A DNA stretch of 64,000 nucleotides from Lusitaniella coriacea LEGE 07157 (GTDB taxonomy: Bacteria > Cyanobacteriota > Cyanobacteriia > Cyanobacteriales > Spirulinaceae). Made by a program: the position numbers and the translations under genes. The notes beneath the pieces are model-generated. The model was given only the letters and a program-made list of their open reading frames with translations. It searched no databases and was not told where the DNA came from. The stretch is taken from contig NZ_JADEWZ010000005.1 of NCBI RefSeq assembly GCF_015207425.1, positions 1-64,000 of the forward strand, written 5' to 3'. This document shows positions 1 to 64,000 of the stretch, piece after piece. Position 1 is the first letter of the stretch. Every line of letters starts with the position of its first letter.

Positions 1-36
1 ACCTCGTCGGCAGCGTCAGATGTGCATAAGAGACAG
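1..36. other. Residual Nextera transposase adapter at contig end
   Basis: Positions 4-36 match the Illumina Nextera read-1 adapter; 18-36 is the 19-bp Tn5 mosaic end with one mismatch (C instead of T at 25). This is library-preparation sequence, not genome, so the contig probably ends here for technical reasons and genomic sequence starts at about 37. Confidence 0.96.
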
Positions 37-217
37 GGTTGGGGGGGGTGAGGCTGACGGTGATGGGGCTGGTGTCGAATTGGGCTTCAGCGAGAGTTTT
101 GGGGATGAAGGGGGGCGGCGTTGTTGGCTCGGCTTGAGCGATAATGGGATAGACTCCCACAGAAAACGCGATCGCGGGAATGGAGTAAGAAATTAGCAAA
201 AGCTTAGTGGCGGGCAT
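37..217 (-). CDS. Secreted protein, N-terminal fragment cut by the contig end
   Basis: Reading leftwards from ATG at 215-217, an open frame runs without a stop into the adapter. It begins MPATKLLLISYSIPAIAFSV and continues to an Ala-Gln-Ala site, which looks like a Sec signal peptide with cleavage near residue 30. A Pro-rich segment follows. GGAG lies about 11 bases upstream of the ATG. About 60 residues are visible, too few to assign a family. In this position it could be any exported or outer-membrane protein; the rest is missing from the assembly. Confidence 0.55.
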
Positions 218-433
218 AGTTCTGTAGACTCCAATGTTCTCGATAATTAAGGACAGATTTAATAAAGTATTCTGTTCGCTGTATCTGAAAGTAGCCGCTC
301 AATTTCACTGCGCTACGGCTCTAATGCTTTCTCTGATGACCCCTAATCTAACAATTCTTTTTCAAAATCCAAATGGTCTTCAAAAAACTGACCCGACAAT
401 CGTTTCAGCATTTTATCAGTCAAGTTGCAATCT

Positions 434-2047
434 ATGACCGTCTTTAATAACGAACGGCTTCTTTTTACGCCAGCCTCTCCAGAAGCCAACGCCATTCCCC
501 TGGTTTTCGCTTACCCAAATACCTACAGCGTGGGCATTACCAGTCTCGGCTATCAGATTGTTTGGGAAACTCTGGCGATGCGTCCCGATGTGCGTATCCG
601 TCGCCTCTTTACTGATATTGCCGAACCTCTCCCTCGCGAGATTGAAATCCTGGGGTTTTCGGTGTCCTGGGAATTGGACTACATCAATATTCTCAATTGC
701 TTAAAATCCCTAAATGTTCCCATTCATAGCGCAGAACGCACTCTCAACCATCCTTTGATTTTCGGCGGAGGTTCTGTTTTAAGCGCCAATCCCGAACCGT
801 TCGCGCCATTTTTCGATGTTATCCTCCTCGGCGATGGAGAAAACCTGTTACACGATTTTATTGATGCTTACAAGGAGATTAGAGGCGCATCCAAGGACGA
901 GCAATTGCGTCACCTCGCGCAAATCCCCGGAATTTACGTTCCTAGCCTCTATGAAGTCACCTACGACAGTCCTCAAGGCGAAATTCAATCGATTGAACCC
1001 GTTGACAACACCATTCCCGCAACCATCCAAAAACAAATCTATCGCGGCGATCGCCTTTCAGCTTCAACCGTCGTGACCGAAAATGCCATATGGGAAAATA
1101 TCTATATGGTGGAAGTGGTGCGCAGTTGCCCGGAAATGTGTCGCTTTTGTTTGGCGAGTTATTCAACCCTCCCTTTCCGAACGGCAAGTTTGGAAAAGTC
1201 TTTAATTCCCGCTATCGAACGGGGATTGCAGGTGACGCGGCGCATCGGCTTACTCGGCGCATCGGTTACGCAACACCCTGAATTTGAAGCGCTTCTCGAC
1301 TATTTTTCCCAACCAAAGTACGATGATGTTCGCTTGAGTATTGCATCGGTGCGTACGAATACCGTTACGGAAAAACTCGCCCAAGTTTTGGTTCGGCGAA
1401 ACACGCGATCGATTACCATTGCTGTGGAAAGTGGTTCTGAGAAAGTTAGACAAATCGTCAATAAAAAACTGACCAATGAGGAAATTATTCAAGCGGCTAT
1501 TAATGCGAAATCTGGCGGTTTGAAGGCGATGAAACTCTACGGAATGGTGGGCATTCCGGGAGAAGAACAAACGGATATCGAACAAACTGTACAAATGATG
1601 CAGGCGATAAAAAAAGCCGCGCCGGGATTGCGTTTAACCTTGGGTTGCAGCACGTTTGTACCAAAAGCTCAAACTCCTTTTCAATGGTTTGGGGTGAATC
1701 CCGATGCCAAAAAGCGCCTGAAATTTTTGCAAAAACATCTCAAATCCCAAGGCATTGATTTTCGTCCGGAGAGCTATAATTGGTCTGCGATTCAAGCACT
1801 GATCTCCAGGGGAGATCGCCGACTTGCACCCGTGTTGGAACTTATTGGAGACTATGGCGATTCTTTGGGAAGTTATAAACGCGCTTTCAAACAACTTCGA
1901 GGACAACTTCCTCCCCTCGATTTCTATGTCCATGAAGATTGGAGTACCGATCGCGTGCTTCCTTGGCATCACCTTCAAGGCGCGCTTCCCCAATCAACTT
2001 TATTAAACCACCGCGATCGCGCGATCGCGCATCTCAACCCTTCTTAG
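434..2047 (+). CDS. Radical SAM protein with B12-binding-like N-terminal domain
   Basis: This is a 537-residue Fe-S enzyme of the radical SAM superfamily. The N-terminal 200 residues resemble a cobalamin-binding-like domain (GGGSVLSANPEPFAPFFD, then LLGDGE). The cluster motif CPEMCRFC (C-x3-C-x2-C) lies near residues 232-239 and is followed by a TIM-barrel core with an AVESGSE strand. The family is widespread in cyanobacteria and its substrate is not known to me. I prefer the ATG at 434 to the in-frame TTG at 425. No strong Shine-Dalgarno is visible. The CPXCG gene follows after 6 bases, so the two are probably co-transcribed. Confidence 0.85.
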   Translation: MTVFNNERLLFTPASPEANAIPLVFAYPNTYSVGITSLGYQIVWETLAMRPDVRIRRLFTDIAEPLPREIEILGFSVSWELDYINILNCLKSLNVPIHSAERTLNHPLIFGGGSVLSANPEPFAPFFDVILLGDGENLLHDFIDAYKEIRGASKDEQLRHLAQIPGIYVPSLYEVTYDSPQGEIQSIEPVDNTIPATIQKQIYRGDRLSASTVVTENAIWENIYMVEVVRSCPEMCRFCLASYSTLPFRTASLEKSLIPAIERGLQVTRRIGLLGASVTQHPEFEALLDYFSQPKYDDVRLSIASVRTNTVTEKLAQVLVRRNTRSITIAVESGSEKVRQIVNKKLTNEEIIQAAINAKSGGLKAMKLYGMVGIPGEEQTDIEQTVQMMQAIKKAAPGLRLTLGCSTFVPKAQTPFQWFGVNPDAKKRLKFLQKHLKSQGIDFRPESYNWSAIQALISRGDRRLAPVLELIGDYGDSLGSYKRAFKQLRGQLPPLDFYVHEDWSTDRVLPWHHLQGALPQSTLLNHRDRAIAHLNPS

Positions 2048-2053
2048 ATTCCA

Positions 2054-2236
2054 ATGAATAGCGAATTTACCTGTGCATTTTGTGGCGAACCCAATCCTAC
2101 CTTCGTCGATTTTAGTGCAGGATCGGAGCAATCCTATATCGAAGATTGTCAAGTCTGCTGTCGTCCCAATATTCTTTACGTGCGCATCGATGAAGATACC
2201 CTTGAAGTTGAAATTGACACCGATTACGACGGATAG
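2054..2236 (+). CDS. CPXCG-motif cysteine-rich small protein
   Basis: This 60-residue acidic protein has two Cys pairs, CAFC near residue 7 and CQVC near residue 32, in a zinc-ribbon-like arrangement. It matches the CPXCG family (Pfam Cys_rich_CPXG). Its length is normal for that family. The function is unknown; metal binding is inferred from the cysteines. It follows the radical SAM gene by six bases, so an operon is likely. A palindromic repeat element starts directly after its stop codon. Confidence 0.8.
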   Translation: MNSEFTCAFCGEPNPTFVDFSAGSEQSYIEDCQVCCRPNILYVRIDEDTLEVEIDTDYDG

Positions 2237-2243
2237 ATCGATC

Positions 2244-2380
2244 CCAATTTACGCCTAATGTGAATTAGAGTTACCAAACCCGCATTTATTGTATCTATCC
2301 CCCCTCTCCCAATCCTGGGAGAGGGGCTGGGGGTTAAGGCTTTGGTGGCTTCTAGGTAATACACATCAGGTGTAATTTAG
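2244..2380. mobile_element. MITE-like palindromic element, copy 1
   Basis: Imperfect terminal inverted repeats lie at about 2248-2267 and 2357-2376, with 16 of 20 positions complementary. Inside is a CCCTCTCCCAA...TGGGAGAGGG hairpin. The whole unit recurs at 56389-56574 with the same ends and core. It codes for nothing and looks like a non-autonomous, transposase-mobilised element. Its right end overlaps the stop codon of ftsW. Confidence 0.75.
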
Positions 2381-3645
2381 CCTCTATAAGGCGATCGCGA
2401 CAATTTCCGACGCGATTTTTGCATAACCTCTTGGCGGCGATCCTGCAAAGATATAAGATTTGCCCCATGACTCTCTCTAGCAACTCTCACCAACAACCCA
2501 GCCAACACTAAACTCGCAATCACCGAACTTCCGCCATAGCTAAATAGTGGCAAAGGTAAACCCGTTGTCGGCAAAGCGCCGGTTGCAACTCCAATATTGA
2601 TTAAAGATTGACCCACCAGCAAAATAGTAACCCCCATTGCCACCAGCTTATTGACCGGATCGCTACACTTCATTGCCACAATAACCCCCACCGACGAATA
2701 CGCCAGCAATAACAGCAACAACAACACACTACCCGCAAAGCCAAACTCCTCTGCAAAAACAGAAAAAATGAAATCCGTGTATTGAATCGGTAAATAGAAA
2801 AGCTTCTGCTGGGATAGCCCAAACCCCGTCCCCCAAGGACCGCCAGACCCTACCGCCAATAAACTCTGAACCAATTGATAGCCATCGCCCATTGGATCTG
2901 CCCAGGGATTGAGAAACGATGTTACGCGCCGTCTTTGATAATCCTGCATACTAATACTGGTTAGTGCTAAAAGACAGCCCGCGATCGCCGTTCCTCCCAT
3001 CTGTATTAACGGTAAACCCCCAGCTAAAGCAATAAGCCACAGCGTCATACCGCACAATGCAGCCGTACTCAAATTGGGTTGCAACAGAATTCCACCTAAA
3101 ACTACGGCAAAGATGCCCAACCACAACCCCCGATGTTGTCGGCTTAACTGTCTCCACCGCCCAAAAATATTCGCGCTTTGCAAAACTAAAAAAGGCTTAA
3201 TCAGTTCCGAGGGTTGCAGAGGAAACCAACCAATCGTGACCCAGCGCGTTGCGCCATTAACCGTTGTTCCCAACCCAGGAACCAAGGTTAAAAGAATTAA
3301 CCCCAATAAAAACAAGAGTATCCACTTCGCAACCCGAAGAATTTCCTGGATCGGAATGCGGATAATGAAATTAAATCCGAGCAAACCCAGCAAAATCCAG
3401 ATAAGCTGGCGTTTAAAATAGTACGATCCATCTCCAAATTCGGCATCTGCCACCGGATAAGAAGCTGAAAACAAAACCACTAAACCAATAAAAAGCCACA
3501 AAAAGGTCAGCCAACGCAGCAATCGAGCTTCTATTGTCCAATTCCTGACTTCCGGATCGAAGAAAGGAACGAAATATTGTAAAATCTCCCAAACCAAAGA
3601 GCGTTGTCTCGGTAACGGCTTGAGTTGGCTGTCATCCATTGGCAT
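2377..3645 (-). CDS. ftsW: FtsW/RodA/SpoVE family (SEDS) cell-division protein
   Basis: This 422-residue polytopic membrane protein polymerises septal peptidoglycan with its partner class B PBP. About ten hydrophobic segments are visible from residue 44 onward. SEDS hallmarks are present: GATRWVTIGWFPLQPSEL near residue 130 and LPLFSYGGSS near residue 377. It is probably FtsW rather than RodA because of the long N-terminal cytoplasmic extension, but the two are hard to separate by eye. The start is either of two nearby ATGs (3645 or 3639), neither with a strong ribosome site. The TAA stop coincides with the edge of a MITE-like element, so the short basic tail may have been reshaped by insertion. 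Confidence 0.88.
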   Translation of the reverse strand: MPMDDSQLKPLPRQRSLVWEILQYFVPFFDPEVRNWTIEARLLRWLTFLWLFIGLVVLFSASYPVADAEFGDGSYYFKRQLIWILLGLLGFNFIIRIPIQEILRVAKWILLFLLGLILLTLVPGLGTTVNGATRWVTIGWFPLQPSELIKPFLVLQSANIFGRWRQLSRQHRGLWLGIFAVVLGGILLQPNLSTAALCGMTLWLIALAGGLPLIQMGGTAIAGCLLALTSISMQDYQRRRVTSFLNPWADPMGDGYQLVQSLLAVGSGGPWGTGFGLSQQKLFYLPIQYTDFIFSVFAEEFGFAGSVLLLLLLLAYSSVGVIVAMKCSDPVNKLVAMGVTILLVGQSLINIGVATGALPTTGLPLPLFSYGGSSVIASLVLAGLLVRVARESHGANLISLQDRRQEVMQKSRRKLSRSPYRG

Positions 3646-3781
3646 TGAAAATTACAAATGATTCATCTATAGCACCACCCATAGAGGGTAGTACATATCG
3701 CAAAGCAACAAGCTAAAAATAGCAAATTTTTTTGCTGACACCTAACCGCTGATAGCTGAGACGATAGCTTTGGCGCACCTT

Positions 3782-3812
3782 AAAAACCAAAAAAGAGGTC
3801 TGTAACGACCTC
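3782..3812 (-). terminator. Rho-independent terminator of apcC
   Basis: A perfect 6-bp stem, GAGGTC/GACCTC at 3795-3812 with a 6-base loop, is followed on the minus strand by a run of six T, then GG and five T. It lies 27 bases past the apcC stop and closes the apc transcript. Confidence 0.9.
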
Positions 3813-3838
3813 CCCACCAACAATTGCGGATAAAACTC

Positions 3839-4042
3839 TTATAGAAGACCAGTATTCATGCCTTGTCTTCCCGTTGCCAGCTCAACTTTAAGGATTTTTC
3901 CACCCATTTTCATAATTCGCTGTTGCTCGCGAAACCAGTTATCATAAGGAACTAACTTAGTGAAATAGGTATTTTGTAATTCTCTTTGCGTCCGGATACG
4001 AGTTTGGCTGGGAACACAAGCAGTCACTTTAAACATTCGCAT
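3839..4042 (-). CDS. apcC: Allophycocyanin core linker ApcC (7.8 kDa)
   Basis: This is the 67-residue small core linker that caps allophycocyanin trimers in the phycobilisome core. Start MRMFKVTACVPSQTRIRTQR and end ATGRQGMNTGLL are characteristic of ApcC, and the length is normal. AGGAG lies 10 bases upstream of the ATG at 4042. It is the last gene of apcEABC, separated from apcB by about 390 bases and followed by a strong terminator. Confidence 0.97.
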   Translation of the reverse strand: MRMFKVTACVPSQTRIRTQRELQNTYFTKLVPYDNWFREQQRIMKMGGKILKVELATGRQGMNTGLL

Positions 4043-4432
4043 CGCTTAATTTCTCCTAAACTTCGGTCAAAAAAAATTTGGGTTAGTTAATCGTAAATTT
4101 GGCATACTTTTATAGCATTAGAAATGATGCACGTCTAATACCAATCATTTTGCCCTACATCATGAACTTTGAGCGCTTCTTACCAGAATTTTGCAATTGG
4201 AACCATCTATTAAAGATTGAGACAGCACCACTTAGCGAATACCTTACAGATATCTAATTGCAAAGGTCGGGAGTCAACGAGTCAATACTAGCTGTCAAAA
4301 CTTACATCCAGCGAGCTAGATCGGCCTCTAACGAGCTAGCACTCACTTGCTGACTTCCCAAACCTCACGATTGAGGGTAAGAACAAAAAAGTCAAAACGA
4401 CAATTTGTCATTCTTCCCTTATTTAAACTGAA
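4043..4432. other. apcB-apcC intergenic region
   Basis: There are no coding signs in these 390 bases. They contain repeated CGAGCTAG motifs (4311-4341) and a small CCTCA-CGAT-TGAGG hairpin near 4364-4377. The long gap, with a terminator-like hairpin just past apcB, could lower apcC expression relative to apcAB. That matches the lower amount of ApcC needed per core but is an inference. Confidence 0.6.
4385..4409 (-). terminator. Weak terminator/attenuator after apcB
   Basis: On the minus strand a short GACAA/TTGTC hairpin (4399-4409) is followed by a T-rich tract with a run of six T, 24 bases past the apcB stop. The short stem suggests partial termination between apcB and apcC. Confidence 0.5.
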
Positions 4433-4918
4433 TTAGCTTAAGCCAGAGCTGATGTAATCGAGGTAAACACCCATCTCTTTACCTGCGTCAGCGCCAACAA
4501 CGCCAGCGGTTACTTCTTTCATCGCCTGAATCGCTTGCACTGTGGTGCCAACGGGAACGCCTAAAGAGTTGTAGGTTTCTTTCAGACCATTGAGTACGCG
4601 CTCGTCAAGGATGGAAGGATCGCCAGCTAACATTGCATAGGTTGCATAGCGCAAGAAGTAATCCATATCGCGAATGCAAGCAGCATAGCGACGAGTGGTG
4701 TACATATTGCCGCCGGGACGAGTTGTATCGGTGTACAGCAGTGCTTTAGCTACAGCTCCCTTAACAATAGAAGAAGCGCTAGCGCTAATTGCTGTTGCAG
4801 CACGAACCCGAAGTTCGCCTGTTTGGAAGTAGCTTTTCAGCTTGGACATTGCCGTGCCATCTAGGTACTTACCCTGGACATCAGCAGAATTAATAACAGA
4901 GGTAATTGCGTCTTGCAT
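4433..4918 (-). CDS. apcB: Allophycocyanin beta subunit
   Basis: This 161-residue phycobiliprotein pairs with ApcA in the phycobilisome core. The phycocyanobilin attachment Cys is residue 81 ([21 protein letters not shown]). The residue methylated in the family, Asn71, is present in GGNMY. The length is exactly that of the family. AAGGA lies upstream of the ATG. The gene follows apcA by 88 bases and they are surely co-transcribed. Confidence 0.98.
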
Positions 4919-5006
4919 AGCTTTGTTTCCTTATTTTACCTAGTCTCAAAATCTGTCGTATGGATGCAGAACTTTGCATCCCTATTGTTGGTATAAGGAG
5001 CTTCCC

Positions 5007-5492
5007 TTAGAGGAGTCCCCCAATCAAATAGTCAAAGTAGGAGGCTGCTTCGCTAGCATCTGACCCGGACATCATTGAGGTAGCCACATTCTTCATCTCG
5101 CGAACGCCTTCAGCAAGAGCGTCTAAGGAAGTTCCTAGAGACTTGTACATTTCTTTCGCACCAATTAAACCGATTTCTTCAATTGGCGTTACATCACCTG
5201 CAACAATTCCGTAGGTTACGAGGCGCAGGTAGTAGTCCATATCGCGCAAGCAACTGGCTGTCATTTCTTCGCCGTAGGCATTGCCACCAGGAGAAACGAT
5301 ATCAGGGCGCTTCTGGAAAAGTCTATCGCCTGCTTCTTTCACGATGCGTTCGCGAGAACCCGTTAAGGCTTCAGCAATCCGCAAGCGACTTTCACCACTG
5401 TTAACAAAAGCTTTGATTCTATCAAGTTCGCCAGGGCTAAGATAGCGAGCCTCGGCATCGGCATTCACGATTGATTTCGTGACAATACTCAT
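5007..5492 (-). CDS. apcA: Allophycocyanin alpha subunit
   Basis: This is the 161-residue core phycobiliprotein alpha chain starting [18 protein letters not shown]. The chromophore Cys is residue 81 ([19 protein letters not shown]). An in-frame TTG fifteen bases upstream opens a longer frame, but that TTG overlaps the GGAGGA ribosome site of the true ATG (5490-5492), so the shorter start is correct. It lies between apcE and apcB. A hairpin between apcE and apcA suggests apcAB also has its own promoter, which would suit its higher stoichiometry. Confidence 0.98.
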
Positions 5493-5679
5493 GGATTCCT
5501 CCAACAAAAAAAAGTCAAACCAGATGAGATTAAACTGGCGTTTGATTAAAGTAGGCTTTTGGAGTTCGTTTGAAAAATTGAACGACTCGACAACCTTCCG
5601 GATTTATTGTGCGGCATTTCGTTCACCTTCTTTATGAATGCTTAATAGTTTTTAACATTTACACTCATTTTGATGATTT

Positions 5680-5712
5680 AAACGAAAATCTCCCTAATTT
5701 GATTAGGGAGAT
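5680..5712 (-). terminator. Terminator between apcE and apcA
   Basis: A perfect 10-bp inverted repeat, ATCTCCCTAA/TTAGGGAGAT at 5688-5712 with a 5-base loop, is followed on the minus strand by TTTCGTTTAAA. It lies about 130 bases past apcE and 190 bases before apcA. The rest of the 350-base apcE-apcA gap probably holds the strong apcAB promoter; I see no gene in it. Confidence 0.75.
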
Positions 5713-5844
5713 CGATCTCAAAGACTCATCACTTAAGACTTTGAGGCAGAGAGCAAATCATCGACGAACCTCAATTCGCGTGAAAATTCACCACTCTTCT
5801 ACCCATTATGTTTTTTGTAAGTGATGACATTTTGAGTACGTTGA

Positions 5845-8878
<3,034 letters not shown>

Positions 8879-10591
8879 ATGCTCAGACTCGAACATATTA
8901 GCAAAATTTATCCTACGGGCGAAGTCCTCAAAGATGTGACGTGGGAAGTTAAACCGGGCGATCTCGTCGGTTTGGTTGGGGTGAATGGAGCTGGAAAAAC
9001 CACCCAGCTTAAAATTATCATGGGGCAGGAAGAACCCACCACAGGAGAAGTCATTCGTCCAGGTAGTTTACGCATTGCCTATCTCACCCAAGAATTTGAA
9101 GTCGAACCCACTCGTATTGTGCGGGAAGAATTTTGGACGGTTTTTGAGGAAGCGAATCGCATCCATCAGGAGTTAGTTGAGATTCCCCAAACGATGGAAA
9201 CTGCCGATCCAGAAGAACTCGATCGCGCGATTAAAAAACTCGACCGCCTCCAGCGTCAATTTGAAGCGATTGATGGTTACGCTTTAGAAACGCAAATCGA
9301 GAAAATTCTACCGGAAATGGGGTTTAAACCCGAAGATGGCGATCGTTTAGTCAGTTCCTTTAGTGGGGGTTGGCAGATGCGCATGAGTTTGGGGAAAATT
9401 CTCCTACAGAAGCCAGACGTACTGCTATTAGACGAACCCACGAACCACCTTGACTTAGAAACGATTGAGTGGTTGGAAAACTACCTCAAAAGGTTAAAAA
9501 CACCGATGGTTATTGTCTCTCACGATCGCGAATTTCTCGATCGTCTTTGCACGCACATTATTGAGACAGAGCGGGGCATTTCAAGAACCTACATTGGCAA
9601 CTATTCAACCTATTTAGAGCAAAAAGAAGAGGCGAAAAAATCTCAACTATCGGCATACGAAAACCAGAAAAAAGAGATTGAAAAACAACAAGTTTTCATC
9701 GAGCGATTCCGTGCCAGTGCAACGCGCAGCACCCAAGCAAAAAGTCGGGAAAAGCAACTTGAAAAAATCGAACGAATTGAGGCACCTGTCACAGACCTCA
9801 AAAGTTTGCGCTTTCATTTTTCCCCTTCTCCTCGTAGCGGTCGGGAAGTCATTCTAATCGAAGATTTAACTTACACATTTAATGAGGATATTTTGTTTTT
9901 AGGTGCAAATCTCCTTATTGAACGAGGCGATCGCGTGGCATTTCTCGGTCCTAATGGTTCTGGCAAATCAACACTTTTGCGGTTGATGATGGGGATGGCA
10001 AATTCTGATGATGGCACTGTTAGCTTAGGAAAACACAACATTATTCCGGGCTATTTCGAGCAAAATCAAGCAGAAGCTCTAGATCTAAATAAAACCGTGA
10101 TGGACACGATCCATGATGAGGTTCCTAGCTGGAAAGATGAAGAAGTTCGCACGCTTCTCGGTCGATTCTTGTTTAGTGGCGATACAGTTTTCAAGAATGT
10201 GCAGGCATTGAGTGGAGGAGAAAAAGCTCGCCTTGCGTTGGCTAAAATGCTATTGCGACCTGCAAATTTACTGTTACTCGACGAACCCACGAATCACCTC
10301 GATATTCCTGCTAAAGAAATGCTTGAAGAAGCACTACAAGAGTACGATGGAACAGTTGTATTGGTTTCTCACGATCGCTATTTTATCTCTAAAGTTGCCA
10401 ACAAAATTGTTGAAATCAAAGATGGGGAATTAGTGGTTTATGCAGGAGATTATCATTATTACTTAGATAAGTTAGAGGAAGCCAAACAGATAGAACAAAG
10501 ACAAATCGAAGCAGAAAAAAACAAAGCTAAAAAAGCAGCAAAATCTGCTAAGAAAAAAGAGAAACAAAAGAAAGCCGCCAAAAAACCTTAA
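8879..10591 (+). CDS. ABC-F family ATP-binding protein
   Basis: This 570-residue protein has two ABC ATPase domains and no membrane segments, typical of ABC-F factors that act on ribosomes. The first Walker A is GVNGAGKTT (residues 34-42) with signature SFSGGWQMR. The second is GPNGSGKST with LSGGEKARLALA. Both have LLLDEPTNHLD Walker B motifs. A charged linker rich in Glu and Lys (about residues 245-310) separates the domains, and the tail is Lys/Ala-rich. The subgroup (Uup-, EttA- or YdiF-like) is not resolved. It may help translation under stress; antibiotic resistance is not implied. Confidence 0.93.
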   Translation: MLRLEHISKIYPTGEVLKDVTWEVKPGDLVGLVGVNGAGKTTQLKIIMGQEEPTTGEVIRPGSLRIAYLTQEFEVEPTRIVREEFWTVFEEANRIHQELVEIPQTMETADPEELDRAIKKLDRLQRQFEAIDGYALETQIEKILPEMGFKPEDGDRLVSSFSGGWQMRMSLGKILLQKPDVLLLDEPTNHLDLETIEWLENYLKRLKTPMVIVSHDREFLDRLCTHIIETERGISRTYIGNYSTYLEQKEEAKKSQLSAYENQKKEIEKQQVFIERFRASATRSTQAKSREKQLEKIERIEAPVTDLKSLRFHFSPSPRSGREVILIEDLTYTFNEDILFLGANLLIERGDRVAFLGPNGSGKSTLLRLMMGMANSDDGTVSLGKHNIIPGYFEQNQAEALDLNKTVMDTIHDEVPSWKDEEVRTLLGRFLFSGDTVFKNVQALSGGEKARLALAKMLLRPANLLLLDEPTNHLDIPAKEMLEEALQEYDGTVVLVSHDRYFISKVANKIVEIKDGELVVYAGDYHYYLDKLEEAKQIEQRQIEAEKNKAKKAAKSAKKKEKQKKAAKKP

Positions 10592-10846
10592 GCATTCAGC
10601 CCTCAGCAAAGTCGCACTCTTACTTTTAGAACGATTGTCACTTTCCAGAAACGCTGTAATATAGCAGTCGCTAGAACAGTTAGGACAAAGCGCCAAAGCT
10701 GAAACCTTGATCCATCAATCGTTTGCCCTCTGCCCTCTGCTATAACAGTTTTAGCGAGTGGCTCGATCGGCAGTGATGATGAGGTTAACGCTACAATCGC
10801 AACAGGAAAACGCTATCAAATTAATGGGTTGAGGAGACAGAAGAGG

Positions 10847-11122
10847 ATGAGTATTATCTCCTGGATGATTTTAGGTTTTCTTGCAGGCGCGATCGCGAAA
10901 TTAATTTATCCCGGATATCAAGGCGGTGGATTTTTCGCAACCACTGGTTTAGGCGTGCTGGGTGCAATCGTTGGAGGATATTTAGGGCCTTTCTTGTTAT
11001 ACGGCAGAACGGCAGGAGCAGTTTTGACCAGCACAATCTCTATACATAGCGTAGGGTTCGCGGTTTTTGGCGCGATTATACTCATCTTTTTGTGGGAGTT
11101 TATTGCCAAACAGAAGAGTTAA
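10847..11122 (+). CDS. GlsB/YeaQ/YmgE-type small membrane protein
   Basis: This 91-residue protein, MSIISWMILGFLAGAIAKL, has three hydrophobic segments and Gly-rich turns, matching the transglycosylase-associated/stress-response family of short inner-membrane proteins. The molecular role is unknown. The ATG at 10847 is preferred over an in-frame TTG at 10829 because GAGGAG (10831-10836) and AGAGG lie between them as ribosome site. It precedes dnaG by 20 bases. Confidence 0.8.
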   Translation: MSIISWMILGFLAGAIAKLIYPGYQGGGFFATTGLGVLGAIVGGYLGPFLLYGRTAGAVLTSTISIHSVGFAVFGAIILIFLWEFIAKQKS

Positions 11123-11142
11123 TTTCGCGTTAAAGTTCTCAG

Positions 11143-13059
11143 ATGGATATTCCTCGCCTACATCCGGATACGATCGCGGAAATTAAAGAACGTCTGGACA
11201 TTGTTGAAATTGTTTCAGAACACGTCGTGCTGCGGAAACGCGGGAAGGATCATTTGGGGTTGTGTCCTTTTCACGAGGAAAAAACGCCGAGTTTTAGCGT
11301 CAGTCCCAGCAAGCAGATTTACTATTGTTTTGGGTGTAATGCGGGGGGAGATGCGATCTCGTTTCTCATGGAAGCCGGGAAAATCTCTTACCCCGAAGCA
11401 CTCCTCAATTTGGCGCGACGCTATCAAGTTCCCATAAAAACGGTCGAACCGGAAAAACACCAAGAACTCCAACGCCAACTCTCTCTCCGGGAACAACTCT
11501 ATGAAGTGCTGGCGGTGAGTGCAAATTTTTATCAACACGCTTTGCGCCAACCTCAAGGAGAAACCGCACTAAAATACGTGCGCGAACAGCGACAACTCAG
11601 TGAGGAAACCCTTCAACAATTTGGCTTGGGATACGCGCCAGCCGGATGGGAGACTCTGTATCGCTATTTAGTGGAAACAAAGGGGTTTAGCATCACCTTA
11701 GTCGAAGAAGCGGGGTTAATTCGCAAGCGGAAGAAGGGGGAAGGACATTACGATTATTTTCGCGATCGCCTGATGATTCCAATTAATGACGATAGGGGAA
11801 GGATTGTGGGGTTTGGTAGTCGCACTTTGGGGAACGATGAACCCAAGTATCTCAATTCGCCTGAAACCCCTTTATTTGATAAGAGTAAGGTGTTGTTTGC
11901 CCTGGATAAAGCCAAGTCCGCGATCGCGAAACAGGATCGTGCGGTTGTGGTTGAAGGGTATTTTGACGCGATCGCGCTCCACAGTCAAGGCATCACCAAT
12001 GCTGTCGCGGCATTGGGAACTGCCTTTAACCGCGATCGACTCAATCAACTCCTTCGCTACACCGAATCCAAACAAGTCATCTTCAACTTTGACGCAGACT
12101 CCGCCGGAACCAACGCCACCCAACGCGCCATCCGCGACATTGAAACCCTCGTTTACGGCGGACAAGTGCAATTGCGAGTCCTCAATCTTCCCGATGGCAA
12201 AGATGCTGATGATTTCCTCAAATCCAGTCCTGAAGCCGCTCAAATTTACCGCCAGCAGGTACTCAACGCACCCCTGTGGATTGACTGGCAAATCGACCAA
12301 CTCTTACTCAATAGGGATATCAAGCAAGGGGATCAATTCGAGCAAATCGTACAAAAAATGGTTGAATTGCTCAATCACCTTGAGAATCCTGCCAAACGCA
12401 CCCACTACATCCAACATTGTGCCGAAAAGTTGAGTCAGGGAGATAATCGCCTGACCTCTCTATACGTGCAAAACTTACTCAGCGAACTGAGAAAACCCCA
12501 GAAAACAAAAACTCCAAATTCCCGCTCAAACCTCGCCAATTTCTCTACAACAGCTAAATATCCTCGTGTCGAACAAGCGGAAACTTTACTCTTACTGATC
12601 TATCTTCATTGTCGCAATTATCGCCCAGCCCTTATCGAACAACTTGAAGAAAAAGACCTTTTATTTCGATTGCCCCATCATCGATTTTTGTGGCAGTGTA
12701 TTCTCAGACTGCAAGCCAGTTTTGATAAAGATTTACTCTCGAAGCTACAAGACATTAGCAATCAATTTCCAGAGCAGTTTGATAAGGTCAACCATTTTCT
12801 TTATCTTACAGACGCGATCGCCAATGCAATCTCGCGCCCAAAACTACAAATCGCCAGAGCAATCCAATCTTTAGAACTTATCGATCTCAAAGAATATCAA
12901 CGTTACTGTTATGAAGAGTGGCAAAAAGCAGAAGATGAGAAAAATGAAGAATTAGTTCGTTTTTTTAACAATGAACTCATTGAAACTCAGCAAAAAATAG
13001 ATGGAATTAAAAATAAAATATCTGTTTCCCATTTCGATGTTTTTGGAACGTCGGAATAG
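11143..13059 (+). CDS. dnaG: DNA primase
   Basis: This 638-residue bacterial primase makes RNA primers at the replication fork. The CHC2 zinc-binding motif is C41-x2-H44-x17-C62-x2-C65 (CPFH...CFGC). The TOPRIM core contains VVVEGYFDAIALHSQG and NFDADSAGTNA. The C-terminal part (about 450-638) is the helicase-interacting region. The length is normal. It is 20 bases downstream of the GlsB-like gene and the two may share a transcript. Confidence 0.97.
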   Translation: MDIPRLHPDTIAEIKERLDIVEIVSEHVVLRKRGKDHLGLCPFHEEKTPSFSVSPSKQIYYCFGCNAGGDAISFLMEAGKISYPEALLNLARRYQVPIKTVEPEKHQELQRQLSLREQLYEVLAVSANFYQHALRQPQGETALKYVREQRQLSEETLQQFGLGYAPAGWETLYRYLVETKGFSITLVEEAGLIRKRKKGEGHYDYFRDRLMIPINDDRGRIVGFGSRTLGNDEPKYLNSPETPLFDKSKVLFALDKAKSAIAKQDRAVVVEGYFDAIALHSQGITNAVAALGTAFNRDRLNQLLRYTESKQVIFNFDADSAGTNATQRAIRDIETLVYGGQVQLRVLNLPDGKDADDFLKSSPEAAQIYRQQVLNAPLWIDWQIDQLLLNRDIKQGDQFEQIVQKMVELLNHLENPAKRTHYIQHCAEKLSQGDNRLTSLYVQNLLSELRKPQKTKTPNSRSNLANFSTTAKYPRVEQAETLLLLIYLHCRNYRPALIEQLEEKDLLFRLPHHRFLWQCILRLQASFDKDLLSKLQDISNQFPEQFDKVNHFLYLTDAIANAISRPKLQIARAIQSLELIDLKEYQRYCYEEWQKAEDEKNEELVRFFNNELIETQQKIDGIKNKISVSHFDVFGTSE

Positions 13060-13088
13060 TCATGAAATTTTGCGCCCTCTTTTTTCGT

Positions 13089-13372
13089 AACTGTTCAAAG
13101 TCTCTCTCCCAAGGTTGGGAGAGAGATTTAGAGAGAGGGCGAACAACTCAGAAACACAACTTATCGCGCCCTTTTCCCCCAACCCTGAGAGCAGGGGAGT
13201 AATTTCTCAAAGTCCCTCGCCCAGAGTTGCCAGAGAGATTTAGGGAGAGGGCGAATAACTGAGAAACACAACTTATCGCGCCCTCTTCCCCCAACCCCTA
13301 CTCCCAATTCTGAGAGCAGGGGAGCCAGAACAACATTTCAAAGTTTCTCGCCCAGAGCCACCAAAGAAATTG
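13089..13372. repeat. Tandem short-repeat units, left block
   Basis: Two units of about 110 bp (roughly 13089-13200 and 13207-13324) plus a degraded partial third (13336-13372) fill the gap after dnaG. Each unit starts with a CTCTCTCCCAA/TTGGGAGAGAG hairpin, then GGGCGAA(C/T)AACT and CTTATCGCGCCC, and ends at GAGAGCAGGGGAG. The same units continue beyond the DUF559 gene at 13800-14033. No coding capacity was found. Confidence 0.8.
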
Positions 13373-13426
13373 AAGCAGAACGCCAACAATAAACTAACAG
13401 AAAAACCTCCTTCAACACCCATCCAA

Positions 13427-13799
13427 ATGACCGAAAAAAACAGCCAACGTTTGCGCGGTACAACCCCTGAAATTGACCAAGCTGCCCTTAAACTCCGCCA
13501 TCAACCCACCCCAGCAGAATCCCGTTTATGGCAGACGTTGAGAAGCAAAAAAACTCAATGGTTTGCGTTTCCGTCGCCAGCATCCAGTAGGTAGTTTTAT
13601 CCTAGATTTTTACTGCCCGTCCTGTAAGTTGGCAATTGAGTTGGATGGTGCAATTCACGAATGTCAAGCCGAATATGATGCCGCACGAACGCAGCAACTC
13701 GAAAACTTTGGCTATCGGGTGATTCGCTTCCAGAATGAACGGGTTCTGGAGGATTTACCGAGTGTTTTGGCAGAAATTGCACGGATAGCAAGCGAGTAA
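13427..13799 (+). pseudogene. DUF559 endonuclease-like gene with a +1 frameshift
   Basis: Two overlapping frames together make one intact DUF559 (very-short-patch-repair-like) protein. The first part, MTEKNSQRLRGTTPEIDQAA through PAESRLWQTLRSKK, is in one frame from ATG 13427. The second, LRFRRQHPVGSFILDFYCP through IELDGAIHE to the stop at 13799, is in the next frame. The break is a seven-A run at 13547-13553; with six A the frames join as RSKKLNGLRFRRQHP, the expected family sequence. This is a pseudogene, a sequencing error, or a slippage-decoded gene. It is embedded in a repeat cluster, which suggests mobility. Confidence 0.85.
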
Positions 13800-14033
13800 C
13801 TGTTCAAAGTCTCTCTCCCAAAGTTGGGAGAGAGATTTAGAGAGAGGGCGAACAACTGAGAAACACAACTTATCGCGCCCTCTTCCCCCAACCCCTACTC
13901 CCAATTCTGAGAGCAGGGGAGCCAATCTCAAAGTCCCTCGCCCAAAGTTGGGAGAGGGATTTAGGGAGAGGGCGAACAACTCAGAAACACAACTTATCGC
14001 GCCCTTTTCCCCCAACCCTGAGAGCAGGGGAGC
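13800..14033. repeat. Tandem short-repeat units, right block
   Basis: Two more units (about 13800-13921 and 13926-14033) of the family at 13089-13372, same orientation and with near-identical stretches. The block ends 25 bases before the stop of the TPR-CHAT gene. The DUF559 gene thus sits inside an array of four to five units. Confidence 0.8.
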
Positions 14034-14057
14034 CAGAATAAAAAAGAGGACAACAGC

Positions 14058-17000
14058 TCAATTCCACTCTCCTTGTAAAGTAAACGCCGCCCAATAGTAG
14101 GGATGCTTCCACCGGGTTTGGGTTTGCATTTCCAACTGTGCTTGTCGCAGTGCGGCAGGTGCGGTTAACTTCTCCTGCAACAATAAGCGATAGAACCGCT
14201 TCATCATTTCCGCCGTCGCTGCATCATGGACGTTCCACAAACTCACCAACACTCGCGGCGCGCCTGCATACATAAATCCCCTGGTTAACCCCACTAACCC
14301 TTCCCCTTTCACCTGTTGTCCTAACCCCGTTTGGCAAGCACTCAGCACCACCAATTCGGCGGGAAGGTTGAGGTTGAAAACATCGTGGAGGCGTAGGAAG
14401 CCATTTTGTGGGTTGCCTTGTTCGTTGAATAAGGAAAGAACAATTCCCGATAATTCTGGACTCGTGCTGTTGAGGATGCCGTGGGTGGCGAAGTGGATAA
14501 TTTGGTACTGACTCAAATCCGATTGGGTGACAAACTCTCGGCTGGCAGCAAAGTCAAAGACTTGGGTTCGTTGGGATTCGGGAACCAGTTGCATGATGGC
14601 TTCTGCTTCTTTGCGAGTGCCGGGAAGTCGCTGCCACACGCCGATATCCAGTTGTTCGGCGGAACGGTTGAGAGCAAAATTCTTAGGCGTTTCCCCGGTT
14701 CCCCTAGAGGAGGTGCTGAGGCGATCGTCTTCTGTGGCAAAAACGGGATCGGCGAGGAGTGCAATTTGATGGGGTGCGAGTTTCCGGTTTTGGGTTTCTT
14801 GGCGGAGGATTGCCAGGGTTGAGGTGGAGGGAAGGTTGACAATTTCGCGATCGCGCACCAAAGGCACAAAGTTCTCGTTTCCTGGAGTCGGAAGCGCGGC
14901 AAAGGGGATATATTGCAAGGCTCCGTCCCCCACTACCAGGAGGCGTTTTTGATTGAGTTGCGAGGCGACTGGACTGAGAATCAGTTGGCTGAGGTGGGTG
15001 CGAGGTTCGGAGTTTGCTGTCACTGCAACGAGACTTTGAGTTCCCTTAATCCCAAATCGGGGATCGTTGAGCTGTCGATAGAATCGGCGTGCGGCGACTT
15101 CGATTTCTGCGCGCGGCGGCAATTCGTAGCTGGTTAGGGTATCTTGGGTGACAGCCCAAAGGTAGCTGCGCTCTTTGCCGAGGGAGTATTGTAGTAGGAG
15201 GGTGTCTTTGTCGAGGACTTGTTGCTGAATTTGTTTCAGGGTGAGGGGTTGGGGTTGCGCGATCGCGGCGTAACTGGGACTGGTTTTGCGAATTTCCCCC
15301 TGAACCGCTTGGTATTGCCGCAATAGGTATTGTCGTTCCTGTTCGATTGCTGCCTGCTGTTCTAGGGTGTAATCGCTGCTGTAGAGTGCCACCCGCCGTT
15401 GTTCTACTGCGTCTAATTGTTGCTGAAGGTTGCGTTCTTGAATCGCGAGTTCGAGGTTAATGCCTTTACGAATGTCTGCGTTCGATTCAGCCAGCAGTTC
15501 GAGCAAACTTCTTGCTCTGGAACGCTCGTTGAGGTGCAATGCTTGAGCATCGTACCCTTTATTGGGATGTTGTTGGTGCAATTCCATCAACAAGTCAATA
15601 TAGAACTCGTAATAGTTTTGTTTGGTAGCAAAAAAGGTTTGGCGTTCGCCTTGAGATTGTTTGCTTGCGCGCTCTTTTTCAATCAGAGCAATTGCATCTT
15701 CTATTTGGCTTAAGGCACTGTCGAAATGACCTAATTTTCGTTCGACAACGGCAATTCCAAACAAGTTTTCTGCTTGTATTTCGGAATATCTATGATTCAA
15801 AGATAAAGATTTATCGAACAGCTCCCGTGCTTTCTCTACTTCGCCAAGTTCGGCATACACTTTTCCCAGATCGGTGTAAACAGCAGCGTTTTTTCTCTCT
15901 GTTGGTTGCAGCGTTTGCTTGAAGAAGTCGAGGGCATTTTCTAAGTCTCCCAGTTGATAATAAAGTTGTCCGATTTTTCGAGTGGTTGAGGCGCGATCGA
16001 CAAGATCGTTTTCCTGAGAGATTTTTAAGGATTTTTGATGAAACTCTAAGGCTTTTTCTGGCTTTTCTAATTGTTTATAAAGCATTGCGATCGCGTTGAG
16101 AATTTTGGCTTCTTCTCGATGATTTCCCAGTTTCCGGTAAATTTCTAGTGCTTGGTTGTAAAAGGGTAGTGCTTTTTCCACATCCTCGAATTCGGCGTAA
16201 AGATCCCCAAGATGCGCCAGCGCGATCGCTTCTTGGTTAAGATCGCCTATTTTTCGAGCCACTGCAAGCTCTTGGTTGTAAAATTCTACCGCTCTCCCAT
16301 TATCGCCAAGATAACCATAAATTTGACCGATTTGACCGAGAAGATTGGCTTCTCCTTCGGTTAAATTGCTATCTTGGTAAACTTTTCTCGCTCGTTCAAA
16401 AAAAGCTAATGCTTGTTCTGAATCGCCCAATTCAACGTAATCCTTGCCAATCCGAACCAAACTGACAACTTCGCGATCGCGCCCCAATTTTTGGTAAATT
16501 TTCCAATACTGCTCGAAAGATGCCAAGGCTTTTTCGCGATCGCCAATTTGATAGCAGAGTTTGCCAACTTTACGAAACATTTCCGAGCGCGCGACTATTT
16601 TTGATTCGGGGAAATTTTGAGCGGCGATTAGCGATCGATCGCAAAAATCCAAAGCTTTTTGAAGTTCTCCTGTATAGGAATAAAGTCGCCCCAACCGCAT
16701 TAAACTATCCAACATTCGCTCTTCTCGGAAAGGAGCATTTTCTTCTTGTTCGTAGAGAGCGCGTGCTTGCTGGTAAGAGGCGATCGCGTTTTTTAAATCT
16801 CCCAAGGTTTCGTAACTTTTTCCTGTTTCATAAAGCGTCCAAGCGGCTCCCGCGCGATCGCTATTTTCTAGATAAACATTTCGCGCTCGATTAAAAGTTG
16901 CAATTGCCTTGCTAGGATTTTCAAGTTCGTAGTAAAGTGTGCCAATTGTTCTTAAAGTGTGGGCTTCTTTTTTATAATCTTCTAATTGTCGAGCGAGGGG

Positions 17001-18953
17001 AATAGCACGAAGATAAAACTCTAATGCTGTTGCTTTATCTTCCAATTGATTATAGTCTCGACCAATTTCGATCAGGATCTTTAGTTCTTGGGCGCGATCG
17101 CCATTTTCTTGATAAACTTTTCCGGCACGATTAAATACTTCCAATGCCTCATCTTTATTTCCTATTTCATAATAAAGTTTTCCAACGGTTCTGAGGGCAA
17201 ACACTTCTTGACTAAAATCGTCTATTTCTTGATAAATAAGAATCGCTCGATCGTAAAAAATCAAAGCTTCTTCGGGACGCTCTAACGTTTCAAAATAGGT
17301 ATTACCCAGAGTAAATAAAGTACTAGCTTCTCTTCGATTATCGCCAATTTCTTTGTAGATCGCTAGGGCTTTTTGAAGTGCCATCAAGCCTTTTTCCGAA
17401 TCTTTGAGTCCGTGTAAATAGAGGGGCGCAATCTGATGTCTCAGTAAATTAGCTTCTCTCAAACGATCGCCTGTTTGTCGATAAATCGCCAGCGCGCGAT
17501 CGCTAAACTCAATGGTTTTTTCCGCATTTCCGAGGTTTTTATAAAGATCCGCGATCGCGAGCAAAATCTCAACTTCTCCTGCGCGATCGCCACGTTTTTG
17601 ATGAATATTTTGTGCTTGCTGATAAGCGGCAAAAGACTTTTCCGATTCTCCCAATAAATCGTATTGCTTGCCCATCGTAATCAAAAGCGTGGACTGACGA
17701 TTTTCAAGAATTGATTCCTTTTTTGAGTCTCCTAATTGCGAATAAAATTGACTGGCTTCCTTCAACTTCTCAAGCTCTTTCTCGTACAATTCTAATGCCT
17801 TTAACTTGTTATCCGAATCCAAATAAGTAAAGCCAAGGCGATTCAGAAGATCGACCTCTCCAACAAGATCGCTAACCTCTCGATAAATCGTAAGAGACTG
17901 GTTATAAGACTCCAATTCCTTTTGACGATTTTCCAGAAAAGAGTAGCGATCTCCGATTATTTTGAGAGTCCGCGCTTCCCCTTGCTTATCGCCACTTTCT
18001 TTATGAATTTCTAAAGCTTGGTAGTGAAATTCTAAAGCCTTCTGCCGATTTTCCGACCACCAATAATGAGTTGCACCGATATTTAATAGGTTCGCTTCTC
18101 CCTGACGCGCCACAAGGGACTCTGGAATTGCTTGATAAATCGTCCACGCTCGGTTCCAAAAGTCCCACCCTTTTTTATCATTTCCCAATTCAATTAAGTT
18201 TATTTCGCTCAAATTACTCAGAACTTGTGCTTCTCCTAAATTTAGCGCTGTATTATTCTCGCCTTCGCGAATTTCCTGATAAATATTTAGTGCTTGTTGG
18301 TATAACTCCACCGCCTCGCCATCATCCGTTGAAGCCAATTGTCCCAAATTTTTGAGAACTTCTGCTTCCCCCGCGCGATCGCGGATTTCCCGATAAATCT
18401 GCAATGCTTGGTTATAAAATTCCACTGCTTTATCGCGATTTTGGGATTTTTGTTCGATTAATGGGGAAATTGGACTGTAAAACTCGTGGATTTGATGAAA
18501 AGAAGCTTCTTTTTGCAGATTTTTGACTTCTTCCTTATAAGCATTCCCCATTTGAGTCAAAGTGAAAGCGACGCGATCGCGATTCCCCATTGCGCGATAC
18601 AATTCCAAAGCCTGGTTATAGCGTTCCAGTGCCAGGGTTGTTGCTCCCAAAGTTTGGTAAATTGAACCCAATTTAACCAAAGTTAATGCTTCAGACAATT
18701 TATCCCCGGTTGAACGAAATTGAGACAATTCCTGTTGCAGTCGTTCGAGTTCCTGTCGTTGAGTATTAATCGCTCCCACGCTCAAAGATTGCTGTGAGAG
18801 TTGATTACGCTCCACCGAAGAAATAGGGAGAGAAGCACTCGTTGATGTTGGGAGTAAAAGAAGACTTGCAAATAAAGTCAGACTGCAACAACTCACATTG
18901 AATAATGCGCTTGTCAGGGAAAAATGTAGCGCTCTTCGTCTCGTCATTCTCAT
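14058..18953 (-). CDS. Exported TPR-repeat protein with C-terminal CHAT protease domain
   Basis: This 1631-residue protein has an N-terminal signal or membrane anchor (about residues 10-40), then roughly 25-30 tetratricopeptide repeats of about 40 residues (about 80-1150), then a CHAT caspase-like domain. The predicted catalytic pair is His1491 (HFATHG) and Cys1540 (LSACQTGLG). TPR-CHAT fusions are common in cyanobacteria and some related CHAT proteases act in programmed cell death or defence; here the role is unknown. The signal sequence suggests action in the periplasm or at the membrane. Its 3' end faces the DUF559 repeat cluster. The start is supported only by the signal-peptide fit. Confidence 0.9.
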   Translation of the reverse strand: MRMTRRRALHFSLTSALFNVSCCSLTLFASLLLLPTSTSASLPISSVERNQLSQQSLSVGAINTQRQELERLQQELSQFRSTGDKLSEALTLVKLGSIYQTLGATTLALERYNQALELYRAMGNRDRVAFTLTQMGNAYKEEVKNLQKEASFHQIHEFYSPISPLIEQKSQNRDKAVEFYNQALQIYREIRDRAGEAEVLKNLGQLASTDDGEAVELYQQALNIYQEIREGENNTALNLGEAQVLSNLSEINLIELGNDKKGWDFWNRAWTIYQAIPESLVARQGEANLLNIGATHYWWSENRQKALEFHYQALEIHKESGDKQGEARTLKIIGDRYSFLENRQKELESYNQSLTIYREVSDLVGEVDLLNRLGFTYLDSDNKLKALELYEKELEKLKEASQFYSQLGDSKKESILENRQSTLLITMGKQYDLLGESEKSFAAYQQAQNIHQKRGDRAGEVEILLAIADLYKNLGNAEKTIEFSDRALAIYRQTGDRLREANLLRHQIAPLYLHGLKDSEKGLMALQKALAIYKEIGDNRREASTLFTLGNTYFETLERPEEALIFYDRAILIYQEIDDFSQEVFALRTVGKLYYEIGNKDEALEVFNRAGKVYQENGDRAQELKILIEIGRDYNQLEDKATALEFYLRAIPLARQLEDYKKEAHTLRTIGTLYYELENPSKAIATFNRARNVYLENSDRAGAAWTLYETGKSYETLGDLKNAIASYQQARALYEQEENAPFREERMLDSLMRLGRLYSYTGELQKALDFCDRSLIAAQNFPESKIVARSEMFRKVGKLCYQIGDREKALASFEQYWKIYQKLGRDREVVSLVRIGKDYVELGDSEQALAFFERARKVYQDSNLTEGEANLLGQIGQIYGYLGDNGRAVEFYNQELAVARKIGDLNQEAIALAHLGDLYAEFEDVEKALPFYNQALEIYRKLGNHREEAKILNAIAMLYKQLEKPEKALEFHQKSLKISQENDLVDRASTTRKIGQLYYQLGDLENALDFFKQTLQPTERKNAAVYTDLGKVYAELGEVEKARELFDKSLSLNHRYSEIQAENLFGIAVVERKLGHFDSALSQIEDAIALIEKERASKQSQGERQTFFATKQNYYEFYIDLLMELHQQHPNKGYDAQALHLNERSRARSLLELLAESNADIRKGINLELAIQERNLQQQLDAVEQRRVALYSSDYTLEQQAAIEQERQYLLRQYQAVQGEIRKTSPSYAAIAQPQPLTLKQIQQQVLDKDTLLLQYSLGKERSYLWAVTQDTLTSYELPPRAEIEVAARRFYRQLNDPRFGIKGTQSLVAVTANSEPRTHLSQLILSPVASQLNQKRLLVVGDGALQYIPFAALPTPGNENFVPLVRDREIVNLPSTSTLAILRQETQNRKLAPHQIALLADPVFATEDDRLSTSSRGTGETPKNFALNRSAEQLDIGVWQRLPGTRKEAEAIMQLVPESQRTQVFDFAASREFVTQSDLSQYQIIHFATHGILNSTSPELSGIVLSLFNEQGNPQNGFLRLHDVFNLNLPAELVVLSACQTGLGQQVKGEGLVGLTRGFMYAGAPRVLVSLWNVHDAATAEMMKRFYRLLLQEKLTAPAALRQAQLEMQTQTRWKHPYYWAAFTLQGEWN

Positions 18954-19087
18954 ACCTCTTTTGCTAATCCCACTGTTCTACTTTATGTCTGGGGTATGGA
19001 GATATATGCAGTTTGCCCTTAAAAAATTCAAAAAGCTGGGTCAATTTTGATTGATTTGTAGCAATTCTCAACGTTAACGAGTTGAAT

Positions 19088-19250
19088 AAAAGAATATTCG
19101 CGCGCGCCGCATCCCAATCTGACAATTGTTAAAGTGGGAAAAGGTCGCTCTACCGCCTGTCCCTGATGAACAATCCTTCTCCTGAATTTTTGCGCCAACA
19201 ACAGGAAGCCAGCAACGAAAAAACACCACCACAGCGTTTAGCGCAACTGG
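19088..19250 (+). repeat. Duplicated segment upstream of the first LRV gene
   Basis: From AAAAGAAT at 19088 this segment matches 21147 onward. The match covers the last codons and stop of an LRV gene (CCCAATC-GACAATTGTTAA), the spacer GTGGGAAAAGGTCGCTCTAC and the first 25 codons of the next gene. The left copy lacks any gene body before it, so it appears to be the remnant of a third, lost LRV copy or the edge of the tandem duplication. Confidence 0.75.
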
Positions 19251-21187
19251 CAAGCATAAGTATCGAGTTGGCGCAATTAGTGGCTCAAAATCCTTCTGCA
19301 CCGGGGGAACTGTTGCAAGAATTGAGCGCACAGGAGGATGCCATCATTTGTAAAAATATTACCGCTAACCCTAATACGCCCGTAGAGGTTTTATTGGAGT
19401 TGGGAGCGGAATTCCCAGAGGAATTGTTTGATAATCCAATTTTTCCGCTTTTATCCCTCGAACGTCCCAATTGGATCGATACGATACCTTTCAAAACGCT
19501 CGTTGCTCTGCTTCAGTGCGATCAAACCCGAATCTCCTTCTTGAAGCAGGTGGGAAATTGTGCTTCTGATCGCGTTCGATGGCAGGTGGCGCAACATCCC
19601 AAAATGCCGATTGCTGTTTTGGAAGTGTTATCGCGCGATCGCGCTTTGGATGTGCGTTGTGCGGTTGCAATCAATTCCAAAGCTTCTGTGGCAATTTTAG
19701 AGGAGTTGTCGCGCGATCGCGAGTCTCAGGTGCGTTGTGCGGTAGCAAGCAACAAACAAACCCCGATCGATATTTTGGAGGAATTATCGCGCGATCGAAA
19801 AAGAACGGTGCGTCGAGCAATTGTAGGCAATCCTAAAATACCAAGTTCCATTCTCGAACAATTTGCACGCGATCGCGCTTGGCAAGTTCGCTGTGCGGTA
19901 GTAGAAAATGCACGAACTCCCATCAGCATTTTGCAAGGTTTATCCAGCGATTCCCAGTGGAAAGTACGCCATGCAGTAGCACAGAATCGGAAAACTCCCT
20001 CCCAAGTTTTGGCAGATTTATTAAACGATCCAGAGTGGCAAGTGCGTCGTGTTGTGGCACAGAATAGGAAAACCTCTGCTAAAACGCTGGCGGATTTATC
20101 GGACGATCCCGAGTGGCAAGTATGCTGTGCTGTAGCGGAGCATCAAAAAACACCCTCTCGCATTTTGCAAAAACTTTCTAAGGCTCGCAATTCATCAATT
20201 CGACGCGCCTTAGCCAAAAATCCCCAAACTCCCATATCGGTGTTAGAAAAACTTGCTCTTGATGCAGATGAAGCAGTTCGGCAGAATGTGGCAAACAATC
20301 CTAAGATTTCGAGTTCAATCTTAGAGAAACTTTCTGAGGATAAAGCACCATATATACGTCACGTTGTAGCGAAAAATCCTAACGCTCCCGCATCGATGTT
20401 AGAAAAACTCGCTCTTGATGCAAATGAAGAAGTTCGGTGGACTGTAGTCAACAATCCTAACGCTCCTGTATCGGTATTGGAAAAACTCGCTCTCGATGCA
20501 GATGAAGATATTCGTGTGGCGTTAATGAAAAATCCCAAAACTCCCACCTCCGTGTTAGAAAAACTGGCTATTGACACAGATCGTGATGTTCGTTTGACTT
20601 TAGCGAAAAATCCTAACGCTCCTGTATCGGTATTAGAAAAACTCGCTCTTGATGCAGATGAAGATATTCGTTCGACTGTCTCGAAAAATCCTAACACTCC
20701 TGTTTCCCTGTTGGAAAAACTGGCTATCGATTTGGACTGGCGAATTCGTTATGGGGTTGCTCAAAATCCCCAAACTCCTGTTTCCCTGTTAGAACAGCTA
20801 GCACACCGCGACACAATGATTCATGAGGCTGTCGCTCAAAACCCAGGGACTCCCATTTCCTTGCTAGAGCAGTTCGCGAAAGATAGCGAGATTAAGATTC
20901 GTCGCGCTGTCGCTCAAAATCCAGGAACTCCCATTGCCCTTTTAGCACAATTATCGCGCGATCGCATGGTGAGTATCCGTTGTGCTGTGGCGAGAAACTC
21001 TCGAACGCCGATTTCTGCGTTAGAGCAGTTAGTACAAGATAGCGAATCCCTCGTTCGCTGTGCTGTGGCGAGAAACAAAAATGCACCCCTTCCACTGCTT
21101 AAAAAATTAACCGCAGATTCCAATAGTTCCGTGAGGGAACGTGCGGAAAAGAATTTGCGCGATATATCCCAATCGGACAATTGTTAA
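19166..21187 (+). CDS. Leucine-rich repeat variant (LRV) protein, long copy
   Basis: This 673-residue protein has a non-repetitive N-terminal domain (about 1-125; starts MNNPSPEFLRQQQEASNE) and more than 20 repeats of 24 residues. The repeat consensus is V-R-x2-V-A-x-N-P-x-T-P-x3-L-x2-L-x3-x-D, the LRV (Pfam PF01816) helical solenoid first described in Azotobacter. LRV solenoids are presumed to bind protein partners. Repeats between 20380 and 20740 are nearly identical at DNA level, a sign of recent expansion. The N-terminal cysteine cluster of the Azotobacter protein is not evident. A shorter paralogue follows in tandem. Confidence 0.88.
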   Translation: MNNPSPEFLRQQQEASNEKTPPQRLAQLASISIELAQLVAQNPSAPGELLQELSAQEDAIICKNITANPNTPVEVLLELGAEFPEELFDNPIFPLLSLERPNWIDTIPFKTLVALLQCDQTRISFLKQVGNCASDRVRWQVAQHPKMPIAVLEVLSRDRALDVRCAVAINSKASVAILEELSRDRESQVRCAVASNKQTPIDILEELSRDRKRTVRRAIVGNPKIPSSILEQFARDRAWQVRCAVVENARTPISILQGLSSDSQWKVRHAVAQNRKTPSQVLADLLNDPEWQVRRVVAQNRKTSAKTLADLSDDPEWQVCCAVAEHQKTPSRILQKLSKARNSSIRRALAKNPQTPISVLEKLALDADEAVRQNVANNPKISSSILEKLSEDKAPYIRHVVAKNPNAPASMLEKLALDANEEVRWTVVNNPNAPVSVLEKLALDADEDIRVALMKNPKTPTSVLEKLAIDTDRDVRLTLAKNPNAPVSVLEKLALDADEDIRSTVSKNPNTPVSLLEKLAIDLDWRIRYGVAQNPQTPVSLLEQLAHRDTMIHEAVAQNPGTPISLLEQFAKDSEIKIRRAVAQNPGTPIALLAQLSRDRMVSIRCAVARNSRTPISALEQLVQDSESLVRCAVARNKNAPLPLLKKLTADSNSSVRERAEKNLRDISQSDNC

Positions 21188-21219
21188 AGTGGGAAAAGGT
21201 CGCTCTACCGCTATCCTGC

Positions 21220-22137
21220 ATGAAAAAACCGTCTCTCGAATTGTTACGCCAACAGCAAGAAGCCAGCAATGAACAAACACCACCACAGCGTTTAGCGCAA
21301 CTGGCAAGCATAAGTATCGAGTTTGCGCGACTTGTCGCACAAAATCCAACCGCACCTGTCGATTTGCTCGCAAAGTTGAGCAAAAGTGACGATAAACTGA
21401 CTCGTCAATCCGTGACAGCGAATCCCAATACGCGAATAGAAATTTTATTGAGATTGGGTAGAGAATTTCCTAAAGAATTCCTAGAAAATCCTGTATTTCT
21501 GCTAATTTGCTTGGAAAACCCGAATTTTGTACAAACGATACCGGAAGATACCCTTTCCCGCTTGCTGAGGTGTCAGGATGCACCGCTATTTCTGCTGGAA
21601 CGCGCCGCAAGTTATCCAGAACGCCGAATTCGCACTCAAGCAGTCGATCGCGCGCCTTTAAATTTTCTAGCAAAACTCGTCCAAAATCCCTATGAAGATG
21701 TTCGCATGGTTATTGCCGAAAATCCTAAAATTCCTATTCCCCTTTTGGAACAGTTGGGAAGCGATGAGAGTGTATGGGTTCGCTGTACAGTAGCAGCTCA
21801 TCCTCAAACGCCCATTGGGGTTTTAGAGCAATTGTCGCGGGATGAGAGTGAAGAAGTTCGCCGTATCGTTGCCGCTCATTCTCAAACGCCCATAAGGATT
21901 TTAGAGCAATTGGCGCGCGACCGCGATCGCGAGGTTCGATGGTCTGTTGCCGCTCACAAACAAGTGTCTCCCTCCAGTTTAGAAGTTTTGGCGCGCGATC
22001 TTGACAGTCAAATTCGTTGCGCCGTCGCCAAAAACCCCAATACTCCCCCTGAACTTCTCTCTGTGCTACAAACCGATGAAACCCCTAGCGTCTCTCGTTG
22101 GGCAAAATATCACCTTAAACGAATGGCACTGAAATAA
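21220..22137 (+). CDS. LRV-repeat protein, short tandem paralogue
   Basis: This 305-residue protein starts MKKPSLELLRQQQEASNEQT, almost the same N-terminus as the preceding gene, followed by about six LRV repeats. ATG 21220 is preferred: the frame is open from an upstream TTG/ATG-like codon at 21181, but alignment with the first copy fixes the start here. It begins 32 bases after the first LRV stop, and the spacer itself is duplicated. The two genes arose by tandem duplication and then differ in repeat number, which may tune partner specificity. Confidence 0.87.
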   Translation: MKKPSLELLRQQQEASNEQTPPQRLAQLASISIEFARLVAQNPTAPVDLLAKLSKSDDKLTRQSVTANPNTRIEILLRLGREFPKEFLENPVFLLICLENPNFVQTIPEDTLSRLLRCQDAPLFLLERAASYPERRIRTQAVDRAPLNFLAKLVQNPYEDVRMVIAENPKIPIPLLEQLGSDESVWVRCTVAAHPQTPIGVLEQLSRDESEEVRRIVAAHSQTPIRILEQLARDRDREVRWSVAAHKQVSPSSLEVLARDLDSQIRCAVAKNPNTPPELLSVLQTDETPSVSRWAKYHLKRMALK

Positions 22138-22173
22138 GCATTAAGAAATCGCCCAAAGTATTGAAATCTCCTA

Positions 22174-22215
22174 GGGTGGACAGCGCCCACCAGCTTTAAA
22201 TCAGTGCAATTCCAC
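22174..22215. repeat. Short palindromic interspersed repeat
   Basis: GGGTGG...GCCCACC hairpin followed by TAAATCAGTGCAATTCC. A related unit lies at 63899-63960 (GTAGGCAATGCCCACC, then TAAATCAGTGCGATTCC). Non-coding. Confidence 0.55.
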
Positions 22216-22291
22216 CTTAAACAACTGTATCTTGTCTAAGATCGTGAGAAATCGAGAAAACCTGACCCTACACTGATAACTGACGACTGAA

Positions 22292-23293
22292 ATGACCCCA
22301 GCAGACCTCCAAACCTACCTCATCCAACTCATCGCCAACCAACTCCACATCAGCACTACCATCTGGGGCGCTCCAGGAATCGGCAAATCCAGCATCGTCG
22401 CCCAAATCGCCTGCCAGCAGGATATCGACTTCGTGGACGTTCGCCTCTCGCAACTCGCACCCACAGACTTGCGGGGATTGCCCGTAGCAGAAGACGGTAT
22501 TTCCAAATGGTATCCCCCCGAATTTCTCCCGCGCCAGGGAAAAGGAATCCTCTTTCTCGACGAGCTGAACATGGCACCTCCCGCAATGCAGGGAATGGCA
22601 CAGCAATTGATTTTAGACCGTCGCGTTGGCAGTTACGAGGTTCCCGACGGCTGGTATATTTGGGCGGCTTGCAACCGCAAAGAAGACCGCGCAGCCGTAT
22701 TCGATATGCCCGCACCCCTGGCGAATCGCTTCCTGCATCTCCACGTCGAACCGGATTTGGAGAGTTTTAAAGCTTATGCCTTAACCGCAGCCATCCACGA
22801 ACAAATCATTGCCTTTCTCTCCTTTCGTTCCACCCTCCTGCACAAACTCGATCCCCAAAACGCCGCTTGGCCTTCCCCCCGTTCCTGGGAAATGGCAGCA
22901 CGACTCCACGAAGCAAAACTCAATATTGCAACCGCCGTTGGAGAGGGTGCTGCGGCTGAGTTTGCGTCCTATTTGAAAGTGTACGAAAACCTCCCGGATA
23001 TTGCGCAGATTCTCGATGGGAAAGGTCAAAAGATCGCGTTTCCCCAAGAACCCTCCGTGCGTTACGCCGTCACGATTGGTTTGGCGATTCGGGCGGAAAA
23101 TGCGACCCAGGGCTACAATGCCTTTACTTGGTTGAGTCAAATGGCTACGCCGGAATGGGTGCAATTGTTTGCGGTGGATTTGTTCCGCAGTTTGCGTGCG
23201 AGGGGTCAAATGGGAGCTTTGGCACAGATTATCCAAAAGGATGAGCGGTTACAGGATTTTCTCAAGGATTTTCAGGGATTGGTATCGATGTGA
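22292..23293 (+). CDS. MoxR-type AAA+ ATPase
   Basis: This 333-residue AAA+ protein has Walker A GAPGIGKSS (about residues 28-36), Walker B ILFLDELNMAPP (about 87-98) and sensor segment WAACNRKEDRA. MoxR-family ATPases work as chaperones with a VWA-domain partner, and the next gene encodes exactly such a protein 121 bases downstream. Together they probably remodel or activate a protein complex whose identity is unknown; the adjacent LRV solenoids are candidates by position only. Confidence 0.85.
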   Translation: MTPADLQTYLIQLIANQLHISTTIWGAPGIGKSSIVAQIACQQDIDFVDVRLSQLAPTDLRGLPVAEDGISKWYPPEFLPRQGKGILFLDELNMAPPAMQGMAQQLILDRRVGSYEVPDGWYIWAACNRKEDRAAVFDMPAPLANRFLHLHVEPDLESFKAYALTAAIHEQIIAFLSFRSTLLHKLDPQNAAWPSPRSWEMAARLHEAKLNIATAVGEGAAAEFASYLKVYENLPDIAQILDGKGQKIAFPQEPSVRYAVTIGLAIRAENATQGYNAFTWLSQMATPEWVQLFAVDLFRSLRARGQMGALAQIIQKDERLQDFLKDFQGLVSM

Positions 23294-23414
23294 TGGTTGG
23301 GTTTTGAATTAAAATTTAACGCCCTTTTTTTTAATTCGAGGACTTGAATTAAAACGATCGCGCGCCAATCAACCTCAACTCCTCACAAGGCATGGCTTTA
23401 AGCAATTGAAAGAG

Positions 23415-24545
23415 ATGAAAAAGGCAACACTAGACTTAAATCGACGAATTAGTGCTTCTCTGCTGCGATTGCGGGTAAAATCGCCGTTTTTCGCGACGCT
23501 AGCCTTGTTTGTTCGCTTTTATCCCAGGGCAACTATTCCCACTGCTGGAACGGATGGGAAGGATATTTTCTACAATCCTGATTTTTTAGCGTCTCTCCCC
23601 CCGGCGCAATTGGACGGGGTTTTGCTACACGAAGTTCTCCACGCCGCCTTGCTGCACGTGATTCGGCGGGGTTCTCGGCAACGGCAATTATGGAATGTGG
23701 CGGCGGATATTGTGGTTAATGGCGCGATCGCGGAACAAAATTGTTTTGAACTACCATCCGGCACAATCCGCGACCCCCAACTCGAACAGTTCAGCGTTGA
23801 GGAAATTTACGAATTACTGTTGCAAAATCCTCCGAAAAATTGCAATTGTATGTGGGATTTGCTCGACCCGTTAGGAGAGGGAAACAGCTTAGATAATGCC
23901 CGGAAAGCCGCCCTAGAAGCCCATTGGAAAGCCGCACTACAGCAAGCTTTAACCATTGCTCGCGCCAGCAACCAACAAGGGAGCATTCCCCCAGGACTGC
24001 AACGGGAATTGGGAACCCTCACCGAACCGCAACTGGACTGGCGTTCTTATCTCTGGCGTTATTTAGTCCGAACTCCTAACGATTTTGCGGGGTTTGACCG
24101 CCGTTTTGTCGGACGCGGACTGTATCTGGAAACCTTGGAAGGGGAATCGGTGCAAGTGTTTATTGCAGTGGACACCAGCGGTTCGATTAGCGACGAACAA
24201 ATGGGGTTGTTTTTGAGCGAAGTCTGCGGAATTTTCAACACGTATCCCCACCTCACAGGAAGCCTGTACTACGTCGATGCTGAGGCGTATGGCCCTTATC
24301 CCCTCGATGCCAAGGAAATTCCCAAACCTGTTGGCGGTGGCGGTACGTCCTTCGTTCCCTTTTTCAATCGCGTGGCTGAAACTTGGGACGCTCAAACCAC
24401 TGGCGTTTGCGTCTATCTCACGGACGGTTATGGCACATTTCCCCCCGAACCGCCAGAATTGCCCGTACTTTGGGTGGTTACGCCGGGAGGGTTGCCCTTA
24501 GAGCAGTTTCCTTGCGGTGAAACTGTCCGCCTGTTGAGTGTGTAG
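23415..24545 (+). CDS. DUF2201-type putative metallopeptidase with VWA-like domain
   Basis: The 376-residue product has an N-terminal domain with HEVLH (HExxH zinc motif, about residue 75) and a C-terminal VWA-like domain with the MIDAS motif DTSGS (about residue 250). This is the arrangement of the DUF2201 family usually paired with MoxR ATPases, as here. ATG 23415 is preferred to the TTG at 23406. It may be an active zinc protease or a metal-binding adaptor. Gene order ATPase then VWA protein suggests an operon. The sigma-factor gene is convergent, 9 bases away. Confidence 0.85.
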   Translation: MKKATLDLNRRISASLLRLRVKSPFFATLALFVRFYPRATIPTAGTDGKDIFYNPDFLASLPPAQLDGVLLHEVLHAALLHVIRRGSRQRQLWNVAADIVVNGAIAEQNCFELPSGTIRDPQLEQFSVEEIYELLLQNPPKNCNCMWDLLDPLGEGNSLDNARKAALEAHWKAALQQALTIARASNQQGSIPPGLQRELGTLTEPQLDWRSYLWRYLVRTPNDFAGFDRRFVGRGLYLETLEGESVQVFIAVDTSGSISDEQMGLFLSEVCGIFNTYPHLTGSLYYVDAEAYGPYPLDAKEIPKPVGGGGTSFVPFFNRVAETWDAQTTGVCVYLTDGYGTFPPEPPELPVLWVVTPGGLPLEQFPCGETVRLLSV

Positions 24546-24554
24546 GAATGTTCT

Positions 24555-25232
24555 CTAATAGAAATTGCGCGATCGCGGAACGGAAATAGCCTTCTTTTCC
24601 TGTTGTATCGCTTCTAGCTCTAACAGTCCCAATTCTTCGAGAATATATTGACCCAATTCCCGCCAACGCTTAGAAACCATCCCTTGTGTAAATCCTAACT
24701 CCTTGGCAATTCGGGTTTGTTTTTTCCCTTGCACCATTCGATTCCAAATTTGCAGATAGCCTCGATTGGCGTGGCGTTGGTCGATGATTTCAATCGCCGC
24801 GATCGCGCGTACAATCAAATCGGCGCGTTCGACTGCATCGAACAAATCCAACTCATCCGCGATCGTCTCTCCCAAAACCATCTCCGTTCCGGGGAGTGTT
24901 TGGTCTAAACTCTTCCAAACCCCCACCTTATCCTTGCGTCGTTCGTGCCGTACCGCATCGATAACTGCATTGTAGGCGACTGATGTTGCCCAACGATAGA
25001 ACTTCTCCACCCCACCGTAGCGAAACTTCTGCGCTCGAACTGCTTGCAAAACTTTCAAATGCACCTCCTGCATTGCATCCTGCCATGCTAAAGCCGTTCC
25101 TTGAGTATTTTTCCGCGCAATGCGTTCCACTCGCCTGCGGTGTTCTGCATCGAGTAGGAGTTGTTCGAGTCGCTGAGCGTCATCTGAGACATCTATCTCC
25201 GGATCGTCCGCAATCAGTTGTTCTGCAAACAT
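24555..25232 (-). CDS. Sigma-70 family (ECF-like) RNA polymerase sigma factor
   Basis: This 225-residue protein has a region-2-like segment (AWQDAMQEVHLKVLQAVRAQ ... RWATSVAYNAVIDAVRHERR, about residues 48-95) and a region-4-like helix-turn-helix near 170-195 (TRIAKELGFTQGMVSKRWRE). It lacks region 1 and the longer region 3, as in ECF factors. AGGA lies 8-9 bases before the ATG. It faces the VWA gene. No anti-sigma factor gene is adjacent. Target genes cannot be read from the sequence. Confidence 0.85.
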   Translation of the reverse strand: MFAEQLIADDPEIDVSDDAQRLEQLLLDAEHRRRVERIARKNTQGTALAWQDAMQEVHLKVLQAVRAQKFRYGGVEKFYRWATSVAYNAVIDAVRHERRKDKVGVWKSLDQTLPGTEMVLGETIADELDLFDAVERADLIVRAIAAIEIIDQRHANRGYLQIWNRMVQGKKQTRIAKELGFTQGMVSKRWRELGQYILEELGLLELEAIQQEKKAISVPRSRNFY

Positions 25233-25774
25233 ATCGGTGTTTCCTCGTGAAAGTTTTTTGAATTTGGGTTCGGCGTGTTTGGCAACCCAATATTGCTCTC
25301 TTCTTTTGGGAATGCGGCTTAACCCAAGTTGCTATCCCATCGTTATTCCACCGCATCTATTTTTTGTAACTCAACGTATTACAAAAAGAACTGTCACACA
25401 GGTTCAACTCCCCCGTACCCCTTTCTTCGCATTCCATTGCAGCGATCGACTGTGCCAAAACCGCGATCGCACACCAGTAAGATGAAGTCCGGTTGAATGT
25501 CCTCAGTAAGGACTGACGTGGTGAATTTTTATGATGAGCAGAATTTGTTATGAGCTGTTACGCCTTAAATGCACCCAAACCGTCCTATCGATCTACAACA
25601 GAACTTTTTACCCCAATCCCGGAATATTTTTTCTCGCCTCTCCGTTACAGGGAATAGAGGGTTCAAAATCAACGAACTCCAAACTCATCTCAATTGTTGT
25701 AAGTAATCTGGATAATCAACGTTTTGATTGCCGGTTCTTCAACAAAAGTTCATTGACTTAAGAGATTTTTAATC
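25233..25774. other. Intergenic region without a supported gene
   Basis: 542 bases between the sigma-factor start and the patatin gene. A GTCCT/AGGAC hairpin lies near 25498-25512 and a HIP1 octamer near 25464. A 76-codon frame at 25531-25761 shows no family resemblance or ribosome site and is not called. The sigma-factor promoter must lie in the left part. Confidence 0.6.
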
Positions 25775-27292
25775 ATGCCTCAAAAACTTGCAATTACCAT
25801 TAGTGGAGCCGTCTCACTTGGAAGTCACGACGCGGGTGTTTTGTATGAAGTTCTTCGCGCGATCGCGCAACATAATAAGGCAACCTCTAAGGAGGCTGAA
25901 AAAATCGAAATTGATGTCATTACAGGCGCATCAGCCGGAGCAATGACTGCTTGTATCCTGGCTCAAAAACTCCTGTTCGATCGCGATTCCCTAGAAGGCG
26001 GAGAAGGCGGAGAAGGCGGAGAATACGATAACGATCTCTATCGTCCGTGGGTGGAGGAAGCTGATATCGTAAAACTATTGAAGTTTCAGAAAGGTGACGA
26101 TCCCAACAAATCCATTTTTTCGTCGTCCGCGATCGCGCAAATTGGCTACAAATACCTTTTGAAACGATATGAAGATGGAAACCTCGTCCAAAACCCACAT
26201 CCCGCAGCCGCAGAAAGCATTCATTTAGGAATGACCATGTCAAATCTAAATGGATTTGATTTTGAACAAAAAGTTACGGATTATAGGCAACTTAAGAATC
26301 CTGATGCAAAGTCTTTTGTTTATACAACGCATCGCGATTGGTTCTCTACAGAAATCAAGACAAGTGACGATCGAAAACAGTTTTGGGAGAAAATCGAACA
26401 GATTGGTCGCTCTTCTGGCGCTTTTCCCTTTGCTTTTCAGGTTTTAGAAATTGAGCGCGATAAGCGAGAGGAAGTTTATCGTAATGTAAAGAATTTGCCC
26501 GACTCACCAAAGTTTAATTACACCGACGGAGGTATTTTCGACAATGATCCCTTGGGAATGGCGAAGCGTCTAGTTAATCGAATAGATATTCACCCCAATG
26601 ACTTCGAGAATCGATACTATCTCTACATTTCCCCAGGACCGAAAAAATCCTCATCCAACGTCAATTTTAATTCAGAGAATGCCAACTTTATCAATACAGC
26701 AAGGGCATTGAGTGGGGCTATTTTTACTCAAGCGCGTTTCCAGGATTGGATCGAAATCAACCAAATTAATGCATCAATTGATCGCTTTCACCAACAAGCA
26801 ATCGATTTAAAAGAGATTTTGACAAAATCATCCTGTCAAAGAGACTATTTTGATAAAGTGATGACAGAACTATTAACTATTTTATACCAAGAAGAGAAAG
26901 ACCCTTCTCCCAGAGAAGACGATCCCTACTCACGACGAGGGAAATCTCAAAAATCAGACTCTGAACGCCTTCGCAAGCAATTTAGCAATGAGTATGATGA
27001 AATTCACGATAAAACGTTAGCTGATACTTGGATCAAAACCGTGCAAGTTTTGGAAAAAGCCGCAGGTTTAGGTGATTACGATCTGATGAAGATCTATGCA
27101 ATTACCTCAGAAGATGAGAATTTGATTGGAGAGGGATTAAGTGCTTTTGTTGGGTTCCTGAGTAAAGAATTCCGTCGGTTCGATTACGATAGCGGTCGAA
27201 TTAACGCGATAAAATCGCTTGAAGAACTTCAAAGGCTTCACCAATCTAATAAAAGTCAGAATCTGATAAAAGTCAAAAGCCAATCTATTTGA
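25775..27292 (+). CDS. Patatin-like phospholipase
   Basis: This 505-residue patatin-family lipid hydrolase has a Gly-rich oxyanion segment (SGAVSLGSHDAG, residues 10-21), nucleophile Ser53 in GASAG and catalytic Asp251 in DGG, so both dyad residues are present. The C-terminal half is longer than a minimal patatin domain and unassigned. A GGCGGAGAA unit repeated three times (25997-26023) encodes a Gly-Glu run in a surface loop. Bacterial patatins act in membrane-lipid turnover, as toxins or as defence effectors; nothing nearby decides among these. A small frame overlaps its stop. Confidence 0.9.
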   Translation: MPQKLAITISGAVSLGSHDAGVLYEVLRAIAQHNKATSKEAEKIEIDVITGASAGAMTACILAQKLLFDRDSLEGGEGGEGGEYDNDLYRPWVEEADIVKLLKFQKGDDPNKSIFSSSAIAQIGYKYLLKRYEDGNLVQNPHPAAAESIHLGMTMSNLNGFDFEQKVTDYRQLKNPDAKSFVYTTHRDWFSTEIKTSDDRKQFWEKIEQIGRSSGAFPFAFQVLEIERDKREEVYRNVKNLPDSPKFNYTDGGIFDNDPLGMAKRLVNRIDIHPNDFENRYYLYISPGPKKSSSNVNFNSENANFINTARALSGAIFTQARFQDWIEINQINASIDRFHQQAIDLKEILTKSSCQRDYFDKVMTELLTILYQEEKDPSPREDDPYSRRGKSQKSDSERLRKQFSNEYDEIHDKTLADTWIKTVQVLEKAAGLGDYDLMKIYAITSEDENLIGEGLSAFVGFLSKEFRRFDYDSGRINAIKSLEELQRLHQSNKSQNLIKVKSQSI

Positions 27293-27474
27293 CGAATTTT
27301 AGCTCGAATAAACCTCTTCTTGACCCAGAGTTAGTGAAACTTGCAAAGCATCCCAATTCTGTGAAAGCACTTAAAAAAGTTAACCGATGGATTCTTGTGA
27401 AAGTTATTTCTCATCTACTGAATCGTCTTATTCGAGTTCGGATTCAATTAAAGTCTCTACGGTGGCGAATGTAA
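27289..27474 (+). CDS. Possible small basic protein coupled to the patatin gene
   Basis: A 61-codon frame starts with TTG overlapping the patatin stop (TTGA overlap), a typical translational-coupling arrangement. The product is basic and has no recognised domain. TTG use and lack of family make this a weak call. Confidence 0.3.
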   Translation: MTNFSSNKPLLDPELVKLAKHPNSVKALKKVNRWILVKVISHLLNRLIRVRIQLKSLRWRM

Positions 27475-28187
27475 AGATTGAACAAAATTCGTAGTGGGAT
27501 ACGCAGTCAAGAATTTGCGCGTGCCGCCTCTCAGAAGGTTCTTTGAAGATTGCGCGATCGCTATTAGCAACGTCGCTGGCAAGGTAAAGTGCAAAGCAGC
27601 GGCGACTACATTATCGAGGTTTATTCTACCACTGGAGCTAAGTATTCTCTTGAGTTCGATATTTCTTGAATTGGTTATTCAATCTTCCCGTTTAACGAAT
27701 GACAAAGCCTCAACTATAGCGGAATGGCGCTGATTTAACGCTGGTGAGCGCGACCCAACAAATACTTGCTGCTGTTGGGTTTCGTGCCTCAACCCAACCT
27801 ACACAATGCCCACAATTTTAAGCTTGCCGAGCTACTACTGGACTATTCATCAATTTAACAGGATTGCGTATTGAATTATTTAGCGCGATCGCGTCCCCAC
27901 TTCCCAAAGGATTCAATGTCTTGTCTCGAACTCTCCCCCCATTGAGCAACAGGCCGTTCCCTTGCTACGGGGATAGGCTTGAAATTTGAGAAAGTTAGTT
28001 TTGGGGGAATGCCAAATCAAATCGGGACGGTATAATTCGGCAAGAGTCGATCGCGTGGGGATAAAAAATTATTTAGTTCGATCGCGCGTGCTGCCTTTCA
28101 GCAGATCCTGAAGGGATCGCGAAAGTCAAAGTGTTGTTGGTTTCCGGTCTAAAGACGTGCCTGCCAAACTGTCATCCCGACAAATTC
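27475..28187. other. Degenerate intergenic region with palindromic repeat
   Basis: 713 bases with no intact gene. In one plus-strand frame 27586-27666 reads QGKVQSSGDYIIEVYSTTG to a TGA, resembling the tail of a small soluble protein and probably a remnant. A palindromic repeat lies at 27752-27810 (CCCAACA/TGTTGGG, then TTGGGTT/AACCCAA), of a type common in cyanobacteria. TATAAT at 28031-28036 is a possible -10 for the RND gene, without a clear -35. Confidence 0.55.
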
Positions 28188-31100
28188 ATGTTGTTATTCG
28201 TTAACGCATTCATTAAGCGACCTGTCTTAACAACGGTTTGCTCGCTCGTTATTGTATTAGTGGGCGCGATCGCGGGGACGCAATTGCCGATCGCGCAATT
28301 GCCCGAAATTGCCCCAACCCAAGTTCAAGTCACCTCAACCTATATTGGGGCGGATGCCCAAACTGTTGAAAACTCCGTAACCGGGATTCTCGAACGAGAA
28401 ATCAACGGGGTTGAGGGCATGAAATATATCGAATCCAACAGCAGCGACACGGGAACGAGTCAAATTACCGTCACCTTCGATGGTTCGGTCGATAAAGACC
28501 TTGCCCAGGTCAACGTACAAAATCGAGTCGCGATCGCAGAACCCCAACTCCCTGAAGCGGTCATCCAAACGGGCATCATCACCGAAAAAGCCTCTAGCAG
28601 CTTGCTCCTGGTCTTCGGATTTTTTGCCGAGGATGATGCCTACGACGACGTTTTCATCAGTAACTACGTCGATCTCTTCCTTCTCGATCCCCTCAAACGG
28701 GTTGAGGGAGTTGGGCGAGCAGTCATTTTTGGGGAACGGAAATATGCCATGCGCCTTTGGCTGAATCCCAATGCCTTAGCCAGTCGAAGTTTGACTTCCC
28801 AAGATGTTGCCAACGCCCTGCGCGAACAAAGCATTCAAGTGGGAGTGGGCGCGATCGGTCAGCAACCGGCACCTCCAGACCAAGAGATTCAAATGAGTCT
28901 GCGCGCTCAAAGCCGTTTCACCAGTGCGGCTGAGTTTGAAAATTTGGTCATCGCCACGGGAGAAGCGGGAAATTTAATCAAACTCAAAGATATCGGTCGT
29001 GCGGAACTCGGCGCGCAAAACTACGACAGCAGCGTGCAAATTCGCAGCAATCCCGGCGTGGGGATTGGGATTTATCAACTTCCCGGAAGTAACGCCCTAG
29101 AAGTCGCCCGTAAAGTTAAAGCGACCATTGCCGAACTCGAACAAGAATTTCCCCCCGGTTTAACCGCAAGCGTCGCCTTTGACACCACTGAATTTGTCGA
29201 AAGCTCTCTCAAAGAAGTCCTCTTCACCCTACTACAAGCGATCTCGCTGGTCATTTTAATCATCTTTGTCTTCCTGCAAGACTGGCGCACCACAGTCATT
29301 CCCGCCGTCACGATCCCCGTCTCTCTCATTGGAACCCTCGCCTTTCTCAAAATTTTCGGCTTTGAAATCAACACCCTCACCCTCTTTGGTTTAGTGCTGG
29401 CAACGGGATTAGTTGTAGACGATGCCATCGTGGTTGTGGAAGCCATTTCCAGCAAAATCTCCCAAGGGATGACCCCTCGCAAAGCAGCAATTGAAGCAAT
29501 GGGAGAACTCACCGGGGCAGTGATTGCCACCTCCATCGTCCTGATGGCAGTCTTTATCCCCATCGCCTTTTTCCCTGGAACCACAGGCAAAATTTACCAA
29601 CAATTTGCCCTCACCATTGCCTTTACCGTTGGCCTTTCCACCTTCAACGCCCTCACCTTTTCCCCCACCATCTCCGCCCTCCTCCTGCGCCGCAAAACCT
29701 CAGATCGCTCGTCACCTCTGGGCTGGTTTTTCCGCAAATTCAACGCGGTCTTTTCCTGGATTACCCAGCGCTATCGACAACTCCTCGCCTTCTTCTCCCG
29801 CGCCAAAATCCTGGTGATGGGGCTATTTTTAGCCGCTTTGGGTTTAACTTTCTGGCTCTACCAAATCGTCCCCTCCGCATTCATTCCCGCCGAAGACCAA
29901 GGCTACTTCTTGGGCATTCTCCAAGCCCCTGAAGGGGTTTCCCTCAATTACACCCAATCCCTAATGGAACAGGTGGATTTGGAAATGCAAAAAATCCCTG
30001 AAGTTAAGACCACGTTTATGATTAGCGGGTTTGGCTTTGATGGTAGCGGCAGCAATAAGGGCGTATTTTTTGGCACGCTAACCCCTTGGGACAAACGGAC
30101 TGACCCCTCTCAATCCGTTGAAGGGATTCTCGGACGTTTGAATGGGGAGTTGCAAAAGATTCCCGGTGCTTTTGTTCTTGCTTTGAATGCCCCTCCGGTT
30201 CAAGGATTGAGTAACTTTGGCGGTTTTGAATTTCAGTTGCAAGATCGCAGTGGCGGGCGCTTTGAGATGGAAGATTTAGTGGGGAGTGCCTATGGACTAA
30301 TCGAGCAGGGAAACCAACAACCCGCGATCGCGGGCAGCGTTTTTACTCAATTTAGCGCCAACGCGCCCCAACTGGAAATCGAGATCGACCGCGATCGCGT
30401 TAAAGCCCTCAATATCGATCTCAATGACGCTCTCACCACCCTTGGCGCATACCTCGGCTCCCAATACATCAATGACTTTACTTACGGTCAGCGCAGCTAT
30501 CGGGTGTATATTCAAGCCGATCCCGCTTTTCGCTCCAAAACCGACGATATTAACAACATTTACGTCCGTTCCCAGGATGGTCGCATGATTTCCCTGGGCA
30601 ACCTCATTACAACCACCCCCATTACCGGGGCGCAAACCATTACCCACTTCAACCTTTTCCGCGCCATTAAACTCCAAGGGCAAGCCGCACCGGGATACAG
30701 TTCGGGGCAAGCCCTCCAAGCCATGATTCAAGCCTATCAAGCCGCCGCACAGCCGGGAGTTGGCTACGAATGGATGGGAACCGCCCTAGAAGAAATCTCC
30801 TCCGGGGGTCAAGCCCCAATTATTTTCGGATTGGGATTAGTGATGGTCTTTCTCGTCCTCGCCGCCCAGTACGAAAGCTATATCGACCCCATCATTATTC
30901 TGCTCACCGTTCCCCTTGCCATCCTGGGGGCGCTGTCCTTCCTCGCCTTACGAGGGCTGAATTTGGATGTTTATGCACAAGTGGGTTTGGTGATGCTCAT
31001 CGGTTTAGCGAGTAAAAACGCCATTCTAATTGTTGAATTTGCCAACCAACGACGTGCGGAGGGGGCAAACATCGCTAAAGCTGCCCTTGAAGCCGGGGAA

Positions 31101-31832
31101 GCACGTTTTCGTCCGATTTTGATGACAGCAATTTCCAGTCTTGTGGGCTTTTTCCCCCTTGTTATTGCCAGGGGTGCGGGTTCGGCAAGTCGCTGGTCTT
31201 TGGGAACGGCTGTATTTGGCGGACTTTTTATTGCAACGATTCTCAGCCTTTTTCTCGTCCCCATTTTATACATGGTGATCAAGAATTTAGAACGGCGTTT
31301 CTTGCAACCTAATCAAGGTAAACAGAAGCGACAAACTAAAATCAAGGCGACCCCAAAAGCCAATTTGAGCGGGTCGAAAAAAGCACGCCAATCGTCCCAA
31401 ACTCTCTTGGCTGGATTACCGCCTGTAGGTCGCTCGCAACGCAAAACAAAGCCTTCAACCACTCAAGTTCAATACAAGGACGAATTGCCTGAAAAAGTCC
31501 CGCCTTCAAATACTCAAATTCAACGCGAGAACGAAGGCTCTGAAATCTCTTCTTCAAACACTCACATTCAACATGAGAGTGAAGGCTCTGAAACCTCTTC
31601 TTCAAACACTCACATTCAACACGAGGGCGAAGGCTCTGAAACCTTTTCTTCAAACACTCACATTCAACATGAGAGCGAAGGCTCTGAAATCTCTTCTTCA
31701 AACACTCATATTCAACATGAGAGCGAAGGAGCTGAAACCTCTTCTTCAAACACTCATATTCAAAACAAAACTTCCTCAGATTCCACTCAGCTACAAAATG
31801 ACAACCATTCCAACCTTGAAGATTCTCAATAA
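28188..31832 (+). CDS. RND-family efflux pump inner-membrane transporter (HAE1/AcrB-like)
   Basis: The 1214-residue proton-driven exporter starts at ATG 28188 (MLLFVNAFIKRPVLTTVCSL), the family-standard N-terminus; the longer frame from 28131 has no support. Twelve membrane helices and two large periplasmic loops are readable, with the TM4 relay GLVVDDAIVVVEAI (two adjacent Asp). The transporter core ends near residue 1045. The remaining 170 residues are a hydrophilic tail with five to six copies of a 16-residue repeat (SSNTHIQHESEGSE). No membrane-fusion or outer-membrane partner gene is adjacent. Such a tail is unusual for AcrB relatives. Confidence 0.93.
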   Translation: MLLFVNAFIKRPVLTTVCSLVIVLVGAIAGTQLPIAQLPEIAPTQVQVTSTYIGADAQTVENSVTGILEREINGVEGMKYIESNSSDTGTSQITVTFDGSVDKDLAQVNVQNRVAIAEPQLPEAVIQTGIITEKASSSLLLVFGFFAEDDAYDDVFISNYVDLFLLDPLKRVEGVGRAVIFGERKYAMRLWLNPNALASRSLTSQDVANALREQSIQVGVGAIGQQPAPPDQEIQMSLRAQSRFTSAAEFENLVIATGEAGNLIKLKDIGRAELGAQNYDSSVQIRSNPGVGIGIYQLPGSNALEVARKVKATIAELEQEFPPGLTASVAFDTTEFVESSLKEVLFTLLQAISLVILIIFVFLQDWRTTVIPAVTIPVSLIGTLAFLKIFGFEINTLTLFGLVLATGLVVDDAIVVVEAISSKISQGMTPRKAAIEAMGELTGAVIATSIVLMAVFIPIAFFPGTTGKIYQQFALTIAFTVGLSTFNALTFSPTISALLLRRKTSDRSSPLGWFFRKFNAVFSWITQRYRQLLAFFSRAKILVMGLFLAALGLTFWLYQIVPSAFIPAEDQGYFLGILQAPEGVSLNYTQSLMEQVDLEMQKIPEVKTTFMISGFGFDGSGSNKGVFFGTLTPWDKRTDPSQSVEGILGRLNGELQKIPGAFVLALNAPPVQGLSNFGGFEFQLQDRSGGRFEMEDLVGSAYGLIEQGNQQPAIAGSVFTQFSANAPQLEIEIDRDRVKALNIDLNDALTTLGAYLGSQYINDFTYGQRSYRVYIQADPAFRSKTDDINNIYVRSQDGRMISLGNLITTTPITGAQTITHFNLFRAIKLQGQAAPGYSSGQALQAMIQAYQAAAQPGVGYEWMGTALEEISSGGQAPIIFGLGLVMVFLVLAAQYESYIDPIIILLTVPLAILGALSFLALRGLNLDVYAQVGLVMLIGLASKNAILIVEFANQRRAEGANIAKAALEAGEARFRPILMTAISSLVGFFPLVIARGAGSASRWSLGTAVFGGLFIATILSLFLVPILYMVIKNLERRFLQPNQGKQKRQTKIKATPKANLSGSKKARQSSQTLLAGLPPVGRSQRKTKPSTTQVQYKDELPEKVPPSNTQIQRENEGSEISSSNTHIQHESEGSETSSSNTHIQHEGEGSETFSSNTHIQHESEGSEISSSNTHIQHESEGAETSSSNTHIQNKTSSDSTQLQNDNHSNLEDSQ

Positions 31833-31938
31833 AAGCCTGCAAATTCCTGGAAAAAGAAGAGATTTTTTTGTCGATTTAGTGTAGGCTCTGCGAGAATTGG
31901 TATAAGTTGCGCGATCGCGCAACTTTCAAATCTTTTTG

Positions 31939-32181
31939 TTAGAAGAGCAAGCGACGCACTAAAATGCTCATCACCTCTCCCGGATTCTGAGTGGGTAACA
32001 ACGGACTCCACTCCCCCACTTCAGCAAATCTCAAGCAATACAAGCTGTGAATCGTACTGGTGACGGCTTTGGGAGAGCCTATCAGCAAAACTTTAATCGG
32101 TTCTCATTGGGGTTCTGCAACAGCTACAGGCATTGCGAGAACGGGAGTCGAAGCGGGATTGGCAAGGAAGTTTTCAGGCAT
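31939..32181 (-). pseudogene. Small cyanobacterial protein gene with an in-frame TGA
   Basis: From ATG 32181, with AGGAG five bases upstream, the frame reads MPENFLANPASTPVLAMPVA to VAEPQ, then TGA (32104-32106), then continues in the same frame as EPIKVLLIGSPKAVTSTIHS through PTQNPGEVMSILVRRLLF to TAA. The downstream part resembles a small conserved cyanobacterial protein (VLLIGSP...GFAEV.EWSPLLP...PGEVMSIL) that I recall as hypothetical or misnamed as a peptide-transporter component. Either the TGA inactivates the gene, the real start is a TTG at the VLLIGSP segment, or the base call is wrong. Confidence 0.65.
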
Positions 32182-32297
32182 AGCATCTCCTATGTTTTGA
32201 AGCCTTTTGTTGTCAATTGGCAACAAAATCATCCTAGCGTAGATGTCACCTATCGGCAACATTTACGAATTCCTGTGTCTCTGAAACAATTTGAGTC

Positions 32298-32540
32298 ATG
32301 GGAAAAGCAGGCAAAGCACTCAAACAAGTCCTCGACACTTACAACATCAGCCAAAATCGATTAGCGGTCACAATGGGCGTACGGCGTTCCAATGTTCACC
32401 GTTGGGTGAATGAAACTAGAGATCCTGTCGCTGAGGCAGTCTTAGAAATTCGCAAGGGATTACAGAAGATTAACCCGGAAGCAGCCGTTGCTTTTATTCA
32501 TTGGTATCTCGATGATTCGGAAGACACTGAGGAGAGGTAA
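32298..32540 (+). CDS. XRE-type helix-turn-helix regulator, first of a tandem pair
   Basis: This 80-residue protein is a single lambda-repressor-like domain; recognition region ISQNRLAVTMGVRRSNVHRW (about residues 17-36). A Cro/C1-type transcriptional regulator or antitoxin-like DNA binder is expected. The next gene is a close paralogue (starts MG[K/R]AGKALKQVLDTYNISQN in both), 48 bases downstream. No partner toxin is evident. Confidence 0.85.
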   Translation: MGKAGKALKQVLDTYNISQNRLAVTMGVRRSNVHRWVNETRDPVAEAVLEIRKGLQKINPEAAVAFIHWYLDDSEDTEER

Positions 32541-32588
32541 TTCTTTTTTACTCTGCATGATACCCTCATTGGAAAGTTAAATTGAGGC

Positions 32589-32816
32589 ATGGGAAGAGCA
32601 GGTAAAGCACTCAAACAAGTATTAGACACCTACAACATCAGCCAAAATCGATTAGCCGTTGTAATGGGGATAGGGCGTTCAAACATTCACCGTTGGGTGA
32701 ATGGAACAACAGACCCCGTAGCTGAGGCGGTTTTGGAGATTCGAGATGCACTACAGCAGATTCATCCAGATTCGGCAACGGAGTTCATTCGATTGTATTT
32801 GGAAGGGGAAAAGTAG
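32589..32816 (+). CDS. XRE-type helix-turn-helix regulator, second of a tandem pair
   Basis: This 75-residue paralogue of the preceding gene has the same HTH (ISQNRLAVVMGIGRSNIHRW) and the same PVAEAVLEIR linker. DNA identity is high across the N-terminal halves, showing a recent duplication; the C-termini have diverged. The products may heterodimerise or regulate each other, which is inference. Confidence 0.85.
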   Translation: MGRAGKALKQVLDTYNISQNRLAVVMGIGRSNIHRWVNGTTDPVAEAVLEIRDALQQIHPDSATEFIRLYLEGEK

Positions 32817-32983
32817 GATGCGCGGATTTGATGCCTAGAAAGCAGTAGAACGTTGTTAGAACCGTTGCGTATCCTTGATGATGCTCGGCACGAGCAAAGC
32901 TAAGTCACGGTAAAGGAATAATTAGAATAGAGAAATATGCAATCCACTTTTTGTACGCCTTATGAACTGATTGGAGAGTAGGT

Positions 32984-33166
32984 ATGTGGGAAGATTCAAT
33001 TCTCGAAGAGTTGCAGCAAATTCGGGAAGAACACGCAAAGTCATTCAATTATGACTTCAAAGCAATATTTGCGGATTGGCAAAAAAGACAAGCTGCTAGT
33101 GAGAAAAATTTAGTTTCGTTGCAACCTAAGCGACAGTCTAACAATACGTTGAAGCCAGCTACCTAA
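32984..33166 (+). CDS. Small conserved cyanobacterial protein (antitoxin-like)
   Basis: This 60-residue protein starts MWEDSILEELQQIREEHAKS and continues YDFKAIFADWQKRQA. It resembles a short cyanobacterial family (W.DPI..E....RE..A..F.YD..AI..D) often found beside toxin genes and probably antitoxin-like. GGAG lies about 9 bases upstream. No recognised toxin follows directly; the next gene is of unknown family. Confidence 0.65.
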   Translation: MWEDSILEELQQIREEHAKSFNYDFKAIFADWQKRQAASEKNLVSLQPKRQSNNTLKPAT

Positions 33167-33294
33167 AAGCAAAATTCGATAACAGTCTAATAATACTCCA
33201 CAGAATTCGCTTGTATAGGGAAATTTAAGGTCGCGCGATCGCGTATCCTTATTTATGCTGGACACGAGCATTATATTGTCGCTAGAGTTTTCGT

Positions 33295-33930
33295 ATGAGC
33301 AGTTATCTCATCTATCATCCATCTCGTGCTGTATCAAAGTTTGAGACAACTGTTGTTTATCACGACCATATTGGTGGCAATCAAGATCCATACGTTTATA
33401 ACGCCCAGTTTTTACATACCTATTGCCACATTACGCAAATGAAACCTAATGTAGGAGACATTAACTTTTGGGTTAGTGGTGATACCTTTCCAAATTTTTC
33501 TCATCTTTATTGCGATCTTGTATTTATTGTTGCAGAGAAAGTTTATTGGGAAAATGTTAATACTATTGATCGCAGCGATGAGATCGTAGATACTGATGAA
33601 GCCTATAATGACCACTACCGTTGGGTACATCAGCATTATTTTAGAAAACGCCGTCGCAGGTATACTCTCAAAGCAGATCGAAAACGCAGTTTCCAGCCAC
33701 AAGATAGTGAGAGGAAGTTAATTGATATTATTCCTTTCTTAATGGAGCAAGGAATGACTATTGATGCTTTGCGCAAAGGTTTGCGTGCGGGTTTCAATTC
33801 TAAACCCCTTCAGTTGGAGTCTTCTACCTCTAGTCTTTATAACTGGCTTGAACTATCTGCTTCCGTCAAGCTGGATGGAATGCAATTACAAAATCTTCGG
33901 AAAAGCAATCCACATCTTGCTAGTTTGTGA
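33295..33930 (+). CDS. Hypothetical protein, AT-rich gene
   Basis: This 211-residue soluble protein has no domain I recognise. Visible features are an aromatic- and His-rich N-terminal half (YHDHIGGNQDPYVYNAQFLH), a basic stretch HYFRKRRRRYTLKADRKR (about 115-132), and a C-terminal third that could be helical. Base composition is clearly more AT-rich than neighbours and it lacks HIP1 sites, suggesting horizontal gain. It stands 128 bases after the small antitoxin-like gene, so a partner relation is possible but unproven. Confidence 0.55.
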   Translation: MSSYLIYHPSRAVSKFETTVVYHDHIGGNQDPYVYNAQFLHTYCHITQMKPNVGDINFWVSGDTFPNFSHLYCDLVFIVAEKVYWENVNTIDRSDEIVDTDEAYNDHYRWVHQHYFRKRRRRYTLKADRKRSFQPQDSERKLIDIIPFLMEQGMTIDALRKGLRAGFNSKPLQLESSTSSLYNWLELSASVKLDGMQLQNLRKSNPHLASL

Positions 33931-33953
33931 ATTCTGCATCAATTTTTTGGAAC

Positions 33954-34424
33954 TTACGTATAATTTTCAGCATCCCACTCTCCTTCATAAATCCCCTCTA
34001 ACTCCTCTATAGAATTTTGCACCCATTCTAGATCGTTGTTGGCAACTGCCTCTTTCATTTCTTTCAAGATTCCAGGAATTTTCTCAGTTTCTAAAGGAGC
34101 GAGTTTTTTAAACTGATACCAATTGTACAAATGATAGAGCAAGTGAATCGTATGACCGTAAAGCTCAGTGTCATCTTGCTCTCGCAAAAGAATTTCGGCA
34201 CCCGCAAGCCAGTCTAATGCAGCACGAGTTCCATCAACAAAGACGTGAAACACTAAAGTGTGAATCATCTCCTTTGAAGCATTGGGATGAATTTTTTTGA
34301 ATGCTTCCGTTGCTTTTTCAATTCTGTCAGAGCGTTCGCGTTGAAATAACGAAGAGACTAACTCTAGACACTGCTCTTTTGTTAGATGAGAATAATCGCT
34401 CTTTGAAGACGAATCATCTGTCAT
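33954..34424 (-). CDS. Hypothetical protein
   Basis: This 156-residue acidic, largely helical protein starts at ATG 34424; a GTG at 34454 would add ten residues. The middle (RERSDRIEKATEAFKKIHPN) and the YGHTIHLLYHLYNWYQFKKL segment look like a helical bundle. I recognise no family. It is convergent with the AT-rich hypothetical gene and is followed upstream by a palindromic repeat at 34507-34570. Confidence 0.5.
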   Translation of the reverse strand: MTDDSSSKSDYSHLTKEQCLELVSSLFQRERSDRIEKATEAFKKIHPNASKEMIHTLVFHVFVDGTRAALDWLAGAEILLREQDDTELYGHTIHLLYHLYNWYQFKKLAPLETEKIPGILKEMKEAVANNDLEWVQNSIEELEGIYEGEWDAENYT

Positions 34425-34506
34425 GGTTTTATTTTTTTTGTTAAATTCCGACACTTAGGAATGATTTCCAAAGTCCATCTTATATCTGCTTGAAAATCTT
34501 GGTTTT

Positions 34507-34570
34507 GGTGGGTTACGGCAAAGATGAAAGTCAACGGAAAGGTATTTATCAAATTGCTGCCTAACCCACC
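34507..34570. repeat. Palindromic interspersed repeat (GGTGGGTTA / TAACCCACC)
   Basis: Ends GGTGGGTTA (34507-34515) and TAACCCACC (34562-34570) are perfect inverted repeats with further partial pairing (CGGCAA/TTGCTG). Elements with these ends are frequent in cyanobacterial genomes and look like small MITE remnants. Confidence 0.65.
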
Positions 34571-34597
34571 CTACTGATCCGATAGGGAAGCGCTATA

Positions 34598-36172
34598 TTA
34601 ACTAACGGCGGATAACTGACGATTGCTCGTTGAATTAATCGGTGCGGTCAAGGCTTCTTCAATATCGACAGATCCCAACCGTTCCTCTAAAATTTTCATC
34701 ACTTCTCGTCCGAAATCGTTGGGATTTTGTCGCCAAGCTTGCAGGCAAATTTCCCCGAAGAAAGATCCTAATGGTTCGGGATTCCAAAGGAGTTTTTTCG
34801 CCGTCCAAGGCATTAAACTCATGGGATTATAACCGGGTTTGATGATGTCATTTTTGAAGGCGTATTCTTCGAGGTGGGTGTGGGGTTGCAGTCCGATAAA
34901 GAAGATAGCGGGTTCGACTTTATCAACGCCGAAGATTTTTTCCAGTTCTCGATGGTAAGCGACGGTTTGGCGGATGGTGTCAAAGGTTTCGTCGATGACG
35001 TTGAAGGAGTAGTTAACGGAGACGAGATCGTTGAATCCGGCGGCTTTGAGATCCCGGCAATTTTGCAGGACGGTACGCAGGTTGTATCCCATGCGCATTT
35101 TGCGCACGAGTTCTTGGGAACCGCTTGTGATGCCAATCTCGAAATAATTCATCCCGGTTTTGACCATGAGATCGCACAGTTCGGGAGTGAGGTTATCGGC
35201 ACGAATATACGCCGCCCAGTGGATGTCTGTCATCCCAGAATTAACGATTTTTTGGAGGAGTTCGATCGCGTCGTTAATATATTTTTTGGCTGGGATAAAC
35301 TGGGCATCGGTAAACCAGAAGTTGCGAATTCCGCGATCGTAAAGCTGTCGCATTTCTTTGACAACTTCATCAGCGGGATTGATCCGGACTTGTTTGCCTT
35401 CAACGACGGTATAAATGCAGTAGCAGCAGTTGTGGGGACAGCCACGTTTGGTTTGCACGCCGATGTAAAAGTCGTCTTCTTGCAGGTAGTATTCAAATTC
35501 TGACCAAATTTTTTGGATGTAGTCGTAGTTGCAGGCGGCTTTTTCGATGGGAGTGGGCCATTCGTGGATCATACGATCGCGCGGCTCGGTTTCTCCTACG
35601 ATATAACAGCGTTCTCCGCTAATATCTTCCTGTTTGAGGAGTTTTTCTAGGAGGGTTTCCCCTTCCCCCACAGAGACAATTGTTCCTTTGGGAAGGAGGT
35701 GTTGCATTTGTTCGTAAAAGACGCTGACTGCACCGCCACCTACCACAGCCTGTGCTTGAGGATTGTAGCGTTTTGCTCGCGCGATCGCGCGCCGAATTAA
35801 GCCGAAGTTGCGCCAAAGTTCCCCATAATACGCCGCAGCGACTTTGAAACCGCCCAACGCACCGCGCAAGCGAATCAAAGGATTTTTGGCATAATACACC
35901 TCAAAGGCGTTTTGTAGCGGGTTTCCGCCGCGTCCGCCAACTGGGGCATAAATTTGAATGTCTCGCCAAGAGAAGACCAAGAGGGTGGGTTGAAACTCAT
36001 CTACCGCGCGATCTAGGGCAGTGTTGAAGTCCAAGGGCGCGATCGTTCCTAAATCGAAGATTCGCTGTTCGATATCTGCAAAAATCTTGTGAATGTGGTC
36101 TGCAAGATAAACCACGCCGATGGGAAAAATCGGGTTGCAGGGCAGGCGAACGTATAAGACACGCTGTTCCAT
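34598..36172 (-). CDS. B12-binding radical SAM protein, PSII high-light acclimation type
   Basis: The 524-residue protein has an N-terminal cobalamin-binding-like domain (about 1-200) and a radical SAM core with C245-x3-C249-x2-C252 (GCPHNCCYCIY). Its start (MEQRVLYVRLPCNPIFPIGV) and the VEGKQVRINPADEVV segment match the cyanobacterial family named photosystem II high light acclimation radical SAM protein. The reaction is unknown to me. Monocistronic; the upstream 420 bases carry no gene. Confidence 0.8.
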   Translation of the reverse strand: MEQRVLYVRLPCNPIFPIGVVYLADHIHKIFADIEQRIFDLGTIAPLDFNTALDRAVDEFQPTLLVFSWRDIQIYAPVGGRGGNPLQNAFEVYYAKNPLIRLRGALGGFKVAAAYYGELWRNFGLIRRAIARAKRYNPQAQAVVGGGAVSVFYEQMQHLLPKGTIVSVGEGETLLEKLLKQEDISGERCYIVGETEPRDRMIHEWPTPIEKAACNYDYIQKIWSEFEYYLQEDDFYIGVQTKRGCPHNCCYCIYTVVEGKQVRINPADEVVKEMRQLYDRGIRNFWFTDAQFIPAKKYINDAIELLQKIVNSGMTDIHWAAYIRADNLTPELCDLMVKTGMNYFEIGITSGSQELVRKMRMGYNLRTVLQNCRDLKAAGFNDLVSVNYSFNVIDETFDTIRQTVAYHRELEKIFGVDKVEPAIFFIGLQPHTHLEEYAFKNDIIKPGYNPMSLMPWTAKKLLWNPEPLGSFFGEICLQAWRQNPNDFGREVMKILEERLGSVDIEEALTAPINSTSNRQLSAVS

Positions 36173-36590
36173 TATTAATTAATTGTTAAGGTTTTTTGTT
36201 TTATTTCGCTTTTGTGTATCTATCAACTGTTAAGATAGAGTATTCATACCTATGGTATATTTCACATAACTTAACTTTAGCGCTATCAATGGGTGGCTAT
36301 CAACTAAATTCACAACTTTTTTTCAGTTTGAGCGCCCAATCTTAACGCTATTCTGACTAATTATAAAGAAAAGATAAAACGTTAAGAGAATAAAAAGTGC
36401 TAAAAGCTGGTAGTTTTTTTCTGATTTGCGAATAAAGCACCGAAAATAACCTGTTTTTCTCGATTACTTTCTCCTTCTCCGTGGGAGGGAGTAATTGATT
36501 GGTAGTCAAGGTTACAGCAGGTGGGGATCGCGAAATGTTAGCTTTGGAAGCGTAATAGTAAACTCTTATAGTCGAAAGCTTCATTTAGCT
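36173..36590. other. Divergent intergenic region
   Basis: 418 AT-rich bases between the radical SAM gene (minus) and the DUF1830 gene (plus). They must contain both promoters. I see no gene, repeat or clear -10/-35 pair; the frame open from 36495 is only an upstream extension of the DUF1830 gene. Confidence 0.55.
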
Positions 36591-36932
36591 ATGGCGCAAA
36601 TATTCGATCCCGTTCCTGACAGCGAAGTGTCTGCTCTTCTTTGCTGCTATGTCAATGCAACCAGTCAAATTCAGGTTGCTCGAATTACGAACATTCCGAA
36701 TTGGTACTTTGAGCGAGTTGTTTTTCCCGGACAACGCCTGGTATTTGAAGCACTGCCTGAAGCATTACTAGAAATTCACACTGGAATGATGGCAAGTGCA
36801 ATTCTCTCCGATTCGATTCCCTGCGAACGCTTGTATGTCATTGAAGAAACGAATGACGATCGCGCGACGAGTTCTGACAGTCCAGACAACAAGACTCAAA
36901 AAAACTCAACACCTGTAGCGGCTGTTGTTTAA
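36591..36932 (+). CDS. DUF1830 domain protein
   Basis: This 113-residue protein starts MAQIFDPVPDSEVSALLCCY. The segments CCYVNATSQIQVARI, ERVVFPGQRLVFEA and ERLYVIEE are those of the cyanobacterial DUF1830 family, of unknown function. ATG 36591 is preferred over an upstream extension that has no family similarity. A strong terminator follows at 36965-36992. Confidence 0.85.
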   Translation: MAQIFDPVPDSEVSALLCCYVNATSQIQVARITNIPNWYFERVVFPGQRLVFEALPEALLEIHTGMMASAILSDSIPCERLYVIEETNDDRATSSDSPDNKTQKNSTPVAAVV

Positions 36933-36964
36933 TCAACAACAATATAATTAAAATGACGATTTAG

Positions 36965-36992
36965 GGTTGTTCCAATGGGAGCAACCTTTTTT
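36965..36992 (+). terminator. Rho-independent terminator of the DUF1830 gene
   Basis: A 9-bp stem, GGTTGTTCC/GGAGCAACC (one G-T pair), has a 4-base loop AATG and is followed by TTTTTT. The ATG in its loop (36975) opens the next frame but lies inside the terminator, so it is not a real start. Confidence 0.92.
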
Positions 36993-37019
36993 AGCGAACA
37001 TCACGCTCAACCCAAACTT

Positions 37020-37457
37020 ATGAATCTGCCTTCTTTTCTCTGGCTTTGGAAAATGGCCGCTTGGTCAATGGGATTTTCCTTACTCGCCTATTTTATTTTG
37101 GGGGGAACGGGTTTGTGGATGTGGAATCGTCGAGCCGTTCGATCGCCTCGTCCCCAGTGGTTGCGACCTTTTCACTATATAACAGGGATCGTTTTGGTAC
37201 TGCTTGTTCTGCTGTTACTGGGCATTGGATTGGTGGGGACGGTGGGATATTACGGCAACCTCGGACATTCCCCCCATTTAGCAGCAGGATTGGTAGTGGT
37301 GGGATTGGTGCTGATCTCGGCGGGGAGTGCAACGCAGATTGGATCTTGGAAGTGGGCGCGATCGCTACACGTCGGGACGAATTCGCTACTATTTTTAGGG
37401 TTTGTTTGGGTCTTATTCACGGGGTGGGATGTGGTGCAGAAGTATCTTCCCGATTGA
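37020..37457 (+). CDS. DUF4079-type cyanobacterial membrane protein
   Basis: The 145-residue product has four hydrophobic segments, beginning MNLPSFLWLWKMAAWSMGFS, and matches DUF4079 membrane proteins of unknown function. The start at 37020 is chosen because the upstream ATG at 36975 is in a terminator loop and would add 15 residues with no membrane character. It converges with the Uma2 gene, 2 bases apart. Confidence 0.78.
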   Translation: MNLPSFLWLWKMAAWSMGFSLLAYFILGGTGLWMWNRRAVRSPRPQWLRPFHYITGIVLVLLVLLLLGIGLVGTVGYYGNLGHSPHLAAGLVVVGLVLISAGSATQIGSWKWARSLHVGTNSLLFLGFVWVLFTGWDVVQKYLPD

Positions 37458-37459
37458 AC

Positions 37460-38173
37460 CTATTCCTCTAATTCAATCCCTTTTGCCTTTAATTGAGCTT
37501 TGAGGGCTTCAAGTTGCGCGATCGCGTCCTCCGCTCTTTGACGTTCCCGTTCCGCTCGTTGGGATTCCCGTTCCGCTCGTTGGCGTTCCTGTTCTCGCAA
37601 TTGTGCCAACTCAACAAACGTATAAAAGCGCTCGCCATCGAGACGATAAATAATTATGCGATCTGAGGCGACCTCAAAGCGAACCCCCAAACGAGGACTC
37701 ACCCAACTCTCCATTTCAGAAATCACATCGAGTTGTCCCTCACGACGGACCCAACCAATTAACTCCACATCATCAGGATCGTAAACGTAGTACTCCTCCA
37801 CTCCATAGCGATCGTAAAACTGCAACTTATGCGCCATTGCTTTGAGGCGATTTCCCGGAGATAAGACCTCAAACACAACCTGGGGCGCAATATTCCCTTC
37901 TTCCCATTGTTTATAAGAACCGCGATCGCCCTTGGGTCTGCCGAAAACGACCATTGCATCCGGTGCTTGACGCAATTTGTTATTCCCCTCAACCGGATAC
38001 CATAATAAGTCTCCCGCCACAAAAACATCAGCATCCTCAGCAAACAACAACTCAAAATTTTCTTTAATCACCACAATCCAACGGAATTGTTTCGTATTAT
38101 CTGACATAGGTTGACCGTCGCTGTCGGGGTAGAGGATTGTTGGGGCGACCTCAGCCGGGAGTTGTTGAACCAT
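37460..38173 (-). CDS. Uma2-family (DUF820) PD-(D/E)xK nuclease-like protein
   Basis: The 237-residue protein has a Uma2 restriction-endonuclease-like fold: APDAMVVFGRPKGDR supplies the Asp and QVVFEVLSPGNR the Glu of the PD-(D/E)xK site. The last 60 residues are a charged coiled coil (QRAERESQRAERERQRAED). ATG 38173 is preferred, with GAGG seven bases upstream; an extension to 38272 has no family similarity. Uma2 genes are highly amplified in cyanobacteria and their role is not settled. A second member lies at 46206-47111. Confidence 0.87.
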   Translation of the reverse strand: MVQQLPAEVAPTILYPDSDGQPMSDNTKQFRWIVVIKENFELLFAEDADVFVAGDLLWYPVEGNNKLRQAPDAMVVFGRPKGDRGSYKQWEEGNIAPQVVFEVLSPGNRLKAMAHKLQFYDRYGVEEYYVYDPDDVELIGWVRREGQLDVISEMESWVSPRLGVRFEVASDRIIIYRLDGERFYTFVELAQLREQERQRAERESQRAERERQRAEDAIAQLEALKAQLKAKGIELEE

Positions 38174-38410
38174 CGGACACCTCATTTGGGATGTTGAATG
38201 CTTCTTGGATTGTAGCAAGTTCGCCCTAGTATCGCGAGATCCCATAGGAATCTGCCTTTCAGCAGCACGCACGACTTATAAGAGTGCTGGATAGTGAAAA
38301 TTCAGTGAAAGATTCCCGAAAAAACAATCCGAACGCTTGTAGGAATTTATAGAGCCGATTGATTACATTTCTTCAGACGAGTCTTATCACGTCCTTGTAA
38401 AGTGTTTTAC

Positions 38411-38458
38411 AACTGAGTCCAAAACTGAATTCAAAACTGAATCCAAAGCTGAGTTAAA
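38411..38458. repeat. 12-bp microrepeat, four units, in a 320-base gap
   Basis: Four diverged copies of AACTGA(G/A)TCCAA stand in tandem. Just downstream is a perfect CATACT-AAA-AGTATG hairpin (38477-38491). They occupy the 322-base gap between the Uma2 start and the small secreted-peptide gene, otherwise without features. Confidence 0.6.
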
Positions 38459-38594
38459 TCCTTTCCGAACTTCAGACATACTAAAAGTATGAGAAGTCAG
38501 GGGCAGCAACACAGAATTTACACATTAATAAACCACAGGGAATTGTGTAGGTTCTAAAAAATTAAGTCCAACAAAAATAACGTTGAGTAAAGCC

Positions 38595-38756
38595 ATGAAA
38601 CAGTTAAAGCTGTGGGGAATGCTGGCTGTCGTTTTAGCATGGGCGATCGCGGCTCCCGTACAAGCGCAAACGCCAGACCTCACAGGAAATGGAAGACCAA
38701 TCGATCGCGGCGATGCCGCCAGTAAGGCTCGACTAATCGATTCCAATCTTCCTTAA
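38595..38756 (+). CDS. Small secreted peptide, 53 residues
   Basis: ATG 38595 opens a 53-codon frame to TAA 38754-38756: MKQLKLWGMLAVVLAWAIAA, then PVQAQTPDLT and a short polar tail ending IDSNLP. The first 24 residues are a textbook Sec signal peptide with AQA-type cleavage, leaving a mature peptide of about 29 residues. Codon use is ordinary and a HIP1 octamer lies in the signal region. It could be a genuine exported peptide or the stump of a longer gene. No strong ribosome site. Confidence 0.6.
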   Translation: MKQLKLWGMLAVVLAWAIAAPVQAQTPDLTGNGRPIDRGDAASKARLIDSNLP

Positions 38757-38915
38757 ATGCTCCCTTTTGATTGACTCGAAACCCTGAAGAAATGTATTTT
38801 TCCCAAAAAAAATAAGACGCGCGATCGGCTTTATCAATCGGCTGCATCAATAAAGAATTGCCATCGTAGTTGCAAGTAACAGAAAAACGTCATCATCAAG
38901 AAAAAGGAAAACATA

Positions 38916-39272
38916 ATGAACGATCCCAAACAATCCCTTCATATCGAAGTGCAATGCGACTATGCTTTTGAACAATGGTTATTCACCTATTGCCAGGAGC
39001 AACCCACCTATCCCATTGAAGATCACATTAAAGTCTCTCTCAGCGCATTTCACGCACCTTTCGCGGCAAAAGCAGCCGGAAAATCCCCCGAACGGGTTCG
39101 TGCTTTAGCCGAATACTCAATCAAGCAATTGGAAGCACAATTAAATCTCATTAACGCCCTATTTCTCCAGGGAAAAAAAACGCAGGATTTACCCGACCTT
39201 AAAGAGTTAAGCTTCCTTCCCCTTTTTGATAGAGAAAAAACGATAATAGGAAATATTTCCGCCATGAATTAA
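38916..39272 (+). CDS. Hypothetical protein
   Basis: This 118-residue soluble protein, MNDPKQSLHIEVQCDYAFEQ, ends in helices (RVRALAEYSIKQLEAQLNLI). AAGGA lies about 8 bases upstream of the ATG. I recognise no family. No close operon partner. Confidence 0.6.
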   Translation: MNDPKQSLHIEVQCDYAFEQWLFTYCQEQPTYPIEDHIKVSLSAFHAPFAAKAAGKSPERVRALAEYSIKQLEAQLNLINALFLQGKKTQDLPDLKELSFLPLFDREKTIIGNISAMN

Positions 39273-39432
39273 GTAATGCCACTCAGGTTCATGAATTCTC
39301 AGTCTAAAGAGATATAATGGTCTTTGCATAGCACCAAATGTTGGCGAGATGAGCTATCTTAAATGTACATTTAGTGTTTTTGATTTCAGTTTGAATGCTA
39401 AATCCCTTAACTCGAACATCGAACATCGTGCT

Positions 39433-40332
39433 ATGGCTATGAATATCTCGAAGATTCTCTTGACAACCCTACTTTTTTCTTCAATTCCAAAAGCGTCGCT
39501 GCACGCTCAAACATTTAGTAATACACAGCTTTTGCTTGAAACAGCAATCTGTCAGGGGTGCGATTTCAATGGAGCCAATCTTAGAGGCATTAAACTGGGT
39601 GAGAGAAACGCCAACTTACAGGGAATTAACTTAAGTGCAGCGGATTTATCTCAAGCAGATTTGGAGGATGCGAACTTAGTAGAAGCGGACTTGAGTAATA
39701 GTATTTTAGTTGGAACTAGTTTTAAAAATGCTGATTTGAGCGGTGCAAATTTATCTGGAGCGCATATTAGAGGAGTTAATTTTGAAGGGGCAATCTTAAC
39801 AAATGCAATCTTAAAAAATGCGACCTTATTTTTGATTAGTTTGGAAAACAGTCAGTTAGAGAATGCTGATTTGAGCGGTGCATACTTAAAAAATGCTTAT
39901 CTCGAAGGAGCAAATCTTCAAGGTGCAAGTTTGATAGAAACTAATCTGCGCAACGCATTGTTAATTGGAGTCAATCTCATTGGTGCGAATTTAACTCAAG
40001 CGGATTTGCGCGCGGCGAAGTTCAGAAATGCTAACTTAATTCGTGCTAACTTGAGTGGAGCAAAGATGAGAGCGGTAAGTATGGCGTTTGCCAATTTATC
40101 GGAGAGCAACCTGAGTGGCGCAAATTTAGAACGAGCGGAATTAGCCGATGCCAATTTGGAGAATGCGGATTTGAGCGGAAGTAATTTAGAGGGAGCAAAT
40201 TTGAGTCGAGCAAATCTTCGAGGGGCAAATCTAACGAACGTACAATGGGAAGATGCTTTTTTGTTTGAAACGGATTTGTGTGGGGCAATTTTACCCGATG
40301 GCGATCGCGGAGAATGTCCTGAAACCCCTTAA
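39433..40332 (+). CDS. Exported pentapeptide-repeat protein
   Basis: From ATG 39433 (or 39439) the 299-residue product has a signal peptide (SKILLTTLLFSSIPKASLHA) and about 45 pentapeptide units of A(D/N)LXX type from about residue 55 to 285, forming a right-handed quadrilateral beta helix. The first unit follows a CQGCDFNGANL segment shared by many cyanobacterial members. The upstream frame from 39349 does not look like a signal sequence. Periplasmic or thylakoid-lumen location is predicted; function unknown. The ABC exporter gene starts 12 bases downstream. Confidence 0.85.
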   Translation: MAMNISKILLTTLLFSSIPKASLHAQTFSNTQLLLETAICQGCDFNGANLRGIKLGERNANLQGINLSAADLSQADLEDANLVEADLSNSILVGTSFKNADLSGANLSGAHIRGVNFEGAILTNAILKNATLFLISLENSQLENADLSGAYLKNAYLEGANLQGASLIETNLRNALLIGVNLIGANLTQADLRAAKFRNANLIRANLSGAKMRAVSMAFANLSESNLSGANLERAELADANLENADLSGSNLEGANLSRANLRGANLTNVQWEDAFLFETDLCGAILPDGDRGECPETP

Positions 40333-40344
40333 ACGTTAGAATAC

Positions 40345-42093
40345 ATGGCGAATTCCAGACTAAAAAAACTTCTCACTTACCTGCGTCCCCATTGGAAAAA
40401 AGTTCTGTTGGGGATTGGCGCTCTTTTTATTGTTAATGTTTTTAGCGTTTATATCCGCACGCAAGTTGGGGAAAGCATTGATACCCTGCGCAGTGCTTTG
40501 AGTATTGGAAAGATCGGGAGAGATGTCCTCTCTATTGTTCTCCTGGCATCCCTCATGTGGTTTATTCGCATGACATCGCGGGTTTTGATGTTTGGGGTGG
40601 GACGACAAGTGGAATTCGATCTCAAACAATCGCTGTTTGGGCATTTGCTGACGCTGCAACCCTCCTATTTTTTCACTCAGTCCACAGGAGATTTAATTAA
40701 CCGCGCCACCAGCGACGTGGATAATATTCGGCGACTCCTGGGATTTGCCGTATTGAGTTTGGCGAACACGGTTTTTGCTTATAGCCTTACAGTCCCTGCG
40801 ATGCTGGCGATTCACGTTCGTTTGAGTTTGTTAGCTTTAGCGGTTTATCCCTTCATGTTGCTGGCGGTGCAGTTATTTAGCAATCGCTTGCGCAACGAGC
40901 AACGAAACGTGCAGGAAAATTTATCGGATTTGAGTCAGTTGATTCAAGAAGATATTAGCGGAATCGCACTGATTAAAATTTACGCTCAGGAGGAGAACGA
41001 ACAACGAGGATTCCAGCATAAAAATAAACAACTTTTGAATGCGAATTTGAAACTCGCTCGCACTCGAAATTTGCTGTTTCCGATTATCGAAGGTCTAGTT
41101 TTCGTCTCGTTACTCATTTTATTAGCCCTGGGTTCGAGTTTGATTAGTCGAGGGGTGATTACAATTGGAAATTTCGTCACTTTGATTCTTTACGTCGAAA
41201 GTTTGGTCTTTCCTACAGCGTTACTGGGTTTTACAATTACCGCCTATCAACGCGGCGAAGTGAGTATCGATCGCGTGGAATCCATTCTCACCGTCGAACC
41301 GGAGATCCAGAACGCTCCCGACGCGATCGCGCTTCCCCTAGAAACCGCGCGCGGCAATCTTCGCGCCACCAACCTCACCTATACTTATCCCGGTGCCACA
41401 ACCCCCGCCTTAGATCGGGTCAACTTTACCATTGAAGCCGGAGAAACCGTGGCGATTGTGGGTCCCATTGGTTCGGGAAAATCCACCCTTGCCAACATTT
41501 TGCCCCACCTCCTGCAAATCGAGCCAGAACAGGTGTGGATTGACGATTATGACCTCACCCAAGTCCGTTTGGGGGATTTGCGTCGCGCGATCGCCTACGT
41601 CCCCCAAGACAGCTTTCTCTTCAGCGATACCGTCAGAGACAATATCCGCTACAGCAATCCCAGCAGCACCCAATCCGAGGTAGAACTCTCCGCCAAACAA
41701 GCTCAAATTCACGAAGAAATTCTCAACTTCCCCCAACAATACGATACCCTCGTTGGCGAACGAGGCATTACTCTATCTGGCGGACAGCGACAGCGCACTT
41801 CCCTCGCGAGAGCATTACTCGCAGATGCACCCATCCTCATCCTCGATGATGCCCTCTCCAGCGTCGATAACCGTACCGCAACAGAAATTTTAAACAATTT
41901 ATCCGGCGGCGTACAAAACAAAACCGTTCTCTTTATCACCCACCAACTTTCTGCGGCGGCGACCGCAAATCGGATTTTAGTCATGGATGCGGGAAAAATC
42001 GTGCAAACCGGAACCCACGAGCAATTACTCGGAAATCCCGGTTTATATCAATTTCTTTGGCAACAGCACCAACTCGAAGAAGTGTTGACTTAA
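40345..42093 (+). CDS. ABC exporter, fused permease and ATPase (ABCB/MdlB-like)
   Basis: This 582-residue half-transporter has six predicted membrane helices (about 20-290) and a C-terminal ATPase with Walker A GPIGSGKST, signature LSGGQRQRTSLA and Walker B ILILDDALSSVD. It needs to dimerise. The substrate is not predictable; relatives include lipid and multidrug exporters. Walker B ends in Asp where active sites usually have Glu (ILILDD), a feature of the degenerate site of heterodimeric exporters, so a partner subunit elsewhere is likely. It overlaps the next, convergent gene by 4 bases. Confidence 0.9.
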   Translation: MANSRLKKLLTYLRPHWKKVLLGIGALFIVNVFSVYIRTQVGESIDTLRSALSIGKIGRDVLSIVLLASLMWFIRMTSRVLMFGVGRQVEFDLKQSLFGHLLTLQPSYFFTQSTGDLINRATSDVDNIRRLLGFAVLSLANTVFAYSLTVPAMLAIHVRLSLLALAVYPFMLLAVQLFSNRLRNEQRNVQENLSDLSQLIQEDISGIALIKIYAQEENEQRGFQHKNKQLLNANLKLARTRNLLFPIIEGLVFVSLLILLALGSSLISRGVITIGNFVTLILYVESLVFPTALLGFTITAYQRGEVSIDRVESILTVEPEIQNAPDAIALPLETARGNLRATNLTYTYPGATTPALDRVNFTIEAGETVAIVGPIGSGKSTLANILPHLLQIEPEQVWIDDYDLTQVRLGDLRRAIAYVPQDSFLFSDTVRDNIRYSNPSSTQSEVELSAKQAQIHEEILNFPQQYDTLVGERGITLSGGQRQRTSLARALLADAPILILDDALSSVDNRTATEILNNLSGGVQNKTVLFITHQLSAAATANRILVMDAGKIVQTGTHEQLLGNPGLYQFLWQQHQLEEVLT

Positions 42094-42443
42094 TCTTGTT
42101 CTGGGGACTTCTCCTTTTCTGTCAACAAACTCTCCAGCCGCGTTTTCGACCAATGTTCGGTTGGGTATGCAACTGCCGCAATACAGTCCAACCGAATTAA
42201 CCAGGTGGTGCGTTGGTAGGACTCATCCTTAAGTTCGCCGTTAGTCGCAACAGACAGTGCGAGCAGTTCGACAAATTCCTCATCTAGGTGAACGGGAGTT
42301 CCTGCAAAACTGTCATTATTCGTTTCCAGCCAAATTTTATTCCCTTCCTGTAGCGCATCCTCTAATCGCTGATAGAGCAGATTGGTGGGTTGACTGACAG
42401 TATTCTTTCCCAGTCTTTCAAAGAGTTTAGACAATTGTTTCAT
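42090..42443 (-). CDS. Conserved hypothetical protein
   Basis: The 117-residue protein has a small mixed domain (GNKIWLETNNDSFAGTPVHL ... RTTWLIRLDCIAAVAYP) that resembles an Sm-like/beta-barrel fold seen in cyanobacterial hypotheticals. AAGGA lies about 11 bases upstream. It converges with the ABC exporter gene. Confidence 0.65.
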   Translation of the reverse strand: MKQLSKLFERLGKNTVSQPTNLLYQRLEDALQEGNKIWLETNNDSFAGTPVHLDEEFVELLALSVATNGELKDESYQRTTWLIRLDCIAAVAYPTEHWSKTRLESLLTEKEKSPEQD

Positions 42444-42691
42444 CGTGTCATCATCCTTTCAGAAATGGTATGGGTAGAGTTGATGCTTACCCCTTCATTA
42501 ATAATGTACCCACAGAGCATTCTATTATTGATAAACCCAGTTAGAAATTTTTTTCTTGTGTGACAAATTAACGCTAGAACTACTTTTTAACCTATGTATA
42601 GAGGAAAGGAAAAATCCCCCTTCCAAACCTGGGAGAGGGACTGAGAGAGAGATCCAAACGGCAATGCTGAAACAAGATAGGGACGAAGGAA

Positions 42692-42946
42692 TTACGAGGA
42701 AATGTAAGAGAAATCACGAGCAGGCATAACCAACATGGCAATTCCTTGTCTAGCGATAATATCGACTTTTGTTCCTGGAACCATTGATTGACGATCGCTG
42801 CCTTCGGGTTCGTAAATTCGAGCAGGCCAACTTGTTCCTACACATTTTACTCGTCCGGGACGATCTTGCGCGATCGCTTCTTCAACAGTTCCATTAAGCG
42901 GTTCTGGAAATTTATTGATTTGAGAAGGTCGATAGAAAACACCCAT
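42692..42946 (-). CDS. NfeD-like soluble OB-fold protein
   Basis: The 84-residue protein contains an OB-fold segment (GRVKCVGTSWPARIYEPEG ... VPGTKVDIIARQGIAMLVMP) like the C-terminal domain of NfeD proteins but without membrane helices. Such stand-alone domains occur in cyanobacteria. AGGAGG lies 5-6 bases before the ATG, a strong start. A short CTCTCCC-type repeat remnant lies at about 42601-42650 downstream. Confidence 0.72.
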   Translation of the reverse strand: MGVFYRPSQINKFPEPLNGTVEEAIAQDRPGRVKCVGTSWPARIYEPEGSDRQSMVPGTKVDIIARQGIAMLVMPARDFSYISS

Positions 42947-43127
42947 TGTGTCCTCCTGTACAGAATATTTGAGCGTGTTGCTTTCGGTTTTTTTGTAAGA
43001 GAATGGATGCTTTAAGTGTAGAATTAGAATCTGGGCAGTGCATCAACAATTTCTACCAATATTGCTGTTGAATGTGGCAACAATTTTTGCATATACCTAC
43101 CATTTTAGTTGCAGTAAACTTCACTAC

Positions 43128-43157
43128 AAAAAAAAGACTCTTTGAATCGGAGTCTTT
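43128..43157 (-). terminator. Rho-independent terminator of the double-glycine peptide gene
   Basis: An 8-bp stem, AAAGACTC/GAGTCTTT at 43133-43157, is followed on the minus strand by a T run (complement of the A run from 43128). It lies 50 bases past the small gene at 43207-43392, which it ends. Confidence 0.9.
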
Positions 43158-43206
43158 GCTTAACGGCAACTAAATACAGAAAAAAGTTTGCGGTTTTTAT
43201 TTAAAT

Positions 43207-43392
43207 TTAAAGTTGTGGAGATAACTCGCAAGATAATGGACATCTGAGTGATGTTGTAGAGCCTGTGGGGTTTCGATGAGGTTTTTGTCTTCTAGAGGGT
43301 TTGTAGTCTTTGGACAAAGCGCCACCTTGAATCGTTGCAGATTCATTGGCTGACAAATTTCTGAAAAATACTGGTTTGTGAGGATTGTTCAT
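43207..43392 (-). CDS. Small peptide with a double-glycine leader (RiPP/bacteriocin-like precursor candidate)
   Basis: This 61-residue product starts MNNPHKPVFFRNLSANESAT and has IQGG at residues 21-24, the shape of a leader peptide cleaved by C39-type transporters. The core, after GG, is basic and has two cysteines (RCPLSC). AGGAG lies six bases upstream and a perfect terminator 50 bases downstream, so the gene is a real single transcription unit. No modifying enzyme or exporter with a C39 domain is in the window. It could instead be an unrelated short protein. Confidence 0.6.
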   Translation of the reverse strand: MNNPHKPVFFRNLSANESATIQGGALSKDYKPSRRQKPHRNPTGSTTSLRCPLSCELSPQL

Positions 43393-43520
43393 GCTCTACT
43401 CCTAAATGTGCATTGGCTTTCAAAAATTAACCCTGATATCGTTCTTTTTAGCTATTCAGTCGGATCTAGATGCTATGCAATCCACTTATCTTAGGTTGAC
43501 TAACTTTATCCGGAAAATTA

Positions 43521-44705
43521 CTAAAAGAAATCCATCAAGAATGGTTCTGAACCTACGAAAATGGATGTGGCTGCCGCGATCGCATGGTCGTTCCTCTCAA
43601 TCAAACCCATCCTTTGCAATTGACTGGGGTCAACCAATCCCGAATACAGTAGTGCGAGTCCCCCAGAATCCAATTGTAAATCCCCGCGTCCCCCGCGCCG
43701 AACCTCTCCTTTCCCCCCGGAAATGCTTAAAATAAAATTCCCGTTGTTGCCGTCCAGTAAATCATCGCGTACCGATAGGTGCAATTCATTTTCCACTCCC
43801 ATCGGATATCCCCGTTGCGCCAAAGCCAAGTCAACGCGAATCAAGCGCAACATCCACCATTGCAACTGTCGAATCTTGGCAGTTTGTTCCGGAAGCAAAA
43901 ACGCGAGAGGGTCTTGAATCGAACCAAACCACCGTACCGTGTCGATTTGGGAACGATGGTCGGCGAGAAAGGTTAGAAGGGAGCGCAATACACTGGGAGT
44001 CGTCGCAACCCAATCGCGCAGGGAAAGATATGATGTACCCTGTTTGCTTTCTTGGGTGTAGATGAGATAGCCTTCAGACCCGATAGTGTAGGCGTAGACC
44101 GTATTGCTATCGGATTGAACGATATTTTGCCAAATCCCCGGATGGCGGTCGAGATTGCCGTTATTGCGACAGGCTTGTTGGCGATATAAGTCGCGCAGTA
44201 TTTCGGATGCAGGATCGACAGGCTGCACGGATAGGGTGCGTGCCGCGAAGCCAACCCCTGCGGGATCGCGCCCCAAAAGACTTGCTAGGGGAACTTCCCA
44301 TTGACAATAGGTTCCAGCCCGTTCGTAACCCACTTTGCGATAGAGACGCTGGACGGCAGGGTAGAGAGCAGAGAGGGGAATTTCGCGATCGTACAATTCT
44401 TGCAGCGTGCGGGTCATCAATTCCAGTGCCACTCCGGTTCCTCGGTTTTCCGGGGAGATTCCCACCGCAGCCACTCCCGCCATCGGGACTGCGTTTCCAC
44501 ACCACCACTGACCCATATTATAAATTGCCAAACCGCCCAGAATTGAACCACCACGGCGTAAAACGCGGAAATTTTCAACCCCCACGCGATCGCGGTAATC
44601 CGACCAATAATCGGGAGAAGCATGAAACGCTTGCGCTAAAATCTCCCCCAAGCGCCGATCGTCTTCCGGGTCGTTAATGGAATTAAATTCAATTTGAGAA
44701 TCCAT
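43521..44705 (-). CDS. GNAT acetyltransferase, Eis-like
   Basis: The 394-residue protein has an N-terminal GNAT domain with acetyl-CoA loop VGISPENRGTGVALEL (about residues 81-96), a second GNAT-like domain and a C-terminal sterol-carrier-like domain ending SEPFLMDFF, with a terminal carboxylate as in Eis. Eis-family enzymes acetylate amines, including aminoglycosides and protein lysines; the native substrate here is unknown. Length fits the family. Confidence 0.85.
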   Translation of the reverse strand: MDSQIEFNSINDPEDDRRLGEILAQAFHASPDYWSDYRDRVGVENFRVLRRGGSILGGLAIYNMGQWWCGNAVPMAGVAAVGISPENRGTGVALELMTRTLQELYDREIPLSALYPAVQRLYRKVGYERAGTYCQWEVPLASLLGRDPAGVGFAARTLSVQPVDPASEILRDLYRQQACRNNGNLDRHPGIWQNIVQSDSNTVYAYTIGSEGYLIYTQESKQGTSYLSLRDWVATTPSVLRSLLTFLADHRSQIDTVRWFGSIQDPLAFLLPEQTAKIRQLQWWMLRLIRVDLALAQRGYPMGVENELHLSVRDDLLDGNNGNFILSISGGKGEVRRGGRGDLQLDSGGLALLYSGLVDPSQLQRMGLIERNDHAIAAATSIFVGSEPFLMDFF

Positions 44706-44767
44706 ACTATCGATTTCTATCAGAGTCTCTACAAAATCAAAATATTCCCCAGTTTTCCCCCTTTCAA

Positions 44768-45082
44768 CTACATTGAAGGTTGTGCCAACAGGGGATCGAG
44801 TTCTCCCTGACCATCAAGAGAATAGAGATCGTCGCATCCCCCAACATGGCGGTCGTTAATAAATATCTGCGGTACGCTGCGCCGACCTCCTGCGCGTTGA
44901 GACATCTGGTTTCTTGCCTTTTGATTGCCATCGATTTTATATTCGGTATATTGCACGCCTTTCCACCACAACAGCAGTTTTGCACGAATGCAATAGGGGC
45001 AAGTTTGCCAAGTATAAATCTCTACGTCGGCTTTGACGCGCTCTGGATGTCGTTGCAGAATTGGGTTGAGAAAATCTAACAT
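44768..45082 (-). CDS. grxC: Glutaredoxin 3
   Basis: This 104-residue thioredoxin-fold oxidoreductase has the dithiol motif C28-P-Y-C31, cis-proline segment SVPQIF and GGCDDLYSLD near the C-terminus, all glutathione-site hallmarks. It reduces disulfides and protein-glutathione adducts in the cytoplasm. About 16 extra N-terminal residues precede the fold. It stands alone, upstream of and in line with the Eis-like gene. Confidence 0.93.
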   Translation of the reverse strand: MLDFLNPILQRHPERVKADVEIYTWQTCPYCIRAKLLLWWKGVQYTEYKIDGNQKARNQMSQRAGGRRSVPQIFINDRHVGGCDDLYSLDGQGELDPLLAQPSM

Positions 45083-45152
45083 GATGACGAATAACTTGTG
45101 TACTAAAGTTTTTGGTAAATACCGGATGAATGCAATTCACTCCCACCCAAAA

Positions 45153-45262
45153 TGGCTATAGCGTTTCCTTCTCTGGTAGGGGAAAAAATTTGCAGGTTGA
45201 GGGAACAGTAGAAAGAAAAACGAGGGTTGGATTTCGCGCTTTATTGGGGAATGCTATAGCTA
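45153..45262. mobile_element. MITE-like element with GGCTATAGC termini
   Basis: Ends at 45153-45168 (TGGCTATAGCGTTTCC) and 45247-45262 are imperfect inverted repeats (13 of 16), enclosing about 78 non-coding bases. It fills much of the 326-base gap between grxC and the CPBP gene. The gap also has a perfect 8-bp palindrome (AGATGACT-TT-AGTCATCT, 45315-45332) of unknown role. Confidence 0.6.
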
Positions 45263-45408
45263 GTCTAATCAATTTGTAAGCTTCTAGGCGAGGCGATCGC
45301 GCCAATGCTGAAAGAAGATGACTTTAGTCATCTAATCCATGACTTTGGTTTCTAGGAAAGGGGGAAGGGATTTCGCTAGGTTGAGAGTAGTACTCTGTCG
45401 AGGTAGAG

Positions 45409-46167
45409 ATGACATCTGCTAAAGCCTTCGATCTCAAGCTATTTTCTATTTTATGGGTTGGGGGAATGCTGGGCATTCTGTCGCTATTGGGGGTTAATTT
45501 GCCGCTTCCGGAAGGAACAGACCCCGCGATCTCGAAATGGCTCATTTTACTTCAACCCACCATCCTTCTCTCCGTTTCTATCCTCATTGGAATAGTTCTC
45601 GCTCCTAAAGTTAGTTTGGCTGCTCCTCTCGCCAGCGCAATTATACGCCGAAAACCCATTGCACCTATCTTGCAATCTCAAGGAATAGCAGGACTTTTGG
45701 GGGGAACGATTGGCGGTTTGGCAACCTATGGAATCGTTGCGTTGTGGAAACCCTTTCTCCCGGAAACCTTTGTCACAAAAGGCGAAGAACTCTCCAACAC
45801 AATGCCTGTTCTCACTCGCCTGCTTTACGGCGGAATTACCGAAGAACTCTTGTTGCGGTGGGGGTTTATGACATTGCTGGTTTGGGTTGGGTGGCGCATT
45901 TTCCAACGGAGAAAAGGGAAACCTCGAAAACGCTATTTCGCGATCGCGATTTTACTCTCTTCCCTTCTTTTTGGATTGGGACATCTCCCCGTCGCTTTTG
46001 CACTCAGTCCAGAAGTTACAACTTCCCTGATTGCCTATGTTATCGGATTGAATTCTCTGTTCGGCGCGATCGCGGGCTATCTTTACTGGAAGTTCGGTCT
46101 TGAAGCCGCTATATTCGCTCACATGACCGCACACGGGGTTTTAGTCATTCTTCAATGGTTGTTTTAA
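45409..46167 (+). CDS. CPBP-family intramembrane glutamic protease
   Basis: The 252-residue polytopic protein carries the CPBP/Abi signature: E145-E146-x3-R150 (GGITEELLLRWGFM), FGLGHL about residue 187-192, and HMTAH near 235. Members cleave membrane substrates, for example prenylated proteins or anti-sigma factors, or act in bacteriocin immunity. Function here is unassigned. A diverged copy of its last 100 bases lies at 47181-47286. Confidence 0.87.
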   Translation: MTSAKAFDLKLFSILWVGGMLGILSLLGVNLPLPEGTDPAISKWLILLQPTILLSVSILIGIVLAPKVSLAAPLASAIIRRKPIAPILQSQGIAGLLGGTIGGLATYGIVALWKPFLPETFVTKGEELSNTMPVLTRLLYGGITEELLLRWGFMTLLVWVGWRIFQRRKGKPRKRYFAIAILLSSLLFGLGHLPVAFALSPEVTTSLIAYVIGLNSLFGAIAGYLYWKFGLEAAIFAHMTAHGVLVILQWLF

Positions 46168-46205
46168 CCGTCTGCGCGATCGCGTAGTACGGAATTGCTA
46201 ATGAT

Positions 46206-47111
46206 TTATTCGGAAACGCGCTCCGGATCGATTCCCATTTGCTGAAGGCGAGCGCGCAATGCTTTTAACTCGGATTCCGCGCGTTCGGCACGTTGCTTCT
46301 CCTGCTCGGCACGTTGCTTCTCCTGCTCGGCGCGTTGCATCTCCTGCTCGGCACGTTGCATCTCCTGCTCGGCGCGTTGCATCTCCTGCTCGGCGCGTTG
46401 CTTTTCCTGCTCGGCGCGTTGCTTCTCCTGCTCGGCACGTTGCTTCTCCTGTTCTGCCAGTTCTTGAGAGAGTAAAATTAAATTTCCCGCGCGATCGTAA
46501 AAACGCGCCCAAACCGCCTGCTCCTTCGTCAGCATTCCTTCCCAAGTTCCCAACCAAAACCCCAAACTCTCGCACCACAACCATCCCCGCTCGTCCGGTT
46601 CGATGGCTTCGTAGCGGAAATCGTTCCCTAAATGCCAGCCTTGCAATGAGTTCTTATCAAAGGGATCGTAGACAAAGTAATCCCGCGTTCTGAAAGTTTG
46701 CTCGTAAATATCTTTCTTCTTCCCCGTATCCTGACGTGCTGTTGAGGGAGACATCAATTCGACAACAACATCAGGGTAGCGTCCTTCTTCTTCCCACACC
46801 ACCCAACCTTGACGCTCTTTTGTCCCATCTACATTCAACGCCACAAAAAAATCCGGGCCCTTGAAGTCTCGATTTCTCGCCTGTTGGCTGCTGTAATAAA
46901 CGAACATATTACCGCCAGTAAAATAGTCGTCTCGTCCTTGATAGGCTTGGTGAACGGCTTCAATCAGGACGTTCATGGCGATGCGATGGCGATTGCTTTC
47001 CAAGGGTTCTCCGTCGTCAAAAATCAAGTCGGTGGGGGGAAGGGGAGGAGTCCATTCCGCTTCAGCTGGTGTGGTTTGAGGGGATTGTTCGCGGGTGAGT
47101 TCGACAGACAT
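46206..47111 (-). CDS. Uma2-family nuclease-like protein with heptad-repeat tail
   Basis: The 301-residue protein has a Uma2 domain (GPDFFVALNVDG Asp; VVVELMSPSTAR Glu) and a C-terminal coiled coil made of eight exact or near-exact seven-residue repeats (AEQEKQR/AEQEMQR), encoded by a 21-bp tandem repeat at about 46281-46455. The repeat number is likely to vary between strains. It interrupts the interval between the CPBP gene and a decayed copy of that gene's 3' end, so it may have been inserted or duplicated with it. Confidence 0.85.
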   Translation of the reverse strand: MSVELTREQSPQTTPAEAEWTPPLPPTDLIFDDGEPLESNRHRIAMNVLIEAVHQAYQGRDDYFTGGNMFVYYSSQQARNRDFKGPDFFVALNVDGTKERQGWVVWEEEGRYPDVVVELMSPSTARQDTGKKKDIYEQTFRTRDYFVYDPFDKNSLQGWHLGNDFRYEAIEPDERGWLWCESLGFWLGTWEGMLTKEQAVWARFYDRAGNLILLSQELAEQEKQRAEQEKQRAEQEKQRAEQEMQRAEQEMQRAEQEMQRAEQEKQRAEQEKQRAERAESELKALRARLQQMGIDPERVSE

Positions 47112-47180
47112 GATGGGGGTTGCCAGCAGGTTTCTCCGATCAGTGTAGCTCAGTTCAACTTGCTACGTCCCGAAGAAGCA

Positions 47181-47286
47181 GATCGCGGGCTACCCATTAC
47201 TGGACTGGCAATTCGGTCTTGAGGCTGCTATATTCGCTCGCGCGATCGCACACGGAGTTTTAGTCGTTCTTCAATGGTTGTTGTAA
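47181..47286 (+). pseudogene. Decayed copy of the CPBP gene 3' end
   Basis: 106 bases match 46068-46167: GCGGGCTA, TTCGGTCTTGA, GCTATATTCGCTC, CACACGG, GTTTTAGTC and TTCTTCAATGGTTGTT are shared, ending with TAA in both. It has a 6-base in-frame length difference and no start. It is a duplication remnant. It contains a HIP1 octamer where the intact gene has none. Confidence 0.85.
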
Positions 47287-48044
47287 TCGTTTAGAAAACT
47301 ACAGTCAAAATAAAGATTTTTGTCAGCTCTAAGTTTTTCTTCTTCCTCTAGAGTTAACACAAGAACTAATCTAGAGTTTGGCAATCCTTCAGAAATCACA
47401 AATTCGTAACCTGTTGTACTAATCAAGCCATTGATATAATTTAGTAAGCCCTTAATATCTATATCTTCTTCGCAATAGCCAACCTCAATTTTATGTATTG
47501 AACCATTGAAATTGAATTCAACAGTATAGGATTTTGATTGAGGCTGCCAGTATTCTTCTATATCCTGCGGGAGAAAAGAACCGCGAGAAATTTCTGACCA
47601 TCGCGCGATCGTTTTCACATACTCCTTATTTTCCGGACAAATGCAATGCACTTCACGTTCTGACCACGTTCTAGTTTTATCCCATCTCAATAAAAATAAG
47701 TCTTGGCAGGGGGGAATATATTCTACCTCTCGTAGAATGCCTTCCCCTTGTTCGTTAATTTCTACAAACTCATAATAAAACATATGAAGTTCTTCAAATG
47801 TAAAGAGATCGAGTGTATGCGGATGTCGAAGGTCTTTTAAGTGTTGTTCAAATTCTTTCTGTATTGTTTCAATTCGATTTTCTAAGCCTTGCTTTGATAA
47901 ATGGCTATATTGTGGAAAAAATCCAAACTCTTGATAGTATTCAAGAGATGACAAAAGCCACGATCGAACTCGATCTTGAACGTTCTTTAATGAGAAAAAC
48001 TCTTCCCACTCTAGATTGAAAAAGGTATCGGAAATAATAATCAT
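47271..48044 (-). CDS. Hypothetical protein in toxin position behind UPF0175
   Basis: The 257-residue acidic protein starts MIIISDT, the exact opening typical of DUF3368 PIN-fold toxins, but the rest (FFNLEWEEFFSLKNVQDRVR ...) has no PIN motif and no family I recognise. The start overlaps the UPF0175 stop by 4 bases (ATGA), as in UPF0175/DUF3368 pairs. Its last codons run into the CPBP remnant, read antisense. It may be a replaced toxin body fused to the original start, a new effector, or a chance combination. Confidence 0.65.
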   Translation of the reverse strand: MIIISDTFFNLEWEEFFSLKNVQDRVRSWLLSSLEYYQEFGFFPQYSHLSKQGLENRIETIQKEFEQHLKDLRHPHTLDLFTFEELHMFYYEFVEINEQGEGILREVEYIPPCQDLFLLRWDKTRTWSEREVHCICPENKEYVKTIARWSEISRGSFLPQDIEEYWQPQSKSYTVEFNFNGSIHKIEVGYCEEDIDIKGLLNYINGLISTTGYEFVISEGLPNSRLVLVLTLEEEEKLRADKNLYFDCSFLNDYNNH

Positions 48045-48460
48045 TTATCGCCCTCCTCCAAGATCCGCATCGCTTGTTCTACTTCGTTTTCTAACTCCTC
48101 CCGCGTATAATCTGGAAACACTGAAATATCATATTCGCCCATTAAATCCAACAAATCGACCCGATGAATCCCCAATATTTTGGCAGCTTTTCCCGTGCTA
48201 ATATCTCCATGCCGCAATAGGGTCATGATATAAGCTTCTTTAGATTTGCTTTCTGCTTCTTGTTGATGGGCTTTGGGTATATCTCGTACTTGAATCGTCC
48301 AATTAACTTCAAGTTGCGGTAATAGATTGTCTGCGGTTTCTTCTAAACTTTGATGCGCGATTAACAATTTCTCAATTTTCTGCCAGTCGTTGTAATCAAT
48401 TAACACCGAAACCAAGCGATTTTCGGAATCAGTCACGTTTTTTTTATTCGGAAGTCTCAT
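48041..48460 (-). CDS. UPF0175-family antitoxin-like protein
   Basis: This 139-residue protein contains a UPF0175 helix-turn-helix domain (about 75-130: KEAYIMTLLRHGDISTGKAA, KILGIHRVDLLDLMGEYDIS) preceded by about 70 residues that look like a Phd/AbrB-free extension (VLIDYNDWQKIEKLLIAH). UPF0175 proteins act as antitoxins to PIN-like toxins. Its downstream partner overlaps it by 4 bases but is not a normal PIN protein. The length is above the usual 80-90 residues. Confidence 0.82.
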   Translation of the reverse strand: MRLPNKKNVTDSENRLVSVLIDYNDWQKIEKLLIAHQSLEETADNLLPQLEVNWTIQVRDIPKAHQQEAESKSKEAYIMTLLRHGDISTGKAAKILGIHRVDLLDLMGEYDISVFPDYTREELENEVEQAMRILEEGDK

Positions 48461-48555
48461 CAGTGCATTCCTCGTGCAGCCTCCATCTAAAGACTAGCGC
48501 GATCGCGGAAAAATCCACCGAACGTACCACACACATCATCATTTCCCCTGCTGTT

Positions 48556-51255
48556 TTAAACCGGAAAACGGCGCATCTGCGTTGCGGCGAGGCGAGCATT
48601 GATTTGCAAAATTTCAGAAATTCCGGGAATTTGGGGCAATTGCAGCAAGACATCCACTGTGCGGCGCAACATCCTCACAATATCGCCATCATCAAGACTC
48701 GTCTCATCACACAACTGATTCCAATCAACGCTAAAGGCTTCCCCTAACGCCCACTGTTCGACGACTCCCATTAATCGGCGTTCCAACCAAACGGGGAGTG
48801 CAACATTGTGCTGGTGCTGGACTTGATTGAGTCGCCGCCGCGTGTTTTGCAACTTATCGAGGACTTCGAGGGATTCTTGGGAGGGGGCAAAGTTGCTCCA
48901 ACTGTCCTGGCGGGGGGTTTCGGTAATTGCCGCACAGAGGGTTGCAGCAAGTTGGTGAGGGGCAAGGGTTTCTAGTTCTCCGGAGAGGAGGATTAAGGAC
49001 AACCACAGCTCGTTTTCACTGCGAATGGCGGCGGTTGCTTCTCCGAGGGGAGTGGGGACGAATTCATCCAAAGCGCCGAATTCCCGCAAAATTTCGATGA
49101 GGTTGAGAAAATCTTGCCAGTAGTAGGAACGGTTGAGTTGATGGCGTTGATATTTCGATTGACTTTGCTTGAGTTGTTCGCGGAGTGCTAAACGTTTTTT
49201 ATAACGTTTGAGGAGATTTTTGGAATTTCCCCATTGATGCAGGGGGTGATTCTCTAGTTTAGCGGTGAGACGCTCGACTCGCTCTTGATATTCTAGGACT
49301 TCGGGGGCTGGGGTCAAGGGTTGTACGCGATCGCGGATTTGTTGAGCAATGGGTACAGAAGCCGCATCCCCTTTACGGGTTTGACCTTGTTTGAGGGTGA
49401 GTCCGGTAGGGGGAACCAGGGAAGAGAGCGCGCTTTCGGGAAATGAAATGTCTGCAATCCCCACCACATTATTGCTCGCACTCACATACCAGCGATTATT
49501 TGCCCCCAAACAAATGAGATAAGGGGATTGCCCTTTTCCAGGGGCTTTTTCAAACAAAAGGGCGGGAAGGGGTTCCTGGACGGGAATTTGCTTGCCTTTG
49601 AGATAGAAAATTTGACCGGGCGCAATGTCTGTAAGGGTTTTAGCAATTTCCACTTTTTGGGTGGCTTCGGCTTGCTGTTGCAAGACTTTAACCAAGCGAC
49701 GTTCTTCTTTTAAGCGCTCGCTCAGTTTTTCATAATCGGTAAATTGTTTGGGATTGATGGGAGCGAGTTCGATATTGAGTTTAGCAATGTCTGTGGTCAG
49801 GGACGCGATCGCCTGCTGTTCTGGGGCAAGTTTGCGTTGGGCAAGATATTCCGCAAAACTTCGTTCTAATAAGTCTTTTGCCTCTTTAATCGTGTGCTTT
49901 TGCAATAAATTAAGCACCATGCCATAGGACGGCGTAAACCAACTTCTGAGGGGTTCTGGGGTAGCCGTTGCCAGGTAAGCGGCTTCTTTTGCCCCTTCAA
50001 AGGGCGTTTGTACCGTAACGACATGACCGATTGTATCCATTCCTCGTCGTCCCGCGCGCCCGGAGATTTGCAGGAATTCGGAGGGGGTGAGCAAGCGGTG
50101 TCCGTCGTCGCTGCGTTTGGAAAGAGCGGATAGCACTGTTGTCCGTGCGGGCATATTGATCCCGGCGGCGAGAGTGGCGGTGGCAAAAACCACTTTCACC
50201 AACCCCGCTTCAAACAGTTCTTCGACTAAGCTTTTCCAATCCGGGAGAAGTCCGGCGTGGTGGGAGGCAATACCCCGCGTGAGGGGTTCAAACTGTCCGT
50301 TCTTGGATGCTTCGGGATGTTGTTGGATAAATTCATCAATACGCTGTTGAATGCGACGGGCTTCGTTCGGATTGACAAGGGTTTTCTCGCTTAATATGTC
50401 CACCGCGCGATCGCATCCCCGACGGCTGAAGATCAGGTAAATTGCCGGAAGCATATCTCGCTCTTGCAATTGGGAAATGACCAAAGGAATTGAGGGACAG
50501 TCTTCCATTCTGCGCCGCCGCCGTTTGTGGGGATGCTTTGCTTTGAGTTTGGGGTTAATTTGAGTTTGTTTGCCGTTGAGCAGGGGAACGAGTCCTTTCA
50601 CCGTACTGAAGTAAAAGCGCAGGGGAACGGGGCGAAAGTCGGAGTTAATCAGAGTGCAATCGTTTTCTTCCGTTTCCTCCTGTTGTGCTGAAGCGCGCAC
50701 GCTGGAGATCCAATCTGTTAATTCCTGGGGGTTGCCAATGGTTGCAGAGAGGGCGACAAGTTGAATTTGTGTGGGACAGTAAATAATCGATTCTTCCCAT
50801 ACCGTACCGCGCTGGCGATCGCTCAAGTAATGGCATTCATCGAGAATCACCGCCCCAATATCCCTGACAGAAGTCCCCACTTGCCCAATGGGGGTTTCGT
50901 AGAGCATATTGCGGAAAATTTCTGTGGTCATCACCACGACAGGGGCTTTAACGTTGATCAGAATATCTCCGGTGATCAAACCAACAAGTTCTTCGCCGAA
51001 CTTTTGTTGAAAGTCTCTTAGTTTCTGATTGGAGAGGGCTTTAAGGGGGGTTGTGTAGAAAACGCGCTGTCCTTGCGCTAATGCCCGATGAATTGCGTAT
51101 TCGCCAATGAGAGTTTTTCCCGATCCCGTCGGCGCGCAAACTACAACGGATTGACCCGCATCGAGTGCCGCGATCGCGTCTTTCTGGAAATCATCGAGTT
51201 CAAAGGGAAAGAGAGTTTCGAGATTCAAATTGGTAGGGCTTTGAGGAAGGTTCAC
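48556..51255 (-). CDS. Ski2/Mtr4-like DExH-box RNA helicase
   Basis: This 899-residue helicase has Walker A APTGSGKT (residues 41-48), DECH box (about 136-139), SATIGN motif III and HRLLTPSEFLQISGRAGRRG motif VI. The C-terminal 150 residues match the DSHCT domain of Ski2/Mtr4 helicases. Plant chloroplast ISE2 is a related protein involved in RNA processing; the cyanobacterial role is likely RNA remodelling. The start is GTG 51253-51255. No partner exoribonuclease is adjacent. Confidence 0.92.
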   Translation of the reverse strand: MNLPQSPTNLNLETLFPFELDDFQKDAIAALDAGQSVVVCAPTGSGKTLIGEYAIHRALAQGQRVFYTTPLKALSNQKLRDFQQKFGEELVGLITGDILINVKAPVVVMTTEIFRNMLYETPIGQVGTSVRDIGAVILDECHYLSDRQRGTVWEESIIYCPTQIQLVALSATIGNPQELTDWISSVRASAQQEETEENDCTLINSDFRPVPLRFYFSTVKGLVPLLNGKQTQINPKLKAKHPHKRRRRRMEDCPSIPLVISQLQERDMLPAIYLIFSRRGCDRAVDILSEKTLVNPNEARRIQQRIDEFIQQHPEASKNGQFEPLTRGIASHHAGLLPDWKSLVEELFEAGLVKVVFATATLAAGINMPARTTVLSALSKRSDDGHRLLTPSEFLQISGRAGRRGMDTIGHVVTVQTPFEGAKEAAYLATATPEPLRSWFTPSYGMVLNLLQKHTIKEAKDLLERSFAEYLAQRKLAPEQQAIASLTTDIAKLNIELAPINPKQFTDYEKLSERLKEERRLVKVLQQQAEATQKVEIAKTLTDIAPGQIFYLKGKQIPVQEPLPALLFEKAPGKGQSPYLICLGANNRWYVSASNNVVGIADISFPESALSSLVPPTGLTLKQGQTRKGDAASVPIAQQIRDRVQPLTPAPEVLEYQERVERLTAKLENHPLHQWGNSKNLLKRYKKRLALREQLKQSQSKYQRHQLNRSYYWQDFLNLIEILREFGALDEFVPTPLGEATAAIRSENELWLSLILLSGELETLAPHQLAATLCAAITETPRQDSWSNFAPSQESLEVLDKLQNTRRRLNQVQHQHNVALPVWLERRLMGVVEQWALGEAFSVDWNQLCDETSLDDGDIVRMLRRTVDVLLQLPQIPGISEILQINARLAATQMRRFPV

Positions 51256-51484
51256 GCAAGGTTTTTAGAGAAATGACCGAATCGTATCAACATGAATGTT
51301 AATGACCCACTGCTTCTATTTTGACACTCTCTTGACTTTCATGCAGAGGAATGGGTTGATTCGGGGCAATGCAACATTACTTCTTAAGGGGAAATAAAAA
51401 CGATCGTCCTCAATTCCGCTCTCCGTCACCGACTGTGGGAAACTGAATATATCATTTTGTGTATTCATTTAGACGCGCGCAGTT

Positions 51485-52555
51485 ATGAGTGAAAATCATC
51501 CGTCTCAACTTTCTGAAGAGACTGCCCAAACCCTGCTGTTGCAGTTGCGACGCAAGGAAGGAACATGGGTGGATTGGGGAAAAGCTTGCCACCAACTCCA
51601 AAAGGCGGGTTATCTCACAGCGCAGATTTTTGAGGAGACGGGTTTTGAGGGAAGTCAGCAAAATCTTGTTATCGTTGCAGCGCAGGTGTATGAGAGTTTG
51701 ACGAAGGTGGATGCGTCTGAGGCGCTTCTGAGTTACTGTCGCGGACCCCGTAGCGATGTATTGTATGAGTTTCGCATCCTCGGTCAGTCGCAACGCCTAG
51801 CGGCGGCAAAGTTGGCGATGGAAAAGCAGTTGGATGTGGACGATGCAAAGGAGGTGGCGCGGGCAATTAAGCAGTTTTCTCGCTTTTCGCGTTCCCCAGA
51901 AGGGTTTTCTTCGGATCCCGGCGACGCGGTGGCGTATCAGTGCTGGCAAAGGGCGCGGTCAAAAAAAGACCTACAGGCGCGATCGCGCCTCATTGCCAAG
52001 GGATTAAGATTTGCTCAATCCTCCACCGCCAGAGAACGAATCGAGCAGCTTCTGAGCGATTTTACGGTGGTTTCAGCCCAACGCGCTCCCCTCCTTCCCT
52101 TATATCGCTTGCAAGAGGAAGAACAAATTCCCCGAGTCATTCCAGTAGCGGGAGAAATGCCCCTCACTCCCAAAGATATCGAAGCCATCGCGAAAGTTGA
52201 AAAAATCGAACCCTTTGGGATGGTTCAATATTCCGGTAGCGGTGCTTACGTTCCCATTCCCGGTTGGCAAGCGGTTTTGAGGGCAGAAGACCCCGTCGCC
52301 CTGTTCTGCAATAGCGATCGATTGCCCGACGCAGAAGTCCGTTCCTTTGAACGAGTCGCGATTGTGGTAGATCGAGATGCGAAAGAGTGGGATGCAAACA
52401 GTTATTTTCTCGTGGAACAAGAAGGGGAATTGGATATTCAATGGTTTCCCGAAGCACCCAAATTCCCCATTCTCGGTCAAGTTATTGTGATTTTGCGTCC
52501 CAAGCGGATTCTCGATGAGGATAATTTGATGGAGCCGTGGCAAATGGATGATTGA
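51485..52555 (+). CDS. raf1: Rubisco accumulation factor 1
   Basis: The 356-residue chaperone stabilises RbcL dimers during Rubisco assembly. It matches Raf1 in length and layout: N-terminal helical domain (about 1-200; TLLLQLRRKEGTWVDWGKAC, EALLSYCRGPRSDVLYEFR), linker, and C-terminal beta-rich dimerisation domain (PVAGEMPLTPKDIEAIAKVE to the end). ATG 51485. rbcL/rbcS are not in this window. The next gene, a Ser/Thr kinase, starts 72 bases on. Confidence 0.95.
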   Translation: MSENHPSQLSEETAQTLLLQLRRKEGTWVDWGKACHQLQKAGYLTAQIFEETGFEGSQQNLVIVAAQVYESLTKVDASEALLSYCRGPRSDVLYEFRILGQSQRLAAAKLAMEKQLDVDDAKEVARAIKQFSRFSRSPEGFSSDPGDAVAYQCWQRARSKKDLQARSRLIAKGLRFAQSSTARERIEQLLSDFTVVSAQRAPLLPLYRLQEEEQIPRVIPVAGEMPLTPKDIEAIAKVEKIEPFGMVQYSGSGAYVPIPGWQAVLRAEDPVALFCNSDRLPDAEVRSFERVAIVVDRDAKEWDANSYFLVEQEGELDIQWFPEAPKFPILGQVIVILRPKRILDEDNLMEPWQMDD

Positions 52556-52627
52556 ACTGCGCGATTCCCTCACACCCGATTTACCCGTTTTCCTGCAACA
52601 ATTGAACAAATCCCATTCTCAAAAGGT

Positions 52628-53641
52628 ATGGTTTGGAAACCCGGAAAGCAGTTGCACGAGAATCAATACACGATACAGCGCGTGTTAGGGCGAGGGCGTT
52701 TTGGCGTGACGTATTTGGCACGCGATCGCGATAATATTCCTATTGCGATTAAAACGCCCAATCCAGAAACCCTCAGTCAACCCGAATTTGAACGACTGCA
52801 AGCGGTGTTTGTCACCGAAGCGGTTAAGTTGGCGAAGTGCCAACACCCTCACATCGTCACCACCGAAGAACCTTTCCAGGAAGAGGGAATTTGGTGCATT
52901 GTGATGGAATATATCGACGGGGTTGACCTTGCCAGTCGCGCCCAAGCCATTTTACCGGAAGCCGAAGCGCTGCAATACATTCAACAAATTGGCGAGGCGT
53001 TGATTGAAGTCCATGAAAATAACTTGTTGCACCGCGATATTCGACCGGGGAATATTATGGTACGGGCGGGAAAAGCCGAAGCCATCCTCATTGATTTTGG
53101 CTTGGCGATGGATTTTGACAACGAATTAAGCGTTACGCGAACCGAAGAGATAATGAAGGGTTTCGCCCCAATTGAATTGTACGCGCGATCGTCACAGCGC
53201 GGTGCGTACACGGATATCTACGCATTGGGTGCAACGCTGTACGTTCTCTTGACAGGAAAAACACCTGCGGGTGCGGACGAACGCCAAATGTCCGGAGTTA
53301 AACTCATTCCACCCAAGGAGCATAATCCCGCCATTAGCCGTAAAATAAATCGTGCAATTCTCTGGGCGATGGAATTGGACGCGAATCAACGTCCTCAATC
53401 GGTGCAAGAGTGGTTAAAAGACGGTTTGGATTTGGAGATCGATCCTGCTGCAATTCAGCAATCTTCAAACACAGAACAAACAACCGTTTCTAAACCCAAA
53501 ATTGAAACCTGGAAATTAGTCATCGCAGGAATTGCTGCACTCGGCGCTCTCTTAGCAGGATTGTCGGGACTTGCCGATCTTTTTGATAGTTTGAAACCCG
53601 ATAATTCTCCCCCACCGCCTGCCAATTCTTCACCTAATTAA
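52628..53641 (+). CDS. Serine/threonine protein kinase with C-terminal membrane anchor
   Basis: The 337-residue Hanks-type kinase has glycine loop GRGRFGVTY (21-29), Lys42, HRDIRPGN (catalytic Asp137) and DFG (Asp156). A single membrane helix follows at about 297-317 and then a short Pro-rich tail. There is no sensor domain. It precedes the kinase-FGE gene at 53775 and the two are paralogues over the kinase domain; they may form a cascade or one may be the truncated relative of the other. Confidence 0.93.
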   Translation: MVWKPGKQLHENQYTIQRVLGRGRFGVTYLARDRDNIPIAIKTPNPETLSQPEFERLQAVFVTEAVKLAKCQHPHIVTTEEPFQEEGIWCIVMEYIDGVDLASRAQAILPEAEALQYIQQIGEALIEVHENNLLHRDIRPGNIMVRAGKAEAILIDFGLAMDFDNELSVTRTEEIMKGFAPIELYARSSQRGAYTDIYALGATLYVLLTGKTPAGADERQMSGVKLIPPKEHNPAISRKINRAILWAMELDANQRPQSVQEWLKDGLDLEIDPAAIQQSSNTEQTTVSKPKIETWKLVIAGIAALGALLAGLSGLADLFDSLKPDNSPPPPANSSPN

Positions 53642-53774
53642 ACAAGGGTGTAGATTCAGAGGTTGAAGCAGTGACGGCTGATTATTAGCAGAAATTGCGA
53701 GTGTCTATTTTGGGTAGCGATTCGCAATAAACATGAGTTAAGGGAATCTCAAGGGCAGCGAAGGCTTAGAGATT

Positions 53775-55874
53775 GTGCCAAAATGGGGTCAGCCTACGGA
53801 AAACTACGCACTCATGGACTGGCAGCCAGAGCATCAGCTTCAAAACGGGAAATACATAATCAAGGAAGTTCTGGGAAAAGGAGGATTTGGGGTTACTTAT
53901 AAAGCACTGCTCAATCCCCTGAACGAGCAAGTCGTTATTAAAACAACCTACGAATACCGTAAAAACAGCTCAACTTACGATCAATATGTGCAGCAATTCG
54001 AGCGAGAGGGGCAAAAGATGGCGCAACTCTCTGGCGAGTTTCATCCGCATATCGTTCGGGTGCGCGATTGGTTTGTGGAGGATGAGAAACCTTATCTGGT
54101 AATGGATTTCGTGCCGGGAAAGGATTTATTTAAGGTCGTGCGCAGCAAGGGAAGATTGCCGGAAGCGGAGGCGATAGGCTGTATTCAACAGATTGGGGAT
54201 GCGTTGGTGACGAGCCATCACATGGGATTGGTGCATCGAGATATTCACCCCGGTAACATTATTTTGCGACGGAAGAGCCATGCAGTTTTGATTGATTTTG
54301 GTTTGGCGAAAGAGATTGTTCCTTCTACCATCAGTTCGACAGGGATTGGGGGAAATCGCGGTTTTGCGCCTTACGAACAATTGGTGCGCGGTAGCCGAGA
54401 ACCAAATGTGGATGTGTATGGTTTGGCAGCAACTTTATATTATGTGGTAACGGGTCAATGTCCTCTAGATTCCTATACGCGAAAGATCGATGATTTCCCA
54501 TTGATTGCACCCCAGGAAATCGTTCCTCACCTCAGCAAGCGGTTAAATGAAGCGATTGTGCAAGGGATGGCGTTGGAAGCGAAAGATCGCCCACAGTCGA
54601 TGCAAGACTGGTTGAGGTTGCTGGAAGCACCGCGAGAGACTGTAACTCCTGTAGAAACGCCTTCACCGCCAAGTCCGCCACCTGCACCCGCTAGAACTGA
54701 ACCGAAAGAAAGGAATGCACCGCCTTCAGAAACACCCAAAGCCGTCTTGCCACCAAACCCAACACCCACACCCAAAAAAGCTGTTTCTCGAAAAAAAATA
54801 ACACCAAAGCCTGTCTCACCTAAGCCAGCGAGAACTGTGCAGAGAAATTCGCCTCCTCAGAGAGTAAGGGGAAATGTAACGCGAGCAAAGTTTCTCAGAT
54901 GGTTGGGATTTGGGAGTGCGGGAATCGTGATAACGATTGTTGCGGGTTCGCTGTTGTCGAGAGAGTCCGATACAAGTCCAGATGTAGATACAAGTCCAGA
55001 CATTGACTTCAACGATCTTCCCAACCTTCCCGACTCAGCAAGTGCTTTTGAATTTGAGGCTGTAACAGTGAATAACAAGGGTGAGATTGTTAAACGCCAA
55101 TCTCACCAAGCAAAGTCTTTTGCCGAAGATTTGGGTAGTGGGGTCAAGTTAGAGATGGTTGCGATTCCAGGCGGTACATTTTGGATGGGTTCACCGGAAG
55201 GAGAGGGATTTGATAGTGGGAAGCCACAGCATGAAGTGAGCGTCACACCTTTCTTTATCGGTAAATACGAAGTTACTCAGGAACAGTGGAAAGCCGTTGC
55301 TGCACTACCAAAAATCGAGCGCGACTTAGAACCAGACCCATCTTCTTTTAGAGGAGCAAAGCATCCGGTAGAGCGTGTTTCCTGGTACGACACAGAAGAA
55401 TTTTGTAAGCGGTTATCGAAACAGACAGGACATGAATATCGACTTCCCAGCGAGGCGGAGTGGGAGTACGCTTGTCGTGCGGGGACGACAACCCCTTTTC
55501 ACTTTGGTGCAACTCTAACCGATCAATTAGCCAATTATGATGCTAGCGAAATCTATGCCAACGAACCAAAGGGGGAATATCGCCAACAGACGACAGAGGT
55601 TGGAAGTTTTCCCTTCAATGCTTTTGGTGTGTACGATATGCACGGAAATGTCTGGGAATGGTGCGCTGACCATTGGCACGATAATTATAATGGAGTGCCT
55701 AACGATGGAACTATATGGCTAAGTAGTAATGAAGATGGCGCTCGCCTGCTGCGGGGTGGTTCTTGGGACTACTATCCTAGGTGCTGCCGTTCCGCGAGTC
55801 GCTATTGGGACTATCCGGGTAGCCGCAGCTACGCTATCGGTTTTCGGGTTGCGTGCGTGGCGGCGAGGACTTAA
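53775..55874 (+). CDS. Serine/threonine kinase fused to an FGE-sulfatase (C-type-lectin fold) domain; DGR target protein
   Basis: The 699-residue protein reads: kinase (about 25-285; GKGGFGVTY, Lys56, HRDIHPGN with Asp156, DFG Asp174), Pro-rich linker (290-365), one membrane helix (about 375-395), then an FGE-sulfatase/SUMF1-type domain (about 453-699; GGTFWMGSPEGE, EVTQEQW, RLPSEAEWEYACRAGT, NVWEWCADHW, LLRGGSW, GFRVA). The predicted layout is a cytoplasmic kinase and an exposed sensor. The last 42 codons hold a DGR variable repeat (see 55745-55867). The frame opens at GTG 53775; ATG 53814 (MDWQPEHQLQNGKY) fits related kinases better and may be the true start. FGE domains of this type are known DGR targets. 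Confidence 0.93.
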   Translation: MPKWGQPTENYALMDWQPEHQLQNGKYIIKEVLGKGGFGVTYKALLNPLNEQVVIKTTYEYRKNSSTYDQYVQQFEREGQKMAQLSGEFHPHIVRVRDWFVEDEKPYLVMDFVPGKDLFKVVRSKGRLPEAEAIGCIQQIGDALVTSHHMGLVHRDIHPGNIILRRKSHAVLIDFGLAKEIVPSTISSTGIGGNRGFAPYEQLVRGSREPNVDVYGLAATLYYVVTGQCPLDSYTRKIDDFPLIAPQEIVPHLSKRLNEAIVQGMALEAKDRPQSMQDWLRLLEAPRETVTPVETPSPPSPPPAPARTEPKERNAPPSETPKAVLPPNPTPTPKKAVSRKKITPKPVSPKPARTVQRNSPPQRVRGNVTRAKFLRWLGFGSAGIVITIVAGSLLSRESDTSPDVDTSPDIDFNDLPNLPDSASAFEFEAVTVNNKGEIVKRQSHQAKSFAEDLGSGVKLEMVAIPGGTFWMGSPEGEGFDSGKPQHEVSVTPFFIGKYEVTQEQWKAVAALPKIERDLEPDPSSFRGAKHPVERVSWYDTEEFCKRLSKQTGHEYRLPSEAEWEYACRAGTTTPFHFGATLTDQLANYDASEIYANEPKGEYRQQTTEVGSFPFNAFGVYDMHGNVWEWCADHWHDNYNGVPNDGTIWLSSNEDGARLLRGGSWDYYPRCCRSASRYWDYPGSRSYAIGFRVACVAART
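55745..55867 (+). repeat. DGR variable repeat (VR) inside the FGE domain
   Basis: 123 bases aligned without gaps to the template at 56066-56188. All 15 mismatches fall at template adenines (7 to G, 7 to T, 1 to C). In protein terms residues 665-687 change: Asn becomes D, Y, Y, C, S, Y, D, Y, S, S, Y or A, and one Arg becomes Trp. Flanking blocks (22 bases at 5', 32 at 3') are identical. The 3' block is the expected initiation-of-mutagenic-homology (IMH) segment. Confidence 0.97.
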
Positions 55875-55908
55875 TTTGCCCTCTACACTCTTCCCCTCTT
55901 ACCCTTTG

Positions 55909-55922
55909 CCGCCTTACGGCGG
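55909..55922. promoter_or_regulatory. GC-rich hairpin just downstream of the VR
   Basis: CCGCC-TTAC-GGCGG, a perfect 5-bp stem with a 4-base loop (GTAA on the other strand), 42 bases past the VR. In Bordetella phage BPP-1 a small GC-rich hairpin or cruciform with a tetraloop near IMH promotes retrohoming; this could be the counterpart here. Confidence 0.5.
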
Positions 55923-56065
55923 ATCGAATTTCTTGGAAATTGTAAAGTTTTGTAAAGAGATGCGATTCTCTTTCATCTCAACCCTTATTTTAAACGAAAG
56001 ACTGCCAACAGATATTTAGTTCTCTCGCGTTGGCGAGAAGCTAGAGAAGGGGTTGGGGTATTAAA

Positions 56066-56188
56066 CCTGCTGCGGGGTGGTTCTTGGAACAACAATCCTA
56101 GGAACTGCCGTTCCGCGAATCGCAATAGGAACAATCCGGGTAACCGCAACAACAATATCGGTTTTCGGGTTGCGTGCGTGGCGGCGAG
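56066..56188 (+). repeat. DGR template repeat (TR), non-coding
   Basis: Adenine-rich near-copy of the VR, 198 bases past the VR and in the same orientation, the canonical order. Read in the VR frame it gives 12 AAY codons and 2 AGG codons, none of which can become a stop by adenine change alone. It is out of any gene. A TCTCGC/GCGAGA hairpin (56023-56038) precedes it. Canonical TRs are followed by the RT gene; here none follows. Confidence 0.95.
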
Positions 56189-56208
56189 TACTCTTCTGTG
56201 CCAGAACT

Positions 56209-56260
56209 GATAGGTGGGAATCTATCGGGCGTGCCAAGTGAAGAGTCCAAACCTCGACTC
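56209..56260 (+). ncRNA. Possible structured RNA segment after the template repeat
   Basis: Two short hairpins follow the TR: GATAG/CTATC (56209-56226) and GAGTC/GACTC (56243-56260). TR RNA needs a structured 3' flank for cDNA synthesis in the BPP-1 system; these stems are candidates. They are short, so support is weak. Confidence 0.3.
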
Positions 56261-56388
56261 CTGTGGTGTCGGCGACGATGCCCAAAAATAAACCTGAGTC
56301 AGATAGCTTGGTAGGTTCGCCGAACAGTTGTCTGGCTCTTTGCCATCATGGGCTATCTCTCCAAACCCCCTTAGAAAGCAGTGGCGCT

Positions 56389-56574
56389 AATGAATTACGC
56401 CTAATGTGAATTAGAATCACCAAACCCGCATTCTACTGTACTATCTCCCCTCTCCCAATATTGGGAGAGGTCGGAACGCCTCTGAGGTTTCCTCAGAGGA
56501 CGCAAGCCGACCTTAAGGGGCTGGGGGAGAGGGCTTACAGGGCTTCTGGGTAATATACATTAAACGTGAATTTA
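56389..56574. mobile_element. MITE-like palindromic element, copy 2, with nested palindrome
   Basis: It has the same ends (CGCCTAATGTGAATTAGA at the left) and CTCTCCCAA core as the element at 2244-2380. It is longer because about 46 bases are inserted at 56471-56516: GGTCGG...CCTCTGAGG-TTT-CCTCAGAGG...CCGACC, a perfect nested hairpin. It lies 200 bases past the DGR template and 32 bases from the end of the truncated gene at 56606. Confidence 0.75.
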
Positions 56575-56605
56575 GATTGGTTACAAGTTTTAGCGATTTT
56601 TTTAT

Positions 56606-57148
56606 TTAAACGCCAACCGCAACAATTTGAGGGGGAAAGTACTCGCGCTTTTGGGTTGGGGAGAGGGGGGAAGACTCGAAGCGAATGGGATTGCCCGCCC
56701 AACTCCTCAAATCGGGAGCCAGTCGCCGCAGTTTGGCTAATATTGCATTATCAATCCAGAGGATGAGAGGGAAGGGACATTGTGCTTGAAATTGGTTGCG
56801 GCTGAGATTCGCACCCATGAGTACTGTATCCAAATCTTTGACCGTTTCTAACCCATCTACCATTAGAGCGCTTGAGGGGGTTTGGGTAGCTTTTTCAAGG
56901 GTTTTCAGGAGGTTGTTGGTATCCGGGGAAAGGGTAATTTCTGTGATGGGGTGTCCCGCAAGTTTTCCGAGCTGCTTTGCAAGTTTGTGGCGCAATAATT
57001 TATCGTCGCAGCAGGCGAGAATTAAGGCGAATTGACCGCTAGAGAAAGCAAGGGTTCGGGCTAAACGCTCGATCGCGTGAGAGTTGCTGTCCGCACTTTC
57101 TGGTACGACGAGTCCAAGTAATAGGTTTTGGGTGGCTAACTCGTGCAT
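56606..57148 (-). CDS. N-terminal domain of a cyanobacterial NTPase, apparently truncated
   Basis: This 180-residue product resembles the N-terminal P-loop-like domain of large cyanobacterial NTPase-TPR proteins: FALILACCDDKLLRHKLA, ITEITLSPDTNNLLKTLE, SALMVDGLETVKDLDTVL, FPLILWIDNAILAKLRRLAP, DLRSWA. Those proteins usually go on for many hundred residues; here the frame stops at 56606, close to a MITE-like element. I read it as a gene cut short by rearrangement, though a short form could still be expressed. Confidence 0.65.
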   Translation of the reverse strand: MHELATQNLLLGLVVPESADSNSHAIERLARTLAFSSGQFALILACCDDKLLRHKLAKQLGKLAGHPITEITLSPDTNNLLKTLEKATQTPSSALMVDGLETVKDLDTVLMGANLSRNQFQAQCPFPLILWIDNAILAKLRRLAPDLRSWAGNPIRFESSPLSPTQKREYFPPQIVAVGV

Positions 57149-57413
57149 CGCGGACTAACGTTGTATAGATAAAAACTACCGTCTCAATTTCTTGGATTTT
57201 GGAAAATTGCGAGCTATTTTTAAGTATTTCTTAATTTGTCTATTATCGATCTGCGTACCTTTACTTAGATTAGCATACCCCCTCAGAAACTGAATTTTCG
57301 TTGTTGAGAGTCTTTGCGGATTCTTAAGGATTTTTACAAAGTCCTGTCGAATTCTTGGCTGTTGAAGGGATAAGAGGGGATGCTTTTCAATCCCCCCTAA
57401 AGCATTACGCTTA

Positions 57414-58520
57414 TTACTTCTGGGTCAGGGTCATTTGAGTTTGTGCGGTTTGTCCGTTGTTGTTCGCGATCGCGCGAACCTCATAACGAATCCCTGCATT
57501 AAGAATCAAAGGACGCGGAACTTGTACGCTGAAGTTACCGCTATTATCTGCATTCACCGTCGTATCGACTAAATTAGAACTCCCGAAAAAGGAAGGTATC
57601 GAAACCACAACCCGAACGTTTGCATTGGGTTGAGTCTGTCCGATGAGGGTAAACCCTTGAGTCTGAACCAATTGACCGTCTTGGTGACTGGTGAATTCCG
57701 GTTGCAGTGCTGCTGTGGAAGTCGCCACCTGAGTCGGTTGGGTAGTTTGGTTTGGTTGGGTGGTTTGGTTGGGTTGTGTTGTTTGAGTGGTTTGTCCCGG
57801 CGTAGTCTGGACTTGAGTCACTTCTGTCGATCTTGCACCGGGTTGTAGCACAACTGCTCGATCTGCCGCACCAAACACCACTTTCCCCTGACGTTCCAAA
57901 CGACCGATCGCGATTCCTTCATTAAAGCGATCTCCCGACCCTAAATTCAAGGTCGCCACATAAACCCCTGGAGACACTTCTTGAGCGAGAATGCGTCGCA
58001 TTGTCGTTCCATCTAAAATTAGGACAGAACCTTTTGCTCCTGGCGTACCGTTAATGGTTGCAAGGAAAGTCGATCCCGATCCCAGAGCGCTGGTGCTGGC
58101 ATTATGAGTAACAGAAGTAATTTCCAATGCCGCTCGCGGCTGTTCGACCTGGAATTGCCAACTGGCGGTAAATTCTTGCGTATTGGTATTCTTAAACTGC
58201 ACCCGAACCTCATTCGTACCGGAACGAAGGGATTGCGTGGGACGATAACTGAAGAAGTTCCCTGTAATGACGCTATTCCTGGTTACGTCTTGATTATTGA
58301 CGAAAATTTTAACGGAGTTGGGATCGACAGTGCCACCATTATTATTGAAGGAGCCGTAAATTGAGCTATCCGCAGAGACACTCTGACTGTTGACATTTGG
58401 GTTGACGTTGACAAGTTGTTGCGCTCGAACCCCAAGCGTTCCCCATCCGCTAACCGCAACAAAACTGGTAGTTGCAAGGAAACTAAGAACGGTTGTTTTG
58501 AGTAATCCAGTCGGATTCAT
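57414..58520 (-). CDS. Exported protein with Ig-like/CARDB-type beta domains
   Basis: From ATG 58520 (AGGAG four bases upstream; the TTG at 58532 overlaps that site) the 368-residue product has a signal peptide (about 1-34, ending GVRAQ) and beta-rich domains: about 40-125 (VDPNSVKIFVNNQDVT, SGTNEVRVQFKN), 130-225, and 280-368. A Thr/Gln/Pro linker with TTQPNQ repeats (about 238-262) connects them. No enzymatic motif. Probably cell-surface or periplasmic. Confidence 0.75.
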   Translation of the reverse strand: MNPTGLLKTTVLSFLATTSFVAVSGWGTLGVRAQQLVNVNPNVNSQSVSADSSIYGSFNNNGGTVDPNSVKIFVNNQDVTRNSVITGNFFSYRPTQSLRSGTNEVRVQFKNTNTQEFTASWQFQVEQPRAALEITSVTHNASTSALGSGSTFLATINGTPGAKGSVLILDGTTMRRILAQEVSPGVYVATLNLGSGDRFNEGIAIGRLERQGKVVFGAADRAVVLQPGARSTEVTQVQTTPGQTTQTTQPNQTTQPNQTTQPTQVATSTAALQPEFTSHQDGQLVQTQGFTLIGQTQPNANVRVVVSIPSFFGSSNLVDTTVNADNSGNFSVQVPRPLILNAGIRYEVRAIANNNGQTAQTQMTLTQK

Positions 58521-59147
58521 GATACTCCTCAATTGCGTAGTTGAAATATAGCTTTAGTTTAAACAACGATCGCGCGCGCGATCGCAAGACCAAGCCGATT
58601 TCTACCAAAGGATAGAGGACGTTATTCCTTTTTTCATCCTGTTTCTAGAATGTAAGAAACGATCCTTATGATGTTCGTTTTAAGGGTATTTTCACTGATG
58701 TCGATCCAAAAATGAAGAAATCAAGAACTGAGGCGCGCGATCGTTCAACTGTTGTGCCATTCGGAATTGCTGCATCAAGAATTGGCTTCAGTCCCCACAC
58801 AATGGACTTCCCTCCTCTGCAAAGTATTTGAGGCAATTTAACGGACTCTTAGTTGAAATCTCCGAGAAAAATTTCAGTAAATCAGTCACACTTTGTCCTG
58901 AAAATCCATAACTAAGTAGAGGAACTTACGTCATATCGCTGATAAGAAATACAACTTTCTTGTTCGGTCAATCTTTCTTGTTGGTCATTATTTAGAGAGT
59001 ATATCTCGTGCATCTCTCCTTTAAAGAATTGTCTCTTTCAGTATGAAAGGGATCTTTTTCAAGCAAGTCCACCAGACTCATTTCCTCATTGATAAGCTTG
59101 ATTATTTTCCAAAAACAAATTGTAAACTTTCTTAGGACTAAAAAATC
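58521..59147. other. Intergenic region with a partial duplicate of the TPR-gene promoter region
   Basis: 627 bases without a gene. A segment at about 58597-58725 resembles 60553-60680 (TCTACC..GGATAGAG, CGTTTTAAGGGTA, TTTCACT). The latter precedes the TPR gene at 60676. A HIP1-like run is at 58570-58585. No gene or clear promoter is called. Confidence 0.5.
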
Positions 59148-60491
59148 ATGCAACTCTTCTCAAAAGTAATCGCATCCGTAGCCGTCACAACTATTGCATC
59201 TCTCACACTTTTTGAATCTTCGGCTCAAGCTTTTACATTAAGGACTAATCCATCTCCTTCCCAAGAACTTCAGATTCTTCTGATTGGTGACTCAAATACT
59301 CGTGGAAAATCATGGGATCCAGCAGGCTATCGAGACAATCTTTGGAGCCTTTTTCAACAAAAAAAATTCAATGTAAGCTTTGTTGGAGATCGGACATGGT
59401 GTGCAAAAAACAGAAGTGAACTTTTAAATAATAAAGACTGTCCTAAAAAGGTTGATGGTGCTGAATTCAAAGAAAATGAAAAGGCGAATAAACACGCCGC
59501 AGTAGGTGGAGCAACGATAAACGATCTGCACAAAAATGGAGTATCAAGTCTTTTGGATCTAAATAAGCCTAGAATTGCTCTACTTATGGCAGGTACTAAC
59601 GATCTTAATACAGGTGATACAGCTAAAACAGCATTTGACGATCTCAAATTATTGGTCAGCAAGATCTTACCTTCAGTTGATGGATTATTTGTATCAACAA
59701 TTCAACCTTTTAATAACAAGTCAGTTGACTATAACAGTTTGATACACAAAAATCTTTATAAAGACATAAAAGATCCAAAACTATATGTTGTCAATCACAA
59801 TCTTACACGAGGTCAGCTTGAAGTCAGCGACAACGAAAAACTACATCCTAGTAAAGAGGGTTATACTCAAATGGCAACTAAATGGTTTGAGAGCATAGTA
59901 TCAAGCGCAACCAAAGTTGAGAAGGATGCAAAAAAATATGACTTCGATCTTATGGCAGGTGACATTACTGCAACTGGAAATCTTTTGTATGGCGGGCCTT
60001 TTGGGAAGTTCACGGATGAGTCGATCTTGAATGAGAATGCAACTTGGAATATATCTTTTACTGGAATAGATTTAAAAGGGAATGATTTTGGCTTTCGCTT
60101 GGAAAGTGGCAGTTCGCAATGGGAATTTGATAATGTTGGTGGAAGTGGAAGCGATGGTGATTCATTCTTTAAAGCAACGGAAAACAAACTGCTGTTTGGT
60201 GCAAGAAACTTTACAAACTTAGTTGGCACGCCACTGGATGCCTTTGGCTCTATCGTTGGTGCATCTAAAGTAGATTTTTCTCTTTTTGGTCCTGCCTCTG
60301 GGAAGGTTGGCTTCGATTTATTTAGCGTTTCTGATGATTCTGATGTTACGACAGAACGGCAACCGTTCTCTCAATTAAAAACATCTGGAAATGTCGATTT
60401 TACTCCCGTTCCCGAACCTGGAACAATCTTAGGTTTAATGGCGATTGCAGGAATTGGAATGGGTTTGAAACGAAAATCTACAAGAGTTTAA
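59148..60491 (+). CDS. Secreted SGNH-hydrolase with PEP-CTERM anchor
   Basis: The 447-residue protein has a signal peptide (about 1-28, SSAQA), an SGNH/GDSL hydrolase domain (about 38-255) with Ser49 in GDSN, GTND near 149 and DNEKLHPS with the catalytic His near 229, then a beta-rich domain (260-415) and a C-terminal PEP-CTERM sorting signal (VPEPGTILGLMAIAGIGMGL then KRKS). Such proteins are exported and processed by exosortase systems. The substrate is likely an acyl or acetyl ester on a surface polysaccharide; unproven. Codon use is more AT-rich than in neighbours. Confidence 0.87.
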   Translation: MQLFSKVIASVAVTTIASLTLFESSAQAFTLRTNPSPSQELQILLIGDSNTRGKSWDPAGYRDNLWSLFQQKKFNVSFVGDRTWCAKNRSELLNNKDCPKKVDGAEFKENEKANKHAAVGGATINDLHKNGVSSLLDLNKPRIALLMAGTNDLNTGDTAKTAFDDLKLLVSKILPSVDGLFVSTIQPFNNKSVDYNSLIHKNLYKDIKDPKLYVVNHNLTRGQLEVSDNEKLHPSKEGYTQMATKWFESIVSSATKVEKDAKKYDFDLMAGDITATGNLLYGGPFGKFTDESILNENATWNISFTGIDLKGNDFGFRLESGSSQWEFDNVGGSGSDGDSFFKATENKLLFGARNFTNLVGTPLDAFGSIVGASKVDFSLFGPASGKVGFDLFSVSDDSDVTTERQPFSQLKTSGNVDFTPVPEPGTILGLMAIAGIGMGLKRKSTRV

Positions 60492-60675
60492 TGGTGAAGC
60501 GCGATCGCGAACTCTTTTTCTTGGAGGCGCGATCGCGCGATGCTCAAAATCCTCATCTCTACCGAGGGATAGAGAACCTTGGCAATCATGTTCTCCTATT
60601 CGATAGATGTAAAAAACGAACATAAAAACGATAATTTTAAGGGTACTTTCACTAAATCCCGATACAAAAATTTCC

Positions 60676-61545
60676 ATGAGAAACATTGCCGCTACTCGAT
60701 TTCTACCCGCCGCACTAACCTTGGCTTGCTTGCTCCCCATTGCACCCGTTCGAGCGCAATCTGCAACCCCACCTCCCACCACAGAATATTCCGAGGAAGC
60801 CGCTTACGAAGAATATATGCGATTGGGTTTTGCGGCCGCGAAACGGGAAGATCATAAAACCGCAGCAATGTATTTCCGCTACGCACTCTACTACAACCCC
60901 AAAGATCGCGAGGCGACAATTGCCTATTGGAATGCTAGAGACGCGATGAATACCAATGAAGAAGGCGACAAACCCGCTTACGATCGCTATATGGAAATTG
61001 GTTACGATGCCACCGAAGACGGAGATTATCAAACTGCACTAATTAACTTCAGAAGAGCGCTAGAAGAACGGCAGGGAGATTATTTCGCAACCCAAGCCAT
61101 TCGGAACGTACAGACCTACATCAATCGCGGCGAAGGAGCCTCTGCTAGCGAGGTATCGACCGAGGCAAACTACTTCCCCGGAGAATCGCGCTACGACCGT
61201 TATATGCGCCTGGGGTATGCCGCATCACAACGGGAAGATCATCGCCAAGCCGCCGAACAATTTAGAAGTGCGCTATACGAACGTCCGGACGACAGAACAG
61301 CGACAATCGCGTTTTGGAATGCCAGGAATGCTCTGACTCCGGAGTCAACCGATGGAACCAATACCGCCACTGAAACCCGCTACGAACGATATATGCGTAT
61401 TGGCTACGATGCCACCGAACGCAAAGATTATCAAACCGCACTGATTAATTTCAGAAGAGCCTTAGAAGAACGTCCGGGAGATTCCTACGCTACGGATGCG
61501 ATTCAGAATGTACAAACTTACATTAATCGCAGCAAAAATCGCTAA
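60676..61545 (+). CDS. Exported TPR-like repeat protein
   Basis: The 289-residue product has a signal peptide (about 1-28, APVRAQ) and four TPR-like units arranged A-B-A'-B': YEEYMRLGFAAAKREDHKTA (A), YDRYMEIGYDATEDGDYQTA (B), YDRYMRLGYAASQREDHRQA (A'), YERYMRIGYDATERKDYQTA (B'). B and B' are much closer to each other than to A. The pattern shows a duplication of a two-TPR block. No enzymatic motif. Probably a periplasmic scaffold. Confidence 0.8.
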   Translation: MRNIAATRFLPAALTLACLLPIAPVRAQSATPPPTTEYSEEAAYEEYMRLGFAAAKREDHKTAAMYFRYALYYNPKDREATIAYWNARDAMNTNEEGDKPAYDRYMEIGYDATEDGDYQTALINFRRALEERQGDYFATQAIRNVQTYINRGEGASASEVSTEANYFPGESRYDRYMRLGYAASQREDHRQAAEQFRSALYERPDDRTATIAFWNARNALTPESTDGTNTATETRYERYMRIGYDATERKDYQTALINFRRALEERPGDSYATDAIQNVQTYINRSKNR

Positions 61546-61605
61546 TCTTTCAAAGGGAATTGAGGATAGGGCAGTGTTAAATCTCCAGACTATCTATGAT
61601 GGACA

Positions 61606-63381
61606 ATGGATCGAACCAGCAATGTCAATCTGAAGATGCCTATCCTTTCCCAAAAATCCGCTACAACCTTCTTTCATCTTGCTTTTTGGGTTTTTCCTCT
61701 AACCCTATCTATCGCGGCGTGCAATCCCACAGAGAACCAAACCGCGACGCAATCTGCCAACACAGATACCCTCAAACTCCTATACTGGCAAGCACCCACG
61801 ATCCTCAATCCACACCTTTCCACGGGTTTGAAGGACGTTGAAGCGAGTCGCATTACTCTCGAACCCCTCGCGAGTTTTGACAATGATGGGGAAATGGTTC
61901 CGTTTCTGGCGGCGGAAATTCCCTCAATAGAGAACGGCGGACTCTCGGAAGATCGAAAATCGGTGACGTGGAAGTTGAAACCGGAACTGAAGTGGTCGGA
62001 TGGAACGCCTTTCACTGCGGAGGACGTGGCGTTTACCTACGACTTCATCTCAACGCCGGAGGTTGGCGCAACCACGGCAGGAATTTACGAACTCATCGAA
62101 ACTGTCGAGGCGATTGACCCGACTACGGTGAAAATTACGTTCAAAAAACCGAATCCCGCTTGGTTTGCCGTTTTTGTGGGAACGGAGGGGATGATTTTAC
62201 CCAAGCACAAGTTTGCGGCGTATCGGGGAGCAAAGGCGAGAGAAGCACCCGCAAATTTAATGGCGGTGGGAACGGGACCCTATCGCGTGGTGACTTTTAA
62301 ACCGGGGGATGTGGTGGTGTATGAGGCGAATCCCGAATTTCGAGAGGCGGAAAAGGTGGGGTTTAAGCGGGTGGAACTCAAAGGCGGCGGCGATGCAACC
62401 TCTGCGGCGCGTGCGGTGATGCAAACGGGAGATGCGGATTTTGCTTATAATTTGCAGTTGGAAGCGCCGGTGTTAAAGGAGTTGTCTGAGGCGGGGAAGG
62501 GTCGCGTTGCTTCGATTTCCAATTCCCAAGTAGAGCGGGTTTTAATCAATTTTACCGATCCGAATCGCGAGACGGCAGAGGGGGAGCGATCCAGCTTACA
62601 ATTTCCCCATCCTTTCTTTTCGGAGGTGGAGGTACGTCAGGCATTCAATCTCGCGATCGCGCGGGACGAAATTGCCCAACAATTATACGGCTCTATGGGA
62701 AACCCCACGGCTAATTTTTTGGTCGCGCCGCAACAGTTTGTCTCCCCCAACACCCGCTACGAATTTAACCCGGAAAAAGCCGCCACCTTACTCGACGATG
62801 CCGGATGGAAGGACACAGACGGGAACGGCATTCGCGATAAAAATGGGGTCGAGATGCGCATTATTTTCCAAACCTCCGTCAATCCCCTACGTCAAAAAAC
62901 CCAGGAAATTATCAAACAAGCACTCACAAAAATTGGCGTTGCAGTCGAACTTAAAAGTATCGATCCCAGCGTTTTCTTTTCTAGCGATCCTGCGAGTCGC
63001 GACACAACAGAACGCTTTGAAGCAGACTTGCAAATGTTCACCACCGGGAATACCAATCCCGATCCAGTTTCGTATTTGCAAACCTATATTTGTAATAGCA
63101 TCCCTCAAAAGAAAAATAATTGGTCGGGGGATAATGTGTCTCGCTACTGCAATCCGGAATACGATGCACTTTGGCAGCAATCCACAGAAGAATTAGATCC
63201 GCAAAAACGTCAAGCTTTGTTTATTCAAATGAACGATCTGCTCGTAAACCAAGCTGTTGTTCTACCCATTGTCGATCGCCAAGAAACCGTAGGGGTCAGT
63301 AATTCCCTCGATGGGTTTGAGTTAACGCCGTGGGATTTAAATACTTGGAAAATTGCTCAGTGGAAGCGAAAGGAGGGGTAA
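61606..63381 (+). CDS. Peptide/nickel-type ABC transporter substrate-binding lipoprotein (SBP family 5)
   Basis: The 591-residue protein has a lipobox LSIAAC with Cys39 as lipidation site, then a family 5 solute-binding fold (LKWSDGTPFTAEDVAFTYDF near 130; WKDTDGNGIRDKNG near 400). Members bind oligopeptides or related solutes. No permease or ATPase gene is adjacent. ATG 61606 or 61636 may be the start. The GrpB gene begins 8 bases after the stop, so they may share a transcript. Confidence 0.88.
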   Translation: MDRTSNVNLKMPILSQKSATTFFHLAFWVFPLTLSIAACNPTENQTATQSANTDTLKLLYWQAPTILNPHLSTGLKDVEASRITLEPLASFDNDGEMVPFLAAEIPSIENGGLSEDRKSVTWKLKPELKWSDGTPFTAEDVAFTYDFISTPEVGATTAGIYELIETVEAIDPTTVKITFKKPNPAWFAVFVGTEGMILPKHKFAAYRGAKAREAPANLMAVGTGPYRVVTFKPGDVVVYEANPEFREAEKVGFKRVELKGGGDATSAARAVMQTGDADFAYNLQLEAPVLKELSEAGKGRVASISNSQVERVLINFTDPNRETAEGERSSLQFPHPFFSEVEVRQAFNLAIARDEIAQQLYGSMGNPTANFLVAPQQFVSPNTRYEFNPEKAATLLDDAGWKDTDGNGIRDKNGVEMRIIFQTSVNPLRQKTQEIIKQALTKIGVAVELKSIDPSVFFSSDPASRDTTERFEADLQMFTTGNTNPDPVSYLQTYICNSIPQKKNNWSGDNVSRYCNPEYDALWQQSTEELDPQKRQALFIQMNDLLVNQAVVLPIVDRQETVGVSNSLDGFELTPWDLNTWKIAQWKRKEG

Positions 63382-63389
63382 AAGAAATT

Positions 63390-63944
63390 ATGCGAAAAGT
63401 TGAGGTCGTTCCCCATAATCCCCAGTGGCGAGAGGTTTTTAAAGTTGAATCTCAGCAGATTTCCCATGCTTTGGGGGAAAATTGCGCGATCGTTCACCAT
63501 ATTGGCAGTACGGCGATTCCCGGTATCTATGCAAAGCCAATTGTCGATTTTCTTGTCGAGGTAAAAGATATTACCAAAGTGAATAAGCAAACTCCTGAAA
63601 TGGAATCTCTCGGTTACGAAGCAATGGGAGAGTACGGCATTCCAGGTCGCCGCTATTTCCGTAAGGATAATGCTTTGGGAGTCCGAACCCATCACGTTCA
63701 TATCTTTGAAGTGGGTTCTGTGGAGATAGAACGCCATTTAGTATTTCGAGATTACGCGATCGCGCACCCAGAAGAAGCTCAACAATACAGCGAACTAAAG
63801 CGCGATTTAGCTCAAAAATATCCCCACGACATCGAAGGATATATGGACGGGAAAGATGGGTTTATCAAAGAAATGCAGCGCAAAGCAACTCAGTGGAAGG
63901 GTAGGCAATGCCCACCAAAACATCGCTCACCACACCAGCCCTAA
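63390..63944 (+). CDS. GrpB (UPF0157) family protein
   Basis: From ATG 63390, with AGGAGGGG about 11 bases upstream overlapping the preceding gene's end, the 184-residue product reads MRKVEVVPHNPQWREVFKVE with HHIGSTAIPGIYAKPIVDFL, a GrpB nucleotidyltransferase-like signature, and THHVHIFE. Function is unknown. The last 15 residues (GRQCPPKHRSPHQP) lie inside an interspersed palindromic repeat, so the native C-terminus may have been replaced. Confidence 0.83.
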   Translation: MRKVEVVPHNPQWREVFKVESQQISHALGENCAIVHHIGSTAIPGIYAKPIVDFLVEVKDITKVNKQTPEMESLGYEAMGEYGIPGRRYFRKDNALGVRTHHVHIFEVGSVEIERHLVFRDYAIAHPEEAQQYSELKRDLAQKYPHDIEGYMDGKDGFIKEMQRKATQWKGRQCPPKHRSPHQP

Positions 63945-63960
63945 ATCAGTGCGATTCCCC
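63899..63960. repeat. Palindromic repeat overlapping the GrpB 3' end
   Basis: GTAGGCAATGCCCACC followed by TAAATCAGTGCGATTCC, related to the unit at 22174-22215. It supplies the last codons and stop of the GrpB frame. The remaining 40 bases of the window show nothing. Confidence 0.55.
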
Positions 63961-64000
63961 CCCAAACCCTAAATTCGTCGGCTAGGATGGGAATAGTTGA

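Follow-up and report, generated by a model that had tools for sequence, protein, structure and literature searches.

How does a variable repeat come to agree with its template when no enzyme able to copy one into the other is encoded nearby? The question is raised by a locus in the window, that is, the whole stretch of 64,000 nucleotides analysed here (Lusitaniella coriacea LEGE 07157, contig NZ_JADEWZ010000005.1), where the two repeats of a diversity-generating retroelement (DGR) adjoin each other at the end of a kinase gene. A tblastn search (E 1e-3) of the surrounding 19 kb found neither a reverse transcriptase (RT) nor Avd, with the exception of a remnant of the 3′ end of an RT gene.

The repeat pair and its target gene

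The variable repeat (VR, 55745–55867, plus strand) forms the 3′ end of the target gene and aligns without gaps over 123 bases with the template repeat (TR, 56066–56188, plus strand). The two differ at 15 of the 28 TR adenines and at none of the 95 other bases; the probability that all 15 differences fall on the 28 adenines is 5e-12 if they are random over the 123 sites. Seven substitutions are A to G, seven A to T and one A to C, and 13 adenines are unaltered. In the VR frame, every AAY codon of the TR (12 of 12) is altered, as is one of the two AGG codons (to TGG). Both the adenine-only pattern and the codon changes had been put forward in a preliminary description of this DNA and were reproduced here, and the locus carries a genuine DGR VR/TR pair. 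No further copy with more than 60 matches at the 95 non-adenine sites was found anywhere in the window, nor was a promoter consensus found between VR and TR.

The 5′ edge of the homology is uncertain by a few bases, as the TR has AAA there. At the 3′ edge, the first base beyond the identity is G in the VR (55868, plus strand) and T in the TR (56189). The same position reads G in the VR and C or T in the TR in 57 of 71 VR/TR pairs from the loci around the at least 80 spacer RNAs described below, and could possibly serve as a one-base mark distinguishing target from template. A candidate target-site hairpin or cruciform, CCGCC-TTAC-GGCGG (55909–55922, plus strand), lies 41 bp past the VR. With its 5 bp stem and TTAC loop at this distance it falls outside the phage consensus quoted in the available part of PMC3240598, in which target hairpins have stems of 7–10 bp, GRNA loops and distances of 4–34 bp from the VR. 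A GC-rich stem with a four-base loop was nevertheless present downstream of five of eight FGE genes inspected in this genome (the window gene, both genes on contig C54, that on C11 and the relic on C48), and was not found downstream of those on C17, C56 and C10. Further along, positions 56430–56545 of the window hold a dispersed intergenic repeat with 48 full or partial matches genome-wide, one of them beside the dead DGR on C48; it is probably unrelated to the DGR.

The target gene (53775–55874, plus strand) encodes 699 aa comprising a Ser/Thr kinase, a hydrophobic helix and an FGE domain. A profile search places the Pkinase domain at residues 27–240 (E 1e-37), with the kinase motifs GKGGFG, HRD and DFG all present, and the FGE-sulfatase domain at the C-terminal residues 460–693 (E 1e-57). 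Residues of about 376–395, between the two domains, are hydrophobic (hydropathy 1.84 over 19 residues). These results bear out the preliminary description, which had the VR at the C-terminus of an FGE/C-type-lectin domain and a membrane helix between this domain and the kinase. Among proteins of solved structure, PvdO (E 1.5e-41) and Treponema variable protein 1 (PDB 2y3c, E 1.2e-22) are closest in sequence, and the VR is predicted to be borne by a C-type-lectin/FGE fold. Kinase-CLec targets are known among cyanobacterial DGRs, and control of kinase activation by the diversified domain has already been put forward in print (both in the available text of PMC7517822). The proposal of the preliminary description, in which the diversified surface would tune the choice of ligand that triggers the kinase, corresponds to this published hypothesis. 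VR diversification may likewise affect kinase signalling by the present target. Directly upstream of it lie the gene for Raf1, a Rubisco accumulation factor (51485–52555), and a second Ser/Thr kinase gene (52628–53641).

The reverse transcriptase and the two templates

What could be the source of the enzyme? In the genome assembly (5.86 Mb, 114 contigs, 99.96% complete), an RVT_1 profile search identified two RTs, on contigs C54 and C14. The RT on C14 is retron-like, below the cut-offs, and has no match to the C54 RT at E 1e-20; the C54 RT is the sole DGR-type RT found in the genome. It is 367 aa long, reads IGNLTSQ and YVDD, and is 61–74% identical to 19 RTs having a TR and a spacer RNA nearby, while no DGR RT model of NCBIfam scored above its cut-off for this protein. 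The adjoining gene encodes Avd (bAvd PF22296, E 1e-19; NCBIfam DivGenRetAVD, E 7e-38, above cut-off), and C54 contains a complete DGR in the order FGE gene with VR, Avd, RT, TR, spacer RNA, second FGE gene with VR. The preliminary description had placed a DGR at the window locus and suggested a genome search for a DGR-type RT. Its VR/TR pair stands, but the element is incomplete: RT and Avd are absent, and the one DGR-type RT that the search revealed is on C54, beside a different template.

Outside the window, two partial matches to the repeats occur in the genome, on C54 (79% over 101 bases, the TR of the DGR just described) and on C17 (73%). The FGE gene on C17 was rejected as a VR of either template, matching only 78 of 95 non-adenine sites of the window TR and 67 of 94 of the C54 TR. 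Since C54 combines RT, Avd and a TR of such similarity, one could suppose that its template writes the window VR and that the window TR is a bystander copy. This is refuted by the non-adenine sites: the window VR agrees with the window TR at 95 of 95, whereas agreement with that of C54 drops to 62 of 94, and therefore the TR at 56066–56188 must have been its template. We assign virtually no probability to the alternative. For their part, both VRs on C54 were tested at 80 non-adenine sites and are identical to the TR of that contig at every one; the target on C11 agrees with that TR at 88 of 94, the uncertain 5′ edge included. Judging from these comparisons, the two templates of the genome are orthogonal, each matching its own VRs. 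Contig C48 holds a dead DGR. Its FGE gene precedes an avd that is truncated and interrupted by an in-frame stop, and a search of 11 kb revealed no RT.

The RNA module and compact loci in other genomes

Just 3′ of the TR lies a structured spacer RNA resembling RT-14 (56183–56349, plus strand), supported by its Rfam match, by covariation and by our covariance model R1. The match to RF02921 (RT-14) at 56191–56338 is full-length, but with 45.7 bits (E 1.9e-4) it remains 2.4 bits under the gathering score of 48.1, a threshold passed by loci in two other genomes. The consensus of 20 sequences (the window and 19 RT-associated RNAs) has 37 pairs, 29 of them with double-sided changes. Model R1 was built from 20 of the 21 aligned spacer sequences, with G048 left out, and scores the window spacer at 142.8 bits and the C54 spacer at 153 bits, both being among its 20 rows. 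We count the fit of both spacer RNAs to one model in favour of service by the C54 enzyme. R1 recovered all 20 RT-associated RNAs, of which 19 were model rows, so only G048 is an independent case.

A search of 99 genomes with RF02921 detected 5 loci; the window was not among them, nor were most of those subsequently matched by R1. Applied to 99 related genomes, R1 detected at least 36 loci, spread over 28 of them, and across 386 genomes from the phylum it detected at least 59, in 36 genomes; the union of at least 80 loci, like its parts, is a lower bound, as at most 29 and 7 candidates, respectively, were scored per genome. Searches for the spacer RNA by exact DNA patterns recovered 15–42 of the 80 loci, and such patterns were not used for a collection scan. 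Plasmid searches returned 14 and 5 records with matches, which are cyanobacterial.

On the 5′ side, the TR is preceded by the hairpin TCTCGC-GTTG-GCGAGA (56023–56038, plus strand), which has a counterpart in RT-less and RT-bearing loci alike; in complete loci it sits at the 3′ end of the RT gene. Across 24 loci, picked from the 80 for having this layout, five of the six pairs are standard in 21–24 loci and the sixth in 11, and compensatory changes are seen in three of the five well-kept pairs. A blind scan for stems of at least six pairs found them in 7 of 16 compact loci (defined below) and 14 of 40 RT loci, as against 10.5% and 7.6% of shuffled sequences.

How common is a template without an RT? 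Within 3 kb, 43 of the 80 spacer loci are accompanied by an RT match at least 300 aa long, which we call intact (G380:C32 belongs to this class and has internal stops), 3 by a shorter one and 34 by none. Of the VRs found in RT-bearing loci, most precede the TR by 1.6–2.2 kb or follow it at about 1 kb. In 15 of the 34 RT-less loci, from 15 genomes and including the window, the VR lies 314–536 bases upstream of the TR, a layout that we refer to as compact. Another 9 are FGE genes running directly into the spacer RNA, and the remaining 10 fit neither layout; among these, one has its VR 5.7 kb off, two are weak model matches and one is cut off by the end of its contig, next to the beginning of an avd gene. 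An additional compact locus, L224, came from 12 spacer loci on named contigs. In the 15 compact loci pooled, 181 of 361 adenines and 25 of 1274 other sites differ, the choice of VRs by at least 80% non-adenine identity favouring a low count of the latter. All ten compact-locus targets that were scanned have a C-terminal FGE domain, combined with a caspase in six, a kinase in three and NACHT in one (a match just below the Pfam cut-off).

These loci bear on a rival explanation, namely that an RT-bearing copy of the window locus is missing from the assembly or present in other cells. The division of the assembly into 114 contigs is compatible with such an artefact, and intact and RT-deleted variants of one locus co-occurred in DGR 7 of Thiohalocapsa, according to the available part of PMC10907252. 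However, the window locus lies within a 210 kb contig, and the same layout occurs in one- or two-contig assemblies (G068, G345, G306, G182 and G292, with stretches of N in G345), which makes us regard an artefact as quite improbable. In the single contig of G068, one DGR RT is located 1.4 Mb from the compact locus, where none of 82 non-adenine sites differs.

Probable loss of the reverse transcriptase and proposed homing in trans

The remnant of the DGR RT gene in the window (56004–56050, plus strand) is in the RT frame, and its stop codon (56042–56044) is at the same place as in DGR RT genes. Its best match is the RT 3′ end of G138:C66, with a score of 54 (shuffled mean 22.1, sd 3.0, z 10.6). 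An in-frame remnant with a matching stop makes deletion of avd and RT from a once complete DGR the most likely history of this locus. The notion that every compact locus carries such a remnant was rejected, as z exceeds 4 in only 4 of 16 (the window, G068, G013 and G132:C1b). A single origin of the compact class is likewise unsupported. The compact loci are not one clade in the spacer tree, which covers 66 of the 80 loci with unsettled bootstrap and needs 8 changes for its 16 compact rows, at least 2 of them forced by starred branches. In two complete DGRs, L218 (Elainella saxicola E1, 5136–8106) and G306:C1a, the VR precedes the TR by just 306 or 358 bases, with the RT upstream of the VR-TR unit in L218 and avd and RT downstream in G306:C1a; the latter has the compact order of VR, TR and spacer inside a complete DGR. 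Both layouts are possible progenitors of the compact cassettes.

Is the window VR still being rewritten? It might instead be a frozen relic of a recent RT deletion, in which the agreement between VR and TR reflects too little time for neutral change. The RT remnant points to deletion, the dead DGR on C48 resides in the same genome, and decayed compact loci do exist (12 of 84 non-adenine sites differ in G132:C1b and 6 of 89 in G153). In addition, all3226 of Nostoc sp. PCC 7120, which like the window has TR-VR homology without a nearby RT, is described as a remnant in the available text of PMC7517822, which does not mention its RNA. VR/TR agreement over about 85 sites would persist for some time after RT loss. 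An intact cyanobacterial-type DGR RT is present in 6 of the 15 compact-locus genomes, and no intact DGR RT was found in the other 9 (one of which, G060, is 87% complete); four of the six loci in genomes with an RT are free of non-adenine differences, as are four of the nine others, so that TR/VR agreement does not clearly depend on the presence of an RT. Recent genome-wide RT loss could explain the nine genomes, and could equally have left the window pair frozen.

Evidence against a frozen state comes from other genomes. Four related compact loci (G345, G339, G312 and G153) have VR-TR spacers 80–88% identical, and 71 of the 78 non-adenine differences between their TRs, counted pairwise and thus non-independent, are mirrored in their own VRs; with the decayed G132 locus added, the figure is 99 of 135. 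Plain gene conversion would have wiped the adenine differences too, so the simplest cause is mutagenic homing subsequent to the emergence of the compact form, which would imply that homing in the four loci continued after the RT was lost in cis. The retention of the 5′ hairpin and the spacer RNA with compensatory changes, also in other genomes, argues in the same direction. We consider a frozen relic a rather unlikely explanation of the window pair.

The reading that we prefer, with fair though not strong confidence, is that the window locus is a non-autonomous DGR cassette run in trans by the RT and Avd of C54; the recurrence of the compact layout, the RT remnant and the conserved RNA are all counted in its favour. 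An internal deletion would have removed avd and almost the entire RT gene from a complete DGR (VR gene, avd, RT, TR and spacer RNA). Beside the target gene, the 5′ hairpin, a G-rich box, the TR and the RT-14-like spacer RNA would have stayed behind as an RNA module. The RT-Avd complex encoded on C54 would recognise the shared spacer structure and copy the window template RNA with adenine errors, and the resulting cDNA would rewrite the VR of the kinase-FGE gene. Trans activity on compact cassettes is likely, and we infer that the C54 RT may use the window RNA, and may do so now.

How does this compare with known systems? The cyanobacterial kinase-CLec DGRs in the available text of PMC7517822 resemble the window in the C-terminal VR of an FGE/CLec domain with an N-terminal Ser/Thr kinase, in having remote targets, and in an RT of a cyanobacterial group. 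They are defined there by RT, TR and VR together, whereas the window TR and its RNA lack RT and Avd and belong to a recurrent compact unit. Service of remote VRs in trans has been proposed before for Thiohalocapsa PB-PSB1, where, as far as the accessible part of PMC10907252 goes, targets are thought to be served by DGR parts elsewhere in the genome; there, however, the remote VR uses the TR of another locus, while the window has its own TR and would receive RT and Avd alone in trans. The prototype DGR of BPP-1 (PMC3240598 and PMC12875486, in part) shares the TR, the structured 3′ spacer, RT and Avd, and has a hairpin past the VR to which that of the window is a candidate counterpart; in BPP-1, however, TR and RT belong to a single locus and flank the spacer. 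In a cultured cyanobacterium, a complete DGR is reported to cause adenine mutation at a low level (PMC12691664, in part). In the open-licence PMC literature searched, compact DGR cassettes that lack an RT but bring their own template RNA are not described as a recurrent class.

For DGRs in general, we lean slightly towards the existence of a recurrent non-autonomous form, in which RT and Avd have been shed more than once while a target gene and a self-contained template RNA (5′ hairpin, TR and RT-14-like spacer) are kept and served in trans by the RT-Avd complexes of other DGRs. One enzyme could then serve several mutually orthogonal templates and diversify kinases, caspase-like proteins and a NACHT protein independently of one another. 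If one RT serves several templates in trans, the DGR repertoire exceeds the counts of RT genes, and loci written off as remnants may be live. The natural deletions spared the hairpin, the TR and the spacer RNA, which marks these as a candidate portable template for targeted diversification in laboratory cyanobacteria.

Several further arrangements were observed among the spacer loci. Those sharing a VR-TR spacer differ at the N-terminus of the target, where G153 and G339 have a caspase domain but G312 and G132 a kinase; apparently, the FGE-VR-TR unit has been swapped between effectors. A 70-copy ‘DGR1 ncRNA’ has been reported and two DGRs described in Nodularia spumigena CCY9414, to which G345 possibly corresponds; the available part of PMC3610870 makes no mention of a third, compact cassette such as that of G345. 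The reported RNA probably differs from the RT-14-like spacer RNA, as only 3 of the 7 scored candidates of G345 match R1. Finally, 12 FGE genes run into the spacer RNA without a separate TR: the nine of the 34 RT-less loci (G027:C96b, G040:C1, G063:C1, G066:C7, G089:C28, G132:C1c, G347:C1, G399:C1b and G434:C57) and three on named contigs (L269, L235 and L271). Recombination between VR and TR may have removed the intervening DNA; alternatively, the mRNA of such a gene could itself be the template. The coding copies of G132:C1c and G399:C1b, rich in Asn, still resemble an undiversified TR.
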